NCBI RefSeq assembly: GCF_003967195.1
Contig: NZ_AP018725.1
Span: forward strand, 1,054,001 to 1,118,000
Source: Sulfuriflexus mobilis
GTDB lineage: Bacteria > Pseudomonadota > Gammaproteobacteria > AKS1
Direction: 5' to 3'
Length of the DNA stretch: 64,000 bases
Shown: piece by piece, positions 1 to 64,000 of the stretch
Numbering within the stretch: the first letter of the stretch is position 1
Layout: every line of letters starts with the position of its first letter
Notes under the pieces: model-generated
What the model was told of the DNA's origin: nothing
What the model saw: only the letters and a program-made list of their open reading frames with translations
Databases searched by the model: none
Translations under genes and position numbers: made by a program

Positions 1-40
1 TTCTGTTACACGTGAACCGGCAGTGCCCATGGAGGCAAAA

Positions 41-205
41 ATGATCTGCCCTGCCTGTTGCGAAAACGCGATTTTTATTTACAAGGGCATACAAGCGCAC
101 GGGGGGCCGGAGGGGATATTGCCTTTGTATAATTGTACTGCCTGTGGGACGACACGGACCATCCCGAGTCTGCTACGTTTTAATCGAGACTTGATCAGGA
201 AATAG
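41..205 (+). CDS. Small zinc-ribbon-like protein, 54 aa
   Basis: Two Cys-x-x-Cys pairs (residues 3-6, CPAC, and 32-35, CTAC) 25 residues apart suggest a single zinc-ribbon fold. The ATG at 41 is chosen because a GGAGG sits 5 nt upstream (31-35); the frame could also open at a GTG at 23 or an ATG at 29, but those lack a ribosome binding site. The 3' end overlaps the batD 3' end by 11 nt in convergent orientation. Family and function are not recognised; zinc binding is inferred only from the cysteines. Confidence 0.55.
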   Translation: MICPACCENAIFIYKGIQAHGGPEGILPLYNCTACGTTRTIPSLLRFNRDLIRK

Positions 206-1637
206 GTTTCTTGCGTCGCAATACCTCGACAAGTGCGTCCCTGGCTTCCATACAGTCCGCTAATGGACGCCTGGCATAGCAGGCCTCTGAGAGCTTATTG
301 ATACTAGCCATGCAAGAGGGCTGGTAACGTCGATTCCAGTAGCCTGCCCAGGCAAGCAGACTGCTATTACCAGGCCAACCTTCCACCTCTGCAATGCGTT
401 TCAATGTCTGACGGATCTGTTGGCAATTTTCAGATAACTCGAGTTGCGTGATTGCTTGCTGAAATTGTTGCCTGCGTCGTCTGAATGCGGCGAGCCTGCT
501 GAAACTAAAACTGCCAAGCCGATACAGGGCATACAGGGCAATAGTGAATAACAACACTTGCCAGTACCAGGCCAGTACCCATCGTGCAGGGGGCTGATGT
601 TCAAGCGTATGAATCTTGCCACTTTCCGGGTCAAAGTATTGAATGCGGATGACCGGTAATGGCAGCCGCCCGGATCGTTTCACGCTGAATGGGACCTTGT
701 GCAAGGCCTCGGCATATATTTGGTCGGCGGTCGCGTGATCGCGTCGCTGTGTCTCGACACGATGGAAAGAGACATGCCCGTTTGTCGTGATTTGACGCAA
801 CACGGCCGGTAAGGAAGAAGCCCGGAGGACCTGGCTACCCAGATGGATATTCCAGAAATACATACTGTCCGTAGTCAGCAGCAGGTCAGCATCGAGACTC
901 GATTCGATATCGACCTTGCCGACGGGCATCAGCGGCGGGATGTATTCGGGAAGTGGCTTCACGCGCAAGGGGATTTCGGGTAGATAAAAGCGCCGTTTAA
1001 CGACCCCCTGCGAACGATAAAGGATGGCGGGCAGGTGCAGACGCCGCTCACCGCTGTTCAGTGGGTAGAGCAGCCAACCGGTCTTTAACAGACTGTGGCC
1101 GGCTTGTTGTGTCTTGGTCTGGGTAAGGGGAAAGACATCCAGACCGGGTATCCGTATGTCATCGAGTTCAAGCCGGGAGAATTTATCCGGGCTGCGCAGG
1201 CTCGCCGTTATCTGCACCTGCTGGCGTTGCCAGGGACTGGGATTCGAAACGTGATACTGAAGTTCAAGGGGCTTGCCCTGAATCATCGCGGGCGTGACCT
1301 CAATGCTTGCCGGTGTCGTGGTGAAGGTGGCGAGAGACAAGACAGGTAAGGTGAACTGGCCCACGGCACGCGGATAAAGTTCTAATAATAGTTGCTGCTG
1401 ACTGTCGCGGTTTTCTTTGTCGTGGGAGTATTCCCTGACGATCACACCGAATTGCTCAGACAGCGGCGACAGGTCCAGCGTAGAGAGGTTTTGCGCAATA
1501 CCCTTGCCGTGCAGCCTGGCTTCCAGGGCATGACCGAGTTGCACCTGTGTCTTGTCAATAAGGAGTTCCAGCCCCGGTGCAGCCATGCAAACAGTGGGCA
1601 GTTGGCAAATGAGAATAAACAGCCAGCGCCTCACCAT
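195..1637 (-). CDS. batD: BatD-like oxygen tolerance protein
   Basis: A 480-residue exported protein: an N-terminal signal sequence (about residues 1-19), a long beta-rich periplasmic region, one membrane span at about 353-374 and a basic, helical cytoplasmic tail. This is the BatD architecture (first described as Bacteroides aerotolerance). It is the last gene of the MoxR/DUF58/DUF4381/BatA/BatB operon and overlaps the BatB gene by 7 nt, implying translational coupling. BatD proteins are thought to work with the vWA proteins BatA and BatB in the membrane; the molecular role is not settled. Family assignment rests on topology plus position. Confidence 0.85.
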   Translation of the reverse strand: MVRRWLFILICQLPTVCMAAPGLELLIDKTQVQLGHALEARLHGKGIAQNLSTLDLSPLSEQFGVIVREYSHDKENRDSQQQLLLELYPRAVGQFTLPVLSLATFTTTPASIEVTPAMIQGKPLELQYHVSNPSPWQRQQVQITASLRSPDKFSRLELDDIRIPGLDVFPLTQTKTQQAGHSLLKTGWLLYPLNSGERRLHLPAILYRSQGVVKRRFYLPEIPLRVKPLPEYIPPLMPVGKVDIESSLDADLLLTTDSMYFWNIHLGSQVLRASSLPAVLRQITTNGHVSFHRVETQRRDHATADQIYAEALHKVPFSVKRSGRLPLPVIRIQYFDPESGKIHTLEHQPPARWVLAWYWQVLLFTIALYALYRLGSFSFSRLAAFRRRRQQFQQAITQLELSENCQQIRQTLKRIAEVEGWPGNSSLLAWAGYWNRRYQPSCMASINKLSEACYARRPLADCMEARDALVEVLRRKKPIS

Positions 1638-3442
1638 GCCTGAATCCCCCGTATGCTGACCGGTTGTTGCAGGGGGGCAGGAAAACCCTCCTCGACCTCA
1701 AGCAGGCGATTCCATAGTTCGCCCTGTTTGTCCTGAATTGTATCCAGCTGTACTGACTGAATGTCGATGTCGTCATAGTTAGTTGCGCCTTCACTGTCTT
1801 CACGCTGACGTTTATCGACCAGTTGCGCATAAGCCAGTCCCCGACGGAGCAGGGTCTCCGGTATTGCCACTTCAGTGAGGTTGAGCATCTGTTCGCCATC
1901 GGCCTCGAGGGCATCATTGCTCTCGTCTACAGAGAGGGCCGCGTTATCACCCGTGGCCGTATCGGGCTGTGGCTGCGCCTGTTTCGGTCCGCGCCCCGGG
2001 CGTAACAATTTTTCCAGACGGGCCAGCCGTTGCTGCACGCCTTGATGTACCTGCGTGCTGAACTGCAGGTTGGTTTGTGTTGCCGGCGAATCCGGCTTGT
2101 ATAACAGGGCATCACGGTAACTGTCGATGGCCGTGGCGTAATCGCCTTGCTGGAAATAACTGTTACCGAGGTTATACAGTGCCTGTGCGCGTTGTGCGTC
2201 GTTCTTTGCCGCGAGGAAGGCCTGTTTGAAGGACTGGATGGCGCGCAGGCTATCCTGCAGGCGGTAGGCGCTGGCACCTTCACCAAAGCGGCCATGAAAA
2301 CCCTCTACAGCCTGATAAGCGGACTGGGCCTTGTCGTAGTCGGCATCCTGAAATGCCTGGTAGGCAGAGCGTGTCGTATCGTTGGCCTGTGCCGACGGTG
2401 TCTGCAGGGCTACCGGCAGGAGGTTGCCGAGCAGGAAGATGATAGCGAGTTTACCAGCGGGCCGCAGGCGCAGGTTCGCCGTGGACAGAAATAATAACAA
2501 TATACCCGGGACGAGAAAATACCGGTACCACTCGTGCCAGATCACCTTGTCGTTGGCCAGTAGGGCATGTTCTTTGTTTAATAGCAGGATGCCATTGTTA
2601 TAGAGACTATCCAGATCGGTATGACTGTTCTGCACCGCAAGGTAATCACCACCACTCTTGTCGGCAATCGTTCGCAGGGCCCGTTCCTCGAGCCGGCTGA
2701 TCACGGCACGCTCGGCCACTTCGATCCAGCCATCTGCATAGTCGGGTATGGCCTCGCCCTCGATACTGCCCATACCGAGGACGAAGACGGGGGTGTTAGT
2801 GTTGAGCGTCTCACTATTGTCGCCATCACTGAGCAACAGGATCGCCTGGGCACGCCCTCCGGCAATGGCTTGTTGGGCTAGTTGTTGTTCGGCCAGTTGC
2901 AGCGCCAGCGCCGGGCGACTGCCCTGACTGGGGGGACGCAAGCCATCCACGAGTTGGGCGAAGTGTTGCATGATGGCCTTGTCGCGGGTGAGTGGCATCA
3001 GCAGGTGAGGCTGGGCGGCGTAGGCGATCAGGCCGAGGCGGTCGTGCTGCAGGCGGTCGATAAGCGCCTGCAGTTTTTGTCGTGCACGCACCAGTCGACT
3101 TGGGGTGATATCCGCGGCCTGCATGGACTGGGAGATATCGACCACGACCATGATATCGACACCGCTGACAAGCGCCTGCTCGGGGAGGGCCTCAATACTC
3201 CGGGGACCGGCCGCGGCAATTGCCAGGCACAACCAGGCCAGCAGGTAGAGTGTATTCAGGTTCAGTAGACGTGACGACCCGCGACGTGCGGAGCTGGACA
3301 CCACCCAGGCATGTAACGAAGCCTTCGCATAACGACCCAGGCTGTGTTTTTCAATGGCACGGCGCAGTAAATAGATGAGCAGGGGTTGCCCGGCCAGCAA
3401 CAGCCAGAGTGGCTCACGCCAGTAGAGGGCGTCGATACTCAT
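1631..3442 (-). CDS. BatB/BatC fusion: vWA domain plus TPR repeats
   Basis: 603 residues. Two membrane spans lie in the first 80 residues. A von Willebrand A domain follows with an intact MIDAS DxSxS (D102, S104, S106), then two more hydrophobic segments (about 310-350) and a TPR region in about 370-470, followed by a charged, low-complexity tail. BatB (vWA) and BatC (TPR) are separate in some organisms; here they are one polypeptide, as in many proteobacteria. It overlaps batA by 4 nt (ATGA) and batD by 7 nt. Likely a membrane-anchored scaffold acting with the MoxR ATPase. Confidence 0.88.
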   Translation of the reverse strand: MSIDALYWREPLWLLLAGQPLLIYLLRRAIEKHSLGRYAKASLHAWVVSSSARRGSSRLLNLNTLYLLAWLCLAIAAAGPRSIEALPEQALVSGVDIMVVVDISQSMQAADITPSRLVRARQKLQALIDRLQHDRLGLIAYAAQPHLLMPLTRDKAIMQHFAQLVDGLRPPSQGSRPALALQLAEQQLAQQAIAGGRAQAILLLSDGDNSETLNTNTPVFVLGMGSIEGEAIPDYADGWIEVAERAVISRLEERALRTIADKSGGDYLAVQNSHTDLDSLYNNGILLLNKEHALLANDKVIWHEWYRYFLVPGILLLFLSTANLRLRPAGKLAIIFLLGNLLPVALQTPSAQANDTTRSAYQAFQDADYDKAQSAYQAVEGFHGRFGEGASAYRLQDSLRAIQSFKQAFLAAKNDAQRAQALYNLGNSYFQQGDYATAIDSYRDALLYKPDSPATQTNLQFSTQVHQGVQQRLARLEKLLRPGRGPKQAQPQPDTATGDNAALSVDESNDALEADGEQMLNLTEVAIPETLLRRGLAYAQLVDKRQREDSEGATNYDDIDIQSVQLDTIQDKQGELWNRLLEVEEGFPAPLQQPVSIRGIQAW

Positions 3443-4476
3443 GCCAGTAACCTTTGCCGCAACAATATGCCAAGTTGATAAACACTGAGCAGCAGCAAGG
3501 CCAGCAGCAAGGGCCAGTGATAGAGGTCTTCATGAAAATAACGTGCCGGCTGTGGCCGGGTATTTTTTTCAATTTGTTCGATCTCATTGATCGCCGCCTG
3601 CAGGGCTGCCTGGTCTCCGGCCTGGTAGCTTTTTGCCCCGGTGATCGCCGCGAGCTCTTTCAGCAATGCCAGGTTGGCCGGGTGATAGATAAGCCCGGTA
3701 ACGCGTTGTTCCTCGGCATCGTAACTGCCGGCCCCAACCGCCAGGGTATATAGCGGCAGTTTTTCCCGGTGGGCCAGCGCGGCAGCCTGTTGCGGGGTAA
3801 TACTGCCTGTTGGTAAGGCGGCATCGCTGACCAGGACCAGCACGCGTTTACCTTGTCTGTTATGGGCAGCCTGCTTTACGGCCAGGGCAACGGCCTCGCC
3901 GATGGCATTGGTGCGGCCGGCGATCCCGGGTCGAAGCTTGGGCAGCATGTGTCGCAACAGGGCCTGGTCACTGGTGAGGGGCACGAGTACATGGGCGCTA
4001 TCGGCAAAGGCGATGAGGGATACGCGGTCGCCCTTGAGTTGTTCAATGAAGTTATCGAGCATGGCACGAATCACGCTCATGCGGTCGATACGTTCACCAT
4101 CTATCTGGTAATCGCGCAGCGTCATACTCACCGAGGTATCGACGATAAAGACAATATCGCGTTGCCGTGGCGGGTCAGGACGTTTCTCGCCAATACGTTG
4201 CGGTTCAGCAAGCGCCAGTACCAGGCAGGCCAGCACGGGCCAAAGCAGCAGTTGATGAAGGTAAGGACGTGCCCTGCCTGCTGAGGGCAGTGTCTTGAAA
4301 AGTTTCTGCAAGGGGTGTCGGACCCGGGTCTGGTCTGTGGTCAGGCCCTGTTCGAGTCGGTCATTGCCTTGGTCATGGCGATAGGCACGGGAGGCGACAT
4401 GCAGTGCCAGCAGTAGCGGCAACAGCCATAACCACTGTGGTTGTTGCAGCACAAGATTGTCGATGTTCATGGCCAT
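3439..4476 (-). CDS. batA: BatA-like vWA membrane protein
   Basis: 345 residues with hydrophobic spans at about 14-28 and 74-91, a vWA domain with MIDAS D113-x-S115-x-S117, and a C-terminal span near residue 320-340. This is the standard BatA layout: the vWA domain sits between membrane anchors. It overlaps the upstream DUF4381 gene by 10 nt and the downstream BatB/C gene by 4 nt, so it is deep inside a coupled operon. Metal-dependent protein binding through the MIDAS site is expected from the family. Confidence 0.88.
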   Translation of the reverse strand: MAMNIDNLVLQQPQWLWLLPLLLALHVASRAYRHDQGNDRLEQGLTTDQTRVRHPLQKLFKTLPSAGRARPYLHQLLLWPVLACLVLALAEPQRIGEKRPDPPRQRDIVFIVDTSVSMTLRDYQIDGERIDRMSVIRAMLDNFIEQLKGDRVSLIAFADSAHVLVPLTSDQALLRHMLPKLRPGIAGRTNAIGEAVALAVKQAAHNRQGKRVLVLVSDAALPTGSITPQQAAALAHREKLPLYTLAVGAGSYDAEEQRVTGLIYHPANLALLKELAAITGAKSYQAGDQAALQAAINEIEQIEKNTRPQPARYFHEDLYHWPLLLALLLLSVYQLGILLRQRLLA

Positions 4477-4907
4477 ACCTTCAGCCAGTACTGGGCCTCT
4501 GTGGCCAGTGCCGGGAAGTCACTGGCCGACAGGGTGTCGGGCGAATAGCGATAGTGGTCCAGTTGTTCCATAAATGCCTGCCAGCGTAGCTGCTGGTGCC
4601 GGAGTTTGTCAGGCAAGGGCTGCTGTGCGTGCAGTTGTTGTCGATGACAAGCCTGTCGCAGTAGCGCCGACAAGCGGTAGACAGCGGCACGGCCATCAAA
4701 GACATTATGGCGAACCGCATTATGCAGGGCAGTGAGTTCGCGACGGAGGCGTTGGCGTGGCCGCCTGAACCAGAGATAGGCGACGACGGCGGCGAGCATG
4801 ACCAGCCCAAGCAGCAGCCAGGAAAGGACATCGACGGCGGCCTCGACGGGTGGCGTCGGTGCGATGATATCGATAATACCGTCAAGTTTTCCGCGTGTGT
4901 TATTCAT
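4467..4907 (-). CDS. DUF4381 family membrane protein
   Basis: 146 residues with one strong membrane span (about 26-47) followed by a basic cytoplasmic region. The frame stays open to 5090, but that extension lies wholly inside the DUF58 gene. The ATG at 4907, 4 nt after the DUF58 stop, is therefore the start. DUF4381 proteins are found between DUF58 and BatA genes in MoxR-type operons, exactly as here. No enzymatic function is known. Confidence 0.82.
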   Translation of the reverse strand: MNNTRGKLDGIIDIIAPTPPVEAAVDVLSWLLLGLVMLAAVVAYLWFRRPRQRLRRELTALHNAVRHNVFDGRAAVYRLSALLRQACHRQQLHAQQPLPDKLRHQQLRWQAFMEQLDHYRYSPDTLSASDFPALATEAQYWLKVWP

Positions 4908-4911
4908 GGTT

Positions 4912-5889
4912 TCAGTACATAGGCAGATGTTGGGCGATGTCATCATCATCGCTGCCCAGGTCAAGGCAGGGGATATTGGCACCGTTAAACAGCCCTTCCT
5001 GACGACGACGATGTTCGGCGTAGGCCTGCCGGTATTCCATTTGCGTACGCGCCTGGCTGGTATCAATGCTCTGCACCGGCTGGTCTTCACCTGTACTGAA
5101 ATTCAACTGGCCGGCCGCGGGCAATTGTTGTTCTGCGGCATCGGTAATCCGAATGGCACAGACGCGGTGTTGGGTCGCCAGTTGTAACAGGGCCGGTTGT
5201 TCTGCCGCGCTGTAGTCATGAAAATCACTAATCAGGTAGACGACCGAGCCCTGCACAAGCATGCCATGCAGGAGACGAATAATATGCGCAGGCCCAGGAG
5301 CCGTGCCCGCCTCATCTATAGGCGGGCACGGGGTTATTGCGGCATGAATAAAGGCCCAGGCATCGGCACCGCTACGGCTTTCCTGTATCCAATGCGGGTC
5401 CGGGTTGAGAATCACGCCGGAGACGGGGGTATTCTGGTGTTGTGCGCGCAGTGCGATCAAGGTTGCAACGCGGGCGGCCTGGGTCACCTTTAAACGCCAT
5501 TGGCTGCCAAAACGCATGGAACTGCTGCGATCGAGGAGAATGAAAACAGACGGTTTTCTCTCTTCACGAAAGACCTTCATAAACAGCTCGCCACTGCGGG
5601 CCGAGAGACGCCAGTTCATAAAACGCAGGTCATCACCCGCCTGGTAAGGGCGGCTTTCTTCGTAGTCGAGGCCAAAGCCGCGGTAGACCGAACGGGCATC
5701 GCCGTATTGGCGGTGCGCCACCTCGTGTTGGTGTTCTTCGGCGGGCGTCGGGCTTTCCGCCAGGTAACTTAGCGCGGTGATGTCCGCCTGTGAAAGCAAG
5801 GGCGCATGGGTCGTCTGTTCTGCCGCGTGAAAAACAAGATGACGAAGTATGCGATGGATAACCTGCAGGAGATTCAGTGCAGCCGACAT
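4912..5889 (-). CDS. DUF58 domain protein
   Basis: 325 residues, cytoplasmic, with the DUF58 signature: an RxYQAGDD motif, a following NWR segment, then a vWA-like core with DRSSSM (a DxSxS MIDAS). The ATG at 5889 is preferred because it begins 1 nt after the MoxR stop; an upstream ATG at 5937 would overlap moxR by 47 nt. DUF58 proteins always accompany MoxR ATPases and are presumed clients or co-factors of them. Confidence 0.87.
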   Translation of the reverse strand: MSAALNLLQVIHRILRHLVFHAAEQTTHAPLLSQADITALSYLAESPTPAEEHQHEVAHRQYGDARSVYRGFGLDYEESRPYQAGDDLRFMNWRLSARSGELFMKVFREERKPSVFILLDRSSSMRFGSQWRLKVTQAARVATLIALRAQHQNTPVSGVILNPDPHWIQESRSGADAWAFIHAAITPCPPIDEAGTAPGPAHIIRLLHGMLVQGSVVYLISDFHDYSAAEQPALLQLATQHRVCAIRITDAAEQQLPAAGQLNFSTGEDQPVQSIDTSQARTQMEYRQAYAEHRRRQEGLFNGANIPCLDLGSDDDDIAQHLPMY

Positions 5890-5890
5890 G

Positions 5891-6853
5891 TCAGGGCACG
5901 GGGACTTTTTCGAGCAGGGTCTTGATGATGGTGTCACGGTCTACGTCTGCAGCGCGTGCTGCATAACCGGGGATAAGTCGGTGACGCAACACATCGGGGG
6001 CTATATCAATAATGTCATCGGGGATGACATGGTCACGTCCCCGCAGGTAGGCCATGGCACTGGAGGCACGCAATAGTGCAATCGAGGCGCGTGGTGAGGC
6101 ACCGGCGACGAGATAGTCCTGCCAGTCGGATTGCCAGTCTTCGAGTTTGCGCGTCGCCGCGACCAAACTAACGATGTAACGTTCCAGCATGGTATCGACG
6201 TGAATCTCGGCGACCTCGCGTCTCGCCTTGAGTACCGTATCCGGGTGCAGTGGCGAGTTCAGTGCCGACTTGTCTACACCGTAATGTCGGGCGCGGTCAC
6301 GTTGCAGGATCAGGAGTTCTTCATCGGCCGTAGGGTAATCGAGATTGACCTGTAACAGGAAGCGATCCAGTTGTGCCTCGGGCAGAGGGTAGGTGCCACT
6401 TTGCTCGAGCGGGTTTTGTGTGGCCATGACAATAAACAGGTCCGGCAAGGGGCGGGTGACGCCACCGACCGTGACCTGGTGTTCCTGCATGGCCTCGAGC
6501 AGTGCCGACTGCACCTTGGGTGGGGCGCGGTTGATCTCATCGGCGAGCACGATCTCATGAAATACGGGGCCGGCGACGAAGCGGAAGGCACTCTCATTCG
6601 GGTCAAAGATATCGGTGCCGGTCAGGTCGCCGGGCATCAGGTCGGGGGTGAACTGGATACGCTGAAAGCTGGCGTGGACACCACTGGCGAGTGTATTTAC
6701 CGCCGTGGTCTTGGCCAGGCCAGGCGGACCTTCCAGCAGGATGTGGCCACCGGTTAACAGGCCAACCATGAGACGATCGAGCAGGGCAGACTGGCCAACG
6801 ATCACCTGCTCAAGGTGTTGGCGCAGGCTCAGGAATTCGCTTTGAGTACTCAT
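5891..6853 (-). CDS. MoxR-family AAA+ ATPase
   Basis: 320 residues. Walker A GPPGLAKT is at about 42-49, Walker B with the DEINRAPP motif follows, then sensor 1 (ATQNPLEQSGT) and the C-terminal lid domain. MoxR ATPases act as chaperones in assembly or metallation of protein complexes, usually with vWA partners. It is the first gene of the six-gene minus-strand operon. No upstream promoter could be identified with confidence in 6854-7388. Confidence 0.92.
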   Translation of the reverse strand: MSTQSEFLSLRQHLEQVIVGQSALLDRLMVGLLTGGHILLEGPPGLAKTTAVNTLASGVHASFQRIQFTPDLMPGDLTGTDIFDPNESAFRFVAGPVFHEIVLADEINRAPPKVQSALLEAMQEHQVTVGGVTRPLPDLFIVMATQNPLEQSGTYPLPEAQLDRFLLQVNLDYPTADEELLILQRDRARHYGVDKSALNSPLHPDTVLKARREVAEIHVDTMLERYIVSLVAATRKLEDWQSDWQDYLVAGASPRASIALLRASSAMAYLRGRDHVIPDDIIDIAPDVLRHRLIPGYAARAADVDRDTIIKTLLEKVPVP

Positions 6854-7388
6854 GGGGTTACCTGTTTATTATTATGTTTAGTGACGGTCGATCTCGACGA
6901 GTATACGAAAGCCGAGGTCGGCGGGGTTATTGCTACAGTCTTCGCCGGTAAAGATAGCATAGTGCCGCGAGGTTCAACTACCACCCTTGCCCCTACGGAT
7001 CTTGCCGTGCTCGGTGCCTGTATCGTACACGACCCAATAATAAGCAGGGTTAATGTGGGTATAAAAATTAAAAAGCCCGGCTAAGAGACTGTCATCCTGA
7101 GTTAATTATATAAAGTGTGGGAATAGGCAGGATGATGTTCGCTGTTCATATTTTCGCAGTAGGGGTACTGAAAGGGTCAGATTACCGCATGACAAGGCAT
7201 TTTCTAATGCATGATGGGGATTCCGAAATACAGCAAATTACCTACAAAAATCACCCGAAAGTTTGATGTTACTTATATAAGAGCGAAGGTAGAATGGTAA
7301 CAAATGGGCTGGGGGCTTGTTATCCGCTCTTGTACCTCTCTATATCACCATGACCACCGTATTAAACAACAATAGAATGGAGGGAACC
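6854..7388. other. 535-nt intergenic region, possible gene remnant
   Basis: This gap separates the MoxR operon from the pilin gene and must hold promoters for both directions. On the minus strand between about 7050 and 6884, one frame reads RRGKGGS, a stop, then a segment ending NPADLGFRILVE. This weakly resembles the C-terminus of formylglycine-generating-enzyme-like domains, which end in RGGSW...GFR. A plus-strand 89-residue frame (6815-7084) runs antisense through the MoxR start and is not convincing. Confidence 0.35.
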
Positions 7389-7652
7389 ATGATCAAATCA
7401 CCACGCAAAAAAATCACCGGCCAGGGTATGACCGAATACATCATCGTTGTTAGCCTCATCGCACTCGCCGCGATCACGGTGTACTCGTTGTCCGGCAAGA
7501 ATGCGCGTAACCAGGGTGGTGGTGTGGCGCAGGAACTGGTGGGAACCATCAATACCGGTTCGAGCGCCGCCAAGACCTCAGCGGATGCGGCGGTTACAAT
7601 AGGAAACACAGATACGGGTCTGCAAGGCTATGTGGGTGATCAGAAGAAATAA
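7389..7652 (+). CDS. Flp-type (type IVb) pilin-like protein
   Basis: 87 residues. The leader is short and basic and ends in Gly, followed by QGMTEY, which fits the type IVb prepilin peptidase motif G/xxxxEY. A hydrophobic helix follows (IIVVSLIALAAITVY), then a small Gly/Ala/Ser-rich C-terminal part. The ATG at 7389 follows a good ribosome binding site (GGAGGGA at 7379-7385); an in-frame earlier start at 7317 is not needed. No tad/cpa assembly genes are adjacent, so it is either an orphan pilin served from elsewhere or a pseudopilin. Confidence 0.8.
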   Translation: MIKSPRKKITGQGMTEYIIVVSLIALAAITVYSLSGKNARNQGGGVAQELVGTINTGSSAAKTSADAAVTIGNTDTGLQGYVGDQKK

Positions 7653-7706
7653 GCTTGCTGCAAAACATCATTAGCTAATGACATAGTTTGAATAAGTTGG
7701 GCTGCT

Positions 7707-7736
7707 TTGCAGCCAACCCATTGTCGCTGGTAGAAT
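7707..7736 (+). promoter_or_regulatory. Predicted sigma-70 promoter of gltX
   Basis: TTGCAG at 7707-7712, an 18-nt spacer, then TAGAAT at 7731-7736 preceded by TGG (extended -10). Predicted transcription start is near 7743. This overlaps the first possible ATG of the gltX frame (7735), arguing for the internal ATG at 7771. Confidence 0.5.
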
Positions 7737-7770
7737 GAGCACCGATTTTGCTTTTTCGGACCCCGAAAAT

Positions 7771-9186
7771 ATGACCGTTCGTACCCGTTTTGCCCCCAGC
7801 CCCACCGGCTATCTGCACGTAGGTGGTGCCCGCACCGCGCTGTTCTCCTGGTTGTATGCGCGTAAGCACGGCGGCCAGTTCGTGCTGCGTATTGAGGATA
7901 CCGACCTGGAACGCTCGACCGCCGAGTCGGTTAACGCCATCCTTGAGGGCATGACCTGGCTGGGGCTGGAGTACGACGAGGGGCCGTTCTACCAGACCCA
8001 CCGTTTTGAGCGCTACAAGGAGGTCATTCAACAGCTGCTTGACTCCGGTCACGCCTACCGTTGTTATTGCAGCAAGGAACGCCTTGATACCTTGCGCGAG
8101 GGGCAGATGGCCGCCAAGGTCAAACCGCGTTATGACGGCCACTGCCTCGAGCATGCACCGCAAGACCCGGCGGCACCACATGTGATCCGCTTCAGGAACC
8201 CGAAGGAGGGCAGTGTCTTCATCAAGGACCTGGTCCGCGGCAATGTCGAGATCAGTAATAGCGAATTGGATGACCTCATTATCGCTCGCACCGATGGCAG
8301 CCCGACGTATAACCTGACTGTGGTGGTCGATGACATGGACATGCAGATCACACACGTCATTCGTGGTGATGACCACCTGAATAACACCCCGCGGCAAATC
8401 AATATCCTCAAGGCACTGGGTGCGGAAACGCCGATTTATGCCCACGTGCCGATGATCCTCGGTGACGATGGCGCACGCCTGTCCAAACGTCATGGCGCGG
8501 TCAGTGTCATGCAATACCATGATGAAGGCATCCTGCCCGAGGCGCTCTTGAATCACCTGGTTCGACTCGGCTGGTCACACGGTGATGAAGAAATCTTTAG
8601 TATCGATAAAATGATCGAATTGTTTGATATTGAAGACGTCAACAAGTCGGCCTCGGCCTTTAATACCGACAAACTAGAGTGGCTGAATCAGCACTATATA
8701 AAGAGTGATGACCCGGCCCGTATCGCCCACCTGTTAAGTCCGTTTATGGGCAAGTTAGGCATAGACCCGACCGAGGGACCGAGCCTGAGTGAAGTGGTGC
8801 AGGCGCAACAGGAGCGTGCCACCACGCTGATAGAAATGGCTGAGACAAGTGCCTTTTTCTATAAAGACTTTGACGACTATGATGAAAAGTCAGCGAACAA
8901 GAATCTCAAGGCCGGTGCCCGTGAGCCGTTGCTCAAGCTTCGCGAACAGTTTGAAGCCCTGAGTGACTGGCAAGCCGAGCACATACATCATATTGTGCAA
9001 GAGGTATCGGCTGAACTGGAATTGAATATGGGTAAGGTAGCCATGCCGTTGCGTGTGGCAGTGGTTGGTCGAGCGTCGTCGCCGAGTATTGATATTACCC
9101 TGCAGTTGGTCGGTAAAGAGGCCACCTTGCGACGTATCGACAAGGCCATCGCTTATATTGACGCGCGCGTGGCAGCAGCAGAATAA
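7771..9186 (+). CDS. gltX: Glutamyl-tRNA synthetase
   Basis: 471 residues, the same length as E. coli GltX. Class I signatures are present: the HIGH-type motif in [11 protein letters not shown] at the N-terminus and the KMSKS-type LSKRHG. It charges tRNA-Glu with glutamate in the cytoplasm. The reading frame extends up to 7735, but the family begins [12 protein letters not shown], and the candidate -10 box overlaps the longer start. A tRNA-Glu gene lies 1.9 kb downstream and glnS follows after 10 nt. Confidence 0.96.
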
Positions 9187-9196
9187 AGAGACGAAT

Positions 9197-10885
9197 ATGA
9201 GCACAGAAGAAAAAAAGCCGAGTAACTTTATTCGTCACATCATCGACGCCGACAGGGCAGCGAACAAAAACGACGGTCGCGTGGCAACACGCTTTCCACC
9301 AGAGCCAAACGGTTATCTGCACATTGGCCATGCCAAGTCGATCTGCCTGAATTTTGGTATCGCTGAAGATTATCACGGCACCTGCAACCTGCGTTTTGAT
9401 GATACCAACCCGCATAAAGAGAATGTCGAGTTTGTTGAGTCTATCCAGCACGACGTGCGCTGGCTCGGTTACGAATGGGGCGATCGCCGTTACTTCGCTT
9501 CGGATTATTTTGAACAACTGCATGACTACGCCGTGGAACTGATTAAGGCCGGCAAGGCCTATATCTGTGATCTCGATGCCGAACAGGTACGTGAGTACCG
9601 TGGCAGCCTCACCGAACCGGGCAAAGACAGCCCTGGGCGTTCGCGCAGTGTTGAAGAAAACCTCGACCTGTTTACGCGCATGCGTGCCGGGGAGTTTGCG
9701 GACGGTGCCTATGTATTACGTGCCAGGATCGATATGGCCTCGCCGAATATGAATATGCGCGACCCGACCTTATACCGTATTCGTCACGGTGTGGTGCACC
9801 ATCAAACTGGTGAGGCCTGGTGTATCTATCCGATGTATGACTTCACACACCCGATCTCTGATGCGATTGAAGGCATTACCCATTCTTTGTGCACACTCGA
9901 GTTTGAAGACCACCGGCCCCTGTATGACTGGCTGTTGGATAATATCTCCATTGCCTGTCACCCACAGCAGATAGAATTTTCACGTCTCAATCTGCAATAC
10001 ACGGTGATGAGCAAGCGCAAGCTGACCACACTGGTTGAAGAAGGCCTGGTTGAGGGTTGGGATGACCCACGTATGCCGACCATTGCCGGCCTGCGTCGTC
10101 GTGGCTTTACGCCGCTGTCGATCCGTACCTTCTGTGACCGAATCGGCATTACCAAGTCGGACAATACCGTCGAGATGGGTGTATTGGAAAGTTGTATCCG
10201 TGATGACCTGAACAGCACGGCCGCCCGGCGCATGGCCGTCCTGCACCCGCTGAAGCTTGTCATCGAGAATTACCCGGAGGGGCAGGTTGAAGAAATTGAG
10301 GCTGCCAACCATCCGCAGGATGATTCCTTCGGCACAAGAATGATCCCGTTCAGCCGTGAGGTCTATATCGACCGTGATGACTTTATGGAAGTCGCACCGA
10401 ACAAGAAGTTCAAGCGCCTGGTCGCCGGTGGTGAGGTCCGTCTGCGGAACAGTTATGTGATCCGCTGCGACGAGGTCATCAAGGATGCCAATGGTGAAGT
10501 TATTGAGCTGCGCTGCAGCCATGACGCCGCCACCCTCGGTGCCAATCCGGAGGGACGCAAGGTCAAGGGTGTCATCCACTGGGTCTCTGCTGCACATGCC
10601 GTAGAGGCCGAGGTGCGTCTCTATGACCGCCTGTTTACCCACCCCAGCCCGGATGCCGACAAGGCGGGCGATTTTCGTGAACACCTCAATCCGGACTCGT
10701 TACGCACCCTGACGGGTTGCCGGCTGGAAAGGGCACTCGGCGAGGCCGGGGTTGGTGAGCGCTTCCAGTTTGAGCGTGAAGGCTATTTCTGCAAGGACGG
10801 GACGCAAACGGCCGATGCCAGGCCGGTTTTCAACCGTACCGTGACGCTGCGTGATACCTGGGGAAAAATTGGCCAGGAAGCATAA
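9197..10885 (+). CDS. glnS: Glutaminyl-tRNA synthetase
   Basis: 562 residues (E. coli GlnS 554). The class I motifs [14 protein letters not shown] (HIGH) and VMSKRKL (KMSKS) are clear, with the C-terminal beta-barrel anticodon-binding region after about residue 340. The frame is open back to 9053 inside gltX. The ATG at 9197, 10 nt after the gltX stop, gives the family's N-terminus. Having both gltX and a true GlnS means glutaminyl-tRNA is made directly. It is likely co-transcribed with gltX. Confidence 0.96.
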
Positions 10886-10966
10886 CTGTTTGGAGCTTAA
10901 AAAAAGCGCAGCAAAGTGGTTTAAGCCCCTGTTTTAGTTAATTTAACGGATATTGCCGGTCGGCCG

Positions 10967-10995
10967 TTGACACGGCTACGATACTCTATTAAAGT
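10967..10995 (+). promoter_or_regulatory. Predicted stable-RNA promoter for the tRNA pair
   Basis: A perfect TTGACA (10967-10972), a 17-nt spacer and TAAAGT (10990-10995), followed by a GC-rich discriminator (GCGCGC) typical of stringently controlled stable-RNA promoters. The mature tRNA-Ala starts about 15 nt further on. Confidence 0.65.
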
Positions 10996-11010
10996 GCGCG
11001 CTCTGTTTTC

Positions 11011-11086
<76 letters not shown>

Positions 11087-11116
11087 GACAGATACTGCAA
11101 GACGACGGTTTTACCT

Positions 11117-11227
<111 letters not shown>

Positions 11228-11395
11228 TCGGCCCTGGGGGTTTCGAACCCTATATATATTAGCGGTCCGACTAATTCGCAGAGCGAATTGTGCCGCTCCT
11301 GTTCATCCATAAACGCACGGCATTTGTACATCCTGTGCATCATAGCGGAGCATTGCGACGCCGGCCCGAAGGGTGAGCGGCAGTAAGCCGCGAAT
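11228..11395. other. 168-nt spacer between the tRNA-Glu end repeats
   Basis: No coding frame of interest. It begins with a T-arm-like palindrome (GGGTTTCGAACCC, 11238-11250), followed by GC-rich sequence with small inverted repeats. It is probably debris between the two repeat copies. Confidence 0.4.
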
Positions 11396-11450
11396 AACCC
11401 CCTAGGGGATGGCGTATATTAAAGCCCGCTTCTTAGCGGGCTTTTTTATT
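11396..11450 (+). repeat. tRNA-Glu 3'-end/terminator direct repeat, copy 2
   Basis: AACCCCCTAGGGGA, a few changed bases in place of the acceptor/CCA, then TATATTAAAGCCCGCTTCTTAGCGGGCTTTTTTATT. It is the same order as copy 1 with one extra C, one extra T and a diverged ACGCCA to TGGCG block. No tRNA body precedes it. The T-run hairpin could still terminate transcription. It may be a tRNA-derived attachment-site remnant or a local duplication. Confidence 0.65.
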
Positions 11451-11624
11451 ATTGGGCATTGAGAACCATGATTACGAAAAAAGCCTGTATTATTCAGTGT
11501 TTACTTCCATAATATGCTTATCGGGCTGCCGCTCTTCCAAAATACCATTAATATTTTTTATGTTTACAAAGACTTATGTGACATACCAATACGTATTATT
11601 TGGGGATATATAATTGAAAAGCAG

Positions 11625-11651
11625 TAAAGTTCGTCAGGTAAATGCCGATAA
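11625..11651 (+). promoter_or_regulatory. Sigma-28 (FliA) promoter of the chemoreceptor gene
   Basis: TAAAGTTC, an 11-nt spacer, GCCGATAA. It matches the FliA consensus TAAAGTTT-N11-GCCGATAA at 15 of 16 positions with exact spacing. It lies 49 nt before the ATG at 11701. Confidence 0.9.
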
Positions 11652-11700
11652 AACTAATACGAATGGGAAATTATCGAATTATGCGAAGAGCCGATAGTCT

Positions 11701-12957
11701 ATGAAATTAACAAAACTTCATCTAACAGGAAAATTATTGCTGCTGGCAGTGGTGACGTTGTTATCAATGGTCATTATGTATGCTATGCACCGCTACGCGG
11801 TATCACATCTGTTGGCAGTGGCTGCTGGCTCGGGTTCGGCCACACTTGCTGAACTCCAGACGGCGGCGGGGGATACCCGCTTGTTTATGCTGGTGATTAG
11901 CGTGGTGTTAACCATCCTTCTTTGCGGTCTGGTTTTTCTTATCTATCGTGGCCTCAAACCGATTGGTGAACTTGCGGCGGTAATGAAGCAGGTCTGTGAA
12001 CAACGTGATCTTTCCTTACGCGCCGAAGTCAAAGGTGATGATGAAGTGGCAACGATGGCGGCGGTCTTTAACCGCATGACGGGTGAGTTCCATGATATTT
12101 TGCAACAAGTGCGTTCTTCCTCTGAACAGCTGGCCAGCGCAGTACAGGAACTTTCCAGCGTAACGGGGGAGACCAGTCAGGCAATGACTTCACAGCAATC
12201 GGAGAGTGAGCAAGTGGCCACGGCCATGAATGAAATGGCCGCTACGGTACAGGAGGTGGCACGAAATGCCGATGAGGCTGCCAGCACTGCTGCGGAGGCA
12301 AATGTTGCCGCCAAACATAGTGCCGAAATCACCGTTAATGCAATGTGTGGTATGGACAATCTGGTCAGCGAGGTTGAACGTGCTGCGGGCGTGATTGGCC
12401 AACTGGAAACCGAGAGCGATAAGATTGGTATGGTTCTCGATGTGATCAAGGGTATTGCCGAACAAACCAATTTATTGGCGCTGAATGCGGCAATCGAGGC
12501 CGCCCGTGCGGGTGAGCAGGGTCGGGGTTTTGCAGTGGTGGCCGATGAAGTGCGGGCATTGGCGGGTAAGACACAGCAATCTACTGAAGAAATTCAAAGC
12601 ATGATCGAGCGTTTGCAGTCAGGTGCCCGTGATGCGGTGAAGGTGATGAGTGCGGCGCGTAAACTGGGCGAAGAAGGTTCTTCACAGTCAGAGGCTGCCG
12701 CTGAATCGTTGGCTGAGATCGCCGGGGCCATCGGTGTTATCAATAATATGAATGCACAGATTGCCGATGCCTCCAAACAGCAAACCGCGGTGGCCGAAGA
12801 GATTAACCAGAATATTAATAATATCTCGCAGGTAGCAGATGAAACGGCCAACGGGGCCATGCGTACAACGGAGACCAGTGAACGCCTGAACCGCTTGGCA
12901 ATGGAGTTACAAACTATGCTGGACGGCCTGGGGTCTATTGAGGGTTGTGAGCACTAA
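11701..12957 (+). CDS. Methyl-accepting chemotaxis protein, minimal sensor
   Basis: 418 residues: membrane spans at about 10-28 and 60-82, a periplasmic segment of only about 30 residues, a HAMP domain (about 82-135) and a full MCP signalling domain whose hairpin tip is the conserved [19 protein letters not shown]. With so little periplasmic sequence it cannot hold a standard ligand-binding domain, so it may sense through the membrane, HAMP or partner proteins. It has its own sigma-28 promoter and no che genes next to it. No C-terminal xWxxF docking tail is present. Confidence 0.93.
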
Positions 12958-13008
12958 AAGATAAAAACGGGCCGTATGAATACTGGAGCCGTGGACTGAA
13001 ATTCGGGT

Positions 13009-13134
13009 TCACTGGCGTTCCAGGTATTTAGTAAGCATGGTTTCATCAGCGTAGTCCATCACGGCCACTTCTCCGGAAAAGTTTAAGGGTAATGACACAA
13101 AGGGCCAATAAATATTGGCAGTCACTTTGCGCAT
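13009..13134 (-). CDS. Possible small ORF, 41 aa, unknown
   Basis: An uninterrupted frame starting at ATG 13134 and ending in TGA at 13009, 17 nt downstream of the NlpC/P60 gene on the same strand. The composition is protein-like (acidic C-terminal half ending YLERQ), but there is no clear ribosome binding site and no recognised family. It could be a gene remnant. Confidence 0.25.
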   Translation of the reverse strand: MRKVTANIYWPFVSLPLNFSGEVAVMDYADETMLTKYLERQ

Positions 13135-13151
13135 GCTCGGCGGCCAAGAAC

Positions 13152-13640
13152 TTAAATAAAGCGCCCAGCTCCCAACAGGCGTGATCGCCAGTAAGGATTA
13201 TTCAGGCGCGTTCGCCTGACCGCCTTGCCCGAGGAAGGGGCATGGATAAAACGGCCCTTGCCGGTATAGATGCCGACATGGCTGGGTTTTTCATCGTCAA
13301 TGCGGAAGAACAGCAGGTCGCCGGGGCGAATGGCGTGCAGGGGCACGGCACGGCTGCGCCGGAATTGCGCCGTGGTGGTGCGGGGCACGGACAGGCCACT
13401 GCGGGCATGGACGTATTGCACCAGGCCACTGCAATCAAAGCCCCTCGTGGGGGAGTTTCCGCCATATCGGTAGGGGGCGCCGAGCTGTTCACGACTCAGG
13501 CGTATCAAATCCTGTGCGGCAGACCCCGGATAGTGGCGGTCAGCCGGTTCACGCTCTGGTAGCGGGGCCTGGCCGGCGCAGGCTGTCAGCAGCAGGCAAA
13601 GACACAGGCAGAGGAGATTTTTGGGTATCCATGGGGTCAT
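13152..13640 (-). CDS. NlpC/P60 family lipoprotein peptidase
   Basis: 162 residues. The start at 13640 gives a lipoprotein signal peptide with lipobox LTAC (Cys about residue 21). The frame extends to 13706 but without a leader-like N-terminus. The NlpC/P60 domain follows: catalytic Cys in FDCSGLVQYV, His in SHVGIYTG, and a second polar residue near FIHAPSSG. Such enzymes are cell-wall D,L-endopeptidases; the Spr/MepS type acts at the outer membrane. It lies divergent from mrcB, another cell-wall gene. Confidence 0.88.
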   Translation of the reverse strand: MTPWIPKNLLCLCLCLLLTACAGQAPLPEREPADRHYPGSAAQDLIRLSREQLGAPYRYGGNSPTRGFDCSGLVQYVHARSGLSVPRTTTAQFRRSRAVPLHAIRPGDLLFFRIDDEKPSHVGIYTGKGRFIHAPSSGKAVRRTRLNNPYWRSRLLGAGRFI

Positions 13641-13728
13641 AGCGGGCCTCTGTTCGAGTATAGGTGCTGAACCTGTGGTGGCAAGCCTGGGGCTGCGTCG
13701 TGGCACACAAAAATTACCGGGGCAGGGA

Positions 13729-13737
13729 TGCTATAAT
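13729..13737 (+). promoter_or_regulatory. Extended -10 promoter of mrcB
   Basis: TG-C-TATAAT, a perfect -10 with the TGn extension. No -35 is evident 16-18 nt upstream, as is normal for extended -10 promoters. The predicted start near 13744 leaves a leader of about 29 nt to the GTG at 13773. Confidence 0.6.
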
Positions 13738-13772
13738 GCGGGCCTCCTATATATAAAGAGTACGAACTGTCC

Positions 13773-16106
13773 GTGCCCCGGCAAAAATCCAAATCCCGTC
13801 AAAAACGTAAACCAGCAAAACATAAGGGTTTCTTACGAATGAGGGGGCTGCTATGGCGGGCATTCGGCCTGTTGCTGCTGGGGGGACTGGGTTACACCCT
13901 GTATCTCGATTTCACCATCCGTCAGCAATTCGAGGGTAAGCGCTGGGAATTACCGGCGCGTGTCTATGCCCGGCCGCTGGAATTGTATAGTGGTCAGTCG
14001 CTGAGCAGTAAGGAGCTGGTACGTGAATTAAAGGCGGTGGGTTATCAACCCCGCAGCCGCCCTGAGCACCCGGGTAGTTACCGGCAGACAGACAATACAC
14101 TCAGCCTGATCACGCGCAGTTTTGATTTCTGGGACGGTAGCGAACCCTCCCGCCGGTTGAGCCTGCGTTTTGAGGGACAGCAACTGGTTAGTCTGCACGA
14201 ACAAGACAGTGGCGCGGTACTGGATATCGTGCGCCTGGAGCCAGTGTTAATGGGCGGTATTTACCCCCGCCACAACGAAGACCGCCTGTTGGTGCAGCTG
14301 GATGAGGTGCCATCGTTATTGATAAAGTCATTGTTGTCTGTCGAGGACCGTGATTTTTACCAGCACCACGGTATCGCCCCACGCGCGATCGCCCGCGCCA
14401 TGTGGGCCAACCTGCGTGCCGGGCATACCGTGCAGGGCGGCAGTACCCTTACCCAGCAACTGGTGAAAAACTTTTTCCTCAGTCAGGAGCGTAGTCTCAG
14501 TCGAAAGCTTAATGAGGCCCTCATGTCCCTGTTAGTGGAGTGGCACTACGACAAGGATGAAATACTCGAGGCCTACCTGAACGAGGTCTATCTCGGCCAG
14601 AGTGGTCAGCGCGGCATTCATGGTTTTGGACTGGCGAGTCGTTATTATTTTGGTCGCCATATCAGCGAACTCGATCTGCCGCAAATGGCCTTGTTAGTCG
14701 CCATCGTCAAGGGGCCTTCCTATTACGACCCGCGCCGCCACCCGCAGCGAGCCCGCGAACGGCGTAACCTGGTATTGTCGCTGATGCAGGAGCAGGGTTT
14801 TATCGATAACACGGCCTATAACAAGGCCGTACGCAGCAAGCTGGTGGTGATCCCCAAACCACGTACCACGACCAATGATTACCCGGCCTACCTGGAGCTG
14901 GTCAAGCGACAGTTACGTAGAGACTACCGTGATGAAGACCTGCGTTCAGAGGGGCTGCAAATCTTTACCAGTTTTGACCCGAACGTTCAGTGGCAGGCGG
15001 AGCGCGCCCTGACGCGCCGCATCCAGGCACTGGAAGAGCAACGTCGCTTGCCGAAAAGTGCCCTGCAAGGGGCCGCCATCATAACCGCGATCGATAACGG
15101 TGAGGTGCTGGCCGTCGTCGGCGACCGTGCGCCACGGGCCAGCGGTTTTAACCGCGCACTTGATGCGGTACGGCCGATAGGCTCATTAATGAAGCCGGCG
15201 GTGTACCTGAGTGCGCTTGAACAACATGACAAGTTTACCCTCGCCAGCCTGCTGGATGACTCGTATCTGCTGATGACGGAGCAAAACGGCGAGCAGTGGC
15301 AACCGGCCAACTACGATAAGCTCTATCACGGCAAGGTATTGTTACAGGATGCGCTGGTGCATTCTTATAATGTGTCTACGGTGCGATTAGGCCAGGTGGT
15401 GGGTCTGGACACCATTGCCGCCAATCTCAAGCGCCTGGGGATATTTCGTGAGGTGCACCGCTATCCGTCACTGCCTCTGGGTACGGTGGCCCTGAGCCCG
15501 GTAGAGGTTGCACAGATGTATCAGGTGTTTGCCGCGGGTGGTTTTTATTCGCCGCTGCGGAGTATTCGTGAAGTCCTCGATGCAAAGGGTAAGCCTTTGC
15601 AGCGTTACCCACTGACCGTCAAGCAGGCCTTCAAGCCTGCCGATGTCTACCTGCTGAACCATGGTCTGCGTGCCGTGGTCGAAGAGGGCACGGCGGCCGG
15701 GTTGATGTCACGCCTGCCGGCCGGGCTGGTCGTGGCCGGCAAGACCGGTACCACGGATGATTTACGCGATAGCTGGTTTGCCGGGTTTAGCGGCGCGCAC
15801 ATGGCCGTGGTCTGGATGGGCATGGATGATAACAAGAGTGCCGGACTGACCGGGGCCAGTGGGGCGATGCTGGCCTGGGCGGATATGATGAAGGGCATCA
15901 GGACCCAGGCGTTGTGGCAGGTGGCACCGGAAAGTATCGAGACCCTGTGGATAGACCGGGCCAGCGGCCTGCTGGGTAACGAAGGCTGTGAGCAGACCGT
16001 GCGTATTCCTTTTATTAAGGGTACCGCGCCGACGAGTTATGCGGATTGTGCCGGTGGCGGATTCGCCGATACCCTGCGTGGGGTGTTTGGAATTTTTGGA
16101 AAATAG
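13773..16106 (+). CDS. mrcB: Bifunctional penicillin-binding protein 1B
   Basis: 777 residues, class A PBP. It has a basic cytoplasmic tail, a membrane anchor at about 26-45, a UB2H-like region, then the GT51 glycosyltransferase (EDRDFYQHHG with the catalytic Glu; GGSTLTQQLVKN; EAYLNEVYLGQ). The transpeptidase domain has SxxK in GSLMKP, SxN in SYN and KTG in AGKTGTT. It polymerises and cross-links peptidoglycan at the inner membrane. The start is a GTG. The E. coli protein is 844 residues, so this is slightly shorter at the ends. Confidence 0.95.
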   Translation: MPRQKSKSRQKRKPAKHKGFLRMRGLLWRAFGLLLLGGLGYTLYLDFTIRQQFEGKRWELPARVYARPLELYSGQSLSSKELVRELKAVGYQPRSRPEHPGSYRQTDNTLSLITRSFDFWDGSEPSRRLSLRFEGQQLVSLHEQDSGAVLDIVRLEPVLMGGIYPRHNEDRLLVQLDEVPSLLIKSLLSVEDRDFYQHHGIAPRAIARAMWANLRAGHTVQGGSTLTQQLVKNFFLSQERSLSRKLNEALMSLLVEWHYDKDEILEAYLNEVYLGQSGQRGIHGFGLASRYYFGRHISELDLPQMALLVAIVKGPSYYDPRRHPQRARERRNLVLSLMQEQGFIDNTAYNKAVRSKLVVIPKPRTTTNDYPAYLELVKRQLRRDYRDEDLRSEGLQIFTSFDPNVQWQAERALTRRIQALEEQRRLPKSALQGAAIITAIDNGEVLAVVGDRAPRASGFNRALDAVRPIGSLMKPAVYLSALEQHDKFTLASLLDDSYLLMTEQNGEQWQPANYDKLYHGKVLLQDALVHSYNVSTVRLGQVVGLDTIAANLKRLGIFREVHRYPSLPLGTVALSPVEVAQMYQVFAAGGFYSPLRSIREVLDAKGKPLQRYPLTVKQAFKPADVYLLNHGLRAVVEEGTAAGLMSRLPAGLVVAGKTGTTDDLRDSWFAGFSGAHMAVVWMGMDDNKSAGLTGASGAMLAWADMMKGIRTQALWQVAPESIETLWIDRASGLLGNEGCEQTVRIPFIKGTAPTSYADCAGGGFADTLRGVFGIFGK

Positions 16107-16111
16107 TGACT

Positions 16112-16636
16112 ATGTACGAGAATAAATTATTGAAGTTCATCGTGACCCTGTTTGTGCCACTGTGGTTGTCGGCCTGTGGCAGCCTCGACACGCCGCTTGA
16201 GGCCCCTGTCGATGTGCCGGTGGAAGAACGTGACCATGGTGCCGTGAGCAGTTATCGCATTGTGCCGCCGCCCGCCGAACCGGGTGAATCGGCCCGGCCG
16301 GACAAGGCCCCGCATTCGGCACTGGCGCGTCTGCATGACGACGCCCGCCAACAGTTGCACAGTGGGCAGTACCCGACGGCCGTCTCGACCCTGGAGCGGG
16401 CCCTGCGTATCGCACCACGTGATGCGGGATTATGGCAAAGCCTGGCCGAAGTCCGCCTGCAGCAACGCCGTTTTGAGATGGCGAGGAACCTGGCCGCCAA
16501 ATCGAATAGCCTGGCTACCGGCGACAAACGTCTGCAGGCCCAGAACTGGCGCATCATTGCCCAGAGTCACCAGGCGCAGGGCAACCAGGCGGCGGCGCAA
16601 CGCGCCTGGCTACGGGTCACGGAACTGAGCCGCTAA
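16112..16636 (+). CDS. TPR-containing lipoprotein
   Basis: 174 residues, starting 5 nt after mrcB. It has a signal peptide with lipobox LSAC (Cys about residue 24) and tetratricopeptide-like helical repeats from about residue 75. Coupling to mrcB and predicted lipidation suggest a periplasmic partner of the PBP, possibly analogous in role to the outer-membrane PBP activators LpoA/LpoB. That link is inference; there is no sequence evidence that it is LpoB. Confidence 0.78.
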   Translation: MYENKLLKFIVTLFVPLWLSACGSLDTPLEAPVDVPVEERDHGAVSSYRIVPPPAEPGESARPDKAPHSALARLHDDARQQLHSGQYPTAVSTLERALRIAPRDAGLWQSLAEVRLQQRRFEMARNLAAKSNSLATGDKRLQAQNWRIIAQSHQAQGNQAAAQRAWLRVTELSR

Positions 16637-16738
16637 AGGCAGACTTTTCAAGTTGTTAGTGTAATAATCTCACGCAGCAGGTAGAAACGCGGTAAAATTG
16701 CCGTATTGGTTCCATATATAAGGAAAGGGATAACCACC

Positions 16739-17275
16739 TTGTCCATTTTCGCGGTCGACAAACTGATTAGCCAGGCGCGCATCCTGGCGGCCGATTATCG
16801 CCGCACCATGGGCAAGCCGCTTGCCGGGATCAGTAATGAGATCGCCGAGTTTGATGCCGTGAACCTGTTGGGTCTCGAGCTCTGCAAGCCACGCGTCAGC
16901 GGCTATGATGCCATGGGCACGGGTGAACGTGAGGGCAAGCGTGTGCAGATCAAGGCGCGCGTGATCGCCGATGACAAGCGTTCCGGTCACCGCGTCGGCC
17001 AGCTCAAAATGGACCAGGACTGGGATATTGTGGTGCTGGTTATCATGGACGAGAACTACGAAGCCACCGAGATACACGAAGTCGATCGCGAGGCCATCAA
17101 CGAGGCCATGCAGGACAGCAAGCCGGGCAAGCGTGGTGCCATGTCAGTGGCCAAGTTTATCGCCATCGGCCGCCTGGCCTGGACGCGCGAGAATGGTAAT
17201 GAAACTGATGCACCCTGGGACAACCAGTCCGCCGATCAATCCCCAAGCCCATCCAAAGGCAAGGCCGAAGGCTAA
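16739..17275 (+). CDS. Conserved hypothetical protein (DUF6998-like)
   Basis: 178 residues. The TTG at 16739 is the likely start because AAGGAAAGGGA lies 8 nt upstream (16720-16730); a TTG at 16706 would place that site inside the gene. The sequence has a nuclease-like look, with GKRVQIKARV followed by DWDIVVLVIMDENYE, compatible with a restriction-endonuclease-like core (QxK then a hydrophobic strand). That resemblance is tentative. It is followed closely by yoaA. Confidence 0.7.
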   Translation: MSIFAVDKLISQARILAADYRRTMGKPLAGISNEIAEFDAVNLLGLELCKPRVSGYDAMGTGEREGKRVQIKARVIADDKRSGHRVGQLKMDQDWDIVVLVIMDENYEATEIHEVDREAINEAMQDSKPGKRGAMSVAKFIAIGRLAWTRENGNETDAPWDNQSADQSPSPSKGKAEG

Positions 17276-17296
17276 ACGCCTAAATTATTACATCGC

Positions 17297-19246
17297 ATGT
17301 TAAGCCCAGCCGAACAACTCGGCGCCGATGGCGCACTCGCCCGCCACATCGAAAACTTTGCCCCGCGTGAAGAACAGCAGCAGATGGCCGCTGCCGTTGA
17401 TGCGGCCATTATGCAGGGCGGCCGTCTGATCACCGAGGCCGGCACCGGCACCGGCAAGACCTTTGCCTACCTGGTGCCGGCACTCATGTCGGGCAAGAAG
17501 GTCATTATTTCCACCGGCACCAAGACCCTGCAGGACCAGCTCTTTCATCGTGATATCCCCACCGTGCGCGCTGCCTTGCAGATGCCGGTCGATGTCGCCT
17601 TGTTAAAGGGCCGCGCCAACTACCTGTGTCTGTACCGGTTGGAGATCGCCGCGGACAAGACACGTCGCAGACGTGACCTGGCACGACAATGGCAACAGGT
17701 CCGTGACTGGCAGGTACAAACTCATAGCGGTGATATCGCCGAGTGCAGCGTGCTGCCCGAGGATGCCGGCATCTGGTCGCACGTTACCGCCAATGCCGAG
17801 AACTGCCTGGGCCAGGAATGTCCTGCGTTTAATGACTGTTATATGATCAAGGCACGCCGACGCGCCCAACAGGCCGACGTGCTGGTGGTCAACCACCATC
17901 TGTTACTCGCCGACATGGCCCTGCGTGGTGACGGCTTTGGCGAGATCCTGCCCGGTGCGCACGCCTTTATCATTGATGAGGCGCATCAGCTCCCCGAGGC
18001 GGCGACACAGTTCTTTGGTCTGCGTCTGAGCAGCCGACAACTCAACGAACTGGCCAGCGACACCATCAGCGAACAACTGAAAGAGGCCGGTGAGGCCAAG
18101 GCGATTGCCGCCGCGGCCGAGGCCATGCAAAAGGCCGTTGCCGACCTGCGGCTGGCCTTTGGCGAGGCCCCACAACGTAGTCCCTGGCAGGCCATGCAAG
18201 GCCGCGAGGCAATCAGTCAGGCCGTCGCTGAACTGGCGACGACGCTCGGCACACTGGAAGACGTGCTCGAGCCGCATGCCGAGCGGGGCCGTGGTATCGA
18301 GAAGTGCCTGCGTCGCACCCAGGCCTTTATTGAATTGTTGCCACAAGTCACCGGCGAGGCCGACGACACCTTCATCCAGTGGTTTGAGACCTTCCGCCGT
18401 GGCTTCAGCCTGCACCTGACACCGATGGACGTGGCCGATACCTTCCGCGGTCACATGCAAGAGAGCCACGCCGCCTGGGTGTTCAGTTCCGCGACCCTGG
18501 CCGTGGCTAACAGCTTTGATCACTTTGCCCGGCGCATGGGACTGGAAGGGGCCGAGACCAAATGCTGGGACAGCCCGTTTGACTTTCCCAACCAGGCCGA
18601 GGTCTATGTGCCGGAGGGCCTGCCTGAGCCGAATAGCCGTGGTTATACCGCCGCGGTGGTCGAGGCCGCCTTACCCGTGCTCAGGGCGAGCCAGGGGCGG
18701 GCCTTTATGCTGTTTACCAGTCACCGCGCCCTGCGCGAGGCGGTCGACCTGCTGCAGGCCCGGCTTCAACAAGCCGGGCTGGATTACCCCTTACTCGTAC
18801 AGGGCACGGTTTCGCGCAGTGACCTGTTGCGCCAGTTTCGCGAACACGGTCATGCCATCCTGCTCGGCACCGGCAGCTTCTGGGAGGGCATCGACGTGCG
18901 TGGCGAGGCCCTGACCTGCGTGATCATCGACAAGCTACCGTTTGCCAGTCCGGATGACCCGGTCTTGCAGGCACGTATCACGGCCATGCGTGCCGCCGGG
19001 GGTAACCCCTTTATGGATTACCAGTTACCCACCGCGGTGATCGCCCTGAAGCAGGGCGCCGGGCGTTTGATCCGCGATGTTGATGACTATGGTGTGCTCA
19101 TGCTCTGTGACCCGAGGCTTATCAGCAAACCCTATGGCAAGTTGTTTATCAGGAGCCTGCCAGCGATGAAACGCACACGAAAACTTGCCGAGGTCGAGGC
19201 CTTTTATGCACACTATGCCTCAAAGCAGGCCGAGACCGAGAGCTAA
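17297..19246 (+). CDS. yoaA: DinG/YoaA-family ATP-dependent helicase
   Basis: 649 residues, XPD-like superfamily 2 helicase. It has Walker A EAGTGTGKTFAYL, the DEAH box (IIDEAHQLPE) and four cysteines around residues 110-180 fitting a 4Fe-4S cluster (YLCLYR, NCLGQECPAFNDC). Motif VI-like GAGRLIRD is near the C-terminus. Length and the tsaB neighbour match E. coli YoaA (636 residues) better than DinG. YoaA is a DNA damage tolerance helicase that works with the clamp-loader subunit HolC. The tsaB gene follows after 9 nt. Confidence 0.92.
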   Translation: MLSPAEQLGADGALARHIENFAPREEQQQMAAAVDAAIMQGGRLITEAGTGTGKTFAYLVPALMSGKKVIISTGTKTLQDQLFHRDIPTVRAALQMPVDVALLKGRANYLCLYRLEIAADKTRRRRDLARQWQQVRDWQVQTHSGDIAECSVLPEDAGIWSHVTANAENCLGQECPAFNDCYMIKARRRAQQADVLVVNHHLLLADMALRGDGFGEILPGAHAFIIDEAHQLPEAATQFFGLRLSSRQLNELASDTISEQLKEAGEAKAIAAAAEAMQKAVADLRLAFGEAPQRSPWQAMQGREAISQAVAELATTLGTLEDVLEPHAERGRGIEKCLRRTQAFIELLPQVTGEADDTFIQWFETFRRGFSLHLTPMDVADTFRGHMQESHAAWVFSSATLAVANSFDHFARRMGLEGAETKCWDSPFDFPNQAEVYVPEGLPEPNSRGYTAAVVEAALPVLRASQGRAFMLFTSHRALREAVDLLQARLQQAGLDYPLLVQGTVSRSDLLRQFREHGHAILLGTGSFWEGIDVRGEALTCVIIDKLPFASPDDPVLQARITAMRAAGGNPFMDYQLPTAVIALKQGAGRLIRDVDDYGVLMLCDPRLISKPYGKLFIRSLPAMKRTRKLAEVEAFYAHYASKQAETES

Positions 19247-19255
19247 GCACCGCCT

Positions 19256-19942
19256 ATGAAGATCCTCGCCATAGATACCGCCACCGAGGCCTGTTCTGCC
19301 GCCTTGTATCTTGATGGTGTCTGTACACAGCGCTATGCGCTCGCCCCGCGACAACATGCCGAGTTGATCCTGGGCATGTGTGCAGAGCTATTGGCCGAGG
19401 CGGGCGTGGGGCTTAAGGCACTCGATAGCCTCGCCTTTGGCCGTGGCCCGGGGGCCTTTACCGGCCTGCGCATTGCCGCCGGTGTCATCCAGGGCATGGC
19501 CTGGGCCAATGCACTGCCCGTGGTCCCCGTTTCCTCGCTCGCCGCGCTTTCTTACGGTGCATGGCGAGAGCATGGCCATGAAAAGCTCATGGCCGCGATC
19601 GATGCACGCATCCACGAGGTGTACTGGGGCTGTTATGAATGCAATGAGTCCGGAGTGATGCTAGTGGGTGAGGAGCAGGTTTGTGCCGCAGCGAATACCC
19701 TATTGCCTGCAGGGCAAGGCTGGGTAGGTATCGGCAGCGGCTGGGCCGCTTACGAGGCCGAACTCAGTCGGCATAGCGGCGCGCATTGCATCGACTATCG
19801 GGGTGATGTCTTCCCGCAGGCGCAGGATATTGCGCGACTGGCGGCAAGCGCCTTTAGCCGTGGTGAGGCCGTAAGTGCCGAACAGGCCCTGCCGGTGTAT
19901 ATACGTGATAACGTCGCGAAGAAGAAAAAAGATCAGAGATAG
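19256..19942 (+). CDS. tsaB: tRNA threonylcarbamoyladenosine protein TsaB
   Basis: 228 residues. The ASKHA-fold N-terminus (ILAIDTATEACSAALY) and the typical FGRGPGAFTGLRI motif identify TsaB. It forms a complex with TsaD and TsaE to make t6A37 in ANN-decoding tRNAs. The yoaA-tsaB arrangement is the same as in E. coli. The C-terminus is Lys-rich (KKKKDQR). Confidence 0.95.
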   Translation: MKILAIDTATEACSAALYLDGVCTQRYALAPRQHAELILGMCAELLAEAGVGLKALDSLAFGRGPGAFTGLRIAAGVIQGMAWANALPVVPVSSLAALSYGAWREHGHEKLMAAIDARIHEVYWGCYECNESGVMLVGEEQVCAAANTLLPAGQGWVGIGSGWAAYEAELSRHSGAHCIDYRGDVFPQAQDIARLAASAFSRGEAVSAEQALPVYIRDNVAKKKKDQR

Positions 19943-19966
19943 GGTAGTAGTGAGAGTTGTGAAGTA

Positions 19967-20009
19967 CCGCATCAGCGGTGGAGTGTGAAACACTCCGATG
20001 CTGATGCGG
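19967..20009. repeat. Long palindromic stem-loop downstream of tsaB
   Basis: Two nested perfect stems: CCGCATCAGC (19967-19976) with GCTGATGCGG (20000-20009), and GGAGTGT with ACACTCC around a GAA loop, separated by a 3x3 internal loop (GGT/GAT). No T-run follows, so it is not a standard terminator. It looks like a REP-type palindrome or an mRNA 3'-end protector. Confidence 0.6.
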
Positions 20010-20090
20010 GATGTCCTCCACGAACAAGACCAAGAATAGACGAATCTTTATACAGTGCAAGTTTTTTTATAAAAAAATTTAATCCAGGAA

Positions 20091-20594
20091 ATGTCAAAAG
20101 GGATGGTGAAGACAATGAAGAAACTTTTTCTCATAGTAATTTTTTCGTTATGGGGCCTGATGGGTGCAAGCCAGGTCTGTCTGGCCGGGTCAGGCAGTGT
20201 CTTTACCGCCGAGGTAAAGGCCGATTTCGAAACGACCTATACAAAAGTCTATAAGGCGCTAGAGCAAAACAGGTTTTTCGTCGTCTTTGAGCCCGATATT
20301 GGTGCAAATCTCTCTGGTTTTGCCGAACGCTGGGGCAAGGACTACAACCAGAACAAACTCGAACGCATCAAGAGCATGGTGTTCTGTAACGGCTGGTATG
20401 CGAACCAGGTCTCAAATGCCGACCCGGACATGCTCGCCCTCTGCCCGCTAAGCCTCACCATGACGCATAAGGACGGGGTGACCAGGGTCTTGTTCATAAG
20501 GCCGGACAGGGTGGCACGGGGAACGAAGGCGGAGAAGATCGCAGGGGAACTGACGCGGGGGGTTATTGAGGCGATTAACGAAGGGTTGAAGTGA
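20091..20594 (+). CDS. Secreted DUF302-family protein
   Basis: 167 residues from the first ATG; ATGs at 20103 and 20115 are equally possible, and the last gives a classic signal peptide (KKLFLIVIF... to CLAG). The mature part resembles DUF302: a helix-strand core (YTKVYKALEQNRFFVVFEPD) and a late CPLSLTM strand preceded by ADPDMLALCP. DUF302 proteins are small periplasmic or cytoplasmic proteins of unknown function. No operon partner is seen. Confidence 0.75.
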   Translation: MSKGMVKTMKKLFLIVIFSLWGLMGASQVCLAGSGSVFTAEVKADFETTYTKVYKALEQNRFFVVFEPDIGANLSGFAERWGKDYNQNKLERIKSMVFCNGWYANQVSNADPDMLALCPLSLTMTHKDGVTRVLFIRPDRVARGTKAEKIAGELTRGVIEAINEGLK

Positions 20595-20636
20595 ATTGAT
20601 GAGGGCGCATCAATCTGCATCATTTATCCCGTTTAT

Positions 20637-21332
20637 CTACACTTTCTTGAGTTTTCCTGAAAAATATCCGGGAAAGAATAGGATTGCCCAGAGCAGTGCG
20701 AGGCTCCAGCAAATCACGAACGATAGGAGGTCATGACTGAGGAAGTGTGCGCCGCGGATCTCCTGGTCGAGGGCAAAAATGCCCCCCAGTGCTATCGGCA
20801 CTAGCAGCCCGTAATATTTATAGCTTTTGTTTTGCATTAACAGGATGAAATACAGGCTTAAATAGGCGAACCCGCCACTGGAGTGGCCACCGGGGAAGCC
20901 GTGTCCTACCGGGGCGTTGCGGACCACGCTGTCAAAGAGCCGAACATGCGGTTTGTCTCCGCCGAATATGCTCAGGTCCCATGGCACATAGATATGTGTC
21001 GTGTCTTTGAGGAAACCCACGAGGAGGGGGCCGCTCACCGCAGCAATAAATATATACACCAGATATTTCAGGTATGGTCTTAACCGTTCGACAAATAGGG
21101 CGGCCACTATCGCTGCAAGATTGAGGAGTGCAAATCCCACCACGAGGTACTTCGCCCAGGTATGCAGGACCACGCGGGTGAAAAATAATGACTTGTAGGG
21201 CCAGCTATGTGTCTCAGTGTTGTAAAAGAAATGCTCCAGCCACAGGTCGAATCCCGAATATTGTGCAGCGATCGCGATCAGGAGCACGAAAACGGGAACG
21301 AGCAGATACAGGATTAATTCTTTCTGTTTCAT
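20637..21332 (-). CDS. PAP2-family membrane phosphatase
   Basis: 231 residues with about six membrane spans. The phosphatase motifs are LKDTTHIYVPW (motif 1 region), GFPGGHSSGGF (motif 2, PGGH instead of PSGH, catalytic His) and RGAHFLSHDL (motif 3, Arg, His and Asp). The family dephosphorylates lipid phosphates such as undecaprenyl-PP, phosphatidylglycerol-P or lipid A. The specific substrate cannot be told. It is convergent with the DUF302 gene. Confidence 0.85.
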   Translation of the reverse strand: MKQKELILYLLVPVFVLLIAIAAQYSGFDLWLEHFFYNTETHSWPYKSLFFTRVVLHTWAKYLVVGFALLNLAAIVAALFVERLRPYLKYLVYIFIAAVSGPLLVGFLKDTTHIYVPWDLSIFGGDKPHVRLFDSVVRNAPVGHGFPGGHSSGGFAYLSLYFILLMQNKSYKYYGLLVPIALGGIFALDQEIRGAHFLSHDLLSFVICWSLALLWAILFFPGYFSGKLKKV

Positions 21333-21646
21333 TGAAACGGGTATTCGCTACTAAATGCAGATATGGCCGGCTATGGTGTCACTCTGGAGGGGGATCATAG
21401 CAGGCGCCACCGGCTGTAACCTTAAGTAAACCTGAAGGAAATAGTCGGGTAATGGGTGAGGGATGCGCGGCACAGGGCCGCATAAGAAAATGCTAATAAG
21501 GCAGTAATTCTTTATGGCGCCAGTATAGAAAGTGCTTGATCTTAAGTTGATGCAGCCACATCCTTAACGGGCATTGGGGAGGGAAGGGCTCATGTCTTTC
21601 TTTGCGGCAGGGTTGATCATTTGAATTCATAGGCTCGGGCACCGCC
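21333..21646. other. 314-nt intergenic region with upstream element A
   Basis: It carries the promoter side of the PAP2 gene and the conserved element at 21480-21568, described separately. No coding frame was recognised. Confidence 0.4.
21480..21568 (+). repeat. Conserved upstream element, copy A
   Basis: GCATAAGAAAATGCTAAT (21480-21497), then 30 variable nt, then GAAAGTGCTTGAT (21528-21540) and a partly conserved tail. The same two blocks at the same distance occur at 28006-28067. GCAT...ATGC can pair as a small hairpin. It lies 79-167 nt before the gene at 21647. Confidence 0.65.
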
Positions 21647-22216
21647 ATGACACGCATCATATTCTATAGTGCACTCATTCAGGCAATAGAGAAGCTCTAT
21701 TGCAGGCTTACGCTGAGAAGATTACATCGGCGGATGAATAGCTATCACAAGCAGAGCAGTTATAGCATGAAATCCTATGCAACCGATATCAAGTCGCCAT
21801 TGCTGGAGTGTGTTAATGGGATCCGTGACAATCCCGCTGGCGACACTGAATCGCCCCATATCCTGGATTATTCAATTTTGAAAAACATGACGGCTAAGCC
21901 GCACATAGCCGAAGAACATATGAACGTCGAAGTACATATGATTAATAAAGAGAATGTCGGAGAATTATCCAGGTATTTCAAGGAAAAAAGTAACGTGGCC
22001 AGGTTTCCATCTGGTATTGAAGAAAAGCTGCAGCACAGTACCTGGGAAAATATTCATGCGGCGATCAGGTATGCCAAGCAGGGTGACGAGCGCAAGGCGA
22101 GAATACATGTCGATATTGCCAGCAGTGCCTGCAAGGAACTGGCGCACTTTATGAATGAGGCGGTTTACACAGCATTCATAATAGATATTGAGAAGCATCT
22201 GGATGCGGTAAAATAA
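21647..22216 (+). CDS. Hypothetical protein, 189 aa
   Basis: No family recognised. The protein is basic at the N-terminus, has no clear signal peptide, and its C-terminal half is helical (STWENIHAAIRYAKQGDERKA), a pattern seen in four-helix or TPR-like domains. No good ribosome binding site is visible at the ATG at 21647; internal ATGs at residues 30 and 41 are alternatives. Base composition is more AT-rich than the surrounding core genes. It follows copy A of the conserved upstream element. Confidence 0.5.
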   Translation: MTRIIFYSALIQAIEKLYCRLTLRRLHRRMNSYHKQSSYSMKSYATDIKSPLLECVNGIRDNPAGDTESPHILDYSILKNMTAKPHIAEEHMNVEVHMINKENVGELSRYFKEKSNVARFPSGIEEKLQHSTWENIHAAIRYAKQGDERKARIHVDIASSACKELAHFMNEAVYTAFIIDIEKHLDAVK

Positions 22217-22342
22217 AAAAGATTTGCAAAGAATCGATCGCAAGCCAATCCTGCGCCTGCCAGGATTAAGGCAAATCAATATAAAAACCCAAATGCAATA
22301 GACAAAAATCCGTCTAAAGCACCGTCATGTCCGAGGATAAAT

Positions 22343-22744
22343 ATGACAAAGGCAATGACTAAAGGCACTCACCACATAGGCCTTACCGTATCGAAGCTTG
22401 AAGAAAGCGCAGCATTTTTCACCTCACTTCTTGGCTGGAAGGAAGTGAAAAGAAATAATGAATACCCAGCTATATTTGTAAGTGACGGTAGTATCATGGT
22501 TACGCTCTGGAAAAACCAAGAACAACCTCCTGCAGCGTTTGATAAGAATAGCAATATTGGCTTGCACCATGTTGCGTTTGCGGTTGAGAGCGAATCTGAT
22601 CTAAGCAGAGTTTATGACAAGCTGGTGAAGAATGATGTGAAAATAGAGTTTTCTCCCGAATTGATAGGGGAAGGGCCGGCAAAACATATGATCTGCTATG
22701 AACCAAGTGGGATTAGGGTGGAATTTACATGGCCTGGTTGTTGA
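22343..22744 (+). CDS. VOC-family (glyoxalase-like) protein
   Basis: 133 residues, one vicinal-oxygen-chelate unit: it starts THHIGLTVSKLEESAAFF, has a central GLHHVAFAVES strand and ends YEPSGIRVEF. The metal-ligand positions (His in HHIGL, His in LHHVAF, Glu near the C-terminus) are retained, so a metal-dependent enzyme is likely. The substrate is unknown. GAGG precedes the start by 7 nt. It is the first of four closely spaced plus-strand genes. Confidence 0.85.
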   Translation: MTKAMTKGTHHIGLTVSKLEESAAFFTSLLGWKEVKRNNEYPAIFVSDGSIMVTLWKNQEQPPAAFDKNSNIGLHHVAFAVESESDLSRVYDKLVKNDVKIEFSPELIGEGPAKHMICYEPSGIRVEFTWPGC

Positions 22745-22785
22745 TGGGGGAATTGAAAACGGTCATTCTAAGACACTAAAACAGC

Positions 22786-23193
22786 ATGCCGGATAAAGAA
22801 ATATTATTGGTTTATGATAAAGAGTGCCCTGTATGCAATAATTATTGCCAGCGGCTGCGGATACGTGAGGCCGCAGGTGAATTAAAACTGGTTGATGCCC
22901 GGGAGCCGGGTGAAATCATGGATGAAATAACGGCGTATGGATTGGATATTGATCAGGGCATGGTTCTGAAAATGGGCGACGCCCTCTATTACGGTGCAGA
23001 TGCCATCCACATGTTGTCTCTTATAGGCAGCCCTTCCGGGTTATTTAACCGGCTGAATTATTGGCTGTTTCGTTCCAAGGCCGTATCTAAGACACTTTAT
23101 CCCGTGCTTAGATTGTTTAGAAATGTATTATTAAAGTTGCTCGGCCGGACAAAGATCAACAATCTGCAAGTGGACGGGGATGATAAATTTTAG
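22786..23193 (+). CDS. DCC-family thiol-disulfide oxidoreductase (DUF393)
   Basis: 135 residues. The N-terminal LLVYDKECPVCNNYC carries the DxxCPxC motif that defines the DUF393/DCC family, thioredoxin-like proteins of uncertain function. There is no signal peptide. It is followed after 60 nt by an unknown gene and an HTTM membrane protein; DCC and HTTM genes are known to occur together. Confidence 0.85.
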   Translation: MPDKEILLVYDKECPVCNNYCQRLRIREAAGELKLVDAREPGEIMDEITAYGLDIDQGMVLKMGDALYYGADAIHMLSLIGSPSGLFNRLNYWLFRSKAVSKTLYPVLRLFRNVLLKLLGRTKINNLQVDGDDKF

Positions 23194-23253
23194 TAATACA
23201 ACGGCTTGCATGTCATTGCGGCCTGGCCACGATTAAGCGCATTATTCTCGGCT

Positions 23254-23703
23254 ATGTTGCACATGCTTAAACTGTTGCTACCTGCCTTATTGCCTTCCTG
23301 GCGCTTCTTTGATGTTATCGCGCCCTCACCACGTGTCCAGTTCACGCTGCTGGGTGCGGAAGATGAAACGCCGCGTGAATGGCATGAATTTCGCCCGCGC
23401 CCGGCACAGCTATCATTCCTGCACATGCTGGGGCGCATGTTCTGGAATCCGCAATGGAATGAATCACTGTTTATGGTCAGTTGTGCTGAACGCCTCATGG
23501 AATACCCAATGCGGCACAGTGAAGATGAAATATTAAACCGTATTATACAAGAGGTCATGGCCAGGGGCGCGCATGACGAGGTGAAGGCGGCAACACATCT
23601 GCAATTTCGCCTGTTACGGGTGCGGCGACAAGGCTCACAGTTGCAAGAAGAGGTTGCTTTCCATTCACGTATCCAGCCATTACCGGTACGGGAGGCAGCG
23701 TGA
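23254..23703 (+). CDS. Hypothetical protein between DCC and HTTM genes
   Basis: 149 residues from the ATG at 23254 (the frame is open back to a TTG at 23206; an ATG at 23263 also fits). It has a hydrophobic N-terminus (LKLLLPALLPSWRFFD), then a soluble part with many aromatics and Arg. The stop overlaps the GTG start of the HTTM gene by 4 nt, so the two are coupled. No family is named; position suggests an accessory subunit of the HTTM protein. Confidence 0.7.
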   Translation: MLHMLKLLLPALLPSWRFFDVIAPSPRVQFTLLGAEDETPREWHEFRPRPAQLSFLHMLGRMFWNPQWNESLFMVSCAERLMEYPMRHSEDEILNRIIQEVMARGAHDEVKAATHLQFRLLRVRRQGSQLQEEVAFHSRIQPLPVREAA

Positions 23704-24383
23704 GTCTCGATATGGCCATCCGCCTGACGGAAATATTGATGGGCTTTGCCTTTGCCCAGCAGAGTATCGAGCACCTCATGGCACAGGCTGGCGAACGTCG
23801 CCTGTTTATCCCGCGTCTGCTGCTGGCCGTATTGCTCATTATCGGCTTCCAGACAGCCTGGGTGGCAGTTTTATTGCTACTGCTGGGTTTAGCGATTCTG
23901 CAACGTTTCCAGGGCCCCTATAATGGCGGTGCCGATCGCATGAGCTTGCTGATACTGTGTTGCCTATGCCTGGTGTACGTTGCCCCCACACCACTCTGGC
24001 AGGAGATGGCCTTTGGTTATCTCGCCTTACAACTGGTCTTGTCGTATTTTATTTCAGGGTGGGTAAAGGTGGTGAACCCGGAGTGGCGCAGTGGCCGTGC
24101 CTTGTGCGATGTCTTCCAATTCTCGGCCTACCCTGTGAGTGAATCCATACGACAGTGGTCAACATCACCACGCTTGCTTTTTTCCATGTCCTGGGGCGTG
24201 ATGCTGTTTGAATTACTCTTTCCCCTTTCGCTGCTCTCAACAACCAGTCTGGGCATCGCACTAATCCTTGCCAGTGGCTTCCATTTTGCAAACGCCTGCC
24301 TGTTTGGCCTGAATCGTTTTTTCTGGATATGGATCGCCGCCTATCCATCAATACTCTGGTTTCAACAACGCATTTTTCAATAA
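23700..24383 (+). CDS. HTTM-domain-like membrane protein
   Basis: 227 residues, about six hydrophobic segments. The segment YFISGWVKVVNPEWRSG and the preceding GGADRMSLL resemble the HTTM domain (horizontally transferred transmembrane; related to vitamin K-dependent gamma-carboxylase). It starts with a GTG inside the stop of the previous gene. Full-length HTTM proteins are often longer, so this is a compact version. Function is unknown. Confidence 0.72.
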   Translation: MSLDMAIRLTEILMGFAFAQQSIEHLMAQAGERRLFIPRLLLAVLLIIGFQTAWVAVLLLLLGLAILQRFQGPYNGGADRMSLLILCCLCLVYVAPTPLWQEMAFGYLALQLVLSYFISGWVKVVNPEWRSGRALCDVFQFSAYPVSESIRQWSTSPRLLFSMSWGVMLFELLFPLSLLSTTSLGIALILASGFHFANACLFGLNRFFWIWIAAYPSILWFQQRIFQ

Positions 24384-24577
24384 GCTGGAGGCCGGGCAAC
24401 TAGCATCCTGGAAATCCTGCCTAAGGGCACTTTTGTTTTTCTTGCAGGTTGTATGCAGCAATAAGCAATCATAGAATATCAATCATAGTAACGGGTTAGA
24501 GGCTTATTTTCTCCATGTCTGAGTTGTCTCTATTTATTATGACGGTGGGTTAACATCACGACTTACGCTGCATCGTA

Positions 24578-26302
24578 TTACTTATTAATCAACAGTATTG
24601 CAATGATGGCTGTCAGGATAAATGAGACGCCTTTCCAGAAAAGCACTGGATTACGTTCCATTAATGGTGGGCGTGTCCTGTTTAGGAATTCTTTATTCGG
24701 ATGGCGCAGGTCAAACAGGAACTCGGATAGTTCTTCGTAACGTTTGTAGGGATCCGGATGCACGGCCTTTCTCAGTGTCTCGTCGAACCAAGCGGGGATC
24801 TCGCGTTCGTCATCGAGTACCGAGTTATAGGCTAATTTTCTTTGTGCGGCCTTTGTTCGCGCTCTTGCTGCGTGAGCGCCATAGGGCAGCCTGCCGGATA
24901 ACATTTGATAGGCAATCACCGCGAGTGAAAACATATCTGAGCGCGGTGTGCCGGGCTCGCCGAGAAAATATTCCGGGGCGGTATATTGGGCCGTGCCGAG
25001 AATGTTGTTTTGTTCGATGGGGCTGGTGATTTCCATCAGGCCGGCGACCCGGGTTGAACCAAAGTCGATGATCTTCACCGTGCCGGTGCTGTCGATCATG
25101 ATGTTTTCCGGCCTCAGGTCCTGATGCAGCATTTCCATGCGGTGAAAGGCGAACAGGCCTCGGGCAATTTGTTCAATGATTCCACGCGCGGTTTCAACAT
25201 CGGGTTTCGGATGGTCTATCATCCACTGCGTTAATGTCTGGCCATCAATAAATTCGGTGACGATGTAGAAATAGTTACGTTGTCGGGTCTGTGCACAGGG
25301 TTTTAGTACATGCGCACTGTTTATGCGCCGGGCGATCCATTCTTCCATTAAAAAACGTTCGAGATAGGCCGGGTCATCCCGAAGGTCAATGGAGGGGGTT
25401 TTTATGATGACCTGGCTGTCTGTTTCCGTATCAACCGCCAGGTAAATATGACTGCGACTGCTGGCATGTACCTCGCGGATAATCTGGTAGCCATCAAAGC
25501 TTGATCTTGCTTCTAATATCGGTGGAAAGGGTAGTTCGGTTAATTGCTGAAAAATCTCATTGGCATCCTGCTTGGGCAAATCATCGACTCTAATAATTTG
25601 TGTAGTGAGGTTGTCCGTGCTGCCTTTCTCGTAGGCCCCGGCCACGATAACCTTCGCCGCCGCATCCAGATCAGCTTCATTCTCATTGATGGCCTTGATG
25701 ATGAAGGTCGAATCGGCATATTCATACACCCCATCAGTGACCAGCAAGAATATATCGCCCTTGTCTATCGGCAGTGCCTGATAATCAATCTCAAGTTGCT
25801 GATTAATGCCCAGGGCCCGGCTGAGGTAGCTTTTATCCGACGAAATCCAGTGTCGATGGTCTTCGGTTAACGGCTCTAAGATATCACCGCGTAGTCGGTA
25901 GACCCGTGAATCACCGATATGAAGAATATGCGCGGTTGTCGATTTGATAACGATGGCGCTCAAGGTACAGACATAGCCCCTGTCTTTATCGTAACGATGC
26001 AGGCTCTGCTGGGTTTGTGAATGCAGCCAGGAGTTGGTGGCCATCAGTACACACTGTGCAGACTTCCTGACCGACCAGGTTTCTGAGGTGCTAAAATAAT
26101 CTTCTAAAAAACCTTTTACAGCGGCTTCGCTGGCAATTTGACTGACATCACTACTACTGATCCCGTCAGCCAGGGCAATGGCAATGCCTTTTGAGGTCAA
26201 AAGGGGGTCTTTGGGTATATAAACACCATGAAAATCCTGATTGATTTCCTTGCGACCCTTGTCAGAGTGTTGTCCTACGGATATTTTTAATCGACTGGAC
26301 AT
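24578..26302 (-). CDS. PP2C phosphatase / Ser-Thr kinase fusion, membrane-tethered
   Basis: 574 residues. The N-terminal PP2C domain (about 1-245) has metal-binding Asp in ALADGIS and LVTDGV and GSTDN. The C-terminal Hanks-type kinase (about 268-540) has catalytic loop HQDLRPEN, where Arg replaces the usual Lys, and DFGST. A single membrane span ends the chain (about 553-571). One protein can thus both add and remove phosphate. Fused kinase/phosphatase genes of this type sit beside nitrogen-assimilation transporters in other proteobacteria; here the neighbours are cyanase and an FNT channel. Confidence 0.9.
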   Translation of the reverse strand: MSSRLKISVGQHSDKGRKEINQDFHGVYIPKDPLLTSKGIAIALADGISSSDVSQIASEAAVKGFLEDYFSTSETWSVRKSAQCVLMATNSWLHSQTQQSLHRYDKDRGYVCTLSAIVIKSTTAHILHIGDSRVYRLRGDILEPLTEDHRHWISSDKSYLSRALGINQQLEIDYQALPIDKGDIFLLVTDGVYEYADSTFIIKAINENEADLDAAAKVIVAGAYEKGSTDNLTTQIIRVDDLPKQDANEIFQQLTELPFPPILEARSSFDGYQIIREVHASSRSHIYLAVDTETDSQVIIKTPSIDLRDDPAYLERFLMEEWIARRINSAHVLKPCAQTRQRNYFYIVTEFIDGQTLTQWMIDHPKPDVETARGIIEQIARGLFAFHRMEMLHQDLRPENIMIDSTGTVKIIDFGSTRVAGLMEITSPIEQNNILGTAQYTAPEYFLGEPGTPRSDMFSLAVIAYQMLSGRLPYGAHAARARTKAAQRKLAYNSVLDDEREIPAWFDETLRKAVHPDPYKRYEELSEFLFDLRHPNKEFLNRTRPPLMERNPVLFWKGVSFILTAIIAILLINK

Positions 26303-26320
26303 ATATTTTATGCCTAAAGC

Positions 26321-26347
26321 GCCTCAGCCAGCATGACTGGCTGAGGC
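26321..26347 (-). terminator. Hairpin after cynS
   Basis: A perfect 11-bp stem, GCCTCAGCCAG and CTGGCTGAGGC with a 5-nt loop, between cynS and the kinase gene. On the minus strand only a short T stretch follows, so it may terminate partially or stabilise the cynS mRNA. Confidence 0.5.
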
Positions 26348-26415
26348 CCGGTTGGTTTCATACCGTAGTATAAGGCGAAGCGGAGTGTTTTACTTTAATT
26401 TGCGAAAAAAATATC

Positions 26416-26859
26416 TCAGTAACTCTTGTAAGGAAGAAACTTGCCGCTCATCGTGATATTAACGCGGTCGCCATTGGGATCAGCTTCACGCTTAAGATCC
26501 ATATTGAAATCGATGGCGCTCATAATACCGTCACCGAACTCTTCGTGGATCAGCTCTTTAAAGGTGGTGCCATAGACGTTGACCAGTTCGTAAAAACGGT
26601 AAATCAGCGGGTCGGTCGGAATGGCGGTAGGCAGCGAGCCTTTATAAGGAACGACCTGTAGTTGTTCAATCGCTTCGGCGGGTAATTCCAGCATGCCCCC
26701 GATGGTCGCCGCCTGTTCGGCGTTAAGTGTCATCTGCCCGAGCAGGGCGGCAGTTGTCCATTCCTTGCTCAGCCCAATGGATTCCGCCAGTTGCGGCCAG
26801 GTGAGTTGTTTACGTAATTTTTGCGTGATAACCAGTTCGGTAACTTCGTTGCGAGTCAT
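26416..26859 (-). CDS. cynS: Cyanate hydratase (cyanase)
   Basis: 147 residues; typical length about 150-156. The N-terminal helix-turn-helix-like domain precedes the catalytic part. The Arg and Glu of the active site are in YRFYE, and the catalytic Ser in GIMSAIDF. It converts cyanate and bicarbonate to CO2 and carbamate, which decays to ammonia and CO2. A strong ribosome binding site (AAAGGAG) precedes the start. The FNT channel lies upstream on the same strand with a terminator between. Confidence 0.95.
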   Translation of the reverse strand: MTRNEVTELVITQKLRKQLTWPQLAESIGLSKEWTTAALLGQMTLNAEQAATIGGMLELPAEAIEQLQVVPYKGSLPTAIPTDPLIYRFYELVNVYGTTFKELIHEEFGDGIMSAIDFNMDLKREADPNGDRVNITMSGKFLPYKSY

Positions 26860-26892
26860 GGTGAGCTCCTTTATAAATTAATACGAATTGTT

Positions 26893-26925
26893 AAAAAACC
26901 TCAGCCACCAATTAAGTGACTGAAG
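26893..26925 (-). terminator. Rho-independent terminator between FNT and cynS
   Basis: On the minus strand CTTCAGTCAC pairs with GTGGCTGAGG (10 bp with G-U pairs) and is followed by six T. It lies between the FNT and cynS genes, so cynS expression from the FNT promoter would need read-through or its own promoter. Confidence 0.75.
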
Positions 26926-26950
26926 TTTATTGTTTTAATATTGATTAATT

Positions 26951-27760
26951 TTATACAGAACGGTTTGGACTTGTTTTTACGTGAGTGTAATACAGCGGAA
27001 GTCCTACAAAAAGTAAACCACCCGCCAGGTTGCCCAAAACAGTCGGGATTTCATTCCAGATGAAATAGTCAGAGATCGTAAATCCACCACCCATAATCAT
27101 AGAGAATGGGAATAAAAACATATTAACAATTGAGTGCTCAAAGCCCATAAAGAAGAACAGCATCACCGGCATCCACATCGCCATTATCTTGCCACTTGCA
27201 GAGCTTGAGATCATGGCACCGACAACACCCATAGAAACCATCCAGTTACATAACATGCCGCGGATGAAAATCGTAATCCACCCTTCGAGGCCATGTGATT
27301 TATAACCCAGAGTTCTGGATTCACCAATGCTGCCTACTTTTGCGGCAAGCGCTCCGCCATCAGTGTTGTATCCATACGTCAGGATAAACGACATCATGAA
27401 GGCGACGGTCAGTGCGCCGGCAAAATTGCCGAGAAAGACGAGTCCCCAGTTTCGAAATACCTGGCTAACGGTGACGCCCGGTCTTTTATCAAAGAGGGCG
27501 AGCGGTACCAAGGTAAATACTCCGGTAAGCAGGTCAAATTTCATTAAATACAGCATAATGAACCCAACCGGGAAAAGGATCGCACCCGTTAGAGGCGAGC
27601 CGGTTTTAACCGCAACGGTGATAGCAAATACAGCGGCAAGTCCTAACGTCGCACCGGCCATAAAAGCACGAATCAACGTGTCCTTTGTCGACATATAAAC
27701 TTTGGATTCTCCCGCGTCCACCATCTTGGTGACAAACTCTGTAGGTTCTAAGTAAGACAT
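26951..27760 (-). CDS. Formate/nitrite transporter family (FNT) channel
   Basis: 269 residues with six membrane helices. The family-specific GFEHSIVNMF carries the conserved pore His, and the N-terminal half has the matching LLTGVFTL break. FNT pentamers pass small monovalent anions such as formate, nitrite or hydrosulfide. The cyanase next door suggests cyanate or nitrite as substrate, but sequence alone cannot decide. A good GAGAGGAAG site precedes the start. A 16-nt palindrome lies 57-72 nt upstream. Confidence 0.9.
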   Translation of the reverse strand: MSYLEPTEFVTKMVDAGESKVYMSTKDTLIRAFMAGATLGLAAVFAITVAVKTGSPLTGAILFPVGFIMLYLMKFDLLTGVFTLVPLALFDKRPGVTVSQVFRNWGLVFLGNFAGALTVAFMMSFILTYGYNTDGGALAAKVGSIGESRTLGYKSHGLEGWITIFIRGMLCNWMVSMGVVGAMISSSASGKIMAMWMPVMLFFFMGFEHSIVNMFLFPFSMIMGGGFTISDYFIWNEIPTVLGNLAGGLLFVGLPLYYTHVKTSPNRSV

Positions 27761-27816
27761 ATTACTTCCTCTCTAATATCAAGATTAATGCGCGTGCATC
27801 ATTTACGAGCTATTTT

Positions 27817-27832
27817 TATACGTATTCGTATA
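27817..27832. promoter_or_regulatory. Operator-like palindrome upstream of FNT
   Basis: TATACG-TATT-CGTATA, a perfect inverted repeat with a 4-nt centre, 57 nt upstream of the FNT start codon. It is a candidate repressor or activator site for the FNT(-cynS) transcript. No known regulator motif is claimed. Confidence 0.4.
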
Positions 27833-28005
27833 CTGGTGAGGAGATTGCAATAGTGATGCCACATTAGGTGGCAGTATCTAACTTATTGTTATAATAATGA
27901 TTTATATTAGTTGTGATGTTTTTTTCAAACTGGAGGCGGGGGTTTGGCACCATGTTAGTGCGGTGTGTTATCAAATTGGTGCAGGGCATATTAAGTAAAA
28001 GGTCT

Positions 28006-28096
28006 GCATAAGAAAATGCTAATGCTGGACTCGAGCTTCCGTAGTAATCATAAGGAAAGTGCTTGATTTTGGGTTGCGGCGGCGACACTCTTGAGC
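28006..28096 (+). repeat. Conserved upstream element, copy B
   Basis: GCATAAGAAAATGCTAAT (28006-28023), 31 variable nt, then GAAAGTGCTTGAT (28055-28067) and a GC-rich tail that aligns with copy A (pattern GTTG..GC.GC.ACA). It lies just before the secreted protein gene. Confidence 0.65.
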
Positions 28097-28123
28097 GTAA
28101 AGGGCAGAGGGGCGTGTCATTAC

Positions 28124-29353
28124 ATGAAGTACATCGTTTTCCAGATGAGCTTGGTTCTTTTCTCTGCGCCAATTCATGCCGAAACATTCCAGTGCCCGGA
28201 TCAAACCATTCCTAAAGATGGCATGTGCCAGGATATTTGGGGTGCAGAAAATAACCCCCGCATTACTGGTAATGCAGATAAAATCAGCACTGCCAAACGC
28301 TATACAGATTATGCAAGCCCGCTGGGCAAAAACCTGCTTAAAAATTCAATGTTTTCTAATAAGCTGGTTGATTGGAAGGTACCTGTTGGAGCTAGCTGGG
28401 AGCCTAACCAGGGGGTTCTGCTTGGCGGTGCATTGGTTATTCAGGCCGAGATCCCCCCTGAGGATAAATATATCCACGAAACAACCGTAGAGCAGTGCGT
28501 GCTATTAGGGCCGGGTGATAAATTTCAATTAAAGGCACAATTTAAAGTAGAACAGGTTCTTACGGGTAAGCACGCTGAAAAAGCAGGCGTCGCCAATAGG
28601 GCAAATGTTATCTGGTATGAATCTACCGATTGCACCACGGGAGGTCAATATGGCTGGTTTATCGCGCCAAAAAATGAATACGGCTGGCAAAGTCTCATTG
28701 GACGTAGCTTGACGCCTGCATTCAAGGCCCGGGCGGCAAAGATAACCCTGGTTCAAAATGGACGTTATTCCCGAGGTTATAAAGGTTACTGGGATAATAT
28801 TTCATTCGCGGCGAGTGAAATACTTGAACAATCTGATAACGAACCCAAGCAGCCGAACCCTGAATATACCCTGGCACTCAATGAAAACTATGTCAGGAAT
28901 GGCGAGTTTGATAAAGACATGTCTTCCTGGCGTGGCTGGAAGGCAGGTTGGTCACTTGTCGGTAATACATCCCCTGGTTCGGCAAAAGTCAGCTTTGAAA
29001 CAAAGGAGAGTGGCTTTGGAGCGGGTGCGCTCGATCAATGTGTGAATATTGGTCGCAACATGACGTTTGAGCTTGGCGCGAGTGTCAAAAAAGATGAATT
29101 GTCGACCCAGATGGGTGGGGGACGAATCAGGGTAAGCTGGAATGCAAAAGAAAATTGCACGGGCCGTTCAAAAACGGATGGTAAATCGGCGGATATAAAT
29201 AAAGATGTGGATGGCTGGCAGCATTTGAAGGTGAAAGGCCTGGTTGCCCCCACAGACACCCATAGTGTGCATATTGAGCTAATCCAGTCGATTGCCGGGC
29301 CGGGAAGGTTTTCCGTGTATTGGGATGATGTGTATTTTAAAGCGGTTAGATAA
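28124..29353 (+). CDS. Secreted protein with two CBM-like repeats
   Basis: 409 residues from the ATG at 28124 (the frame is open to a TTG at 28091). The signal peptide ends about residue 19 (APIHA). After a Cys-containing linker come two similar domains, about 75-235 and 260-409. Each starts N-x-x-[KR]-N with a Trp soon after, has an xQCV or DQCV strand then G, a Cys-Thr pair (CTTGG, CTGRS), and ends [IV]xLxQ...YWD[ND][IV].F. This is the outline of CBM4/9-like jelly-roll carbohydrate-binding domains; no catalytic domain is present. Confidence 0.75.
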   Translation: MKYIVFQMSLVLFSAPIHAETFQCPDQTIPKDGMCQDIWGAENNPRITGNADKISTAKRYTDYASPLGKNLLKNSMFSNKLVDWKVPVGASWEPNQGVLLGGALVIQAEIPPEDKYIHETTVEQCVLLGPGDKFQLKAQFKVEQVLTGKHAEKAGVANRANVIWYESTDCTTGGQYGWFIAPKNEYGWQSLIGRSLTPAFKARAAKITLVQNGRYSRGYKGYWDNISFAASEILEQSDNEPKQPNPEYTLALNENYVRNGEFDKDMSSWRGWKAGWSLVGNTSPGSAKVSFETKESGFGAGALDQCVNIGRNMTFELGASVKKDELSTQMGGGRIRVSWNAKENCTGRSKTDGKSADINKDVDGWQHLKVKGLVAPTDTHSVHIELIQSIAGPGRFSVYWDDVYFKAVR

Positions 29354-29413
29354 TAAATTAAAAATAGTTGCCAGGGAGAACTTAGAACCAGCAAGGCATC
29401 TCATCAAATATTT

Positions 29414-29438
29414 CCGGAATGAATCCCCTTCATTCCGG
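29414..29438. terminator. Bidirectional hairpin between convergent genes
   Basis: CCGGAATGAA-TCCCC-TTCATTCCGG, a perfect 10-bp stem between the secreted-protein gene and dapE. No long T-run follows on either strand, so termination strength is uncertain. Confidence 0.5.
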
Positions 29439-29486
29439 TCGCCTGGTTGTTAATATTGAATCTCGTAAATACGGTCTGATTTTCTA

Positions 29487-30963
<1,477 letters not shown>

Positions 30964-30964
<1 letters not shown>

Positions 30965-31785
30965 TAAATGTCGCGCAGCAACTCGTTAATGCCGACCTTG
31001 CCGCGGGTCTTTTCATCGACCTGCTTGACGATCACGGCGCAGTACAGGCTGTAGCTGCCGTCTTTAGAAGGCAGGTTACCGGAAACGACCACGGAGCCGG
31101 CCGGGATGCGACCGTAGCTGACCTCACCGGTGGCGCGGTTGAAGATCTTGGTGCTCTGGCCGATGTAGACGCCCATCGAGATCACGGAACCCTCTTCGAC
31201 AATGACACCTTCTACGACCTCGGAGCGGGCGCCGATAAAACAGTTGTCTTCAATGATGGTGGGCGCGGCCTGTACCGGCTCGAGGACGCCACCGATGCCG
31301 ACACCTCCGGACAGATGCACGTTTTTGCCGATCTGCGCACAGGAACCGACCGTGGCCCAGGTATCGACCATGGTGCCGCTGTCGACGTAGGCGCCGATGT
31401 TGACGTAAGAGGGCATGAGCACGGTGCTCGGGGCGATGTAGGAACCGCGACGGGCGGTGGCCGGTGGCACGACACGCACGCCGGACTCGCGGAAGTCGCG
31501 TGAGTTGTAGTCGGCGTACTTGGACGGTACCTTGTCGTAATAGTTGGTGAAGCCGCCCTTCATGAAGTCGTTGTCTTCGATGCGGAACGATAACAGCACG
31601 GCCTTTTTCAGCCAGTCGTTGACGACCCAGTCGCCGCCTTTCTTTTCCGCGACGCGGGCTTCACCCGAGTCGAGCAGGTGGATGGCCTCCATCACGGCCT
31701 CTTTAACGTGCGTCTCGACGCTGCGTGGGGTGATGTCGGCGCGGCGTTCAAAGGCCTCGGTGATGATGTTCTGGATGTCGCTCAT
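30964..31785 (-). CDS. dapD: Tetrahydrodipicolinate N-succinyltransferase
   Basis: 273 residues (E. coli 274). The C-terminal left-handed beta-helix of hexapeptide repeats is clear ([21 protein letters not shown] region). The ATG at 31785 follows GGAG by 7 nt; an ATG at 31800 is less likely. It transfers succinyl from CoA to the amino group of tetrahydrodipicolinate in DAP synthesis. It is preceded by dapC, with a dispersed repeat between. Confidence 0.96.
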
Positions 31786-31858
31786 GTTCTTCTCCGTCAA
31801 AATTTGCGTTGTATTCTAACATGCCCGGCATACGTTGCAGGGCTGTAAATGGGTTCAT

Positions 31859-31871
31859 ATCAAGTGCTTTC
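31859..31871 (-). repeat. Third GAAAGTGCTTGAT 13-mer, upstream of dapD
   Basis: An exact copy of the 13-nt block found in elements A and B, here on the minus strand about 74 nt before dapD. The GCATAAG block is absent. TTGAT could serve as a -35. Confidence 0.5.
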
Positions 31872-31875
31872 TTTC

Positions 31876-31949
31876 GTCATTCCGGCGTGCTCTTGGCCGG
31901 AATCCATAAAGTGGTTACTGGATCCCGGTTAAAACCTTGCCGGGATGAC
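31876..31949. repeat. GTCATTCC...GGATGAC dispersed inverted repeat
   Basis: 74 nt with terminal GTCAT/ATGAC and two internal hairpins: ATTCCGGC/GCCGGAAT (31879-31903) and ATCCCGG/CCGGGAT (31922-31946). This is the layout of the common proteobacterial repeat with ends like GTCATTCCCGC and GCGGGAATGAC. It overlaps the 3' end of dapC. Confidence 0.7.
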
Positions 31950-33155
31950 GGCTAAGCAGGATTCAATATAGCTGCGGATGCGTTTTGCCGCATCGAGGCA
32001 CTCATCGAGCGGCGCGACCAGCGCCATGCGCACGTAACCGGCACCGGGGTTGCCTGTCTCCGTATCGCGCGAGAGGAAACTGCCCGGTAGCACGGTGACG
32101 TTCTGGGTTTCGAACAGGCCACGGGTAAATTCGGTGTCGCTGTGGCTATCTGGCGTTCTTGCCCAGAGGTAAAAGGCCGCATCGGGCATTGTTACATCGA
32201 GCACCGGGCTGAGGATTTCCAGCACCGCGGCAAACTTCTCGCGATACAGTGCACGGTTGTGTTTGACGTGGGCCTCATCATCCCAGGCCGCGATGCTGGC
32301 GGCCTGGGTGGCTGGTGGCATGGCGCAGCCGTGGTAGGTGCGATACTTGAGAAACTGCTGGATGATCTGTTCATCCCCGGCGACAAATCCGCTGCGCAGG
32401 CCCGGCGCGTTGGAGCGCTTCGACAGGCTATGAAACACGATGCAGCGCGAGAAGTCTGCGCGGCCAAGTTGCGCAGCGACCTGCAGCAGGCCGAGCGGTG
32501 GCTGCGCCTCATCAAAATAGATCTCGGCGTAACACTCGTCCGAGGCGATGATGAAGTCGTGCTTGTCGGCGAGCTCAAGCAGCCTGGCGAGTGTCGCGAC
32601 ATCGGCGACGGCGCCGGTCGGGTTGCCGGGGCTGCATAAATACAGCAGCTGGCAGTCATCCCAGTCTGCCTCGCTGACGGCATCAAAGTCGGGCAGGAAG
32701 TTTGTCTCGACCGTGGTGTTCAAAAAATACGGGGTCGCCCCGGCGAGCAGGGCCGCGCCTTCATAGATCTGATAAAAGGGGTTCGGCATCATCACGCGCA
32801 CAGACTCGCCAGGTGTCACCACGGCCTGGGCAAAGGCAAACAGGGCCTCGCGGGTGCCATTGACGGGCAGCACGTGGCGGGCGGCATCGAGCAGACCATC
32901 GGCCAGTTCGAAGCGACGATTCAACCAGCCAACGATGGCCTCACGAAGTTCATCGCTGCCGCGCGTCAGCGGGTAGTTCGCGAGCGTGTGCAGGTGGCTG
33001 ATAATGGCCTCGCTAATGAACGACGGTGTCGAGTGTTTCGGCTCACCGATCGATAGCGCAATGTGCGCCTTATCGGTGGCAGGCGTGACCCCTGCCTTCA
33101 ATGTGGCAAGCTTTTCGAACGGGTAGGGCTGGAGTCGGTCGAGATTCGGGTTCAT
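31929..33155 (-). CDS. dapC: Succinyldiaminopimelate transaminase
   Basis: 408 residues, PLP fold type I. The Schiff-base Lys is in FHSLSKRSNAPG, with NPTGAV and the substrate-binding region upstream. It converts N-succinyl-2-amino-6-ketopimelate to N-succinyl-LL-DAP. The genomic run dapC-dapD-yffB-dapE covers three successive DAP steps. The last about seven codons (AVIPARF) and the stop lie inside the dispersed repeat at 31876-31949, so the C-terminus is repeat-derived. Confidence 0.93.
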   Translation of the reverse strand: MNPNLDRLQPYPFEKLATLKAGVTPATDKAHIALSIGEPKHSTPSFISEAIISHLHTLANYPLTRGSDELREAIVGWLNRRFELADGLLDAARHVLPVNGTREALFAFAQAVVTPGESVRVMMPNPFYQIYEGAALLAGATPYFLNTTVETNFLPDFDAVSEADWDDCQLLYLCSPGNPTGAVADVATLARLLELADKHDFIIASDECYAEIYFDEAQPPLGLLQVAAQLGRADFSRCIVFHSLSKRSNAPGLRSGFVAGDEQIIQQFLKYRTYHGCAMPPATQAASIAAWDDEAHVKHNRALYREKFAAVLEILSPVLDVTMPDAAFYLWARTPDSHSDTEFTRGLFETQNVTVLPGSFLSRDTETGNPGAGYVRMALVAPLDECLDAAKRIRSYIESCLAVIPARF

Positions 33156-33252
33156 GCAGGGAAAGCCTGATATGACAGTCGTCGTGATTATAGGGTATGG
33201 TAAGGCAGTTTATGTTATTGAATTTACGGCGTGTAGTATAAGTCATTGGCCT

Positions 33253-34137
33253 ATGGCATCCAACTCACAAACCCACTCGCTGGCGGTCGTCGCCCTGTTG
33301 ATCTCCTCCACCCTATGGGGAGTTATCTGGTATCCGTTGCGCCTGCTCGAGGGGCAGGGCCTGGATGGGCTGACAACGAGCCTGGTCATGTTCCTGGCCG
33401 CATCGTTGATAGGGCTGCCGTGGCTGAAAGGGCTGGGTCGGGCCTGGGCTGAGCAGCGCCTGACCTTGTTGCTGATCATGGTCTTTAGTGGCTGGACCAA
33501 TATCGCCTTTATCCTCGCCGTGCTCGATGGCCATGTGGTGCGTGTGTTGCTGTTGTTTTTCCTCTCGCCATTGTGGGCGGTATTGCTGGGGCGCTGGTTT
33601 CTGTGTGAACGCATCGGCCTGAATGGCGCTGTGACGCTTGTTGTCGCCATGAGCGGAGCCCTTTTCATGCTCTGGCAACCCGAGACAGGCAGCCTGTGGC
33701 CACAATCGGCGGCAGACTGGTATGCCCTGACGGCGGGTATGAGCTTCGCAGCCCTGAATGTCGCGGTGCGTCATGGTCAGGCCATCCCGCCGGGCTGCAA
33801 GGCCAACGTCTCCTGGTGGGGCGTGGTCGTGCTCGCCGGGGTCTGGTTGTGGTTGGGCGAGACAGACCTGGCTGCTGTGAGTAACGAGGTATACCTGTGG
33901 GGAGGCCTGCTGGGGCTTGGCGGTATTGTGGTCATGACCCTGACGGTGCAATACGGGGTCACGCACCTGCCGATCCAGCGTTCCGCAGTGATTCTATTGT
34001 TTGAACTCGTGGCCGGGGCCGTCTCGGCACAACTTTTGGCGGATGAACCGGTCTTATTGCATGAATGGCTGGGGGGCGGGCTGATTGTACTGGCGGGTTA
34101 CCTGGCGGCGCGGCGTGCCGAAAGCTGTGAAATATGA
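33253..34137 (+). CDS. EamA/DMT-family transporter
   Basis: 294 residues from the ATG at 33253; the frame opens earlier at 33154 but without a sensible N-terminus. About ten hydrophobic segments arranged as two EamA repeats fit drug/metabolite transporters. Substrate unknown. It is divergent from dapC, so it is not part of the dap operon. Confidence 0.85.
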   Translation: MASNSQTHSLAVVALLISSTLWGVIWYPLRLLEGQGLDGLTTSLVMFLAASLIGLPWLKGLGRAWAEQRLTLLLIMVFSGWTNIAFILAVLDGHVVRVLLLFFLSPLWAVLLGRWFLCERIGLNGAVTLVVAMSGALFMLWQPETGSLWPQSAADWYALTAGMSFAALNVAVRHGQAIPPGCKANVSWWGVVVLAGVWLWLGETDLAAVSNEVYLWGGLLGLGGIVVMTLTVQYGVTHLPIQRSAVILLFELVAGAVSAQLLADEPVLLHEWLGGGLIVLAGYLAARRAESCEI

Positions 34138-34156
34138 CTCATTATGCCTGTGAAAT

Positions 34157-34531
34157 ATGACATATAATATTAAAATACAGCATGTTAGCTTTATTGTCGC
34201 CGATACGGGGCAGTCTCTGAGGTTTTACTGTGACGTGCTGGGGCTGGAGGTGTGTCCGCATCGCCCGGAGTTGGGTTATCCCGGTGCCTGGTTGCAGCTC
34301 GACGAAGGCCAGCAGATACACCTGCTTGAATTGGCAAACCCCGATCCGGTGACGGGGCGACCACAGCACGGCGGCAGGGATCGGCATATTGCTTTTAATA
34401 TCAGTGACTTGTCAAGCATCAGGAATGCCCTGACAGAGGCCGGTTTAGTCTTTACCCTGAGTCGGTCAGGGCGTAAGGCCTTGTTTTGTCGTGATCCGGA
34501 TGGTAATACCCTTGAATTTATCCAGATATAG
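34157..34531 (+). CDS. VOC-family protein (glyoxalase/dioxygenase type)
   Basis: 124 residues. It opens IQHVSFIVADTGQSLRFY, has the central HIAFNISDLSS strand and closes with FCRDPDGNTLEF, the standard single-unit VOC layout. His, His and Glu ligands are present. It starts 19 nt after the EamA gene and is probably co-transcribed. Substrate unknown. Confidence 0.85.
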   Translation: MTYNIKIQHVSFIVADTGQSLRFYCDVLGLEVCPHRPELGYPGAWLQLDEGQQIHLLELANPDPVTGRPQHGGRDRHIAFNISDLSSIRNALTEAGLVFTLSRSGRKALFCRDPDGNTLEFIQI

Positions 34532-34573
34532 GCAATGATATGGATGTTGCTATGGAATTCCCTAGACTAATGC

Positions 34574-34600
34574 TAAGGTTTTTAGCCAGAAGTCCGATAC
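34574..34600 (+). promoter_or_regulatory. Sigma-28 promoter of the GGDEF-EAL gene
   Basis: TAAGGTTT, 11 nt, TCCGATAC: 7 of 8 and 6 of 8 matches to TAAAGTTT-N11-GCCGATAA with exact spacing. It lies 51 nt before the GTG at 34652. Confidence 0.7.
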
Positions 34601-34651
34601 AGCTTCTGGTGGCCAGAAAACTTAATAAGAACAAGATCAAGAGGCGTCTCA

Positions 34652-36757
34652 GTGCCTAAAGCGATAAAAATCCTCATTGTTGAAGATTCCGACAATGATA
34701 CCGAGTTGTTATTGCGTGAGCTGCGTAAGGGCGGCTTTGAACCGGTGTACAAGCGGGTTGAAACGGCCGTGGATATGGAGGCGGCCCTGTGTAACGAGAG
34801 CTGGGACATCATTATCTCGGACTACAGCATGCCGCATTTTGATGGCATTGCCGCCCTCAAACTGGTTAAGGGCCTCGGTATAGACCTGCCGTTTATTATT
34901 TCTTCTGCCAATATCGGTGAAGAGATTGCGGTGATGGCCATGAAGGCCGGGGCCCATGATTACATCATGAAGGGCAATCTAGCCCGCCTGGTGCCGGCTA
35001 TTGAACGTGAAATCAAGGAGGCCCGGCTGCGTAGCCAGCATCGGGATGCCGAGCAGCAAATGCACAAGCTTTCCAGTGCGGTTGAGCAAACGGCTGATGC
35101 TGTGATGATCACTGACCCGAATGGCATTATTGAGTATGTTAATGCAGCATTCACCCGGATTACCGGTTTTAGTAAAGAAGAGGCTATTGGGCGTTCAACG
35201 AATATGCTCAAATCCGGTCGCCATGATGAGGTCTTTTATGCACAGCTTTGGCAAACGCTGACGCAGGGGAATACGTTTCAGGACGTTTTTATCAACAGGC
35301 GTAAAGACGGCAGTCTTTATTATGAAGAAAAGTCTATAACCCCGCTGAAAGATAAAGACGGGGTGGTCGGACATTTTATTTCGACCGGTAAGGATATTAC
35401 TGAACAAATGCAGACACGTGAGCGTCTGCACCATTTATCGCATCACGATACGCTAACGGGTTTGCCGAACCGGGCGCTGTTCATGGACCGGCTTCGCCAG
35501 GCGATATTGCGGGCGCGCTGGAATGGCAGGGTCGTTGCCGTCTTATTTATCGACCTGGATCGCTTCAAGAATATTAACGAAACCCTGGGGCTTGACTGTG
35601 GTGATCGTGTATTACAAACGGTTGCAAAAAGACTCAATGAGGGTGTCCGTGATGGTGATACCGTTGCCCGCCTGGGTGATGATGAATTTGCAGTGATTCT
35701 GGAAGATATTCATCAGAAAGAAGATATTCCTGTAGTAGTAGACAAGATCATCAAGCCCTTATCACAGGCCCATGTTTTTGATGCGCATGAATTGTTTATT
35801 ACCACCAGTATAGGCATCAGTCTGTATCCCAACGATGGCAATGATGCACAAACCCTGATTCAGAATGCTGATGTTGCTATCCATCACGCCAAGGAAAATG
35901 GCAATAATAATTACAGCTTCTATGAGAGTGAAATGAATGCACAATCACTCTATCGTCTCAATATGGAATCCTCCCTGCGCAAGGCCCTTGAGCGCGAAGA
36001 ATTTATTTTGCATTACCAACCACAGGTCGATGTGGCAACCGGAAAAATCATCTGTTTTGAGGCGCTGATACGCTGGCAGCATCCGGAGTTGGGTATGGTC
36101 TCTCCGGTTGAATTTATTCCACTCCTCGAAGAGACCGGCATGATTAATCAGGTTGGACGTTGGGTGCTGCATACGGCCTGCCATACCTGTCGTGCCTGGC
36201 ATGATAGGGGTTTCACTGATATAAAGATTGCCGTCAATATATCGCCAGTACAATTCAATGACGGTGATATCAGTAGCATTGTTGCAGAGGCACTTGCAGA
36301 AACTGGCCTCGATGCACGATTCCTTGAAGTAGAACTGACCGAGAGCACGATTATGCGCAGCCCTGAGAAGACCGTTAGTATTTTCTCAGAGTTGAAGAAT
36401 ATGGGCGTCGGACTGGCCATTGATGATTTTGGTACAGGTTACTCTTCACTGAGTTATCTGCAGAAGTTCTCCATTGATATATTGAAAATTGATCGTTCCT
36501 TTGTCAAAGACGTGTCAAAGAATAATGGCGATGCGAGCATTGTCAGCGCGATTGTCTCTATGGCACATAGCCTTAAGTTGAAAGTGGTGGCGGAGGGTGT
36601 GGAAGATACTCAGCAGCTGGAATTCCTGGAGGCAAAGGGCTGTGAGATGATCCAGGGCTTCTTGTTTAGTAAAGCCGTTCCGGCTGAACAGGCTGGAGCC
36701 CTGCTGTATACCGGTGTTATTAAGCCGGAGGCCCTGCGGGTAGTCGGTAGTAGCTAG
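34652..36757 (+). CDS. REC-PAS-GGDEF-EAL c-di-GMP regulator
   Basis: 701 residues. Receiver domain about 1-120 (acidic pair ED at 11-12, phosphoacceptor Asp in ISDYSMP); PAS domain about 140-260; GGDEF domain with GDDEF in place of GGDEF; EAL domain about 440-690 with EALIRW, NISPVQF, ELTES and DDFGTGYSSL intact. The EAL site looks active as c-di-GMP phosphodiesterase; cyclase activity is uncertain because of GDDEF. The GTG start follows AAGAGG by 7 nt. It is not near a histidine kinase except CheA further along. Confidence 0.92.
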   Translation: MPKAIKILIVEDSDNDTELLLRELRKGGFEPVYKRVETAVDMEAALCNESWDIIISDYSMPHFDGIAALKLVKGLGIDLPFIISSANIGEEIAVMAMKAGAHDYIMKGNLARLVPAIEREIKEARLRSQHRDAEQQMHKLSSAVEQTADAVMITDPNGIIEYVNAAFTRITGFSKEEAIGRSTNMLKSGRHDEVFYAQLWQTLTQGNTFQDVFINRRKDGSLYYEEKSITPLKDKDGVVGHFISTGKDITEQMQTRERLHHLSHHDTLTGLPNRALFMDRLRQAILRARWNGRVVAVLFIDLDRFKNINETLGLDCGDRVLQTVAKRLNEGVRDGDTVARLGDDEFAVILEDIHQKEDIPVVVDKIIKPLSQAHVFDAHELFITTSIGISLYPNDGNDAQTLIQNADVAIHHAKENGNNNYSFYESEMNAQSLYRLNMESSLRKALEREEFILHYQPQVDVATGKIICFEALIRWQHPELGMVSPVEFIPLLEETGMINQVGRWVLHTACHTCRAWHDRGFTDIKIAVNISPVQFNDGDISSIVAEALAETGLDARFLEVELTESTIMRSPEKTVSIFSELKNMGVGLAIDDFGTGYSSLSYLQKFSIDILKIDRSFVKDVSKNNGDASIVSAIVSMAHSLKLKVVAEGVEDTQQLEFLEAKGCEMIQGFLFSKAVPAEQAGALLYTGVIKPEALRVVGSS

Positions 36758-36780
36758 TCGGTTTTTTTAACGGCAATGAG

Positions 36781-36857
36781 TGGTGCCCCGGAGAGGATTC
36801 GAACCTCTGACCTTCCCCTTAGGAGGGGGACGCTCTATCCAGCTGAGCTACCGGGGC
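36781..36857 (-). tRNA. tRNA-Arg (anticodon CCT)
   Basis: A 77-nt cloverleaf on the minus strand with encoded CCA: GCCCCGG acceptor, AGCTCAGCTGGATAGAGC D-arm, anticodon loop CTCCTAA (CCT), T-arm AGAGGTTCGAATCCTCT. It decodes AGG. Confidence 0.96.
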
Positions 36858-36923
36858 AGGAGGCGGTAATATAATGTATTCACAGGCTGATGAGAAGCCT
36901 GCTGTTGTGTGTGACGAATACGC

Positions 36924-37853
36924 TTAATTCAGCGGCCATTCGTATATCGCCTCGACCTCATTCCCCGAACCCTTGTAGTTCAGTGATTTGCAAAGTCCAC
37001 GAACGATGATCAGACCTCGTCCGAATGGGTTGCCCGTTGCCGTTTCCTGATTGATGCTATTGAAGTCAAAGCCCATGCCACTGTCTTTAATAGCGATGGT
37101 GATACGGGCAAAGCCGCTCTCGATTTTCTCGGTTACAGATAATTGGATACTGCCGGTATTCTTTTCGCAAAGCTTGACCAGGCGCATTTCATAAAAGCGC
37201 ACAAATCCGTCAGGCCCCTGTTTTACTACAGAAGGAAGTGCCAGAACTCCGTGATCGAGGGCGTTGTTATAGAGTTCGGTGACGATGATGTTCAGGTTTC
37301 TGCTGTGTTCGGCGGGGATGTGCAGATTCTGCATGGCGCGGGTGATGCGTTCAAGGATATCGTGATTGCGAAGGGCCCGTATGTCAGCATGACAAGAGAA
37401 CATCCAGGAAAATATACTATGTTTTATATTGTATGAGGGCAGGCTGATTTCATTACTGATATCTTGTGTGAGGGGCTTATTGCTATACTCTGCAGTATCA
37501 CGCAGGTGAATCAACCTGGAAATAAGGGGTAGCGGGGAGGCCTTGTGGGTATGGATTGTATCAAATACATTATCATGGTTTTCAATGTCGGTCTCTGTGG
37601 TATCGCTTAGCTCTGCCGAGATAAACACCCGAGCGGAACCGTTGTTGATGGCCTTTAATGAGTACATAAGACGGCGGCAACCATCCCCGGTACTTTGTGT
37701 ATCGATGTAGATAATAGTTACCGGCGTTTGCCGCAGGAATTCCATGGCCTGATCAACAGTGTTCGCCATGAGGCAATCAAATCCATTTGCCTCAAGCGCC
37801 TCCTGATGGGCAGCAAGAAATGCATTGGATTGGCTATATACCAGGGTGGTCAT
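36924..37853 (-). CDS. Receiver-like domain plus RsbW-type ATPase
   Basis: 309 residues. N-terminal part (1-120) has a response-regulator-like fold with IIYIDTQS (Asp in the expected strand) and a KASP loop, but the acidic pair is not clear, so it may be a degenerate receiver. The C-terminal part (about 160-309) is an HATPase of the anti-sigma type: N box ELYNNALDHG, then KDSGMGFDF and GRGLIIVRGL. With the STAS protein upstream it forms a partner-switching pair. Confidence 0.85.
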   Translation of the reverse strand: MTTLVYSQSNAFLAAHQEALEANGFDCLMANTVDQAMEFLRQTPVTIIYIDTQSTGDGCRRLMYSLKAINNGSARVFISAELSDTTETDIENHDNVFDTIHTHKASPLPLISRLIHLRDTAEYSNKPLTQDISNEISLPSYNIKHSIFSWMFSCHADIRALRNHDILERITRAMQNLHIPAEHSRNLNIIVTELYNNALDHGVLALPSVVKQGPDGFVRFYEMRLVKLCEKNTGSIQLSVTEKIESGFARITIAIKDSGMGFDFNSINQETATGNPFGRGLIIVRGLCKSLNYKGSGNEVEAIYEWPLN

Positions 37854-37905
37854 TGGATCTTAGTCAGGCTCATTCGCCAATGGGGCGACATGAGTGTTCT
37901 GACAA

Positions 37906-38211
37906 TTATTCCAAATCAAAGAGTTTCTGGAAGCTGGAAATTTCCATGATGTTTTTAATTTCATTGTTGCAATTAACAATTTTAATCCGGCCGCGATCAT
38001 TGCCGACATGCTCCCGCAATAGCAACAGCATACCCAGTGCTGAGCTGTCCATATAGTCTGTGTTGCGCATATCGATAACGAAAGAAACATTGGCGTTACT
38101 TTCATCGTCATAGGCTTCACGAAAATCCGTATGTGAGCTGTAATCAAATTTTTCACTGGTCTTGATGGTGACGGTATTGCCATCACTGGACTTTGAGCTG
38201 GTTACGGGCAT
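37906..38211 (-). CDS. STAS-domain anti-sigma-factor antagonist
   Basis: 101 residues, single STAS domain; the phosphorylatable Ser lies in YMDSSALGML, the classic site in SpoIIAA-type proteins. It is co-oriented between the second chemoreceptor (34 nt) and the RsbW-like gene (52 nt). The RsbW-like ATPase is the expected kinase partner. Confidence 0.88.
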   Translation of the reverse strand: MPVTSSKSSDGNTVTIKTSEKFDYSSHTDFREAYDDESNANVSFVIDMRNTDYMDSSALGMLLLLREHVGNDRGRIKIVNCNNEIKNIMEISSFQKLFDLE

Positions 38212-38245
38212 GTCGTATTCCTCGTAGGTTTAACTGTCGATTGAT

Positions 38246-39448
38246 TCAGAACAGGTCTATTTCACCTTCATCCATGCTGGCCTGGCTCACCGCCTTATGC
38301 AATGGCGTAAGATGTATTTCCTGTAGCGCATGGATGCGGCCGCGATAGTGTTCAATTGAATCATCTGTGTTCATGGCGTCACTGGATTGTAGCTGTAGCA
38401 ATTCATTACTGGCATCGTTAAGAAAATGATTCAGGGCATCGAGCATGTTGTTGGAATGTTCTGATAACTGCCTGACCATATCCTCAAACTGCAGTGAACG
38501 AATGGCGGTGGCAACGCTGTTATTGATACCTGATGACATATTCGATACTTCACCGAGGTTGTTATGCAGGAACTCGTTCAGCAACCTGGCCTCTTCGACC
38601 ATTATTGATATGCGCTGCTTGGATTCCAGGGCAACACTCATATCTTTAGAAGCCATCTCACCTATATCTTTTTTGGCAATACTGATGTTCGCCAGAGAAC
38701 TCTTCATTACCTCGCGAATGCGATCACTGAATTCGTTTGAGTTTTGTGACAGTTTTCGCACCTCATCGGCGACGACGGCAAAACCCCGGCCACTTTCCCC
38801 GGCGCGTGCCGCCTCGATCGCCGCATTCAGTGCCAGCAGGTTGGTCTGATCGGCGATAGCTTTTACGTCATCGAGCATGCCCTCAACCTTGACCATATCC
38901 TTGGCGATATCTTCAATGCTATGCACGAGGTTCATACTGTCGCGACTGGTAGAAAGGATGTGCTCAATAAAAGCATGCAGGGCCTTGTTGGTCTCATCGG
39001 CAAAGCCGTTGATCATGAGGCTTTGTTCACTGCCACCATCATCGTTTTCGATAGTCTTAGTCATGTTGGTGACCAGACCACTAACCAGTTCCTCCTGTGA
39101 ACGCGACATGTCATTGAGGCCATTGAAACTGCTGGTGAGGTTTTCAATGGCATCATTGACGAGGGTGCCAATCTGCAGCAGTTCGTCCTGTACCTTGGCT
39201 GTTTCGCCCTCAATGATGACCCTTATCTCGTTGTAGAGGGGGGCAATGTCGATAGTTGAGGTATGGGTCCTGTCGTCGGCAGTGGGCCTCGCGGCTGTGG
39301 ATAGTCCCCTGATGGCGAGCAGCCAGATACCGCTACAGACCAACAGGACGAGGGCGGCTGGCCAGCCACTCTCGATGACAAACATCAGACCGATGCCTAT
39401 GACCGTGCCGAGCCATGCAAAGGGGAACATTTTTAGTAATTTCAGCAT
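38246..39448 (-). CDS. Methyl-accepting chemotaxis protein, second receptor
   Basis: 400 residues: two hydrophobic segments near the N-terminus (about 10-25 and 29-47) with no space for a periplasmic domain, then an MCP signalling module ([21 protein letters not shown]). The last five residues are EIDLF, identical to the end of CheD. It sits just after cheB but has its own sigma-28 promoter, and leads the STAS and ATPase genes. Confidence 0.9.
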
Positions 39449-39487
39449 ATTGTAGGTGATTCCCGGATTTCCATAGCCGTACTAATT

Positions 39488-39514
39488 TTATCGGTAAGTC
39501 GGCAGTAAACTTGA
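39488..39514 (-). promoter_or_regulatory. Sigma-28 promoter of the MCP-STAS-ATPase run
   Basis: On the minus strand TCAAGTTT, 11 nt, ACCGATAA: 7 of 8 at each box and exact spacing. It lies 40 nt before the MCP start, in the gap after cheB. Confidence 0.75.
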
Positions 39515-39547
39515 GTAAACACAGCAAAGTTATTCTATGTTTGATCT

Positions 39548-40624
39548 TTATTTATACAGTCCAATCAATTTATTCGGTATTTCCTGCAGGGCCAGGATGA
39601 CGTCTACGCCACCCTGTTTGACGGCTTCGCCGGGCATGCCCCAGACCACACTGGTCTTTTCATCCTGGGCGATGGTGGGCGCGCCGGCCTCTTGCATCTC
39701 TTTCATACCGATGGCGCCATCATCACCCATACCGGTGAGGATGACACCAATGGCATTCGGGCCGACATTTTGTGCCACGGAACGGAACATGACGTCTACG
39801 GCCGGACGGTGACGGTTGACGGGCGGACCATCACTGAGTTTGCAGATATAGCGTGCACCACTGCGCTCAACCAGCATGTGGTGACTGCCGGGGGCGATAT
39901 AGACATGTCCGGGCAGAATTTGCTGGCCATCAGTGGCCTCGTACACGGTCATGGCACAGTTGTCGTCCATACGCTTGGCAAAGGGGCCGCTGAAGGCCTC
40001 CGGGATGTGCTGGGTAATGACAATACCGGGGGCATCGGCGGGCATATGCATGAGGACTTCCTTGATGGCCTCCGTGCCACCGGTTGAAGCGCCGATGGCA
40101 ATGATCCTGTCAGTGGTTTTGAAGTTTTTAACCTCGCGTTTGTTAAGCACGGCATCGGCTGTATGGCGTTCCTGGGTTTCGAGTGTCGGGCCACTGTCCC
40201 AACTGTAGTTTTGCAGTTTTGCCCCGGAAGCCGCCTTGACCTTTCCGCAGAGCTCCTCGGCATAGTCCTTGAGTCCATGCGCGACATCGAGTTTAGGTTT
40301 GGAAACAAAATCAACGGCACCCATTTCGAGTGCCCGCAAGGTAATGTCGGCACCTTTTTCCGTCAGTGATGAGACCATTACTACGGGCATGGGTCGTAGA
40401 CGCATGAGATTACTAAGGAAGGTCAGTCCATCCATGCGTGGCATTTCTACATCAAGTGTCAGGACATCCGGGTTTAGCTGTTTGATCTTGTTACGTGCAA
40501 TAATCGGGTCGGAGGCTGTGCCGATCACTTCAAGGTTTGGGTCGGCATTAAGGATCTCGGTGAGGACTTCGCGCACCAGCGCGGAGTCGTCAATGATTAA
40601 TACCTTGATTTTATCTTTGGCCAT
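39548..40624 (-). CDS. cheB: CheB protein-glutamate methylesterase
   Basis: 358 residues. Receiver domain with phosphoacceptor Asp58 ([11 protein letters not shown]). Methylesterase domain has catalytic Ser in [10 protein letters not shown], His in ITQHIPEAF and Asp in GMGDDG. It removes methyl groups from receptors after phosphorylation by CheA. It follows cheD by 30 nt at the end of the che run. Confidence 0.95.
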
Positions 40625-40654
40625 AAAAGTTCACTACTCTGGCTTGTTATCCGC

Positions 40655-41308
40655 CTAAAACAAGTCGATTTCGCTCTCGACCGGTTCGTCTTCCAGTTGG
40701 TGCATGTATTTAGTTTCACGTTCGATAATCGTATTATTATGTAGTGAGCGTAGTTTTTTCATTTTTACTTTCCCGGTCAGGGGATTGTACATAACTTTTC
40801 TGGGGTAAATGTCCCCCAGGTCTTCAGCTGTCACATCAAGATTTTCAACCTCGACATATTCTCGCACAAAGGCGATATTACGACTGCCAACATCGGTCAT
40901 CTGCGCAAGGACCTTGCCGCCGCCAAACAGTTTTACCTCCAGGTTCTTGCGCGCACCACCATGACTGAGAATATCGTTAATCAAATGCTCCATGGCATAG
41001 TTGCCATAACGCGTGGCAGCGCTGATATTGATATTCTTCCAGGCATCGGAGCTGTTTGGGGTAGTCATGGGCAGCATGAAGTGGTTCATGCCACCAATGC
41101 CAAATATTCGGTCACGTATGCACGCCGATACGCATGATCCGAGTACAGTCACAATCTCTTCATTTTGCGTAGTGACATAATATTCACCCGGTAAGATCTT
41201 CGCTGCATGGGCATGATGCATTCTGTCCCAGTAACGATTGATGTGTTCAAAACCTGGCAATACCGGCTTCAGATCAGGAGTTTGTGAACGGCCGGCAGAC
41301 GTTGTCAT
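40655..41308 (-). CDS. cheD: CheD receptor glutamine deamidase
   Basis: 217 residues from ATG 41308, which begins 1 nt after the cheR stop; the frame runs further to 41461 inside cheR. CheD motifs: LGSCVSACIRD (catalytic Cys), GGMNHFMLP (His) and the later KLFGGGKVL. It converts receptor Gln to Glu before methylation. The last residues VESEIDLF match those of the second MCP. Confidence 0.93.
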   Translation of the reverse strand: MTTSAGRSQTPDLKPVLPGFEHINRYWDRMHHAHAAKILPGEYYVTTQNEEIVTVLGSCVSACIRDRIFGIGGMNHFMLPMTTPNSSDAWKNINISAATRYGNYAMEHLINDILSHGGARKNLEVKLFGGGKVLAQMTDVGSRNIAFVREYVEVENLDVTAEDLGDIYPRKVMYNPLTGKVKMKKLRSLHNNTIIERETKYMHQLEDEPVESEIDLF

Positions 41309-41309
41309 G

Positions 41310-42164
41310 TTACTTGAGCTTCTGGTAAATAGTGTTGCCGATAAGTTTGAAACGGTCACAGACCTTAAACATGGTTTCAGAATGTCCCAGGAACAGACGG
41401 GCATCATCAACAAGCAGGTCGGCGTAACGATCAAACAGGACGCTTTGCGTGGGCTTGTCAAAATAAATCACCACGTTACGACAGAACATGAAGTCAAAGG
41501 GCCCCTTGATAGGCCATTCATTCATCAGGTTGAGTCGTTTAAAGGAAATCATCTCCTGTAAAGCGGGATGGACGCGTACCAGATTCTGTTTATCACCTTT
41601 ACCACGCAGGAACCAGTTTCTGGCGCGTTGCTTGGACAAGCCGGCAATACGTTCTGCATCGTAGATTCCAGACTGTCCCTTGGCGAGCACATTCGAATCC
41701 AGATCAGTGGCGAGGATCTTGATATCCCAGTCACTGTTTTCAGGAATGACCTCGCGAATGGCCAGGGCTATGCTATAGGGCTCTTCACCCGTGGAACAAC
41801 CTGCCGACCAGATACGTAGTCGTCTCGTCTGCGCATTGGTCTTCATCAACTCCGGCAGTAAGGTCTTTTGCAGGTACTCAAAGTGATGCGGTTCCCGGAA
41901 AAATGACGTCAGGTTGGTGGTGATCGCATTGGTGAAATTCAGCAGTTCATCTTCACCCTTGGGACTGTCGATGAGTGAGCAATAACTACCGAAATCCTGC
42001 AGGTCCACCTCGCGCAGACGCCTGGCCAGTCGGCTGTACACCATATCCCGTTTAGCCTCGGATAAGGATATACCAGTATGCTGACTGACCAGTTGTCGTA
42101 TGCGATTAAAGTCCCTGTCGGAGAACTGAAATTCACGCTCGCGCTTATTCGCGCTGCTTGGCAT
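41310..42164 (-). CDS. cheR: CheR protein-glutamate methyltransferase
   Basis: 284 residues from ATG 42164, preceded by GGAG 8 nt upstream; the frame opens at 42194 overlapping the MCP gene. It has an N-terminal all-helical domain, then a SAM-binding domain with IWSAGCSTGEEPYSIAL. It methylates receptor glutamates. The upstream receptor ends in an xWxxF tail, the known CheR docking motif. Confidence 0.95.
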   Translation of the reverse strand: MPSSANKREREFQFSDRDFNRIRQLVSQHTGISLSEAKRDMVYSRLARRLREVDLQDFGSYCSLIDSPKGEDELLNFTNAITTNLTSFFREPHHFEYLQKTLLPELMKTNAQTRRLRIWSAGCSTGEEPYSIALAIREVIPENSDWDIKILATDLDSNVLAKGQSGIYDAERIAGLSKQRARNWFLRGKGDKQNLVRVHPALQEMISFKRLNLMNEWPIKGPFDFMFCRNVVIYFDKPTQSVLFDRYADLLVDDARLFLGHSETMFKVCDRFKLIGNTIYQKLK

Positions 42165-42178
42165 TGATTTCGCTCCGC

Positions 42179-45106
42179 TTAGAACTCTTCCCATTCACTG
42201 TCATCTACCGGTGCCGATGAGGCGGCGGCAGGGCGGCGAGCGGCGGCTGCGGGGCGTGCTGCAGGCCGACGCGCTGCCGGTGCGGCAGGGGCTGTGCGCG
42301 GGGCACGGCGTTCTACCGACTCGTTCTCATCCACGCGGAAGAAGGTCATCAACTGGTCAAGACCACGGGCCTGTTCATCAAGGGATTCACTGGCGGCGGC
42401 GGCTTCTTCAACGAGGGCGGCGTTCTGCTGGGTCACCTCGTCCATTTGCATAATGGCCTTGTTAACCTGTTCGATACCACTCGACTGTTCCTGACTGGCG
42501 GCGGCGATCTCGGCAATGATGTCACTGACCTTCTTCACGGCCTCGACGATCTCGCCGAGGGTCTGGCCAGATTCATTGACCAGGCGACTACCATCATCGA
42601 CCTTCTCAACACTGTCGTTAATCAGGGCCTTGATTTCTTTCGCTGCACCGGCACTGCGTTGGGCGAGGTTACGCACCTCACTGGCGACTACGGCGAAGCC
42701 ACGACCCTGTTCACCAGCACGTGCCGCTTCCACGGCAGCGTTGAGGGCGAGCAGGTTGGTCTGAAAGGCGATTTCATCAATGACGCCGATGATGTCAGCA
42801 ATCTTCTTACTCGCCGAGTTGATTTCACTCATGGCGGAGATGGCATCGCCGACCACGGAACCGCCTTTCTCGGCCTGGTCGCGGGCACCGGCGGCCAGTT
42901 GATTGGCCTGGCGGGCGTTATCCGCATTTTGTTTTACGGTACTGGTGAGCTCTTCCATGCTGGAGGCGGTTTCTTCCAGGCTGGAGGCCTGCTCCTCGGT
43001 ACGCTGGCTCAAGTCTGAGTTACCCTGGGCGATCTCGGTACTGGCACCGGCGATGTTGGTACCGGATTCACGGATCTTGCCGACGATATCGACCAGGTTA
43101 TCTACAGTACTGTTGACTGAGTCACGTAGCGAGGCAAAGTCACCCTGGAAGTCACCTTCCATCTTCTGGGTCAGGTCACCCCTGGAGAGGGTTTCCATTA
43201 CGGCCATACCACCTTGCAGCGGTTCTACGACGGAATCCATAAGAGAGTTAATCCCTTCACCCAGATTCTTCATAAAGCCACTGTATTCACTGTGCTCGAT
43301 GCGGTTGTCCAATATCCCATTGCTGGCGCTATCGATCAGGTCCTGAATCTGGCGTTCGGCATCCTTCTGCTCGGTGATGTCATTCCACTGCACCATGTTA
43401 CCCATGTATTCACCGTTGGGGCCGGTGATCATGGTGGCGTTGACACGGAACTCCAGGTCACCGACCTTGATCTCGGCGGTGGCCGGCAGGCGACTGGCAT
43501 CAGAGAGCAGGGCACGCTGATGCGCCGGGTTCTTGTGGAAACCGTCAATACAGGTGCCAATAAGATTATCAACATTCAGGCCCGGCCAGATTTGACGCAG
43601 TTCCGTTTGACGATTGCGTAGCATTTGTACCACGGCCGGGTTGGCGAAGGTAATGTTCAGGTCCTCATCACACAGCATCAGGTTGGCCTCGGCACCATCG
43701 ACTGCAGACTGCAGGCGGGCAACTTCGAGTTCCTTCTTGCGTGTTTCGGTAACGTCTGACCATTCCAGGGCATTACCGACGTAGCTACCATTTTGATCCA
43801 TGATGGCCGTGGCATTGATATTGAAAGTCAGCGGGCCGACCTGAATATCTGTGCTGAACGGCAGGTTGCTCGGGTCAGACAGCAGGCCACGCTGATGTGC
43901 CGGGTTTTTGTGGAACATGTCAATGCATGAGCCTACCAGTCCATTCACGCTGAAGCCGGGGTACAGGCCTTTTAGTTCTGTTTCATATTTACGCAGCAGT
44001 TTCAGGGTGGCATCGTTGGCGTAGGTGACGACCAGGTCACGGTCGATCATCATGATGGCAGTCATGGCACCATCGACAGTGCCCTGCAGGCGTGCAACCT
44101 CGGTTTCGCGTGCGCGCAAGTCGGTGACATCGGCCCACTCCAGTGAGTTACCAATGTATTCACCATTGCTACTGATCTGGGCAGTCACATTCAGGGAGAA
44201 AACCAGTGGACCAACCTGAATATCTGTCTGGAAGGGCAGGTTGTTCGGATCAGACAGCAATTGACGCTGGTGAGCCGGATTCTTATGGAAACCATCAATA
44301 CAGGCCCCCATGATCTTGTCAGCAGAGAAACCGGGATAGACGCGACGCAGCTCTTCCTCATTTTTCTTCAGCAGATTGATGGTCGCCTGGTTGGCATAGG
44401 TAATAACCAGGTCACGGTCTACCATCATAATCGCGGTCATGGCACCATCAATGGCCGACTGCATTCGGGTTAATTGTTGCTGATCATTTGTTACTGCGGC
44501 ACTTGTGCTAGCCATTTCTGTATCCTCCGGGGTTCCGTATGCATTTAGCATGGTGGTGGCAACCGTAGTTAATGCGGTATGCCATGCGTTTTTTACTTCA
44601 GTGGTCCAAAGCTCACCAGCGAACTCTGCCATAACATCCAGCAGGGTATCGGCGACGGCCGTGTAGTGATCGGGTTCGGCACCATAGCCTTCATGGCGCG
44701 CGCCCATTTGTTGTAAAACGGGCACCAGTTCATCCGGCTTGCGCAGGTTGTTAACCAGCAATGCCAGTGCGGCAACCAGCTTCTTGCGCTGCTTGGCCGG
44801 CGTGGTGTTTTTGAACAGCGGCTTGACGGCCGGGTAGCGCTCGAATAATTCTTCGTAAAAGCGCTTTACCAGGTCATCCGCCTGTGGGGCCAGTGCCGCA
44901 AAAGAGCTTTCCAGCGTTTCGACATCCAGCCCAAGTGGTGAGACATAGGGTTTGACTTTTTCTGCCTTGGCAGGGGTTTTTTTTGCCGGCTTCTTTGCCG
45001 CCTTTGTTTTTTCAGCAGCAATGGGCGTGGACGATTCTCCCTCTTCCTCTTCCTGCATCCAGGCGAGGGGGTCGTAGCCCATCTTGCTTTGTTTCTTGGT
45101 GGCCAT
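42179..45106 (-). CDS. Soluble globin-PAS3 chemoreceptor
   Basis: 975 residues, no membrane span. A Lys/Ala-rich leader; a globin domain at about 57-191 with candidate proximal His138 (GARHEGYG) and a following [10 protein letters not shown] helix, as in bacterial haemoglobins; three PAS repeats (about 210-330, 331-455, 456-580), each carrying the motif [13 protein letters not shown]-like segments; an MCP signalling domain ([20 protein letters not shown]); an Ala/Pro/Arg-rich linker; and C-terminal EWEEF. Haem binding, hence O2, NO or redox sensing, is likely but inferred. AGGAGC precedes the start. Confidence 0.92.
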
Positions 45107-45127
45107 TTTAAAGCTCCTGTGTAATGG

Positions 45128-45304
45128 CTATCCGTTCCAGGCGAGGCCGGAAAGGATTTGGGTCAGAATTAAACTATTCATGCTGGAAGAACGTGTACTG
45201 TCATCGGCCAGATGGAGTTCATTGCTGCGCGCACGGCTGATAACACGATTTGCATGTTTGTCGTGTCGACGAGGTGTTGCACTCGTGGATTTCCGGTCAT
45301 TCAT
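45128..45304 (-). CDS. Coupled small protein between parA and the MCP
   Basis: 58 residues. The ATG at 45304 overlaps the ParA stop as ATGA (4 nt), and AAGGGGAGGA lies 10 nt upstream inside the parA frame, so it should be translated by coupling. Sequence is basic N-terminally (RRHDKHANR) and ends SLILTQILSGLAWNG, a helix-like hydrophobic tail. No family recognised. It is located where CheW-type or localisation partners are found in other parA-bearing che clusters. Confidence 0.5.
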   Translation of the reverse strand: MNDRKSTSATPRRHDKHANRVISRARSNELHLADDSTRSSSMNSLILTQILSGLAWNG

Positions 45305-46059
45305 TTGATGAAAGTCCTCCCCTTGAGCAGGTCGTCCGCCAACTCCAGATAATCCTTGGCGCCATTGCTGGATTTCTGGTATTCAAAAATCGTCTGGCCA
45401 AAGCTGGGACTTTCAGCGAGGGCAACGGTTTCACGAATCGGGGTGGCAAGCACCTGGCCTGGAAAATAGTCCATCAATTTGCCGCGCACTTCATTGGCTA
45501 GCTTGCGTCGACCGTGAAAGCGTGTAACAACCATCCATTTTTTGGTGGCATGTTTCAGTCGTGTTTCAATATGCTTGAGGATATTTAATAGTCGTGACAG
45601 GCCGTGCAGCGAGAGGTAATCGCCGGCAACCGGGATCAGCATCTCTTTGGCGGCAAGCATGGCATTCATGGTCAGCATACCGGATGAGGGCGGGCAGTCG
45701 ATGAGGACAAAGTCCTGCCCGGGCAATCCCTTCACGGCATCACTGAGCAACCAGCCCCGACGTGCGCCACCCGTGGCGACCTGTTCCAGTTCACCCAGGC
45801 GGGTGCCGGCGGGGATAAGCTGAAGTTTGTCACGAACCTTTACACGTACATCATTAATATCAGATTCACCCAAGAGCACTTCATCAATACCGGATTGCAT
45901 TTTCATCTCAGCACCAAAACTGGCGGTTAAATGCGCCTGCGGGTCCATGTCGATGACGGTGACAGACTTGCCAGCCAGCGCCAGGGCGTGCGCGAGGTTC
46001 AGCGTAGTGGTGGTTTTTCCCACGCCGCCTTTTTGATTCATCACTGCAATCATGCGCAT
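45301..46059 (-). CDS. ParA/Soj-like ATPase of the chemotaxis locus
   Basis: 252 residues. Deviant Walker A KGGVGKTTTT, LIDCPPSSGM and a central MDPQAHLTASFG motif mark a ParA-type ATPase. ParA-like genes inside che clusters (ParC, PpfA) place chemoreceptor arrays at poles or on the nucleoid; no ParB gene is present. It follows cheW by 21 nt. Confidence 0.9.
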   Translation of the reverse strand: MRMIAVMNQKGGVGKTTTTLNLAHALALAGKSVTVIDMDPQAHLTASFGAEMKMQSGIDEVLLGESDINDVRVKVRDKLQLIPAGTRLGELEQVATGGARRGWLLSDAVKGLPGQDFVLIDCPPSSGMLTMNAMLAAKEMLIPVAGDYLSLHGLSRLLNILKHIETRLKHATKKWMVVTRFHGRRKLANEVRGKLMDYFPGQVLATPIRETVALAESPSFGQTIFEYQKSSNGAKDYLELADDLLKGRTFIK

Positions 46060-46080
46060 ACCCTCATTAAGGTCCGTAAA

Positions 46081-46602
46081 TTATCCAGCCAGCCCGTCAG
46101 TGGCGGCGAGTTCATCACCGGACAGAAGGTGGTCGATATCCAGAATAATAAGCATTTTCTCGGAAACGGTGGCGAGGCCTTTAACAAATTCGACGTTGAC
46201 GACATTGCCAAAGTCTGGCGCAGGCTTCATTTCTTCGCCGCTGACGTCGTATACATCTGATACGGCATCAACAACAATACCCATTATGCGATCGCGGTCA
46301 TTGCTCTCGATCTTGAGCACGATGACAACAGTCATCGGGCCGTATTCGACTTTGTCCATCGAAAATCGTTGGCGCAGGTCAATAATCGGCACAATCGTAC
46401 CGCGCAGGTTAATGACACCTTTTATATAGCCTGGTGTGTTCGGGATAGGGGTTACTGAGTCCCAGCCCTTGATCTCCTGAACGCGCAGGATATCCACACC
46501 ATATTCTTCATCAGCGAGAATAAAGGTGAGGTATTGTTCGGCATCCGGATCGGCGTCGGCACCGATGAGGATTTCATTTTCAATTGCTTGTTGTGTACTC
46601 AC
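46081..46602 (-). CDS. cheW: CheW coupling protein
   Basis: 173 residues, one CheW-like domain with EYGVDILRVQEIKG and LRGTIVPIIDLR. It couples CheA to receptors. It sits 12 nt after cheA. Confidence 0.94.
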   Translation of the reverse strand: MSTQQAIENEILIGADADPDAEQYLTFILADEEYGVDILRVQEIKGWDSVTPIPNTPGYIKGVINLRGTIVPIIDLRQRFSMDKVEYGPMTVVIVLKIESNDRDRIMGIVVDAVSDVYDVSGEEMKPAPDFGNVVNVEFVKGLATVSEKMLIILDIDHLLSGDELAATDGLAG

Positions 46603-46614
46603 AGAGAACTCTCC

Positions 46615-48696
46615 TTACGCAGCTTCGCTGTTGACAGCGCTGACATCGGGTTTTTTAGGACTCGGGGGGGGTGAATCATAGTTTCCCTCACGAAACATAC
46701 TAATCAGGCCAGCAATATCGAGGATCAGGGCCACCGTGCCATCACCGAGGATGGTGGCACCGGAAAGTCCCTCGATACGACGGTAATTGGTTTCAAGACT
46801 CTTGATGACGACTTGTTGCTGGGCCAGTAGGTCATCAACGATGACACCGGCGCGGTGCCCATCACCTTCAACCACTACCATCAGCCGTCCTGCCAGGTCC
46901 TTGTTTTCTTCCGGCATGCCGAAGACCCGGTGCGCACGAATAATGGGGATATATTCATTACGCAACTTGTACAACTCTGCCTTACCCGCCACGGCATTGA
47001 CTTGCTCTGTCTTGACCTGAATGGACTCGATAATCGATATCAGCGGGAAGACATAAGTATCATCGCCGACACGGACCAACTGGCCATCCAGGATCGCCAG
47101 GGTTAACGGTAGGCGAATCGTGAATTGGCTACCGATGCCTTCTTCCGATTTGACTTCGACATTGCCACCGAGGGCCTTGATGTTTTTGCGGACCACATCC
47201 ATGCCAACACCTCGGCCGGAGACATCACTGACCTGATCGGCCGTAGAAAAGCCGGGGTGGAAAATCATATCCTGGATCATTTCATCGCTGAGATGGTCAT
47301 CCGGACCGATAACGCCACGTTCAATGGCTTTAGTTTGAATCTTCTTACGGTTCAGGCCTGCACCATCGTCAGATATTTCAATAACGATATTGCCACCCTG
47401 GTGATAGGCGTTGAGATTGACTGTACCGGTTTCCGGTTTGCCGGCGGCTACACGCTGTTCTGGGCTCTCAAGGCCGTGGTCGAGTGCATTGCGTACCAGA
47501 TGCACCATCGGGTCACCGATTTTTTCCATCACGGTCTTGTCGAGTTCGGTTTGTTCACCCGAGATCACCAGGTCGACCTTCTTGTCGAGCTTGCTGGATA
47601 AGTCATGAATCAGGCGTGGCATGCGGCTAAAGACGAAGCTGATGGGCAGCATACGAATACGCATGACACTTTCCTGGAGTTCACGCGTATTGCGTTCAAG
47701 TTGGCCCAGGCCTTCACGGAGCTTTTCCAGTTTGTTGGTGTCTATGACCTGGGTTTCTTCAAAATCACTACCCATTTGACCGAGCATGGATTGGGTGATC
47801 ACCAGTTCGCCAACCAGATTAATAATCTCATCAACCTTGTCAATGTCGACGCGAATCGAGGTGGTTTCGCCGGCCTTTGCCGTTTTAGCGGAACGTGTGG
47901 CGGGCGCCTTATCTGTGCCTGCCGGTTCGGCTGTGTGTTCTGTATTGCTTGCAGGGCTTTCTGTCGACACGGCCTTGGCCTCGGCGGCCAATGCCGTGAT
48001 GTCCAGATCGCACTCGTCATCAACCCATTCGAACACTTCACGCACGTCCGCCTCACTGATCTCGCCACTCAGGGTCAGATCCCAGGAGAGGAAAGAGTCT
48101 TCAGGGTTTAGTTCACTAAAGCCGGGCAGTTTGGAGATATCAGCCTTGACATCAAGTTCACCCAGCTCTGCCAGTGCACGTAACATACGTACCGGGTCAT
48201 TACCCGTTCGCAGCATCTCTGCATGTGGAGTGAATTTTATTTTCCAGCCGGATGATGTCGCCGCTGCGCCAGCTGTCTCATTGCTGCTATGGTCTGTTTC
48301 TATGGAATCGCTACCGAGCAGGGCATCGAGTTCGGCCTTGACCTCGGCAACCTGGGCAGCATCCATTTCACCGTCGTCACGTAGCGCTGTGAGCATGCCG
48401 CGAATAATATCTACAGACTTGAGCAGGATGGACACGGCATTTTGTGTAACCGCGCGGGTGCCATCACGCATTTCATCCAGTAATGTCTCTGCTACATGGG
48501 TGAATTCGGCAACATTATTAAAGCCAAATGTGCCACTGCCACCCTTGATGGAGTGGGCGGCGCGAAAGATGGTGTTTATGACATCAATATCGGTCGCACC
48601 CACATCAAGGTTTAGCAGTTCTGTTTCCATGATATCCAGACCCTCGAAGCTTTCTTCGAAGAAAGTCTGGTGGAATTGCCGCATATCAATGCTCAT
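46615..48696 (-). CDS. cheA: CheA histidine kinase
   Basis: 693 residues. HPt domain at about 1-110 with phospho-His48 (RAAHSIKGGSG); a spacer with P2-like region (about 160-240); dimerisation domain; HATPase with N box VRNALDHGLE and G boxes SDDGAGLN and GRGVGMDVV; CheW-like domain at the C-terminus. It phosphorylates CheY and CheB. It is preceded by cheY by 6 nt. Confidence 0.96.
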   Translation of the reverse strand: MSIDMRQFHQTFFEESFEGLDIMETELLNLDVGATDIDVINTIFRAAHSIKGGSGTFGFNNVAEFTHVAETLLDEMRDGTRAVTQNAVSILLKSVDIIRGMLTALRDDGEMDAAQVAEVKAELDALLGSDSIETDHSSNETAGAAATSSGWKIKFTPHAEMLRTGNDPVRMLRALAELGELDVKADISKLPGFSELNPEDSFLSWDLTLSGEISEADVREVFEWVDDECDLDITALAAEAKAVSTESPASNTEHTAEPAGTDKAPATRSAKTAKAGETTSIRVDIDKVDEIINLVGELVITQSMLGQMGSDFEETQVIDTNKLEKLREGLGQLERNTRELQESVMRIRMLPISFVFSRMPRLIHDLSSKLDKKVDLVISGEQTELDKTVMEKIGDPMVHLVRNALDHGLESPEQRVAAGKPETGTVNLNAYHQGGNIVIEISDDGAGLNRKKIQTKAIERGVIGPDDHLSDEMIQDMIFHPGFSTADQVSDVSGRGVGMDVVRKNIKALGGNVEVKSEEGIGSQFTIRLPLTLAILDGQLVRVGDDTYVFPLISIIESIQVKTEQVNAVAGKAELYKLRNEYIPIIRAHRVFGMPEENKDLAGRLMVVVEGDGHRAGVIVDDLLAQQQVVIKSLETNYRRIEGLSGATILGDGTVALILDIAGLISMFREGNYDSPPPSPKKPDVSAVNSEAA

Positions 48697-48702
48697 AGGT
48701 TC

Positions 48703-49065
48703 TTATCCTAAAACTTTTTTTACAGTTGCCAGGAGTTGATCAGGATTAAATGGTTTGACGATCCAGCCGGTCGCGCCGGCCTGTTTGCCTGCCATTTTTT
48801 TCTCGCTAGAGGATTCCGTGGTCAGAGTAAGAATCGGTATAAACTTGTAGGCTGGCAGTGTCCTGAGTTCTTTTGTCAGGGTGATGCCATCCATGTTAGG
48901 CATGTTGACGTCAGTAATAACAAGATTGAATTTATTGGACTTGGCGATATTCAGAGCTTCCTGTCCATCCTTTGCCTCAGTGACATCATAGCCAGCGCCC
49001 TTCAGGGTGAAGCTCACCATTTGACGCATGGATGCAGAATCATCCACTGCAAGAATGCTTGCCAT
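48703..49065 (-). CDS. cheY: CheY-type response regulator
   Basis: 120 residues, stand-alone receiver: DDSASMRQ (Asp pair), VITDVNMPNMDG (phosphoacceptor Asp), TLTTESS (Thr) and VKPFNP (Lys). It is likely the output regulator of this CheA. Confidence 0.93.
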   Translation of the reverse strand: MASILAVDDSASMRQMVSFTLKGAGYDVTEAKDGQEALNIAKSNKFNLVITDVNMPNMDGITLTKELRTLPAYKFIPILTLTTESSSEKKMAGKQAGATGWIVKPFNPDQLLATVKKVLG

Positions 49066-49129
49066 TACACGTTCTCCTCAAATCTCATATAGATATATAG
49101 TGTGTACATAATCTGTCGGCTACTTGCCC

Positions 49130-49429
49130 TCAATGCAGGCTCGCCTCATCCAGGCCGATGTGTTCGGCCAGACCAAGTTGCAGGGCAGCACTTTTCAGGG
49201 CATCACTAGGGCCTTGCCATTCGACGGTGATGCCGGCGGCGCGGGCATCAAGGAAAAAGGCACAGAGTAATTGCAGGGCAGCGGTATCGGCGCGTTCAAC
49301 CTTTGCAGCCTGTATCTCTACAGGCTGGCCGATCTCAAGGGCCTTGTTTAGCTCGATACTGAAATCTGTGACCATGGATATGTCCAGGGAATCCTGGCAT
49401 TCGATCGGGTGTTTATCCTGTCCGCTCAT
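49130..49429 (-). CDS. STAS-domain protein, first gene of the che run
   Basis: 99 residues, STAS fold. The site equivalent to the phosphorylated Ser reads ADTAALQLL, so Thr may replace Ser. It differs clearly from the STAS protein at 37906-38211. It is first after the sigma-28 promoter at 49482 and 64 nt before cheY. Confidence 0.82.
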   Translation of the reverse strand: MSGQDKHPIECQDSLDISMVTDFSIELNKALEIGQPVEIQAAKVERADTAALQLLCAFFLDARAAGITVEWQGPSDALKSAALQLGLAEHIGLDEASLH

Positions 49430-49481
49430 GTTTCGCCCTTATGGCCGGTGTTATGACGTAAAATTTTTCTATATGAGCAAG

Positions 49482-49508
49482 CTATCGACACAGCCAAGTG
49501 AAGCTTTA
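49482..49508 (-). promoter_or_regulatory. Sigma-28 promoter of the main che operon
   Basis: On the minus strand TAAAGCTT, 11 nt, GTCGATAG: 7 of 8 and 6 of 8 matches, exact spacing. It lies 53 nt before the STAS start. Confidence 0.65.
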
Positions 49509-49745
49509 GCCTTGCCGAGTAACTTTTTCGAATTCAAATAAAGCAAGTAATGTGCCAGCTTAGATTGACGTTCTAATTACTCTGTTTTCAATGAAAAAAT
49601 CATTCTACAAATAGTTGCTTGCCGCTTTCAGACAGTTCGTGTTTGCCGTATGGCAAATGATCGTCCTGATATAACTAACTGTATCGCGGTGTTTTTGTTC
49701 CAAAGAGAATGTAGCAGGCATTTAGTCGTGCAATAGAGTGGGCCG

Positions 49746-49757
49746 TGTGAATTCACA
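49746..49757. promoter_or_regulatory. Palindrome upstream of arsS
   Basis: TGTGAATTCACA is a perfect 12-nt palindrome 77 nt before arsS. The half-sites resemble CRP half-sites but the spacing is 2 instead of 6. Role unknown. Confidence 0.25.
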
Positions 49758-49833
49758 TTCGTTTACACACATTGATCCGTCAGACGAATAACTATAAGGT
49801 CGCCATTGTTCAGGTTATCTGATAGAAAGAGTC

Positions 49834-50799
49834 ATGCTTTCGACATATTCCGCATTAAAATTAATTGATTTCCCGTCAATCTATCGCGATAAATTGACGA
49901 CCCTGCAGGTTAACCTGGGATACCGCTGTAACCAGCAGTGCCAACACTGCCATGTCAACGCCGGGCCCAATCGAACCGAGCAAATGGATGCAACAACCAT
50001 TGAGACAGTGCTGGAATTTTTACGCCAGCAACAGGTGGCAATACTCGACCTGACGGGTGGTGCCCCGGAGCTGAATCCACACTTTCGTAAACTGGTCGAC
50101 GCCGCCCGTGCCCTGGGTGTGCATGTGATCGATCGCTGCAACCTGACGATCCTCTCCGAACCCGGTCAGACAGACCTGGCAGATTTCCTCGCGGCCAGGC
50201 AGGTTGAGGTGGTTGCCTCCATGCCTTGTTATTTAAAGGAAAATGTTGACTCTCAACGCGGCAAGGGGGTGTTCGAAGCTAGTCTGGCAGGTCTGCAACG
50301 GCTTAATGCGCTGGGTTACGGCGACCCGGGCAGCGGCCTGTTTCTGAACCTGGTCTATAACCCGCAGGGGCCAAGCCTGCCTCCTGCCCAATGTGCCCTG
50401 GAGCAGGATTATCGTCAGCAACTGGGAGAGGAATACGGAGTTCGCTTCAATACCTTATATACGTTGGCGAACATGCCGATCCAACGCTTCGGCAGTCTGC
50501 TGCTGTCACGGGGGGAATTTGACGGTTACATGGACCTGCTGCGTGAGGCTCACCAGGCGTCAAATCTTGGCGGCGTCATGTGCCGGACCCTGCTTAGCAT
50601 CGACTGGCAGGGGTATGCTTATGATTGCGACTTTAACCAGATGCTCGATATACCCCTGAGCATGGGTGGGGCGCCACGTCGGCATCTGCGGGAATTACTC
50701 GATACGGACCTGAACGGCCTGCCGATCCAGGTGGCCGGTCATTGCTATGGTTGTACCGCCGGACAGGGCAGTAGCTGTGGCGGCGCCTTGCTGGACTAG
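49834..50799 (+). CDS. arsS: Radical SAM protein ArsS (arsenosugar biosynthesis)
   Basis: 321 residues. Radical SAM cysteines C32, C36 and C39 (CNQQCQHC), then LTGGAPELNPHF, and a C-terminal DUF3641 region with further cysteines (HCYGCTAGQGSSCGG). ArsS transfers the adenosyl group to dimethylarsenite in arsenosugar synthesis. The adjacent glycosyltransferase fusion supports this. No arsM methyltransferase is visible nearby. Confidence 0.9.
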   Translation: MLSTYSALKLIDFPSIYRDKLTTLQVNLGYRCNQQCQHCHVNAGPNRTEQMDATTIETVLEFLRQQQVAILDLTGGAPELNPHFRKLVDAARALGVHVIDRCNLTILSEPGQTDLADFLAARQVEVVASMPCYLKENVDSQRGKGVFEASLAGLQRLNALGYGDPGSGLFLNLVYNPQGPSLPPAQCALEQDYRQQLGEEYGVRFNTLYTLANMPIQRFGSLLLSRGEFDGYMDLLREAHQASNLGGVMCRTLLSIDWQGYAYDCDFNQMLDIPLSMGGAPRRHLRELLDTDLNGLPIQVAGHCYGCTAGQGSSCGGALLD

Positions 50800-50823
50800 C
50801 GGTATGGTGCGGTCATTGTTGTG

Positions 50824-52140
50824 ATGCGCTGTTCGATCATCGTGCCGGTATTAAACGAGGCCGGGACGCTGCCGGCCTGGCTGAGCCACCTGCAAACATT
50901 TCGACAGGCCGGTCATGAGTTGATCCTCGTCGATGGCGGCAGTCATGATGCGAGCATTACGCTGGCCAGACCGTGGGTGGATAAAATTATTACGACGTCA
51001 GCCGGTCGTGGCCGACAGATGAATGCGGGCGCGGCACAGGCCCGTCACGAGATACTCGTATTCCTGCATGCCGATACCTTTTTGCCGGAAGATGCCATGC
51101 AGGTGATCACACAGGCACTTGCTGATCGACGACAGGCCTGGGGTCGATTCAATGTGCGCCTGTCCGGCCGACACCCCTTGCTGCGCCTGATTGCCCTGAT
51201 GATGAATATTCGTTCCTGTATCACGGGCATCGCCACCGGGGACCAGGCCATGTTTGTCCGCCGCGAGGTCTTCGAGGCACAAAAGGGTTTTTCGACGATC
51301 CCCCTGATGGAAGACATAGAACTGAGCAAACGCCTGCGTCAACAGACTCGCCCGGCTTGTGTACGTGAAACCGTCACCACCTCCAGTCGCCGCTGGGAGG
51401 AACATGGCATCCTGCGCACAATGTGGTTAATGTGGCGCTTGCGCCTGGCCTACTGGCGCGGGGCCAGCCCGGAACGGCTGCTTCAGCGTTATGATAAAAA
51501 GTCCTCATGCTGTGTCTGTGTGTTTGCCCGTGCACCCGTGGTGGGTAAGGTAAAGACCCGCCTGTTTGCCTGTATGGAGGCAGATGTGGCCTGTCGGGTG
51601 CACGAGCAACTGATCAGGGATTGCTTGGTGCGCGTACAGGGGCCGCTTTGGTCGATACAGTTATGGACCACGGATACGCAACATGCCTTTTTCTTGCCAC
51701 TAAAAAAATCTCTGTCACTGCACCTGCGGTCACAACAAGGCAGTGACCTTGGGCAACGCATGGCACATGCTGCAAAACAGCTGCTGACAGATCACGCCTA
51801 CGTGATCCTGATCGGCACGGATTGCCCGGGGTTGGATACGGCCTATATCAATGCGGTGTTACAACACTTGCGGGACGGTGCCGATTGCGTGCTGGGTCCT
51901 GCCGAGGACGGCGGTTATGTCATGCTGGCCCTGTCGGCTTTTGATATGCACCTGTTCGAGGACATGACCTGGGGTCATGCACAGGTATTGACCGAGACAC
52001 GACAAAGGATCCGCAACCTCGACTGGCGTTGTGTGGAAATGCCGGTGTTGTGGGATGTGGATCGGCCAGCAGACTTTAAGCGTCTGCAGGCAACGGACAG
52101 TCGTTACCTGGCCTACGTCTCAACAGGTGTATCAGTATGA
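50824..52140 (+). CDS. Fused arsenosugar glycosyltransferases (TIGR04283-TIGR04282)
   Basis: 438 residues from ATG 50824 (a GTG at 50821 is possible). The first half (about 1-225) is a GT2-like enzyme of the TIGR04283 type: IIVPVLNEAGTLPAWL, VDGGSHDAS, TGDQAMFVRREVF. The second half (about 230-438) is a DUF2064 (CofC-like) enzyme of the TIGR04282 type: FARAPVVGKVKTRL, GTDCPGL, GPAEDGGYVML. These are usually separate genes. The 3' end overlaps the sulfurtransferase gene by 28 nt, tail to tail. Confidence 0.9.
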   Translation: MRCSIIVPVLNEAGTLPAWLSHLQTFRQAGHELILVDGGSHDASITLARPWVDKIITTSAGRGRQMNAGAAQARHEILVFLHADTFLPEDAMQVITQALADRRQAWGRFNVRLSGRHPLLRLIALMMNIRSCITGIATGDQAMFVRREVFEAQKGFSTIPLMEDIELSKRLRQQTRPACVRETVTTSSRRWEEHGILRTMWLMWRLRLAYWRGASPERLLQRYDKKSSCCVCVFARAPVVGKVKTRLFACMEADVACRVHEQLIRDCLVRVQGPLWSIQLWTTDTQHAFFLPLKKSLSLHLRSQQGSDLGQRMAHAAKQLLTDHAYVILIGTDCPGLDTAYINAVLQHLRDGADCVLGPAEDGGYVMLALSAFDMHLFEDMTWGHAQVLTETRQRIRNLDWRCVEMPVLWDVDRPADFKRLQATDSRYLAYVSTGVSV

Positions 52141-52934
52141 TTTCCCCAGTCTGACCATGAGCCGGGATAGCCACGCAGATTTTTATAGCCGAGTGATTTG
52201 AGTGCAATAAAACTCAGTGCCGAACGATGGTGCGTCTGGCAGTAACAGATCACCTGCTTATCAGCGGTGATGCCTTTTTCTTCAAAGCTGCTACGCAGTT
52301 GTTCCTTATCAAGCAGACGGCCATGACGACTGTTGTCCATGAGTTGCAACCAGTCATAGTGAAGGGCACCGGGGATGTGACCACCGCGCGCGGCGAAGGA
52401 CTTGGTACCGGTATACTCGACGGTGCTGCGGGCATCGAGCAGGCACACAGCATCATTACCGAGTTGCTGCTGGATACCATCACGTTCAGCGATCACGGCC
52501 TCGTTGCGTTGCGTGACAGAAAAATTCCCCGCCGCTCTGGGTTGATCCGTATTGCTGACAGGATAGCCTTCATTGACCCAGGCCATGAGGCCACCGTTTA
52601 ACAGCGAGTAGTGTTGAAAACCAAAGGCCTCCAGTGTCCATAACAGGCGCGCGGCCTTGCCACCGCCCTCGTCATCACAGGCGACGATGTGGGTATCATT
52701 GTTTACGCCAAGTGCGGCCAGTGTTGTGGAAAAGCTTTCTGCATCGGGCAACAGGCCCATCACGGGTTTCTCAATGCGCACAATGTTGCCGTAGTTCAGG
52801 TGCGCTGCACCGGGGATGTGTGCCTGTCGCCAGACCTCGGGCTTGCTCAGGTCAATGACAAGGATGGCCTTATCGTCGAGGTGTGGCAACAGTTCATCGC
52901 ATTCAATAATTAAAGGTAAGGTATTCGTGTGCAT
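52113..52934 (-). CDS. Sulfurtransferase, tandem rhodanese domains
   Basis: 273 residues, two rhodanese domains. The catalytic loop of the second is CQTHHRS, close to the CxxxxR pattern of thiosulfate or mercaptopyruvate sulfurtransferases; the first lacks the Cys. No signal peptide, so cytoplasmic. It is 25 nt downstream of glcF and may be on the same transcript. Confidence 0.88.
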   Translation of the reverse strand: MHTNTLPLIIECDELLPHLDDKAILVIDLSKPEVWRQAHIPGAAHLNYGNIVRIEKPVMGLLPDAESFSTTLAALGVNNDTHIVACDDEGGGKAARLLWTLEAFGFQHYSLLNGGLMAWVNEGYPVSNTDQPRAAGNFSVTQRNEAVIAERDGIQQQLGNDAVCLLDARSTVEYTGTKSFAARGGHIPGALHYDWLQLMDNSRHGRLLDKEQLRSSFEEKGITADKQVICYCQTHHRSALSFIALKSLGYKNLRGYPGSWSDWGNHTDTPVET

Positions 52935-52959
52935 AGATTATTTCGGCAAAATGTTATTG

Positions 52960-54174
52960 TCAGATATTTTCGTTATTGAGTAATTGCAGCCAATGTACCA
53001 CGGGAACCGTGCTGGCACTGCGCATGTGTAACAGGCAGCCGATATTGGCCGTGGCGATCAATTCAGGCGAATCCCCTGAGAGGGCGTCGAGTTTATTGTG
53101 CAACAGGCGTTGTGAGAGCTTGCGCTGCAGGATCGAATAGGTACCGGCCGAGCCGCAACACAGATGTGGGTCGACGGTGTGGGTCAGCAGGTAACCACGT
53201 TGTTGCAGCAGCGATTCGATGACACCCGTAATCCCCTGGCCGTGTTGCAGGGTACAGGGGCTATGCACGGCGATACGTCGATTGTTATACCGTGGTAATG
53301 CAGAGAGGTCTTGTTGCTGCAGGTATTCACTGACATCCCTGCACAGTTCGGCGACCCGTATCGCCTTATCGGCATAGGCCGGGTCATCGGCGAGCATCTT
53401 TCCATAGTCTTTGATTTGCAGGCCGCAGGCACTGGCGGTACTGAGGATGGCCTCGGCACCGTTTTCAATATGTGGCCACCAGGCATCGATATTCTGTCTG
53501 ATAAAGTCGCGGGCCTCATCTTCGGCAGAGAGGTGGGCACTGACTGCACCGCAGCAGGTGTCTGGTGTCGTGCTGATGGCGGTGATGCCAAGTTTGTCGA
53601 GCAAGGCCTGACAATCGTGATTGATATCAGCGGCCAGCGCATCCTGTGCACAGCCAGCGGGCAGGATCACCTGTCGTGTATGCTGCGTATCAGTCTGATA
53701 GGCAGCGATCTCAGCTTCAGGGATTTGTCGCCGGTATTGTCGGGGCATCAGCGGCCGCAGGTATATCGCCAGTCTGATCAGGGCCCGCATGCGCCGGCGG
53801 TGTGGCAGTATCTGGCGCAGTAGTTTGCGTAACAGGCGCGAGGCGGGGTTGCGCGGTGCATGTTGTTCACTAATGCGCCGGCCAATCTCGAGCAGGCTGT
53901 GATATTCAACTCCCGAGGGGCAGGTGGTTTCACAATTCCGACAGGTCAGGCAGTGATCAAGGTGCTGCCGTGTGTGTGTGCCGCTATGAGCCGTCTCGAG
54001 TAATTGTTTAATGAGATAGATGCGGCCGCGTGGACCCTCAAGTTCGTCACCGAGTAACTGGTAGGTGGGGCAGGTAGCATTACAAAAGCCACAGTGCACA
54101 CAGCTACGCAATATTTGATCGGCGCGCTGGCCATCCGGGGTATCTTTAATACTTTTATGTAGCGTCGTTTGCAT
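52960..54174 (-). CDS. glcF: Glycolate oxidase iron-sulfur subunit
   Basis: 404 residues. Two 4Fe-4S motifs (CVHCGFCNATCPTYQ and CLTCRNCETTCPSGVEY) and two CCG domains (CCGAVSAHL, CCGSAGTYS). It passes electrons from GlcD towards quinone. Start 1 nt after the glcE stop. Confidence 0.95.
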   Translation of the reverse strand: MQTTLHKSIKDTPDGQRADQILRSCVHCGFCNATCPTYQLLGDELEGPRGRIYLIKQLLETAHSGTHTRQHLDHCLTCRNCETTCPSGVEYHSLLEIGRRISEQHAPRNPASRLLRKLLRQILPHRRRMRALIRLAIYLRPLMPRQYRRQIPEAEIAAYQTDTQHTRQVILPAGCAQDALAADINHDCQALLDKLGITAISTTPDTCCGAVSAHLSAEDEARDFIRQNIDAWWPHIENGAEAILSTASACGLQIKDYGKMLADDPAYADKAIRVAELCRDVSEYLQQQDLSALPRYNNRRIAVHSPCTLQHGQGITGVIESLLQQRGYLLTHTVDPHLCCGSAGTYSILQRKLSQRLLHNKLDALSGDSPELIATANIGCLLHMRSASTVPVVHWLQLLNNENI

Positions 54175-54175
54175 A

Positions 54176-55237
54176 TTACCACTCCGCTACCATGCGCTGG
54201 GGATTGAAGATGCCATGTGGGTCAAAGGATTGTTTGAGCTGGTGGTGGATGGCGGCAAGTCCCGGGCTGAGTGGGTGAAATACCTCAGAGACATGTCCGT
54301 CATGGCGGAACAGGGTGGCGTGGCCTTCATGCGCCTCGCATAAGCTGCGGATGACATCGGCGCTGGCATCTGTCTTTAGCCAACGCTGTGCACCGCCCCA
54401 GTCGATAAAGGCCTCGCCATCAAGTTTCAGACAGGGGGTAGCGGGCGCCAGTGACAAGCGCCAGAGCGGCGAGGCATCGACAAAAAACGCATGTGTGTGA
54501 TCGCGCAGCGAGGACCAGAAGCTATCGGCCTGCACCAGTTCATCACCGGCGATCTCGGCGCTGCCACTGAGAACCGCTGACTCGGCACCCGACAGGCGCA
54601 GATAAAGCCGGCGGTCATAATGTGCCGCGGCAGACACCGGGATATCACGGGCCGAGAAGTGGTCGATGAGTTTAAGCGCCTCTTCCTGGTTGCATTCGCG
54701 ACTCAGGCTGATTTCATGTTCGGGTTTGGGTAAGACCTTCAGCGAGATATCCAGTAATACGCCGAGTGTCCCGAGGGCACCACACATCAGGCGTGAGACA
54801 TCGTAGCCGGCAACGTTTTTCATTACCTGACCACCAAAGCTCAGGACCTCGCCCTTACCATTGATGCACTTGATGCCGAGGACGAAGTCGCGCAATGAAC
54901 CGCTATACGGACGGCGTGGACCGGACAGGCCGGTGGCCACAGCACCGCCGAGGGTGCCGCTGTTCGTAAACAAGGGCGGTTCGAAGGCGAGCATCTGTTT
55001 GTGTTCATCCAGTAAGGCGATAATCTCAGACAGTGGTGTGCCGCTCCTGGCGGTAATGACCAGTTCGCTGGGTTCATAACTGATAATGCCGCAGTGCTCG
55101 CGTGTGCTGAGGCTCTCCCCATGTGCGTGCCGACCATAGAACTGCTTGCTGCCCAGGCCGCTGATGGCAACTGGGCTGGAGCGTTCAATGGCGATGCGGA
55201 TACGTTCCTGCAGTGGTGTGGTTTGATCGTTATTCAT
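54176..55237 (-). CDS. glcE: Glycolate oxidase FAD-binding subunit
   Basis: 353 residues. FAD-binding PCMH domain (GAVATGLSGPRRPYSGSLRD) and a shorter C-terminal cap than GlcD, as for GlcE. It forms the membrane-linked complex with GlcD and GlcF. Confidence 0.93.
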   Translation of the reverse strand: MNNDQTTPLQERIRIAIERSSPVAISGLGSKQFYGRHAHGESLSTREHCGIISYEPSELVITARSGTPLSEIIALLDEHKQMLAFEPPLFTNSGTLGGAVATGLSGPRRPYSGSLRDFVLGIKCINGKGEVLSFGGQVMKNVAGYDVSRLMCGALGTLGVLLDISLKVLPKPEHEISLSRECNQEEALKLIDHFSARDIPVSAAAHYDRRLYLRLSGAESAVLSGSAEIAGDELVQADSFWSSLRDHTHAFFVDASPLWRLSLAPATPCLKLDGEAFIDWGGAQRWLKTDASADVIRSLCEAHEGHATLFRHDGHVSEVFHPLSPGLAAIHHQLKQSFDPHGIFNPQRMVAEW

Positions 55238-55345
55238 AAGGTTGTTATCAGCGTCTGAACTCGCGGGGCCTGATTATGCCACACTGCCTGAGATGAGACG
55301 ATAAACTGAAAAATGGCATGCATGACCTATTCTGTGGGTAACTAT

Positions 55346-55996
55346 TCATGGTGTCTCGAGGCGAAGCGAACTAAAGAGTTGCCGGGCCTTCATGGCGGGC
55401 GCATAACTGGCATCTATGATTGCCTCTTCGATCTCCAGGTCTTCCCGGGGCAGACTGATGTGGGTCCATAAAAAACTGACTCTGTCACCCTGATCGGCGA
55501 GATAAAAAATATGGTAGCGCGGGCCACTGCCGGTATCGGCAAATTGTTTGTAAATGGCGTAGCCCACCGGTTGTCCGGCCTGGCTGAACTCCTGACGGAG
55601 GATCTCGCTGATGGGTGCCTGCCAGGCGCGGTTGATCAGGCGGCGATACCAGTCAAAGGCCTTGTCCGTGGCCTGGGTAAAGGCGGTATGTTTGTCATCT
55701 GCGGGTGGCACCCGGGATACCTCAAGCCGGTAATAGGTGGCGTCCGTGGCGGAGTGGATAGTAACGACCTGTTTGTCGGGGAAGAGGGCATCATCAATGG
55801 CCGCCTTGATATTTTGTTTGTCACCCTCAATGGGCAGGGTAAAACTGAAACTGCGGTCACGGGCGATATAGTGGTTATCTTCGATACTGCCGACCAGACC
55901 CTTTTCCTCGGCGGCCTGCAGGCACAGGGCTGGCAACAGACCAAGGCTAATGACAATAACAAGGCGGAGAACCTGTTTACTGATCGCGAGGGACAT
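55346..55996 (-). CDS. Secreted protein inserted in the glycolate operon
   Basis: 216 residues. Signal peptide at about 1-29 (LVIVISLGLLPALCLQA). The mature part is soluble, with DVFLPDK-like strand and a YHIFYLADQGDRVSFLWTHI region. Its start shares one base with the glcD stop (translational coupling), and it ends 108 nt before glcE. Unknown family; the position suggests a link to glycolate uptake or oxidation, which is inference. Confidence 0.7.
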   Translation of the reverse strand: MSLAISKQVLRLVIVISLGLLPALCLQAAEEKGLVGSIEDNHYIARDRSFSFTLPIEGDKQNIKAAIDDALFPDKQVVTIHSATDATYYRLEVSRVPPADDKHTAFTQATDKAFDWYRRLINRAWQAPISEILRQEFSQAGQPVGYAIYKQFADTGSGPRYHIFYLADQGDRVSFLWTHISLPREDLEIEEAIIDASYAPAMKARQLFSSLRLETP

Positions 55997-57483
55997 CAGA
56001 AGCGTTCAAGTTCCGGGAAGGCAAGTTTGCCATCATGGACGTGCATGGCACCAAACTCGGCACAGCGATGCAAGGTCGGCACGGCCTTGCCGGGGTTGAG
56101 CAAACCCGCTGGGTCGAAGGCCCGTTTTATGGCATGCAATTGTTCGAGTTCGGCCGCCGAGAACTGTGTACACATTTGATCGAGTTTTTCGATGCCAACA
56201 CCGTGTTCACCGGTAATCGTGCCACCGACGGCGACACACAGCTCGAGAATCTTGCCACCAAATTCCTCGGTGCGTTCGAGCTCGCCAGGTTTGTTGGCAT
56301 CATAGAGGATTAGGGGGTGCAGGTTGCCGTCACCGGCATGGAAGACATTCGCTACACGCAGGTCATATTCACGCGACATATCGGCAATGCTTTTCAAAAC
56401 CTCGGGCAGACGTTTGCGTGGAATGGTGCCATCCATACAGTAGTAATCGGGTGATATCCTGCCGACGGCAGGGAAGGCGACCTTGCGGCCCTTCCAGAGC
56501 GCGGCGCGTTCCTGTTCATCTTTTGCGGTGCGGACCTCAGTAGCGCCGCTCTGTTTGAGGATCTTGCGCACGATCAGCACATGCTCGGAGACCTCTTCGT
56601 CGGTGCCGTCCAGTTCACACAACAGAATGGCCACGGCATCTACCGGGTAACCGGCGTGGACAAAATCCTCGGCGGCCTGGATGGCGAGTTTGTCCATCAT
56701 CTCAAGCCCGGCCGGGATGATACCTGCGGCAATGATGTCGGCGACGGCGGCACCGGCCTTTTCAATATCATCATAGGCGGCAAGCATGACCTGTACACGC
56801 TGTGGCCGGGGTAGCAACTTGACGGTGACCTCGATGATGACACCGAGCAGACCTTCGGAACCATGTATTAGCGCCAGCAGGTCAAAGCCGGGTCCATCCA
56901 GTGCCTTGCTACCTACGGTGTGCAGTTCGCCATCCATGGTCAGGAACTTGATTTGCAGGACGTTGTGGACAGTCAGACCATATTTCAGGCAGTGCACGCC
57001 ACCCGAGTTTTCCGCAACGTTACCGCCAATCGTGCAGGCGATTTGTGACGAGGGGTCGGGGGCATAATAAAGGCCAAAATTATCCACGGCCTCACTAATG
57101 GCAAGATTGCGTACGCCGGGCTCCACGCGGGCACAACGATTGTGCGGGTCAATGTCGAGGATACGGTTGAACTTGGCGAGGCTGAGCAGAACGCCGCGTT
57201 CATGCGGCAGGGCACCACCGGACAGACCGGTGCCGGCACCCCGCACGACGACCGGCGTGTCGAGACGCTGACAAATGCGCAGCACATGTTGCACCTCGTC
57301 GACAGTCTCCGGCAAGACCACGACAAAAGGTGTGGCGCGATAGGCGGAAAGCCCGTCACACTCGTAGGGTTTCAGGTCTTCCTCTGCACTGAGGATGGAG
57401 CCCGCTGGCAGGGTGGCGGCGAGCGCACTGACCAGCGCCTGTCGTTCGCCGCGGTAGGCCTTGTCATTTGTGGTCATTTGCAT
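55996..57483 (-). CDS. glcD: Glycolate oxidase subunit GlcD
   Basis: 495 residues (E. coli 499). FAD-binding VVRGAGTGLSGGALP, ENSGGVHCLKYGLT and the C-terminal GTITGEHGVGIEK motif. It oxidises glycolate to glyoxylate. It lies 42 nt after ppsA. Confidence 0.95.
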   Translation of the reverse strand: MQMTTNDKAYRGERQALVSALAATLPAGSILSAEEDLKPYECDGLSAYRATPFVVVLPETVDEVQHVLRICQRLDTPVVVRGAGTGLSGGALPHERGVLLSLAKFNRILDIDPHNRCARVEPGVRNLAISEAVDNFGLYYAPDPSSQIACTIGGNVAENSGGVHCLKYGLTVHNVLQIKFLTMDGELHTVGSKALDGPGFDLLALIHGSEGLLGVIIEVTVKLLPRPQRVQVMLAAYDDIEKAGAAVADIIAAGIIPAGLEMMDKLAIQAAEDFVHAGYPVDAVAILLCELDGTDEEVSEHVLIVRKILKQSGATEVRTAKDEQERAALWKGRKVAFPAVGRISPDYYCMDGTIPRKRLPEVLKSIADMSREYDLRVANVFHAGDGNLHPLILYDANKPGELERTEEFGGKILELCVAVGGTITGEHGVGIEKLDQMCTQFSAAELEQLHAIKRAFDPAGLLNPGKAVPTLHRCAEFGAMHVHDGKLAFPELERF

Positions 57484-57525
57484 GGGCTCAAGAATAAAAC
57501 AAACTGCGCAAGTCTACCAATACCA

Positions 57526-59904
57526 TTAGTCGTCCTGCCGCTCTGCATCACGAACAATATCAAACATGGGTGCCAGGCTGTCGGGGTTAAATGAGATGGA
57601 ACTGATGCCTTTCCCCACTAACCAGTGTGTGATCTCCGGGTAGTCAGACGGGGCCTGGCCGCAAATACCGATATATTTATCGGCGCGTTTACAGGCCGTG
57701 ATCGCCATCTCCATGAGCTTGAGGACAGCCGGGTTTCGCTCGTCAAAGTCCTTGACCAGCGAGGAGTCACGGTCAACGCCGAGGGTCAGCTGGGTCAGGT
57801 CGTTTGAACCGATGGAAAAGCCATCGAAGAGTTCAAGAAATTCATCGGCGAGCAGGGCGTTGGCAGGCAGTTCACACATCAGATAGACGCGCAGCCCCTG
57901 GTCACCGCGTTTAAGGCCGAATTCTTCCATGATCGTCAGCACCTCGCGGGCTTCATCGATGGTGCGCACAAACGGTATCATCACGGCCACGTTGTCCAGG
58001 CCCATGGTCTGGCGGACATAGACAAGTGCCTCGCACTCCATTCGAAAACATTCGGTAAAGTCCTGTGAGGGATAACGCGAGGCACCACGAAAACCGAGCA
58101 TGGGGTTTTCTTCCAGTGGCTCAAAATACTGGCCGCCAACCAGGGCGGCATATTCATTCGATTTAAAGTCACTCAGGCGCACAATCACCGGGCGGGGTGA
58201 AAAGGCGGCAGCAATGCTGCCGATGCCTTCGGCGAGGCGCTGGATATAAAACTCCCGTGGTGAGGCAAAGGCGCGACAACGTTGCTCGACATCGCGGCGC
58301 ACCCCGGCATCCAGCATATCCATTTCCAGCAGGGCGCGCGGGTGGACACCGATATAATGGTTAATAATAAATTCCAGCCGGGCCAGGCCGACACCGTCGC
58401 TGGGTAATTGCGACAGGCTATAGGCCTGTTGCGGGTCACCGACATTGAGCATAAGTTTGGTTCGTGGCCGTTCGCCGGTGAAGGGTTCTATCGTCGTTGT
58501 GTGCCAGGCGAGTTTACTGGCAAAGATGAAACCTTCATCCCCTTCACTACAGGCAACCGTTACAGCCTGGCCACTATATAAGGTAGTCGTTGCGTTACCG
58601 CAGCCGACCACGGCAGGTATGCCAAGCTCCCGAGCAATGATTGCCGCATGGCAGGTGCGTCCGCCGCGATTGGTAACGATCGCCGAGGCGATTTTCATAA
58701 TGGGTTCCCAGTCGGGGTCGGTGATATCGGTAACCAGGATCTCGCCTTGCTGCAGACTGCGCATCTCACTGGCATTCTGGATGACTCGCACCTTGCCGCT
58801 GGCAATACGGCGGCCGACACTCTTGCCCGTACACAGAATTTCAGCACGTTCATCGAGCACAAACTGTTCGTAATGCCCTGGCTCACTGATGGCATGAATG
58901 GTCTCCGGGCGTGCCTGCAGTATATAGAGTAGACCGTCCTTGCCATCACGCGCCCATTCTATATCCATAGGCCGGGCTTCACTGGCCTTGTTCGAATAGT
59001 GTTGTTCGATAATGACCGCCTGGCGGGCGAGGCTGAGTATTTCATCGTCACTGAGTACAAAACGGTTTTGTTCTGCCTCAGGGACCGCCTCGTTACGTGT
59101 GCCGCTTTTGTCATACACCATGCGTAAGGCCTTGTCTCCGAGGTCGCGCTTGAGGATGGGGCGATGCACATTATCGAGGTTGGGTTTGAAAACATGATAC
59201 TCATCGGGGTTGACGGTACCTTGGACAACATTTTCACCCAGCCCGTAGGCCGCGTTGATTAAGACCACATCACGAAAACCACTTTCCGTATCCAGAGTAA
59301 ACATGACGCCGGAGGCACCGAGGTCGGCACGGACCATCTTTTGCACGCCGATCGAGAGGGCGACCTTCATATGCTCAAAGCCCTTATCTACCCGGTAGGC
59401 AATCGCCCGGTCATTAAACAGCGAGGCAAAGACCTGCAGGCAGGTTTTTAATACGGTCTGCTCGCCGACGATGTTCAGGTAGGTATTCTGTTGCCCGGCA
59501 AAGGAGGCGCCAGGCAGGTCTTCGGCCGTAGCGGATGAACGCATGGCCACATCCGGACTGGCACCATAGACACCGGCAAGGTCGGCATAGGCCTGACGCA
59601 TTTCACTGGCGAGGTCGGCGGGTAACTCCGCCCCCAGGATCCAGTCACGAATCTGCTTGCCGGTTTTTGCCAGTGCCGTGACGTTACGCACATCGAGCTC
59701 AGCGAGGGCATTAGTGATTGGCTGGCGTAACTGATTGTGATCGAGAAAATACCAGTAGGCCTCGGCCGTGGTGGCAAAACCATCAGGCACCCGTAAACCC
59801 AATGCGGCGAGTTCGCTGATCATCTCGCCAAGGGAGGCATTTTTGCCGCCGACCAGCTCAATATCATGGATACCGAGAGTATTAAATGTCCGCACGTACT
59901 GCAT
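57526..59904 (-). CDS. ppsA: Phosphoenolpyruvate synthase
   Basis: 792 residues, the same length as E. coli PpsA. N-terminal ATP-grasp PPDK domain; swivelling His domain with catalytic His in GGRTCHAAIIAREL; C-terminal TIM barrel with GSNDLTQLTLGVDRD and the catalytic Cys in GICGQAPSD. It converts pyruvate and ATP to PEP, AMP and phosphate. It heads the operon containing glcDEF. Confidence 0.96.
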   Translation of the reverse strand: MQYVRTFNTLGIHDIELVGGKNASLGEMISELAALGLRVPDGFATTAEAYWYFLDHNQLRQPITNALAELDVRNVTALAKTGKQIRDWILGAELPADLASEMRQAYADLAGVYGASPDVAMRSSATAEDLPGASFAGQQNTYLNIVGEQTVLKTCLQVFASLFNDRAIAYRVDKGFEHMKVALSIGVQKMVRADLGASGVMFTLDTESGFRDVVLINAAYGLGENVVQGTVNPDEYHVFKPNLDNVHRPILKRDLGDKALRMVYDKSGTRNEAVPEAEQNRFVLSDDEILSLARQAVIIEQHYSNKASEARPMDIEWARDGKDGLLYILQARPETIHAISEPGHYEQFVLDERAEILCTGKSVGRRIASGKVRVIQNASEMRSLQQGEILVTDITDPDWEPIMKIASAIVTNRGGRTCHAAIIARELGIPAVVGCGNATTTLYSGQAVTVACSEGDEGFIFASKLAWHTTTIEPFTGERPRTKLMLNVGDPQQAYSLSQLPSDGVGLARLEFIINHYIGVHPRALLEMDMLDAGVRRDVEQRCRAFASPREFYIQRLAEGIGSIAAAFSPRPVIVRLSDFKSNEYAALVGGQYFEPLEENPMLGFRGASRYPSQDFTECFRMECEALVYVRQTMGLDNVAVMIPFVRTIDEAREVLTIMEEFGLKRGDQGLRVYLMCELPANALLADEFLELFDGFSIGSNDLTQLTLGVDRDSSLVKDFDERNPAVLKLMEMAITACKRADKYIGICGQAPSDYPEITHWLVGKGISSISFNPDSLAPMFDIVRDAERQDD

Positions 59905-59995
59905 GGCTATAGACCTTTTTATGCTTATGCTGGAAATTCGTTGGTGTATGCGACAAACTACGCCGCAATTTATCTACATGCTAAGAGGCAATCAT

Positions 59996-61180
59996 ATGGG
60001 TAGCAAGTCTTTTCATCCACCTGTGCGTACCTTGATGGGTCCGGGCCCGTCTGATGTGAATCCGCGCATCCTTGAGGCGATGTCTCGCCCCACCATCGGT
60101 CATCTGGACCCGGCCTTTGTGGCCATGATGGATGAAATGAAAGGTCTGTTGCAGTATGCCTTTCAGACCAAGAATGCATTGACCATGCCGGTATCGGCAC
60201 CGGGTTCTGCCGGCATGGAAACCTGTTTCGTTAATCTGGTAGAACCGGGTGATAAGGTTGTGATTTGTCGTAATGGCGTGTTTGGCATGCGTATGACCGA
60301 AAATGTCGAACGCTGCGGCGGGGTAGCCGTATTTGTTGATGATGAGTGGGGCCAGCCGGTTGACCCGGTGAAACTCGAGGCCACCCTGCAGGCCAACCCG
60401 GATGCGAAGATTGTCGCCTTCGTACACGCTGAGACCTCGACCGGCGCCCAGTCTGATGCTAAGACCCTGGTCGAGATCGCCCACAAACATGCCTGCCTGA
60501 CCATTGTGGATGCCGTGACCTCACTCGGTGGTACACCGCTGAAGGTCGATGAGTGGGGCATTGATGCGATTTACTCCGGCACACAAAAATGCCTGTCCTG
60601 CACACCCGGCCTGTCGCCGATCAGTTTCAATGAAGCCGCCCTGGAGAAGGTCAAGAATCGCAAGACCAAGGTACAAAGCTGGTTCCTCGACCTGAATCTG
60701 GTTATGGGTTACTGGGGTAGCGGGGCCAAACGTGCCTATCACCATACCGCACCGATCAATGCCCTCTATGGCCTGCATGAAGCACTCGTGATCCTGGAAG
60801 AAGAGGGCCTGGAAAACTCCTGGGCGCGTCATGCCCGGCATCATGCTGCACTGCGTGCCGGCTTTGAGGCCATGGGACTGCAGTTTATTGTAGATGAGGC
60901 ACACCGCCTGCCACAGCTGAATTCGGTAACCATCCCGGAGGGTATCGATGAGGCCAGCGTACGCAGTCGCCTGCTGAATGAATATAACCTGGAGATCGGT
61001 GCCGGACTGGGTGCCCTGGCCGGTAAGGTCTGGCGTGTTGGCCTGATGGGTTTTGCCGCCAACCAGACCAACGTGTTGTTCTGCCTGCAGTCACTCGACG
61101 CGGTGTTGACGGATATGGGCGCAGCGATTAACAGCGGTGCCGGCGTCAAGGCCGCGCAACAGGCCTACAGCAAGTCTTAA
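59996..61180 (+). CDS. Serine/alanine-glyoxylate aminotransferase
   Basis: 394 residues from ATG 59996, with AGAGG 8 nt upstream; the frame is open to 59768 inside ppsA. Class V PLP fold; the Schiff-base Lys is in YSGTQKCLSC, and MGPGPSDVNPRI begins the chain as in AGXT/SGAT enzymes. It makes glycine from glyoxylate with serine or alanine as donor. It is divergent from the ppsA-glc operon and fits the next step after glycolate oxidase. Confidence 0.92.
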   Translation: MGSKSFHPPVRTLMGPGPSDVNPRILEAMSRPTIGHLDPAFVAMMDEMKGLLQYAFQTKNALTMPVSAPGSAGMETCFVNLVEPGDKVVICRNGVFGMRMTENVERCGGVAVFVDDEWGQPVDPVKLEATLQANPDAKIVAFVHAETSTGAQSDAKTLVEIAHKHACLTIVDAVTSLGGTPLKVDEWGIDAIYSGTQKCLSCTPGLSPISFNEAALEKVKNRKTKVQSWFLDLNLVMGYWGSGAKRAYHHTAPINALYGLHEALVILEEEGLENSWARHARHHAALRAGFEAMGLQFIVDEAHRLPQLNSVTIPEGIDEASVRSRLLNEYNLEIGAGLGALAGKVWRVGLMGFAANQTNVLFCLQSLDAVLTDMGAAINSGAGVKAAQQAYSKS

Positions 61181-61212
61181 TTATTTTTACACTATAGTAT
61201 ATTGTGGCAGTG

Positions 61213-61258
61213 GTCGGCTGGCTCTTCTGAACCGGCCGACGCGGTTGGTCTGTCAGCC
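61213..61258 (+). terminator. Hairpins and T-run after the aminotransferase
   Basis: GTCGGC pairs with GCCGAC (61214-61240), then GGTTG and CAGCC pair around TCTGT and lead into TTTTTAAA. The second stem is only 5 bp. Probable terminator for the plus-strand gene. Confidence 0.4.
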
Positions 61259-61375
61259 TTTTTAAAGTGACGCCATTTGTATAATGATCGCGCGAGCTGA
61301 CGCGTGTGAGATGATCAGATTGTTAGGATAGCCTGCTGGTCTGGTTTTACAGGCGTGAGTCCAATTATTCTACAG

Positions 61376-62608
61376 TTAGCATAATAACTTTCTTAGTTCC
61401 TGTATTTCGTCACTGGCCTCGTCGAGAATTGTACGGATCTCTTCAAGTTCCATGTATTCCATGCCTATCTTCCTGAATGCCGGTATTTCTTCCCTTGCGG
61501 GTGAGGGCTCATCCTCCTGTCGGGTTAAATCGTCACACCAGTGAGCAATTGTAACGACATCGCAATAATCGAGTGGGGTGTCGCTGAAACGTGTCCATTG
61601 CTCGGCTTCCTCGGCCACTTCAATCAGGTCATTGTCAAACCCCCATTTCGACAGGATCAAACCACCAATAATGCCACGAAGTTTATTCACTATCTCATCG
61701 ACTTCTTCCTTATTGATGGGGTAGTCGAGTTTTTCTAAGTGCGCGAGAATAGGGATGGTGCCGATATCATGCACAATTCCGGCCAGCAAGGCATAGTTTG
61801 GGTCAAGACCTGTTCTGGTTTTGGCGAGGTAATAACTTGTCATGGCGATATGGAGACTATGGTCGTAGAGTTTCTTGAGTTCTTTGTGAATGGTTGAGCC
61901 CGTATTGGAGAAGATATTTGCAACAGCATGCGTAGTGGCCAGTTGCTGTGTGGCGGAAAATCCCAGTCTACTTATGGCATCAAAAACTGAGCGTACAGGT
62001 GCGGAGTCGAAAAAACATGCGCTGTTTGCCATATTGATCATTTTTGCGGTAAGGGCCAGATCAGTTTCAATGATGCGAGCCACTTCGGTAATCGATACCT
62101 CGTCGGCTGTAATAGCCTGCCGTACCTTGATAGCGATCTCAGGCAGTCCAGGAAGAGTAATATTGTTATTTTTATATTCCTCAAGAATCTGGTTGAACAA
62201 GCCCTGCTCAGTCTGGGAAACATCAATGTTATCTACATCATAGCCAACTCCTTCATCTTCTTTTTTCAATAGTTCATACAAACTGCAGTCAAAACGTATA
62301 ATCAGACTATCGTCCATGGCACTGGCCGTAACAGCAAGATTCTCCTTAAATAACGGGCAGTCGCGAGACACCTTGCGTGGCGACATATTAGTCTTGAGAT
62401 TGGTCTCGATCATCATGCCTTGTAAGGTGTATATCAGCCAGTGTTGCTCATTTACCCCGGCCAGGCGGTCCCCCCGCTTGAGACGCTGGAAACGTGCCTT
62501 TTTGAACAGGCGTGCGCGTGCTTTCTGGCTAAGCTGGTTAACCGGGAATAAATCATCCATAAAACTCATGTCGAGATGATGTTCCCAGGCGGTACGGTTG
62601 GATGACAT
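61376..62608 (-). CDS. HDOD-domain protein
   Basis: 410 residues. N-terminal region (about 1-125) resembles a cyclic-nucleotide-binding fold without clear nucleotide ligands. The HDOD domain (about 140-340) begins NNNITLPGLPEIAIKV and has the HD-type GIVHDIGTIPIL, although HDOD proteins often lack activity. HDOD proteins act in signalling, motility and biofilm control. It has an upstream sigma-28 promoter. A C-terminal acidic helix follows. Confidence 0.88.
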   Translation of the reverse strand: MSSNRTAWEHHLDMSFMDDLFPVNQLSQKARARLFKKARFQRLKRGDRLAGVNEQHWLIYTLQGMMIETNLKTNMSPRKVSRDCPLFKENLAVTASAMDDSLIIRFDCSLYELLKKEDEGVGYDVDNIDVSQTEQGLFNQILEEYKNNNITLPGLPEIAIKVRQAITADEVSITEVARIIETDLALTAKMINMANSACFFDSAPVRSVFDAISRLGFSATQQLATTHAVANIFSNTGSTIHKELKKLYDHSLHIAMTSYYLAKTRTGLDPNYALLAGIVHDIGTIPILAHLEKLDYPINKEEVDEIVNKLRGIIGGLILSKWGFDNDLIEVAEEAEQWTRFSDTPLDYCDVVTIAHWCDDLTRQEDEPSPAREEIPAFRKIGMEYMELEEIRTILDEASDEIQELRKLLC

Positions 62609-62782
62609 GTTAATGCTCCTGTTCCACTGCCAATCTTAAATATGGCAAGGTGGATTGTGGTAATCGGACAGGTTAGTGCTAATGTCCCATGATTGATTAC
62701 CCATTATGCTGTGGTACTCGCACAGGTTATGACCCGGGTTTTCATGACACTGTATTTCTCTAAGAGTAAGGAGACAGAGGGC

Positions 62783-62809
62783 TTATCGGCAGCTTGGTGC
62801 AGAACTTGA
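62783..62809 (-). promoter_or_regulatory. Sigma-28 promoter of the HDOD gene
   Basis: On the minus strand TCAAGTTC, 11 nt, GCCGATAA: 6 of 8 and 8 of 8 matches, exact spacing. It gives an untranslated leader of about 165-170 nt to the ATG at 62608. Confidence 0.75.
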
Positions 62810-62823
62810 AAAACCTTGTTTTA

Positions 62824-62985
62824 TTAGAGGTTTTTTTGCCCGATGATGCCCGTCGCGGCGGTGTGCCCGCTGCGGGCCTGGATCACTGCCAATACATCTG
62901 TCAGTCTGGTCAATTCAGCCAGTGCATGCGGGATGTCCTCTGCCATCTGTAGCGCCTCGTTACTCAGGGCTTGAAAGCGCCTCAT
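62824..62985 (-). CDS. Possible small ORF, 53 aa
   Basis: ATG at 62985, TAA at 62824. Protein-like composition (ALQMAEDIPHALAELTRLTD is helix-like), but its start codon sits in the spacer of the htpG sigma-32 promoter on the other strand, and only a weak GGGGA precedes it. No family recognised. May be a gene remnant. Confidence 0.25.
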   Translation of the reverse strand: MRRFQALSNEALQMAEDIPHALAELTRLTDVLAVIQARSGHTAATGIIGQKNL

Positions 62986-62998
62986 GCTGTCCCCATGT
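62970..62998 (+). promoter_or_regulatory. Sigma-32 (RpoH) heat-shock promoter of htpG
   Basis: CTTGAAA (62970-62976), 14 nt, CCCCATGT (62991-62998): a perfect match to the RpoH consensus CTTGAAA-N(13-15)-CCCCATnT. Predicted start near 63005, leader about 35 nt. Confidence 0.9.
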
Positions 62999-63039
62999 CA
63001 TTGCCAGCCATTATGTGAAAAACAGGAGCCTGACAACAG

Positions 63040-64000
63040 ATGACCGTTGAGACCCACAAAGAAACCCTTGAATTCCAGACAGAAGTGCAGCAACTGCTGC
63101 GCCTTATGATCCACTCGCTGTACTCGAATAAAGAGATATTCCTGCGTGAACTGATTTCGAATGCCTCGGATGCCTGCGACAAGCTGCGTTTTGAGGCCCT
63201 CGCCGATGATGCCCTGTTTGAAGGCGATAGTGCGCTGGGTGTGAGCGTTTCCTTTGATAAGGAGGCGAAGACCCTGACCATCGCCGATAACGGCATCGGT
63301 ATGTCGCGCGAGGAGGTTATCGATAATATCGGTACCATCGCCAAGTCTGGCACCAAGCAGTTTTTTGAATCCCTGACCGGTGACCAGGCCAGTGACGCTA
63401 ATCTCATTGGCCAGTTCGGTGTCGGTTTCTATTCGGCCTTTATCGTTGCCGACAAGGTCACACTCGAAACCCGTCGTGCCGGTACCGGTAGTGAGCACGG
63501 GGTACGCTGGGAGTCGGCCGGTGAGGGCGATTTCTCGCTGGAGACGATTGAGCGTGACAAGCACGGCACCACGGTCATCCTGCACCTGCGCGATGATGAA
63601 GATGAATTCCTCGATGGCTTCCGCCTGCGCAATATCATTCGTAAATACTCCGATCATATCAGTCTGCCGATCAGCATGCCGGCGGAGGGAGAAGACAAGG
63701 CCGGTGAACTGGAGACAGTGAACAGCGCCTCGGCACTCTGGGCGCGTAGTAAATCCGAGATCAGCGACGAGGAATATAACGAGTTTTACAAACACGTTGC
63801 CCATGACTTCCAGGACCCGTTGTGCCATTTGCATAACCGTGTCGAGGGCAAACTCGAATACACCTCACTCTTGTATGTCCCCTCGAAGGCGCCGTTTGAC
63901 CTATGGGATCGCGACAGCCGTCACGGCATCAAGCTGTATGTGCGCCGCGTCTTTATCATGGACGATGCCGAGCAGCTTATGCCACAGTACCTGCGTTTTG
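63040..64000 (+). CDS. htpG: Chaperone HtpG (Hsp90), truncated by window end
   Basis: The first 320 codons are in the window; the gene continues past 64000. GHKL ATPase motifs are present: [22 protein letters not shown] and [11 protein letters not shown]. The ATG at 63040 has AGGAG 11 nt upstream (63024-63028). HtpG is the bacterial Hsp90, and the sigma-32 promoter upstream fits heat-shock control. The visible part covers the N-terminal ATPase and the start of the middle domain. Confidence 0.96.

Follow-up and report, generated by a model that had tools for sequence, protein, structure and literature searches.

A small unannotated gene upstream of globin chemoreceptors that probably serves the receptor array rather than the neighbouring ParA

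Introduction

The excerpts of PMC10241942 available to us describe the partners of ParA/MinD ATPases in chemotaxis clusters (ParP/ParC, TlpT/PpfA and the CheW/ParC of Halothiobacillus) as having positively charged, disordered N-termini. The locus studied here resembles those systems, as these excerpts present them, in placing a ParA-like ATPase within a che operon (PMC10241942). Few bacterial operons have been studied as thoroughly as those of chemotaxis, but this one includes a component that is spread over at least 17 families and has no Pfam or NCBIfam model. In the available parts of the open-licence literature on ParA-linked chemotaxis clusters, CheZ peptides and globin chemoreceptors, we found no description of this small gene or of the GxDPLAW motif discussed below; the string DPLAWM returned only cancer papers, chance matches. 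We suggest from comparison of loci that the small protein probably works for the signalling array of the globin receptor rather than for the adjacent ParA.

Results

The window, by which we mean the whole stretch of 64,000 nucleotides analysed, contains an operon whose Pfam matches give the order STAS, cheY, cheA, cheW, parA, small gene, globin-PAS-PAS-PAS-HAMP-MCP receptor, cheR, cheD, cheB. Its features are:

48703 to 49065, minus strand: cheY (Pfam)
46615 to 48696, minus strand: cheA (Pfam)
46081 to 46602, minus strand: cheW (Pfam)
45301 to 46059, minus strand: gene for a parA-like ATPase, AAA_31/CbiA (Pfam; ATGA overlap)
45315 to 45324, minus strand: AAGGGGAGGA, ribosome-binding site of the small gene, within the end of parA (sequence)
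45128 to 45304, minus strand: small gene, 58 codons, ATG to TAG (frame kept in relatives; congener dN/dS 0.06 to 0.11)
45131 to 45169, minus strand: ILTQILSGLAWNG, conserved C-terminal 13 residues, putative docking helix and W-x-G end (member alignment; helix prediction)
42179 to 45106, minus strand: soluble chemoreceptor with globin, three PAS, HAMP and MCP signal domains and a C-terminal WEEF (Pfam, translation)
45056 to 45079, minus strand: N-terminal receptor motif GYDPLAWM, putative ParA-docking peptide (GxDPLxW follows parA in 39 of 45 loci)
44549 to 44863, minus strand: globin domain of the receptor (Pfam)
39548 to 42194, minus strand: cheR, cheD and cheB, downstream of the receptor (Pfam)

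The small gene runs from an ATG at 45304-45302 to a TAG at 45130-45128. Its ATG shares the letters ATGA with the TGA that ends parA, AAGGGGAGGA lies 10 nt upstream of it, and 21 nt separate its stop from the start of the MCP receptor. An earlier note on this DNA had described the 58-residue frame, the overlap, the upstream element and the spacing, all of which are confirmed, on the minus strand. The N-terminal tail of the window copy has a net charge of +4 and its last 13 residues a net charge of 0.

The receptor itself ends in EWEEF (42182-42196, minus strand), which resembles the pentapeptide that tethers CheR to E. coli receptors, and its last codons overlap the frame of cheR. After cheB, also on the minus strand, come genes for a 400-residue MCP-signal protein (38246-39448), a STAS protein (37906-38211) and a HATPase_c_2 protein (36924-37853); their domains suggest a partner-switch output beside the che operon.

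The orthologous parA loci of three congeners have an identical arrangement as far as their contigs extend. The frame is not broken in these close relatives: the two with a complete junction retain frame, start overlap and C-terminus, and in the third (L021/L159) start and frame persist until the contig ends inside the gene. The C-terminus is retained as SGLAWNG, SGIAWNG or SEIAWNG; the N-terminal tail drifts. The comparison of synonymous and non-synonymous changes that the earlier note had proposed gave a dN/dS of 0.11 over 23 C-terminal codons of L157/L158 (Fisher p 0.0012) and of 0.06 over 21 N-terminal codons of L158/L159 (p 4e-5), the other two frames of the latter pair giving 1.4 and 1.1; the first 30 codons of L157/L158 show saturation. 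Weaker values came from L273/L280 (0.46, p 0.09) and L264/L269 (0.35, p 0.16), and these two pairs alone are therefore no proof of coding. A frame ending in the motif occurs in 33 of 35 regions upstream of receptors, as against 4 of 7000 dinucleotide shuffles, a contrast that is partly circular since the pattern was derived from the same members. The 35 regions are the 36 small-gene loci described below minus L164, whose peptide falls outside the 330-nt stretch, and the two misses are L264 and L269, which carry R for W. Of the 36 members, 34 end in Gly, for which all four codons are used (16, 9, 6 and 3 times), which indicates that conservation acts at the amino-acid level; the stop codons are TGA in 15, TAG in 12 and TAA in nine. 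On this sequence evidence the 58-residue frame is a real gene missed by gene catalogues, and the frames of the relatives together with dN/dS bear out the earlier proposal of an unannotated, operon-coupled gene. We considered and rejected read-through of the stop, or a programmed frameshift, into the receptor: the two frames agree in the window, but the small frames of the congeners are out of frame with the receptor.

Searches with parA covered 369 genomes of the class, 398 of the phylum, the order of G055 and smaller sets; in a contig scan with an alignment of ParA, matches to ordinary ParA proteins drowned out the rest. A complete small frame with its tail was present at 15 parA/receptor junctions of the retrieved loci. 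Counted over one genome per species, in a sample gathered partly via the motif itself, the gene lies directly upstream of the receptor in 36 of 51 globin-receptor loci, 15 times after parA and 21 times after cheW, and these 36 span 17 families. The 15 loci that lack it (six after parA, namely L168, L171, L173, L174, L176 and L177; two after a globin-STAS gene; five after cheW; two outside any detected che operon) show that the gene is dispensable. PAS receptors without globin that follow parA have it in none of four cases (L169, L170, L178, L180). Seven of the 36 members were assigned by eye from a six-frame print: L243 and L261 end in W-x-S, L264 and L269 have the R already mentioned, L265 and L268 end in W-x-G-A, and L276 fits the pattern. 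L161 and L190 were missed by the locus filter, yet are plain in the member comparison and are included; the most diverged members are L189, L190, L264 and L269. Two loci were dropped before counting, L159 for its contig end and L185, in which no uninterrupted globin-receptor frame was detected.

From 14 of the 15 parA-junction members (L190 excluded) we made a profile of the final 18 residues, which, run blind on the 369 genomes, gave 18 matches at E <= 0.012, and 16 of these lie directly before a globin receptor. Eight matches were absent from the profile; six of them adjoin a globin receptor and are preceded by cheW, not parA, and the remaining two (G078:C39, G132) have no che genes nearby. 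A search with the receptor globin matched 68 of the 369 genomes. Across the loci compared, then, the small gene tracks the globin domain of the receptor, independently of parA, and the window copy, with its W-x-G tail before a globin-PAS-MCP gene, belongs to this family. On the ParA tree, presence and absence of the gene need four label changes, and in families f53 and f76 some members lack it and others have it, a pattern that fits an old gene with losses.

Several further candidates and oddities were noted. An apparent second copy in the genome of the window (G000:C1:1136136) lies inside another frame, with no stop after it, and was rejected. In G292 (L222/L284) a fitting 30-residue frame ending LLEQLFSNIVWFG (motif end 7770 in L284) precedes a receptor without detected globin in a different che cluster, a single case that was excluded from all counts. 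We likewise rejected the idea that the tail is fused to some other che protein: scanning all six frames of 40 loci with a strict pattern, which missed L189, L190, L191 and L194, turned up a single stray match beyond 12 junctions. L191 has a full CheZ in addition to the small gene. In L167, L168, L173 and L174, cheA is a frame of 838-893 residues with an in-frame globin insert near residue 130-280 of the reference CheA, putatively a haem-binding chemotaxis kinase.

Members are 23-62 residues long (15 measured) and only the C-terminus is conserved, as Phi-Phi-x-x-Phi-[LF]-[AS]-x-[LM]-[AVS]-W-x-G-stop. When 34 members are aligned on their aromatic residue, information peaks at W, followed by [AS] at -4, [LF] at -5 and [LM] at -2. 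The last 13 residues carry a net charge of +1 to -2 in 17 members tested and keep their small residues, and the N-terminal tail ranges from -9 to +12 across 17 members. The earlier description of a small basic protein with a hydrophobic C-terminus therefore holds for the C-terminus, which is conserved, but not for the basic N-terminus, which is not. In the AlphaFold prediction from 15 sequences (pTM 0.28), residues 35-57 form a helix that follows a disordered tail, and block pLDDT rises from about 59 to 85-88 at the end; ten helix residues reach a pLDDT >= 90. Pfam, NCBIfam and a PDB library without chains under 20 residues gave no match for the small protein; none of 15 members matched a CheZ family of Pfam or NCBIfam up to E = 1, and none has a phosphatase body. 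Rfam returned just one sub-threshold miRNA match, attributed to chance.

The protein encoded right after parA carries GxDPL[ASVG][WA] in 39 of 45 parA loci. All six frames of these loci (1,379,670 codons) contain the pattern 39 times in total, so it is absent elsewhere in them. Near versions occur in L163 (QMDPLAWL) and L179 (DHDPLAWL), and none was found in L055, L186, L191 or L192. Receptors, STAS proteins and a globin-STAS protein are all among its carriers; receptors preceded by cheW are without the motif, save for weak remnants in L263, L271 and L274. We infer that GxDPLAW is a candidate ParA-docking peptide. In L183 and L184, parA and the globin receptor are separated by a frame of 315-317 residues with DPLAW, globin and STAS.

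The tail of E. coli CheZ binds CheY, and it can be set beside that of the small protein: ILEQVLSDMAW (L272) and FLDEIFSSMAW (L281) against QVDDLLDSLGF. On an 11-position matrix of the family, on which members score 15-27 bits, five CheZ tails score -2.4 to 5.8. Those of Photobacterium, Burkholderia and Cupriavidus exceed all 203 E. coli ORF C-termini, and those of E. coli and Pantoea are equalled by one and four of the 203. As controls, the C-terminus of FtsA scored -21 bits and the N-terminal motif of the receptor -10 to -15; the score of the receptor motif led us to reject a ParA-binding core shared between LAW of the tail and PLAW of the receptor. The CheZ tails were compared after the resemblance had been noticed and the five are related to one another; with no partner column in support, the resemblance is a lead, not proof. 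Columns separating loci with the gene from loci without it were sought and none was found in CheY, CheA, CheW, globin, PAS or the signal domain; ParA, CheR and CheB have one each, equal to the maximum of 100 label shuffles. The CheY of the operon has W at the position of Tyr106 of E. coli CheY.

Discussion

We infer that the small protein is a trans-acting accessory of the globin-PAS chemoreceptor array. Its variable, mostly unstructured N-terminal tail (about 10 to 50 residues) would be followed by an amphipathic helix with W-x-G at its C-terminal end, which would dock on a soluble component of the array. Docking peptides are laid out in this way, with a free tail before a conserved C-terminal helix. 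We regard docking in trans, whatever the partner, as fairly likely. Our guess for that partner, and a tentative one, is the CheY of the same operon, because the hydrophobic spacing of the tail is the same as in the CheY-binding tail of CheZ. CheY may be held here as the C-terminal tail of CheZ holds it, and the small protein, not itself a phosphatase, would keep CheY at the receptor cluster or buffer it there. Several points count against this reading: the CheZ tails score low on the family matrix and end at the aromatic, the CheY of the operon has W in place of Tyr106, 15 of the 51 globin-receptor loci do without the gene, and L191 has a full CheZ as well. The full picture, in which a stand-alone CheZ-like tail without phosphatase captures CheY at haem-sensing cytoplasmic arrays and evolves with the globin receptor, not with CheZ or ParA, is offered as a speculative possibility.

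Docking in trans could equally have the receptor (its globin or PAS domains), CheW or CheA as its target instead of CheY. The strict adjacency to the globin receptor, the absence of the gene from all four loci with a globin-less PAS receptor after parA, and its absence from three of four loci with a globin insert in CheA are consistent with such a partner. However, these proteins show no separating columns and 13 globin receptors within che operons manage without the gene, and we hold this variant to be possible but doubtful.

The conserved end might instead belong to a leader peptide acting in cis, stalling or slowing the ribosome at the stop and so setting translation of the downstream receptor. 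TnaC and SecM are regulatory leader peptides of this kind, and the small gene is like them in its conserved C-terminus, variable N-terminal tail and position upstream of one gene. In favour of this, distant members share no more than the C-terminus beside the stop, with a tail of free length; the receptor invariably follows the gene closely, mostly at operon spacing, and in L164 the receptor starts inside the end of the small frame. Unlike in TnaC and SecM, the stop does not have a fixed position, being shifted by one codon relative to W-x-G in L190, L265 and L268. All three stop codons are in use, RNA folding at the small-gene/receptor junction is not unusual in the window, L157 or L158 (z 0.75, 0.21 and 0.46), and the N-terminal tail is under purifying selection in L158/L159. 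These four observations make a leader less likely; the amphipathic pattern, moreover, suits a folded helix, and we consider the explanation unlikely.

A membrane tether, in which the amphipathic tail anchors the soluble array to the membrane, would account for a C-terminal amphipathic helix with Trp and for a receptor whose Pfam matches include no transmembrane domain. The near-neutral last 13 residues with their conserved small residues argue against it; so does the C-terminus of FtsA, a membrane-binding tail, which scored second lowest among the comparators. We judge a tether improbable.

The earlier note had proposed that the small protein is a receptor-array adaptor for ParA, and the ATGA coupling in the window and the 15 members that follow parA agree with this. 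Nevertheless, 21 of the 36 members have no parA at the site, six parA/globin-receptor junctions lack the gene, and the basic tail is not conserved. The receptor motif GxDPLAW is the better candidate for the contact with ParA, and with it in place, and with the 21 members that lack parA, there is no need for a separate adaptor; we regard this role as very improbable. A chance open frame would be short and without database match, as this one is, but the 36 of 51 loci, the shuffle contrast and Gly codons, and dN/dS reduce that explanation to a negligible probability.

A trans-acting accessory of the globin-receptor array is thus the reading that we prefer. The small gene makes it easy to test in what way arrays of soluble, oxygen-sensor-like receptors depart from those in the membrane; GxDPLAW, a motif separate from it, is a concrete candidate for the recognition of such soluble arrays by ParA.

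By gene layout the locus can be likened to BcsR beside BcsQ, another protein of some 60 residues encoded next to a ParA-family ATPase; unlike in that pair, the small gene here is not tied to the ATPase. It also differs from the ParA/MinD partner peptides, as described in the excerpts of PMC10241942, in being conserved at the C-terminus and in occurring without parA, and the receptor N-terminus (a segment of 17 residues) fits their description better than the small protein does (PMC10241942). The likeness to the CheZ tail (VDDLLDSLGF-COOH in E. coli) is of another kind. Both are C-terminal and helical, share the spacing Phi-xx-PhiPhi-xx-Phi-small-aromatic, frequently have acidic residues at the same two places, and are encoded in che operons with cheY; the small protein is unlike CheZ in having no phosphatase body, two extra residues after the aromatic and a matrix that the CheZ tails match with low scores.
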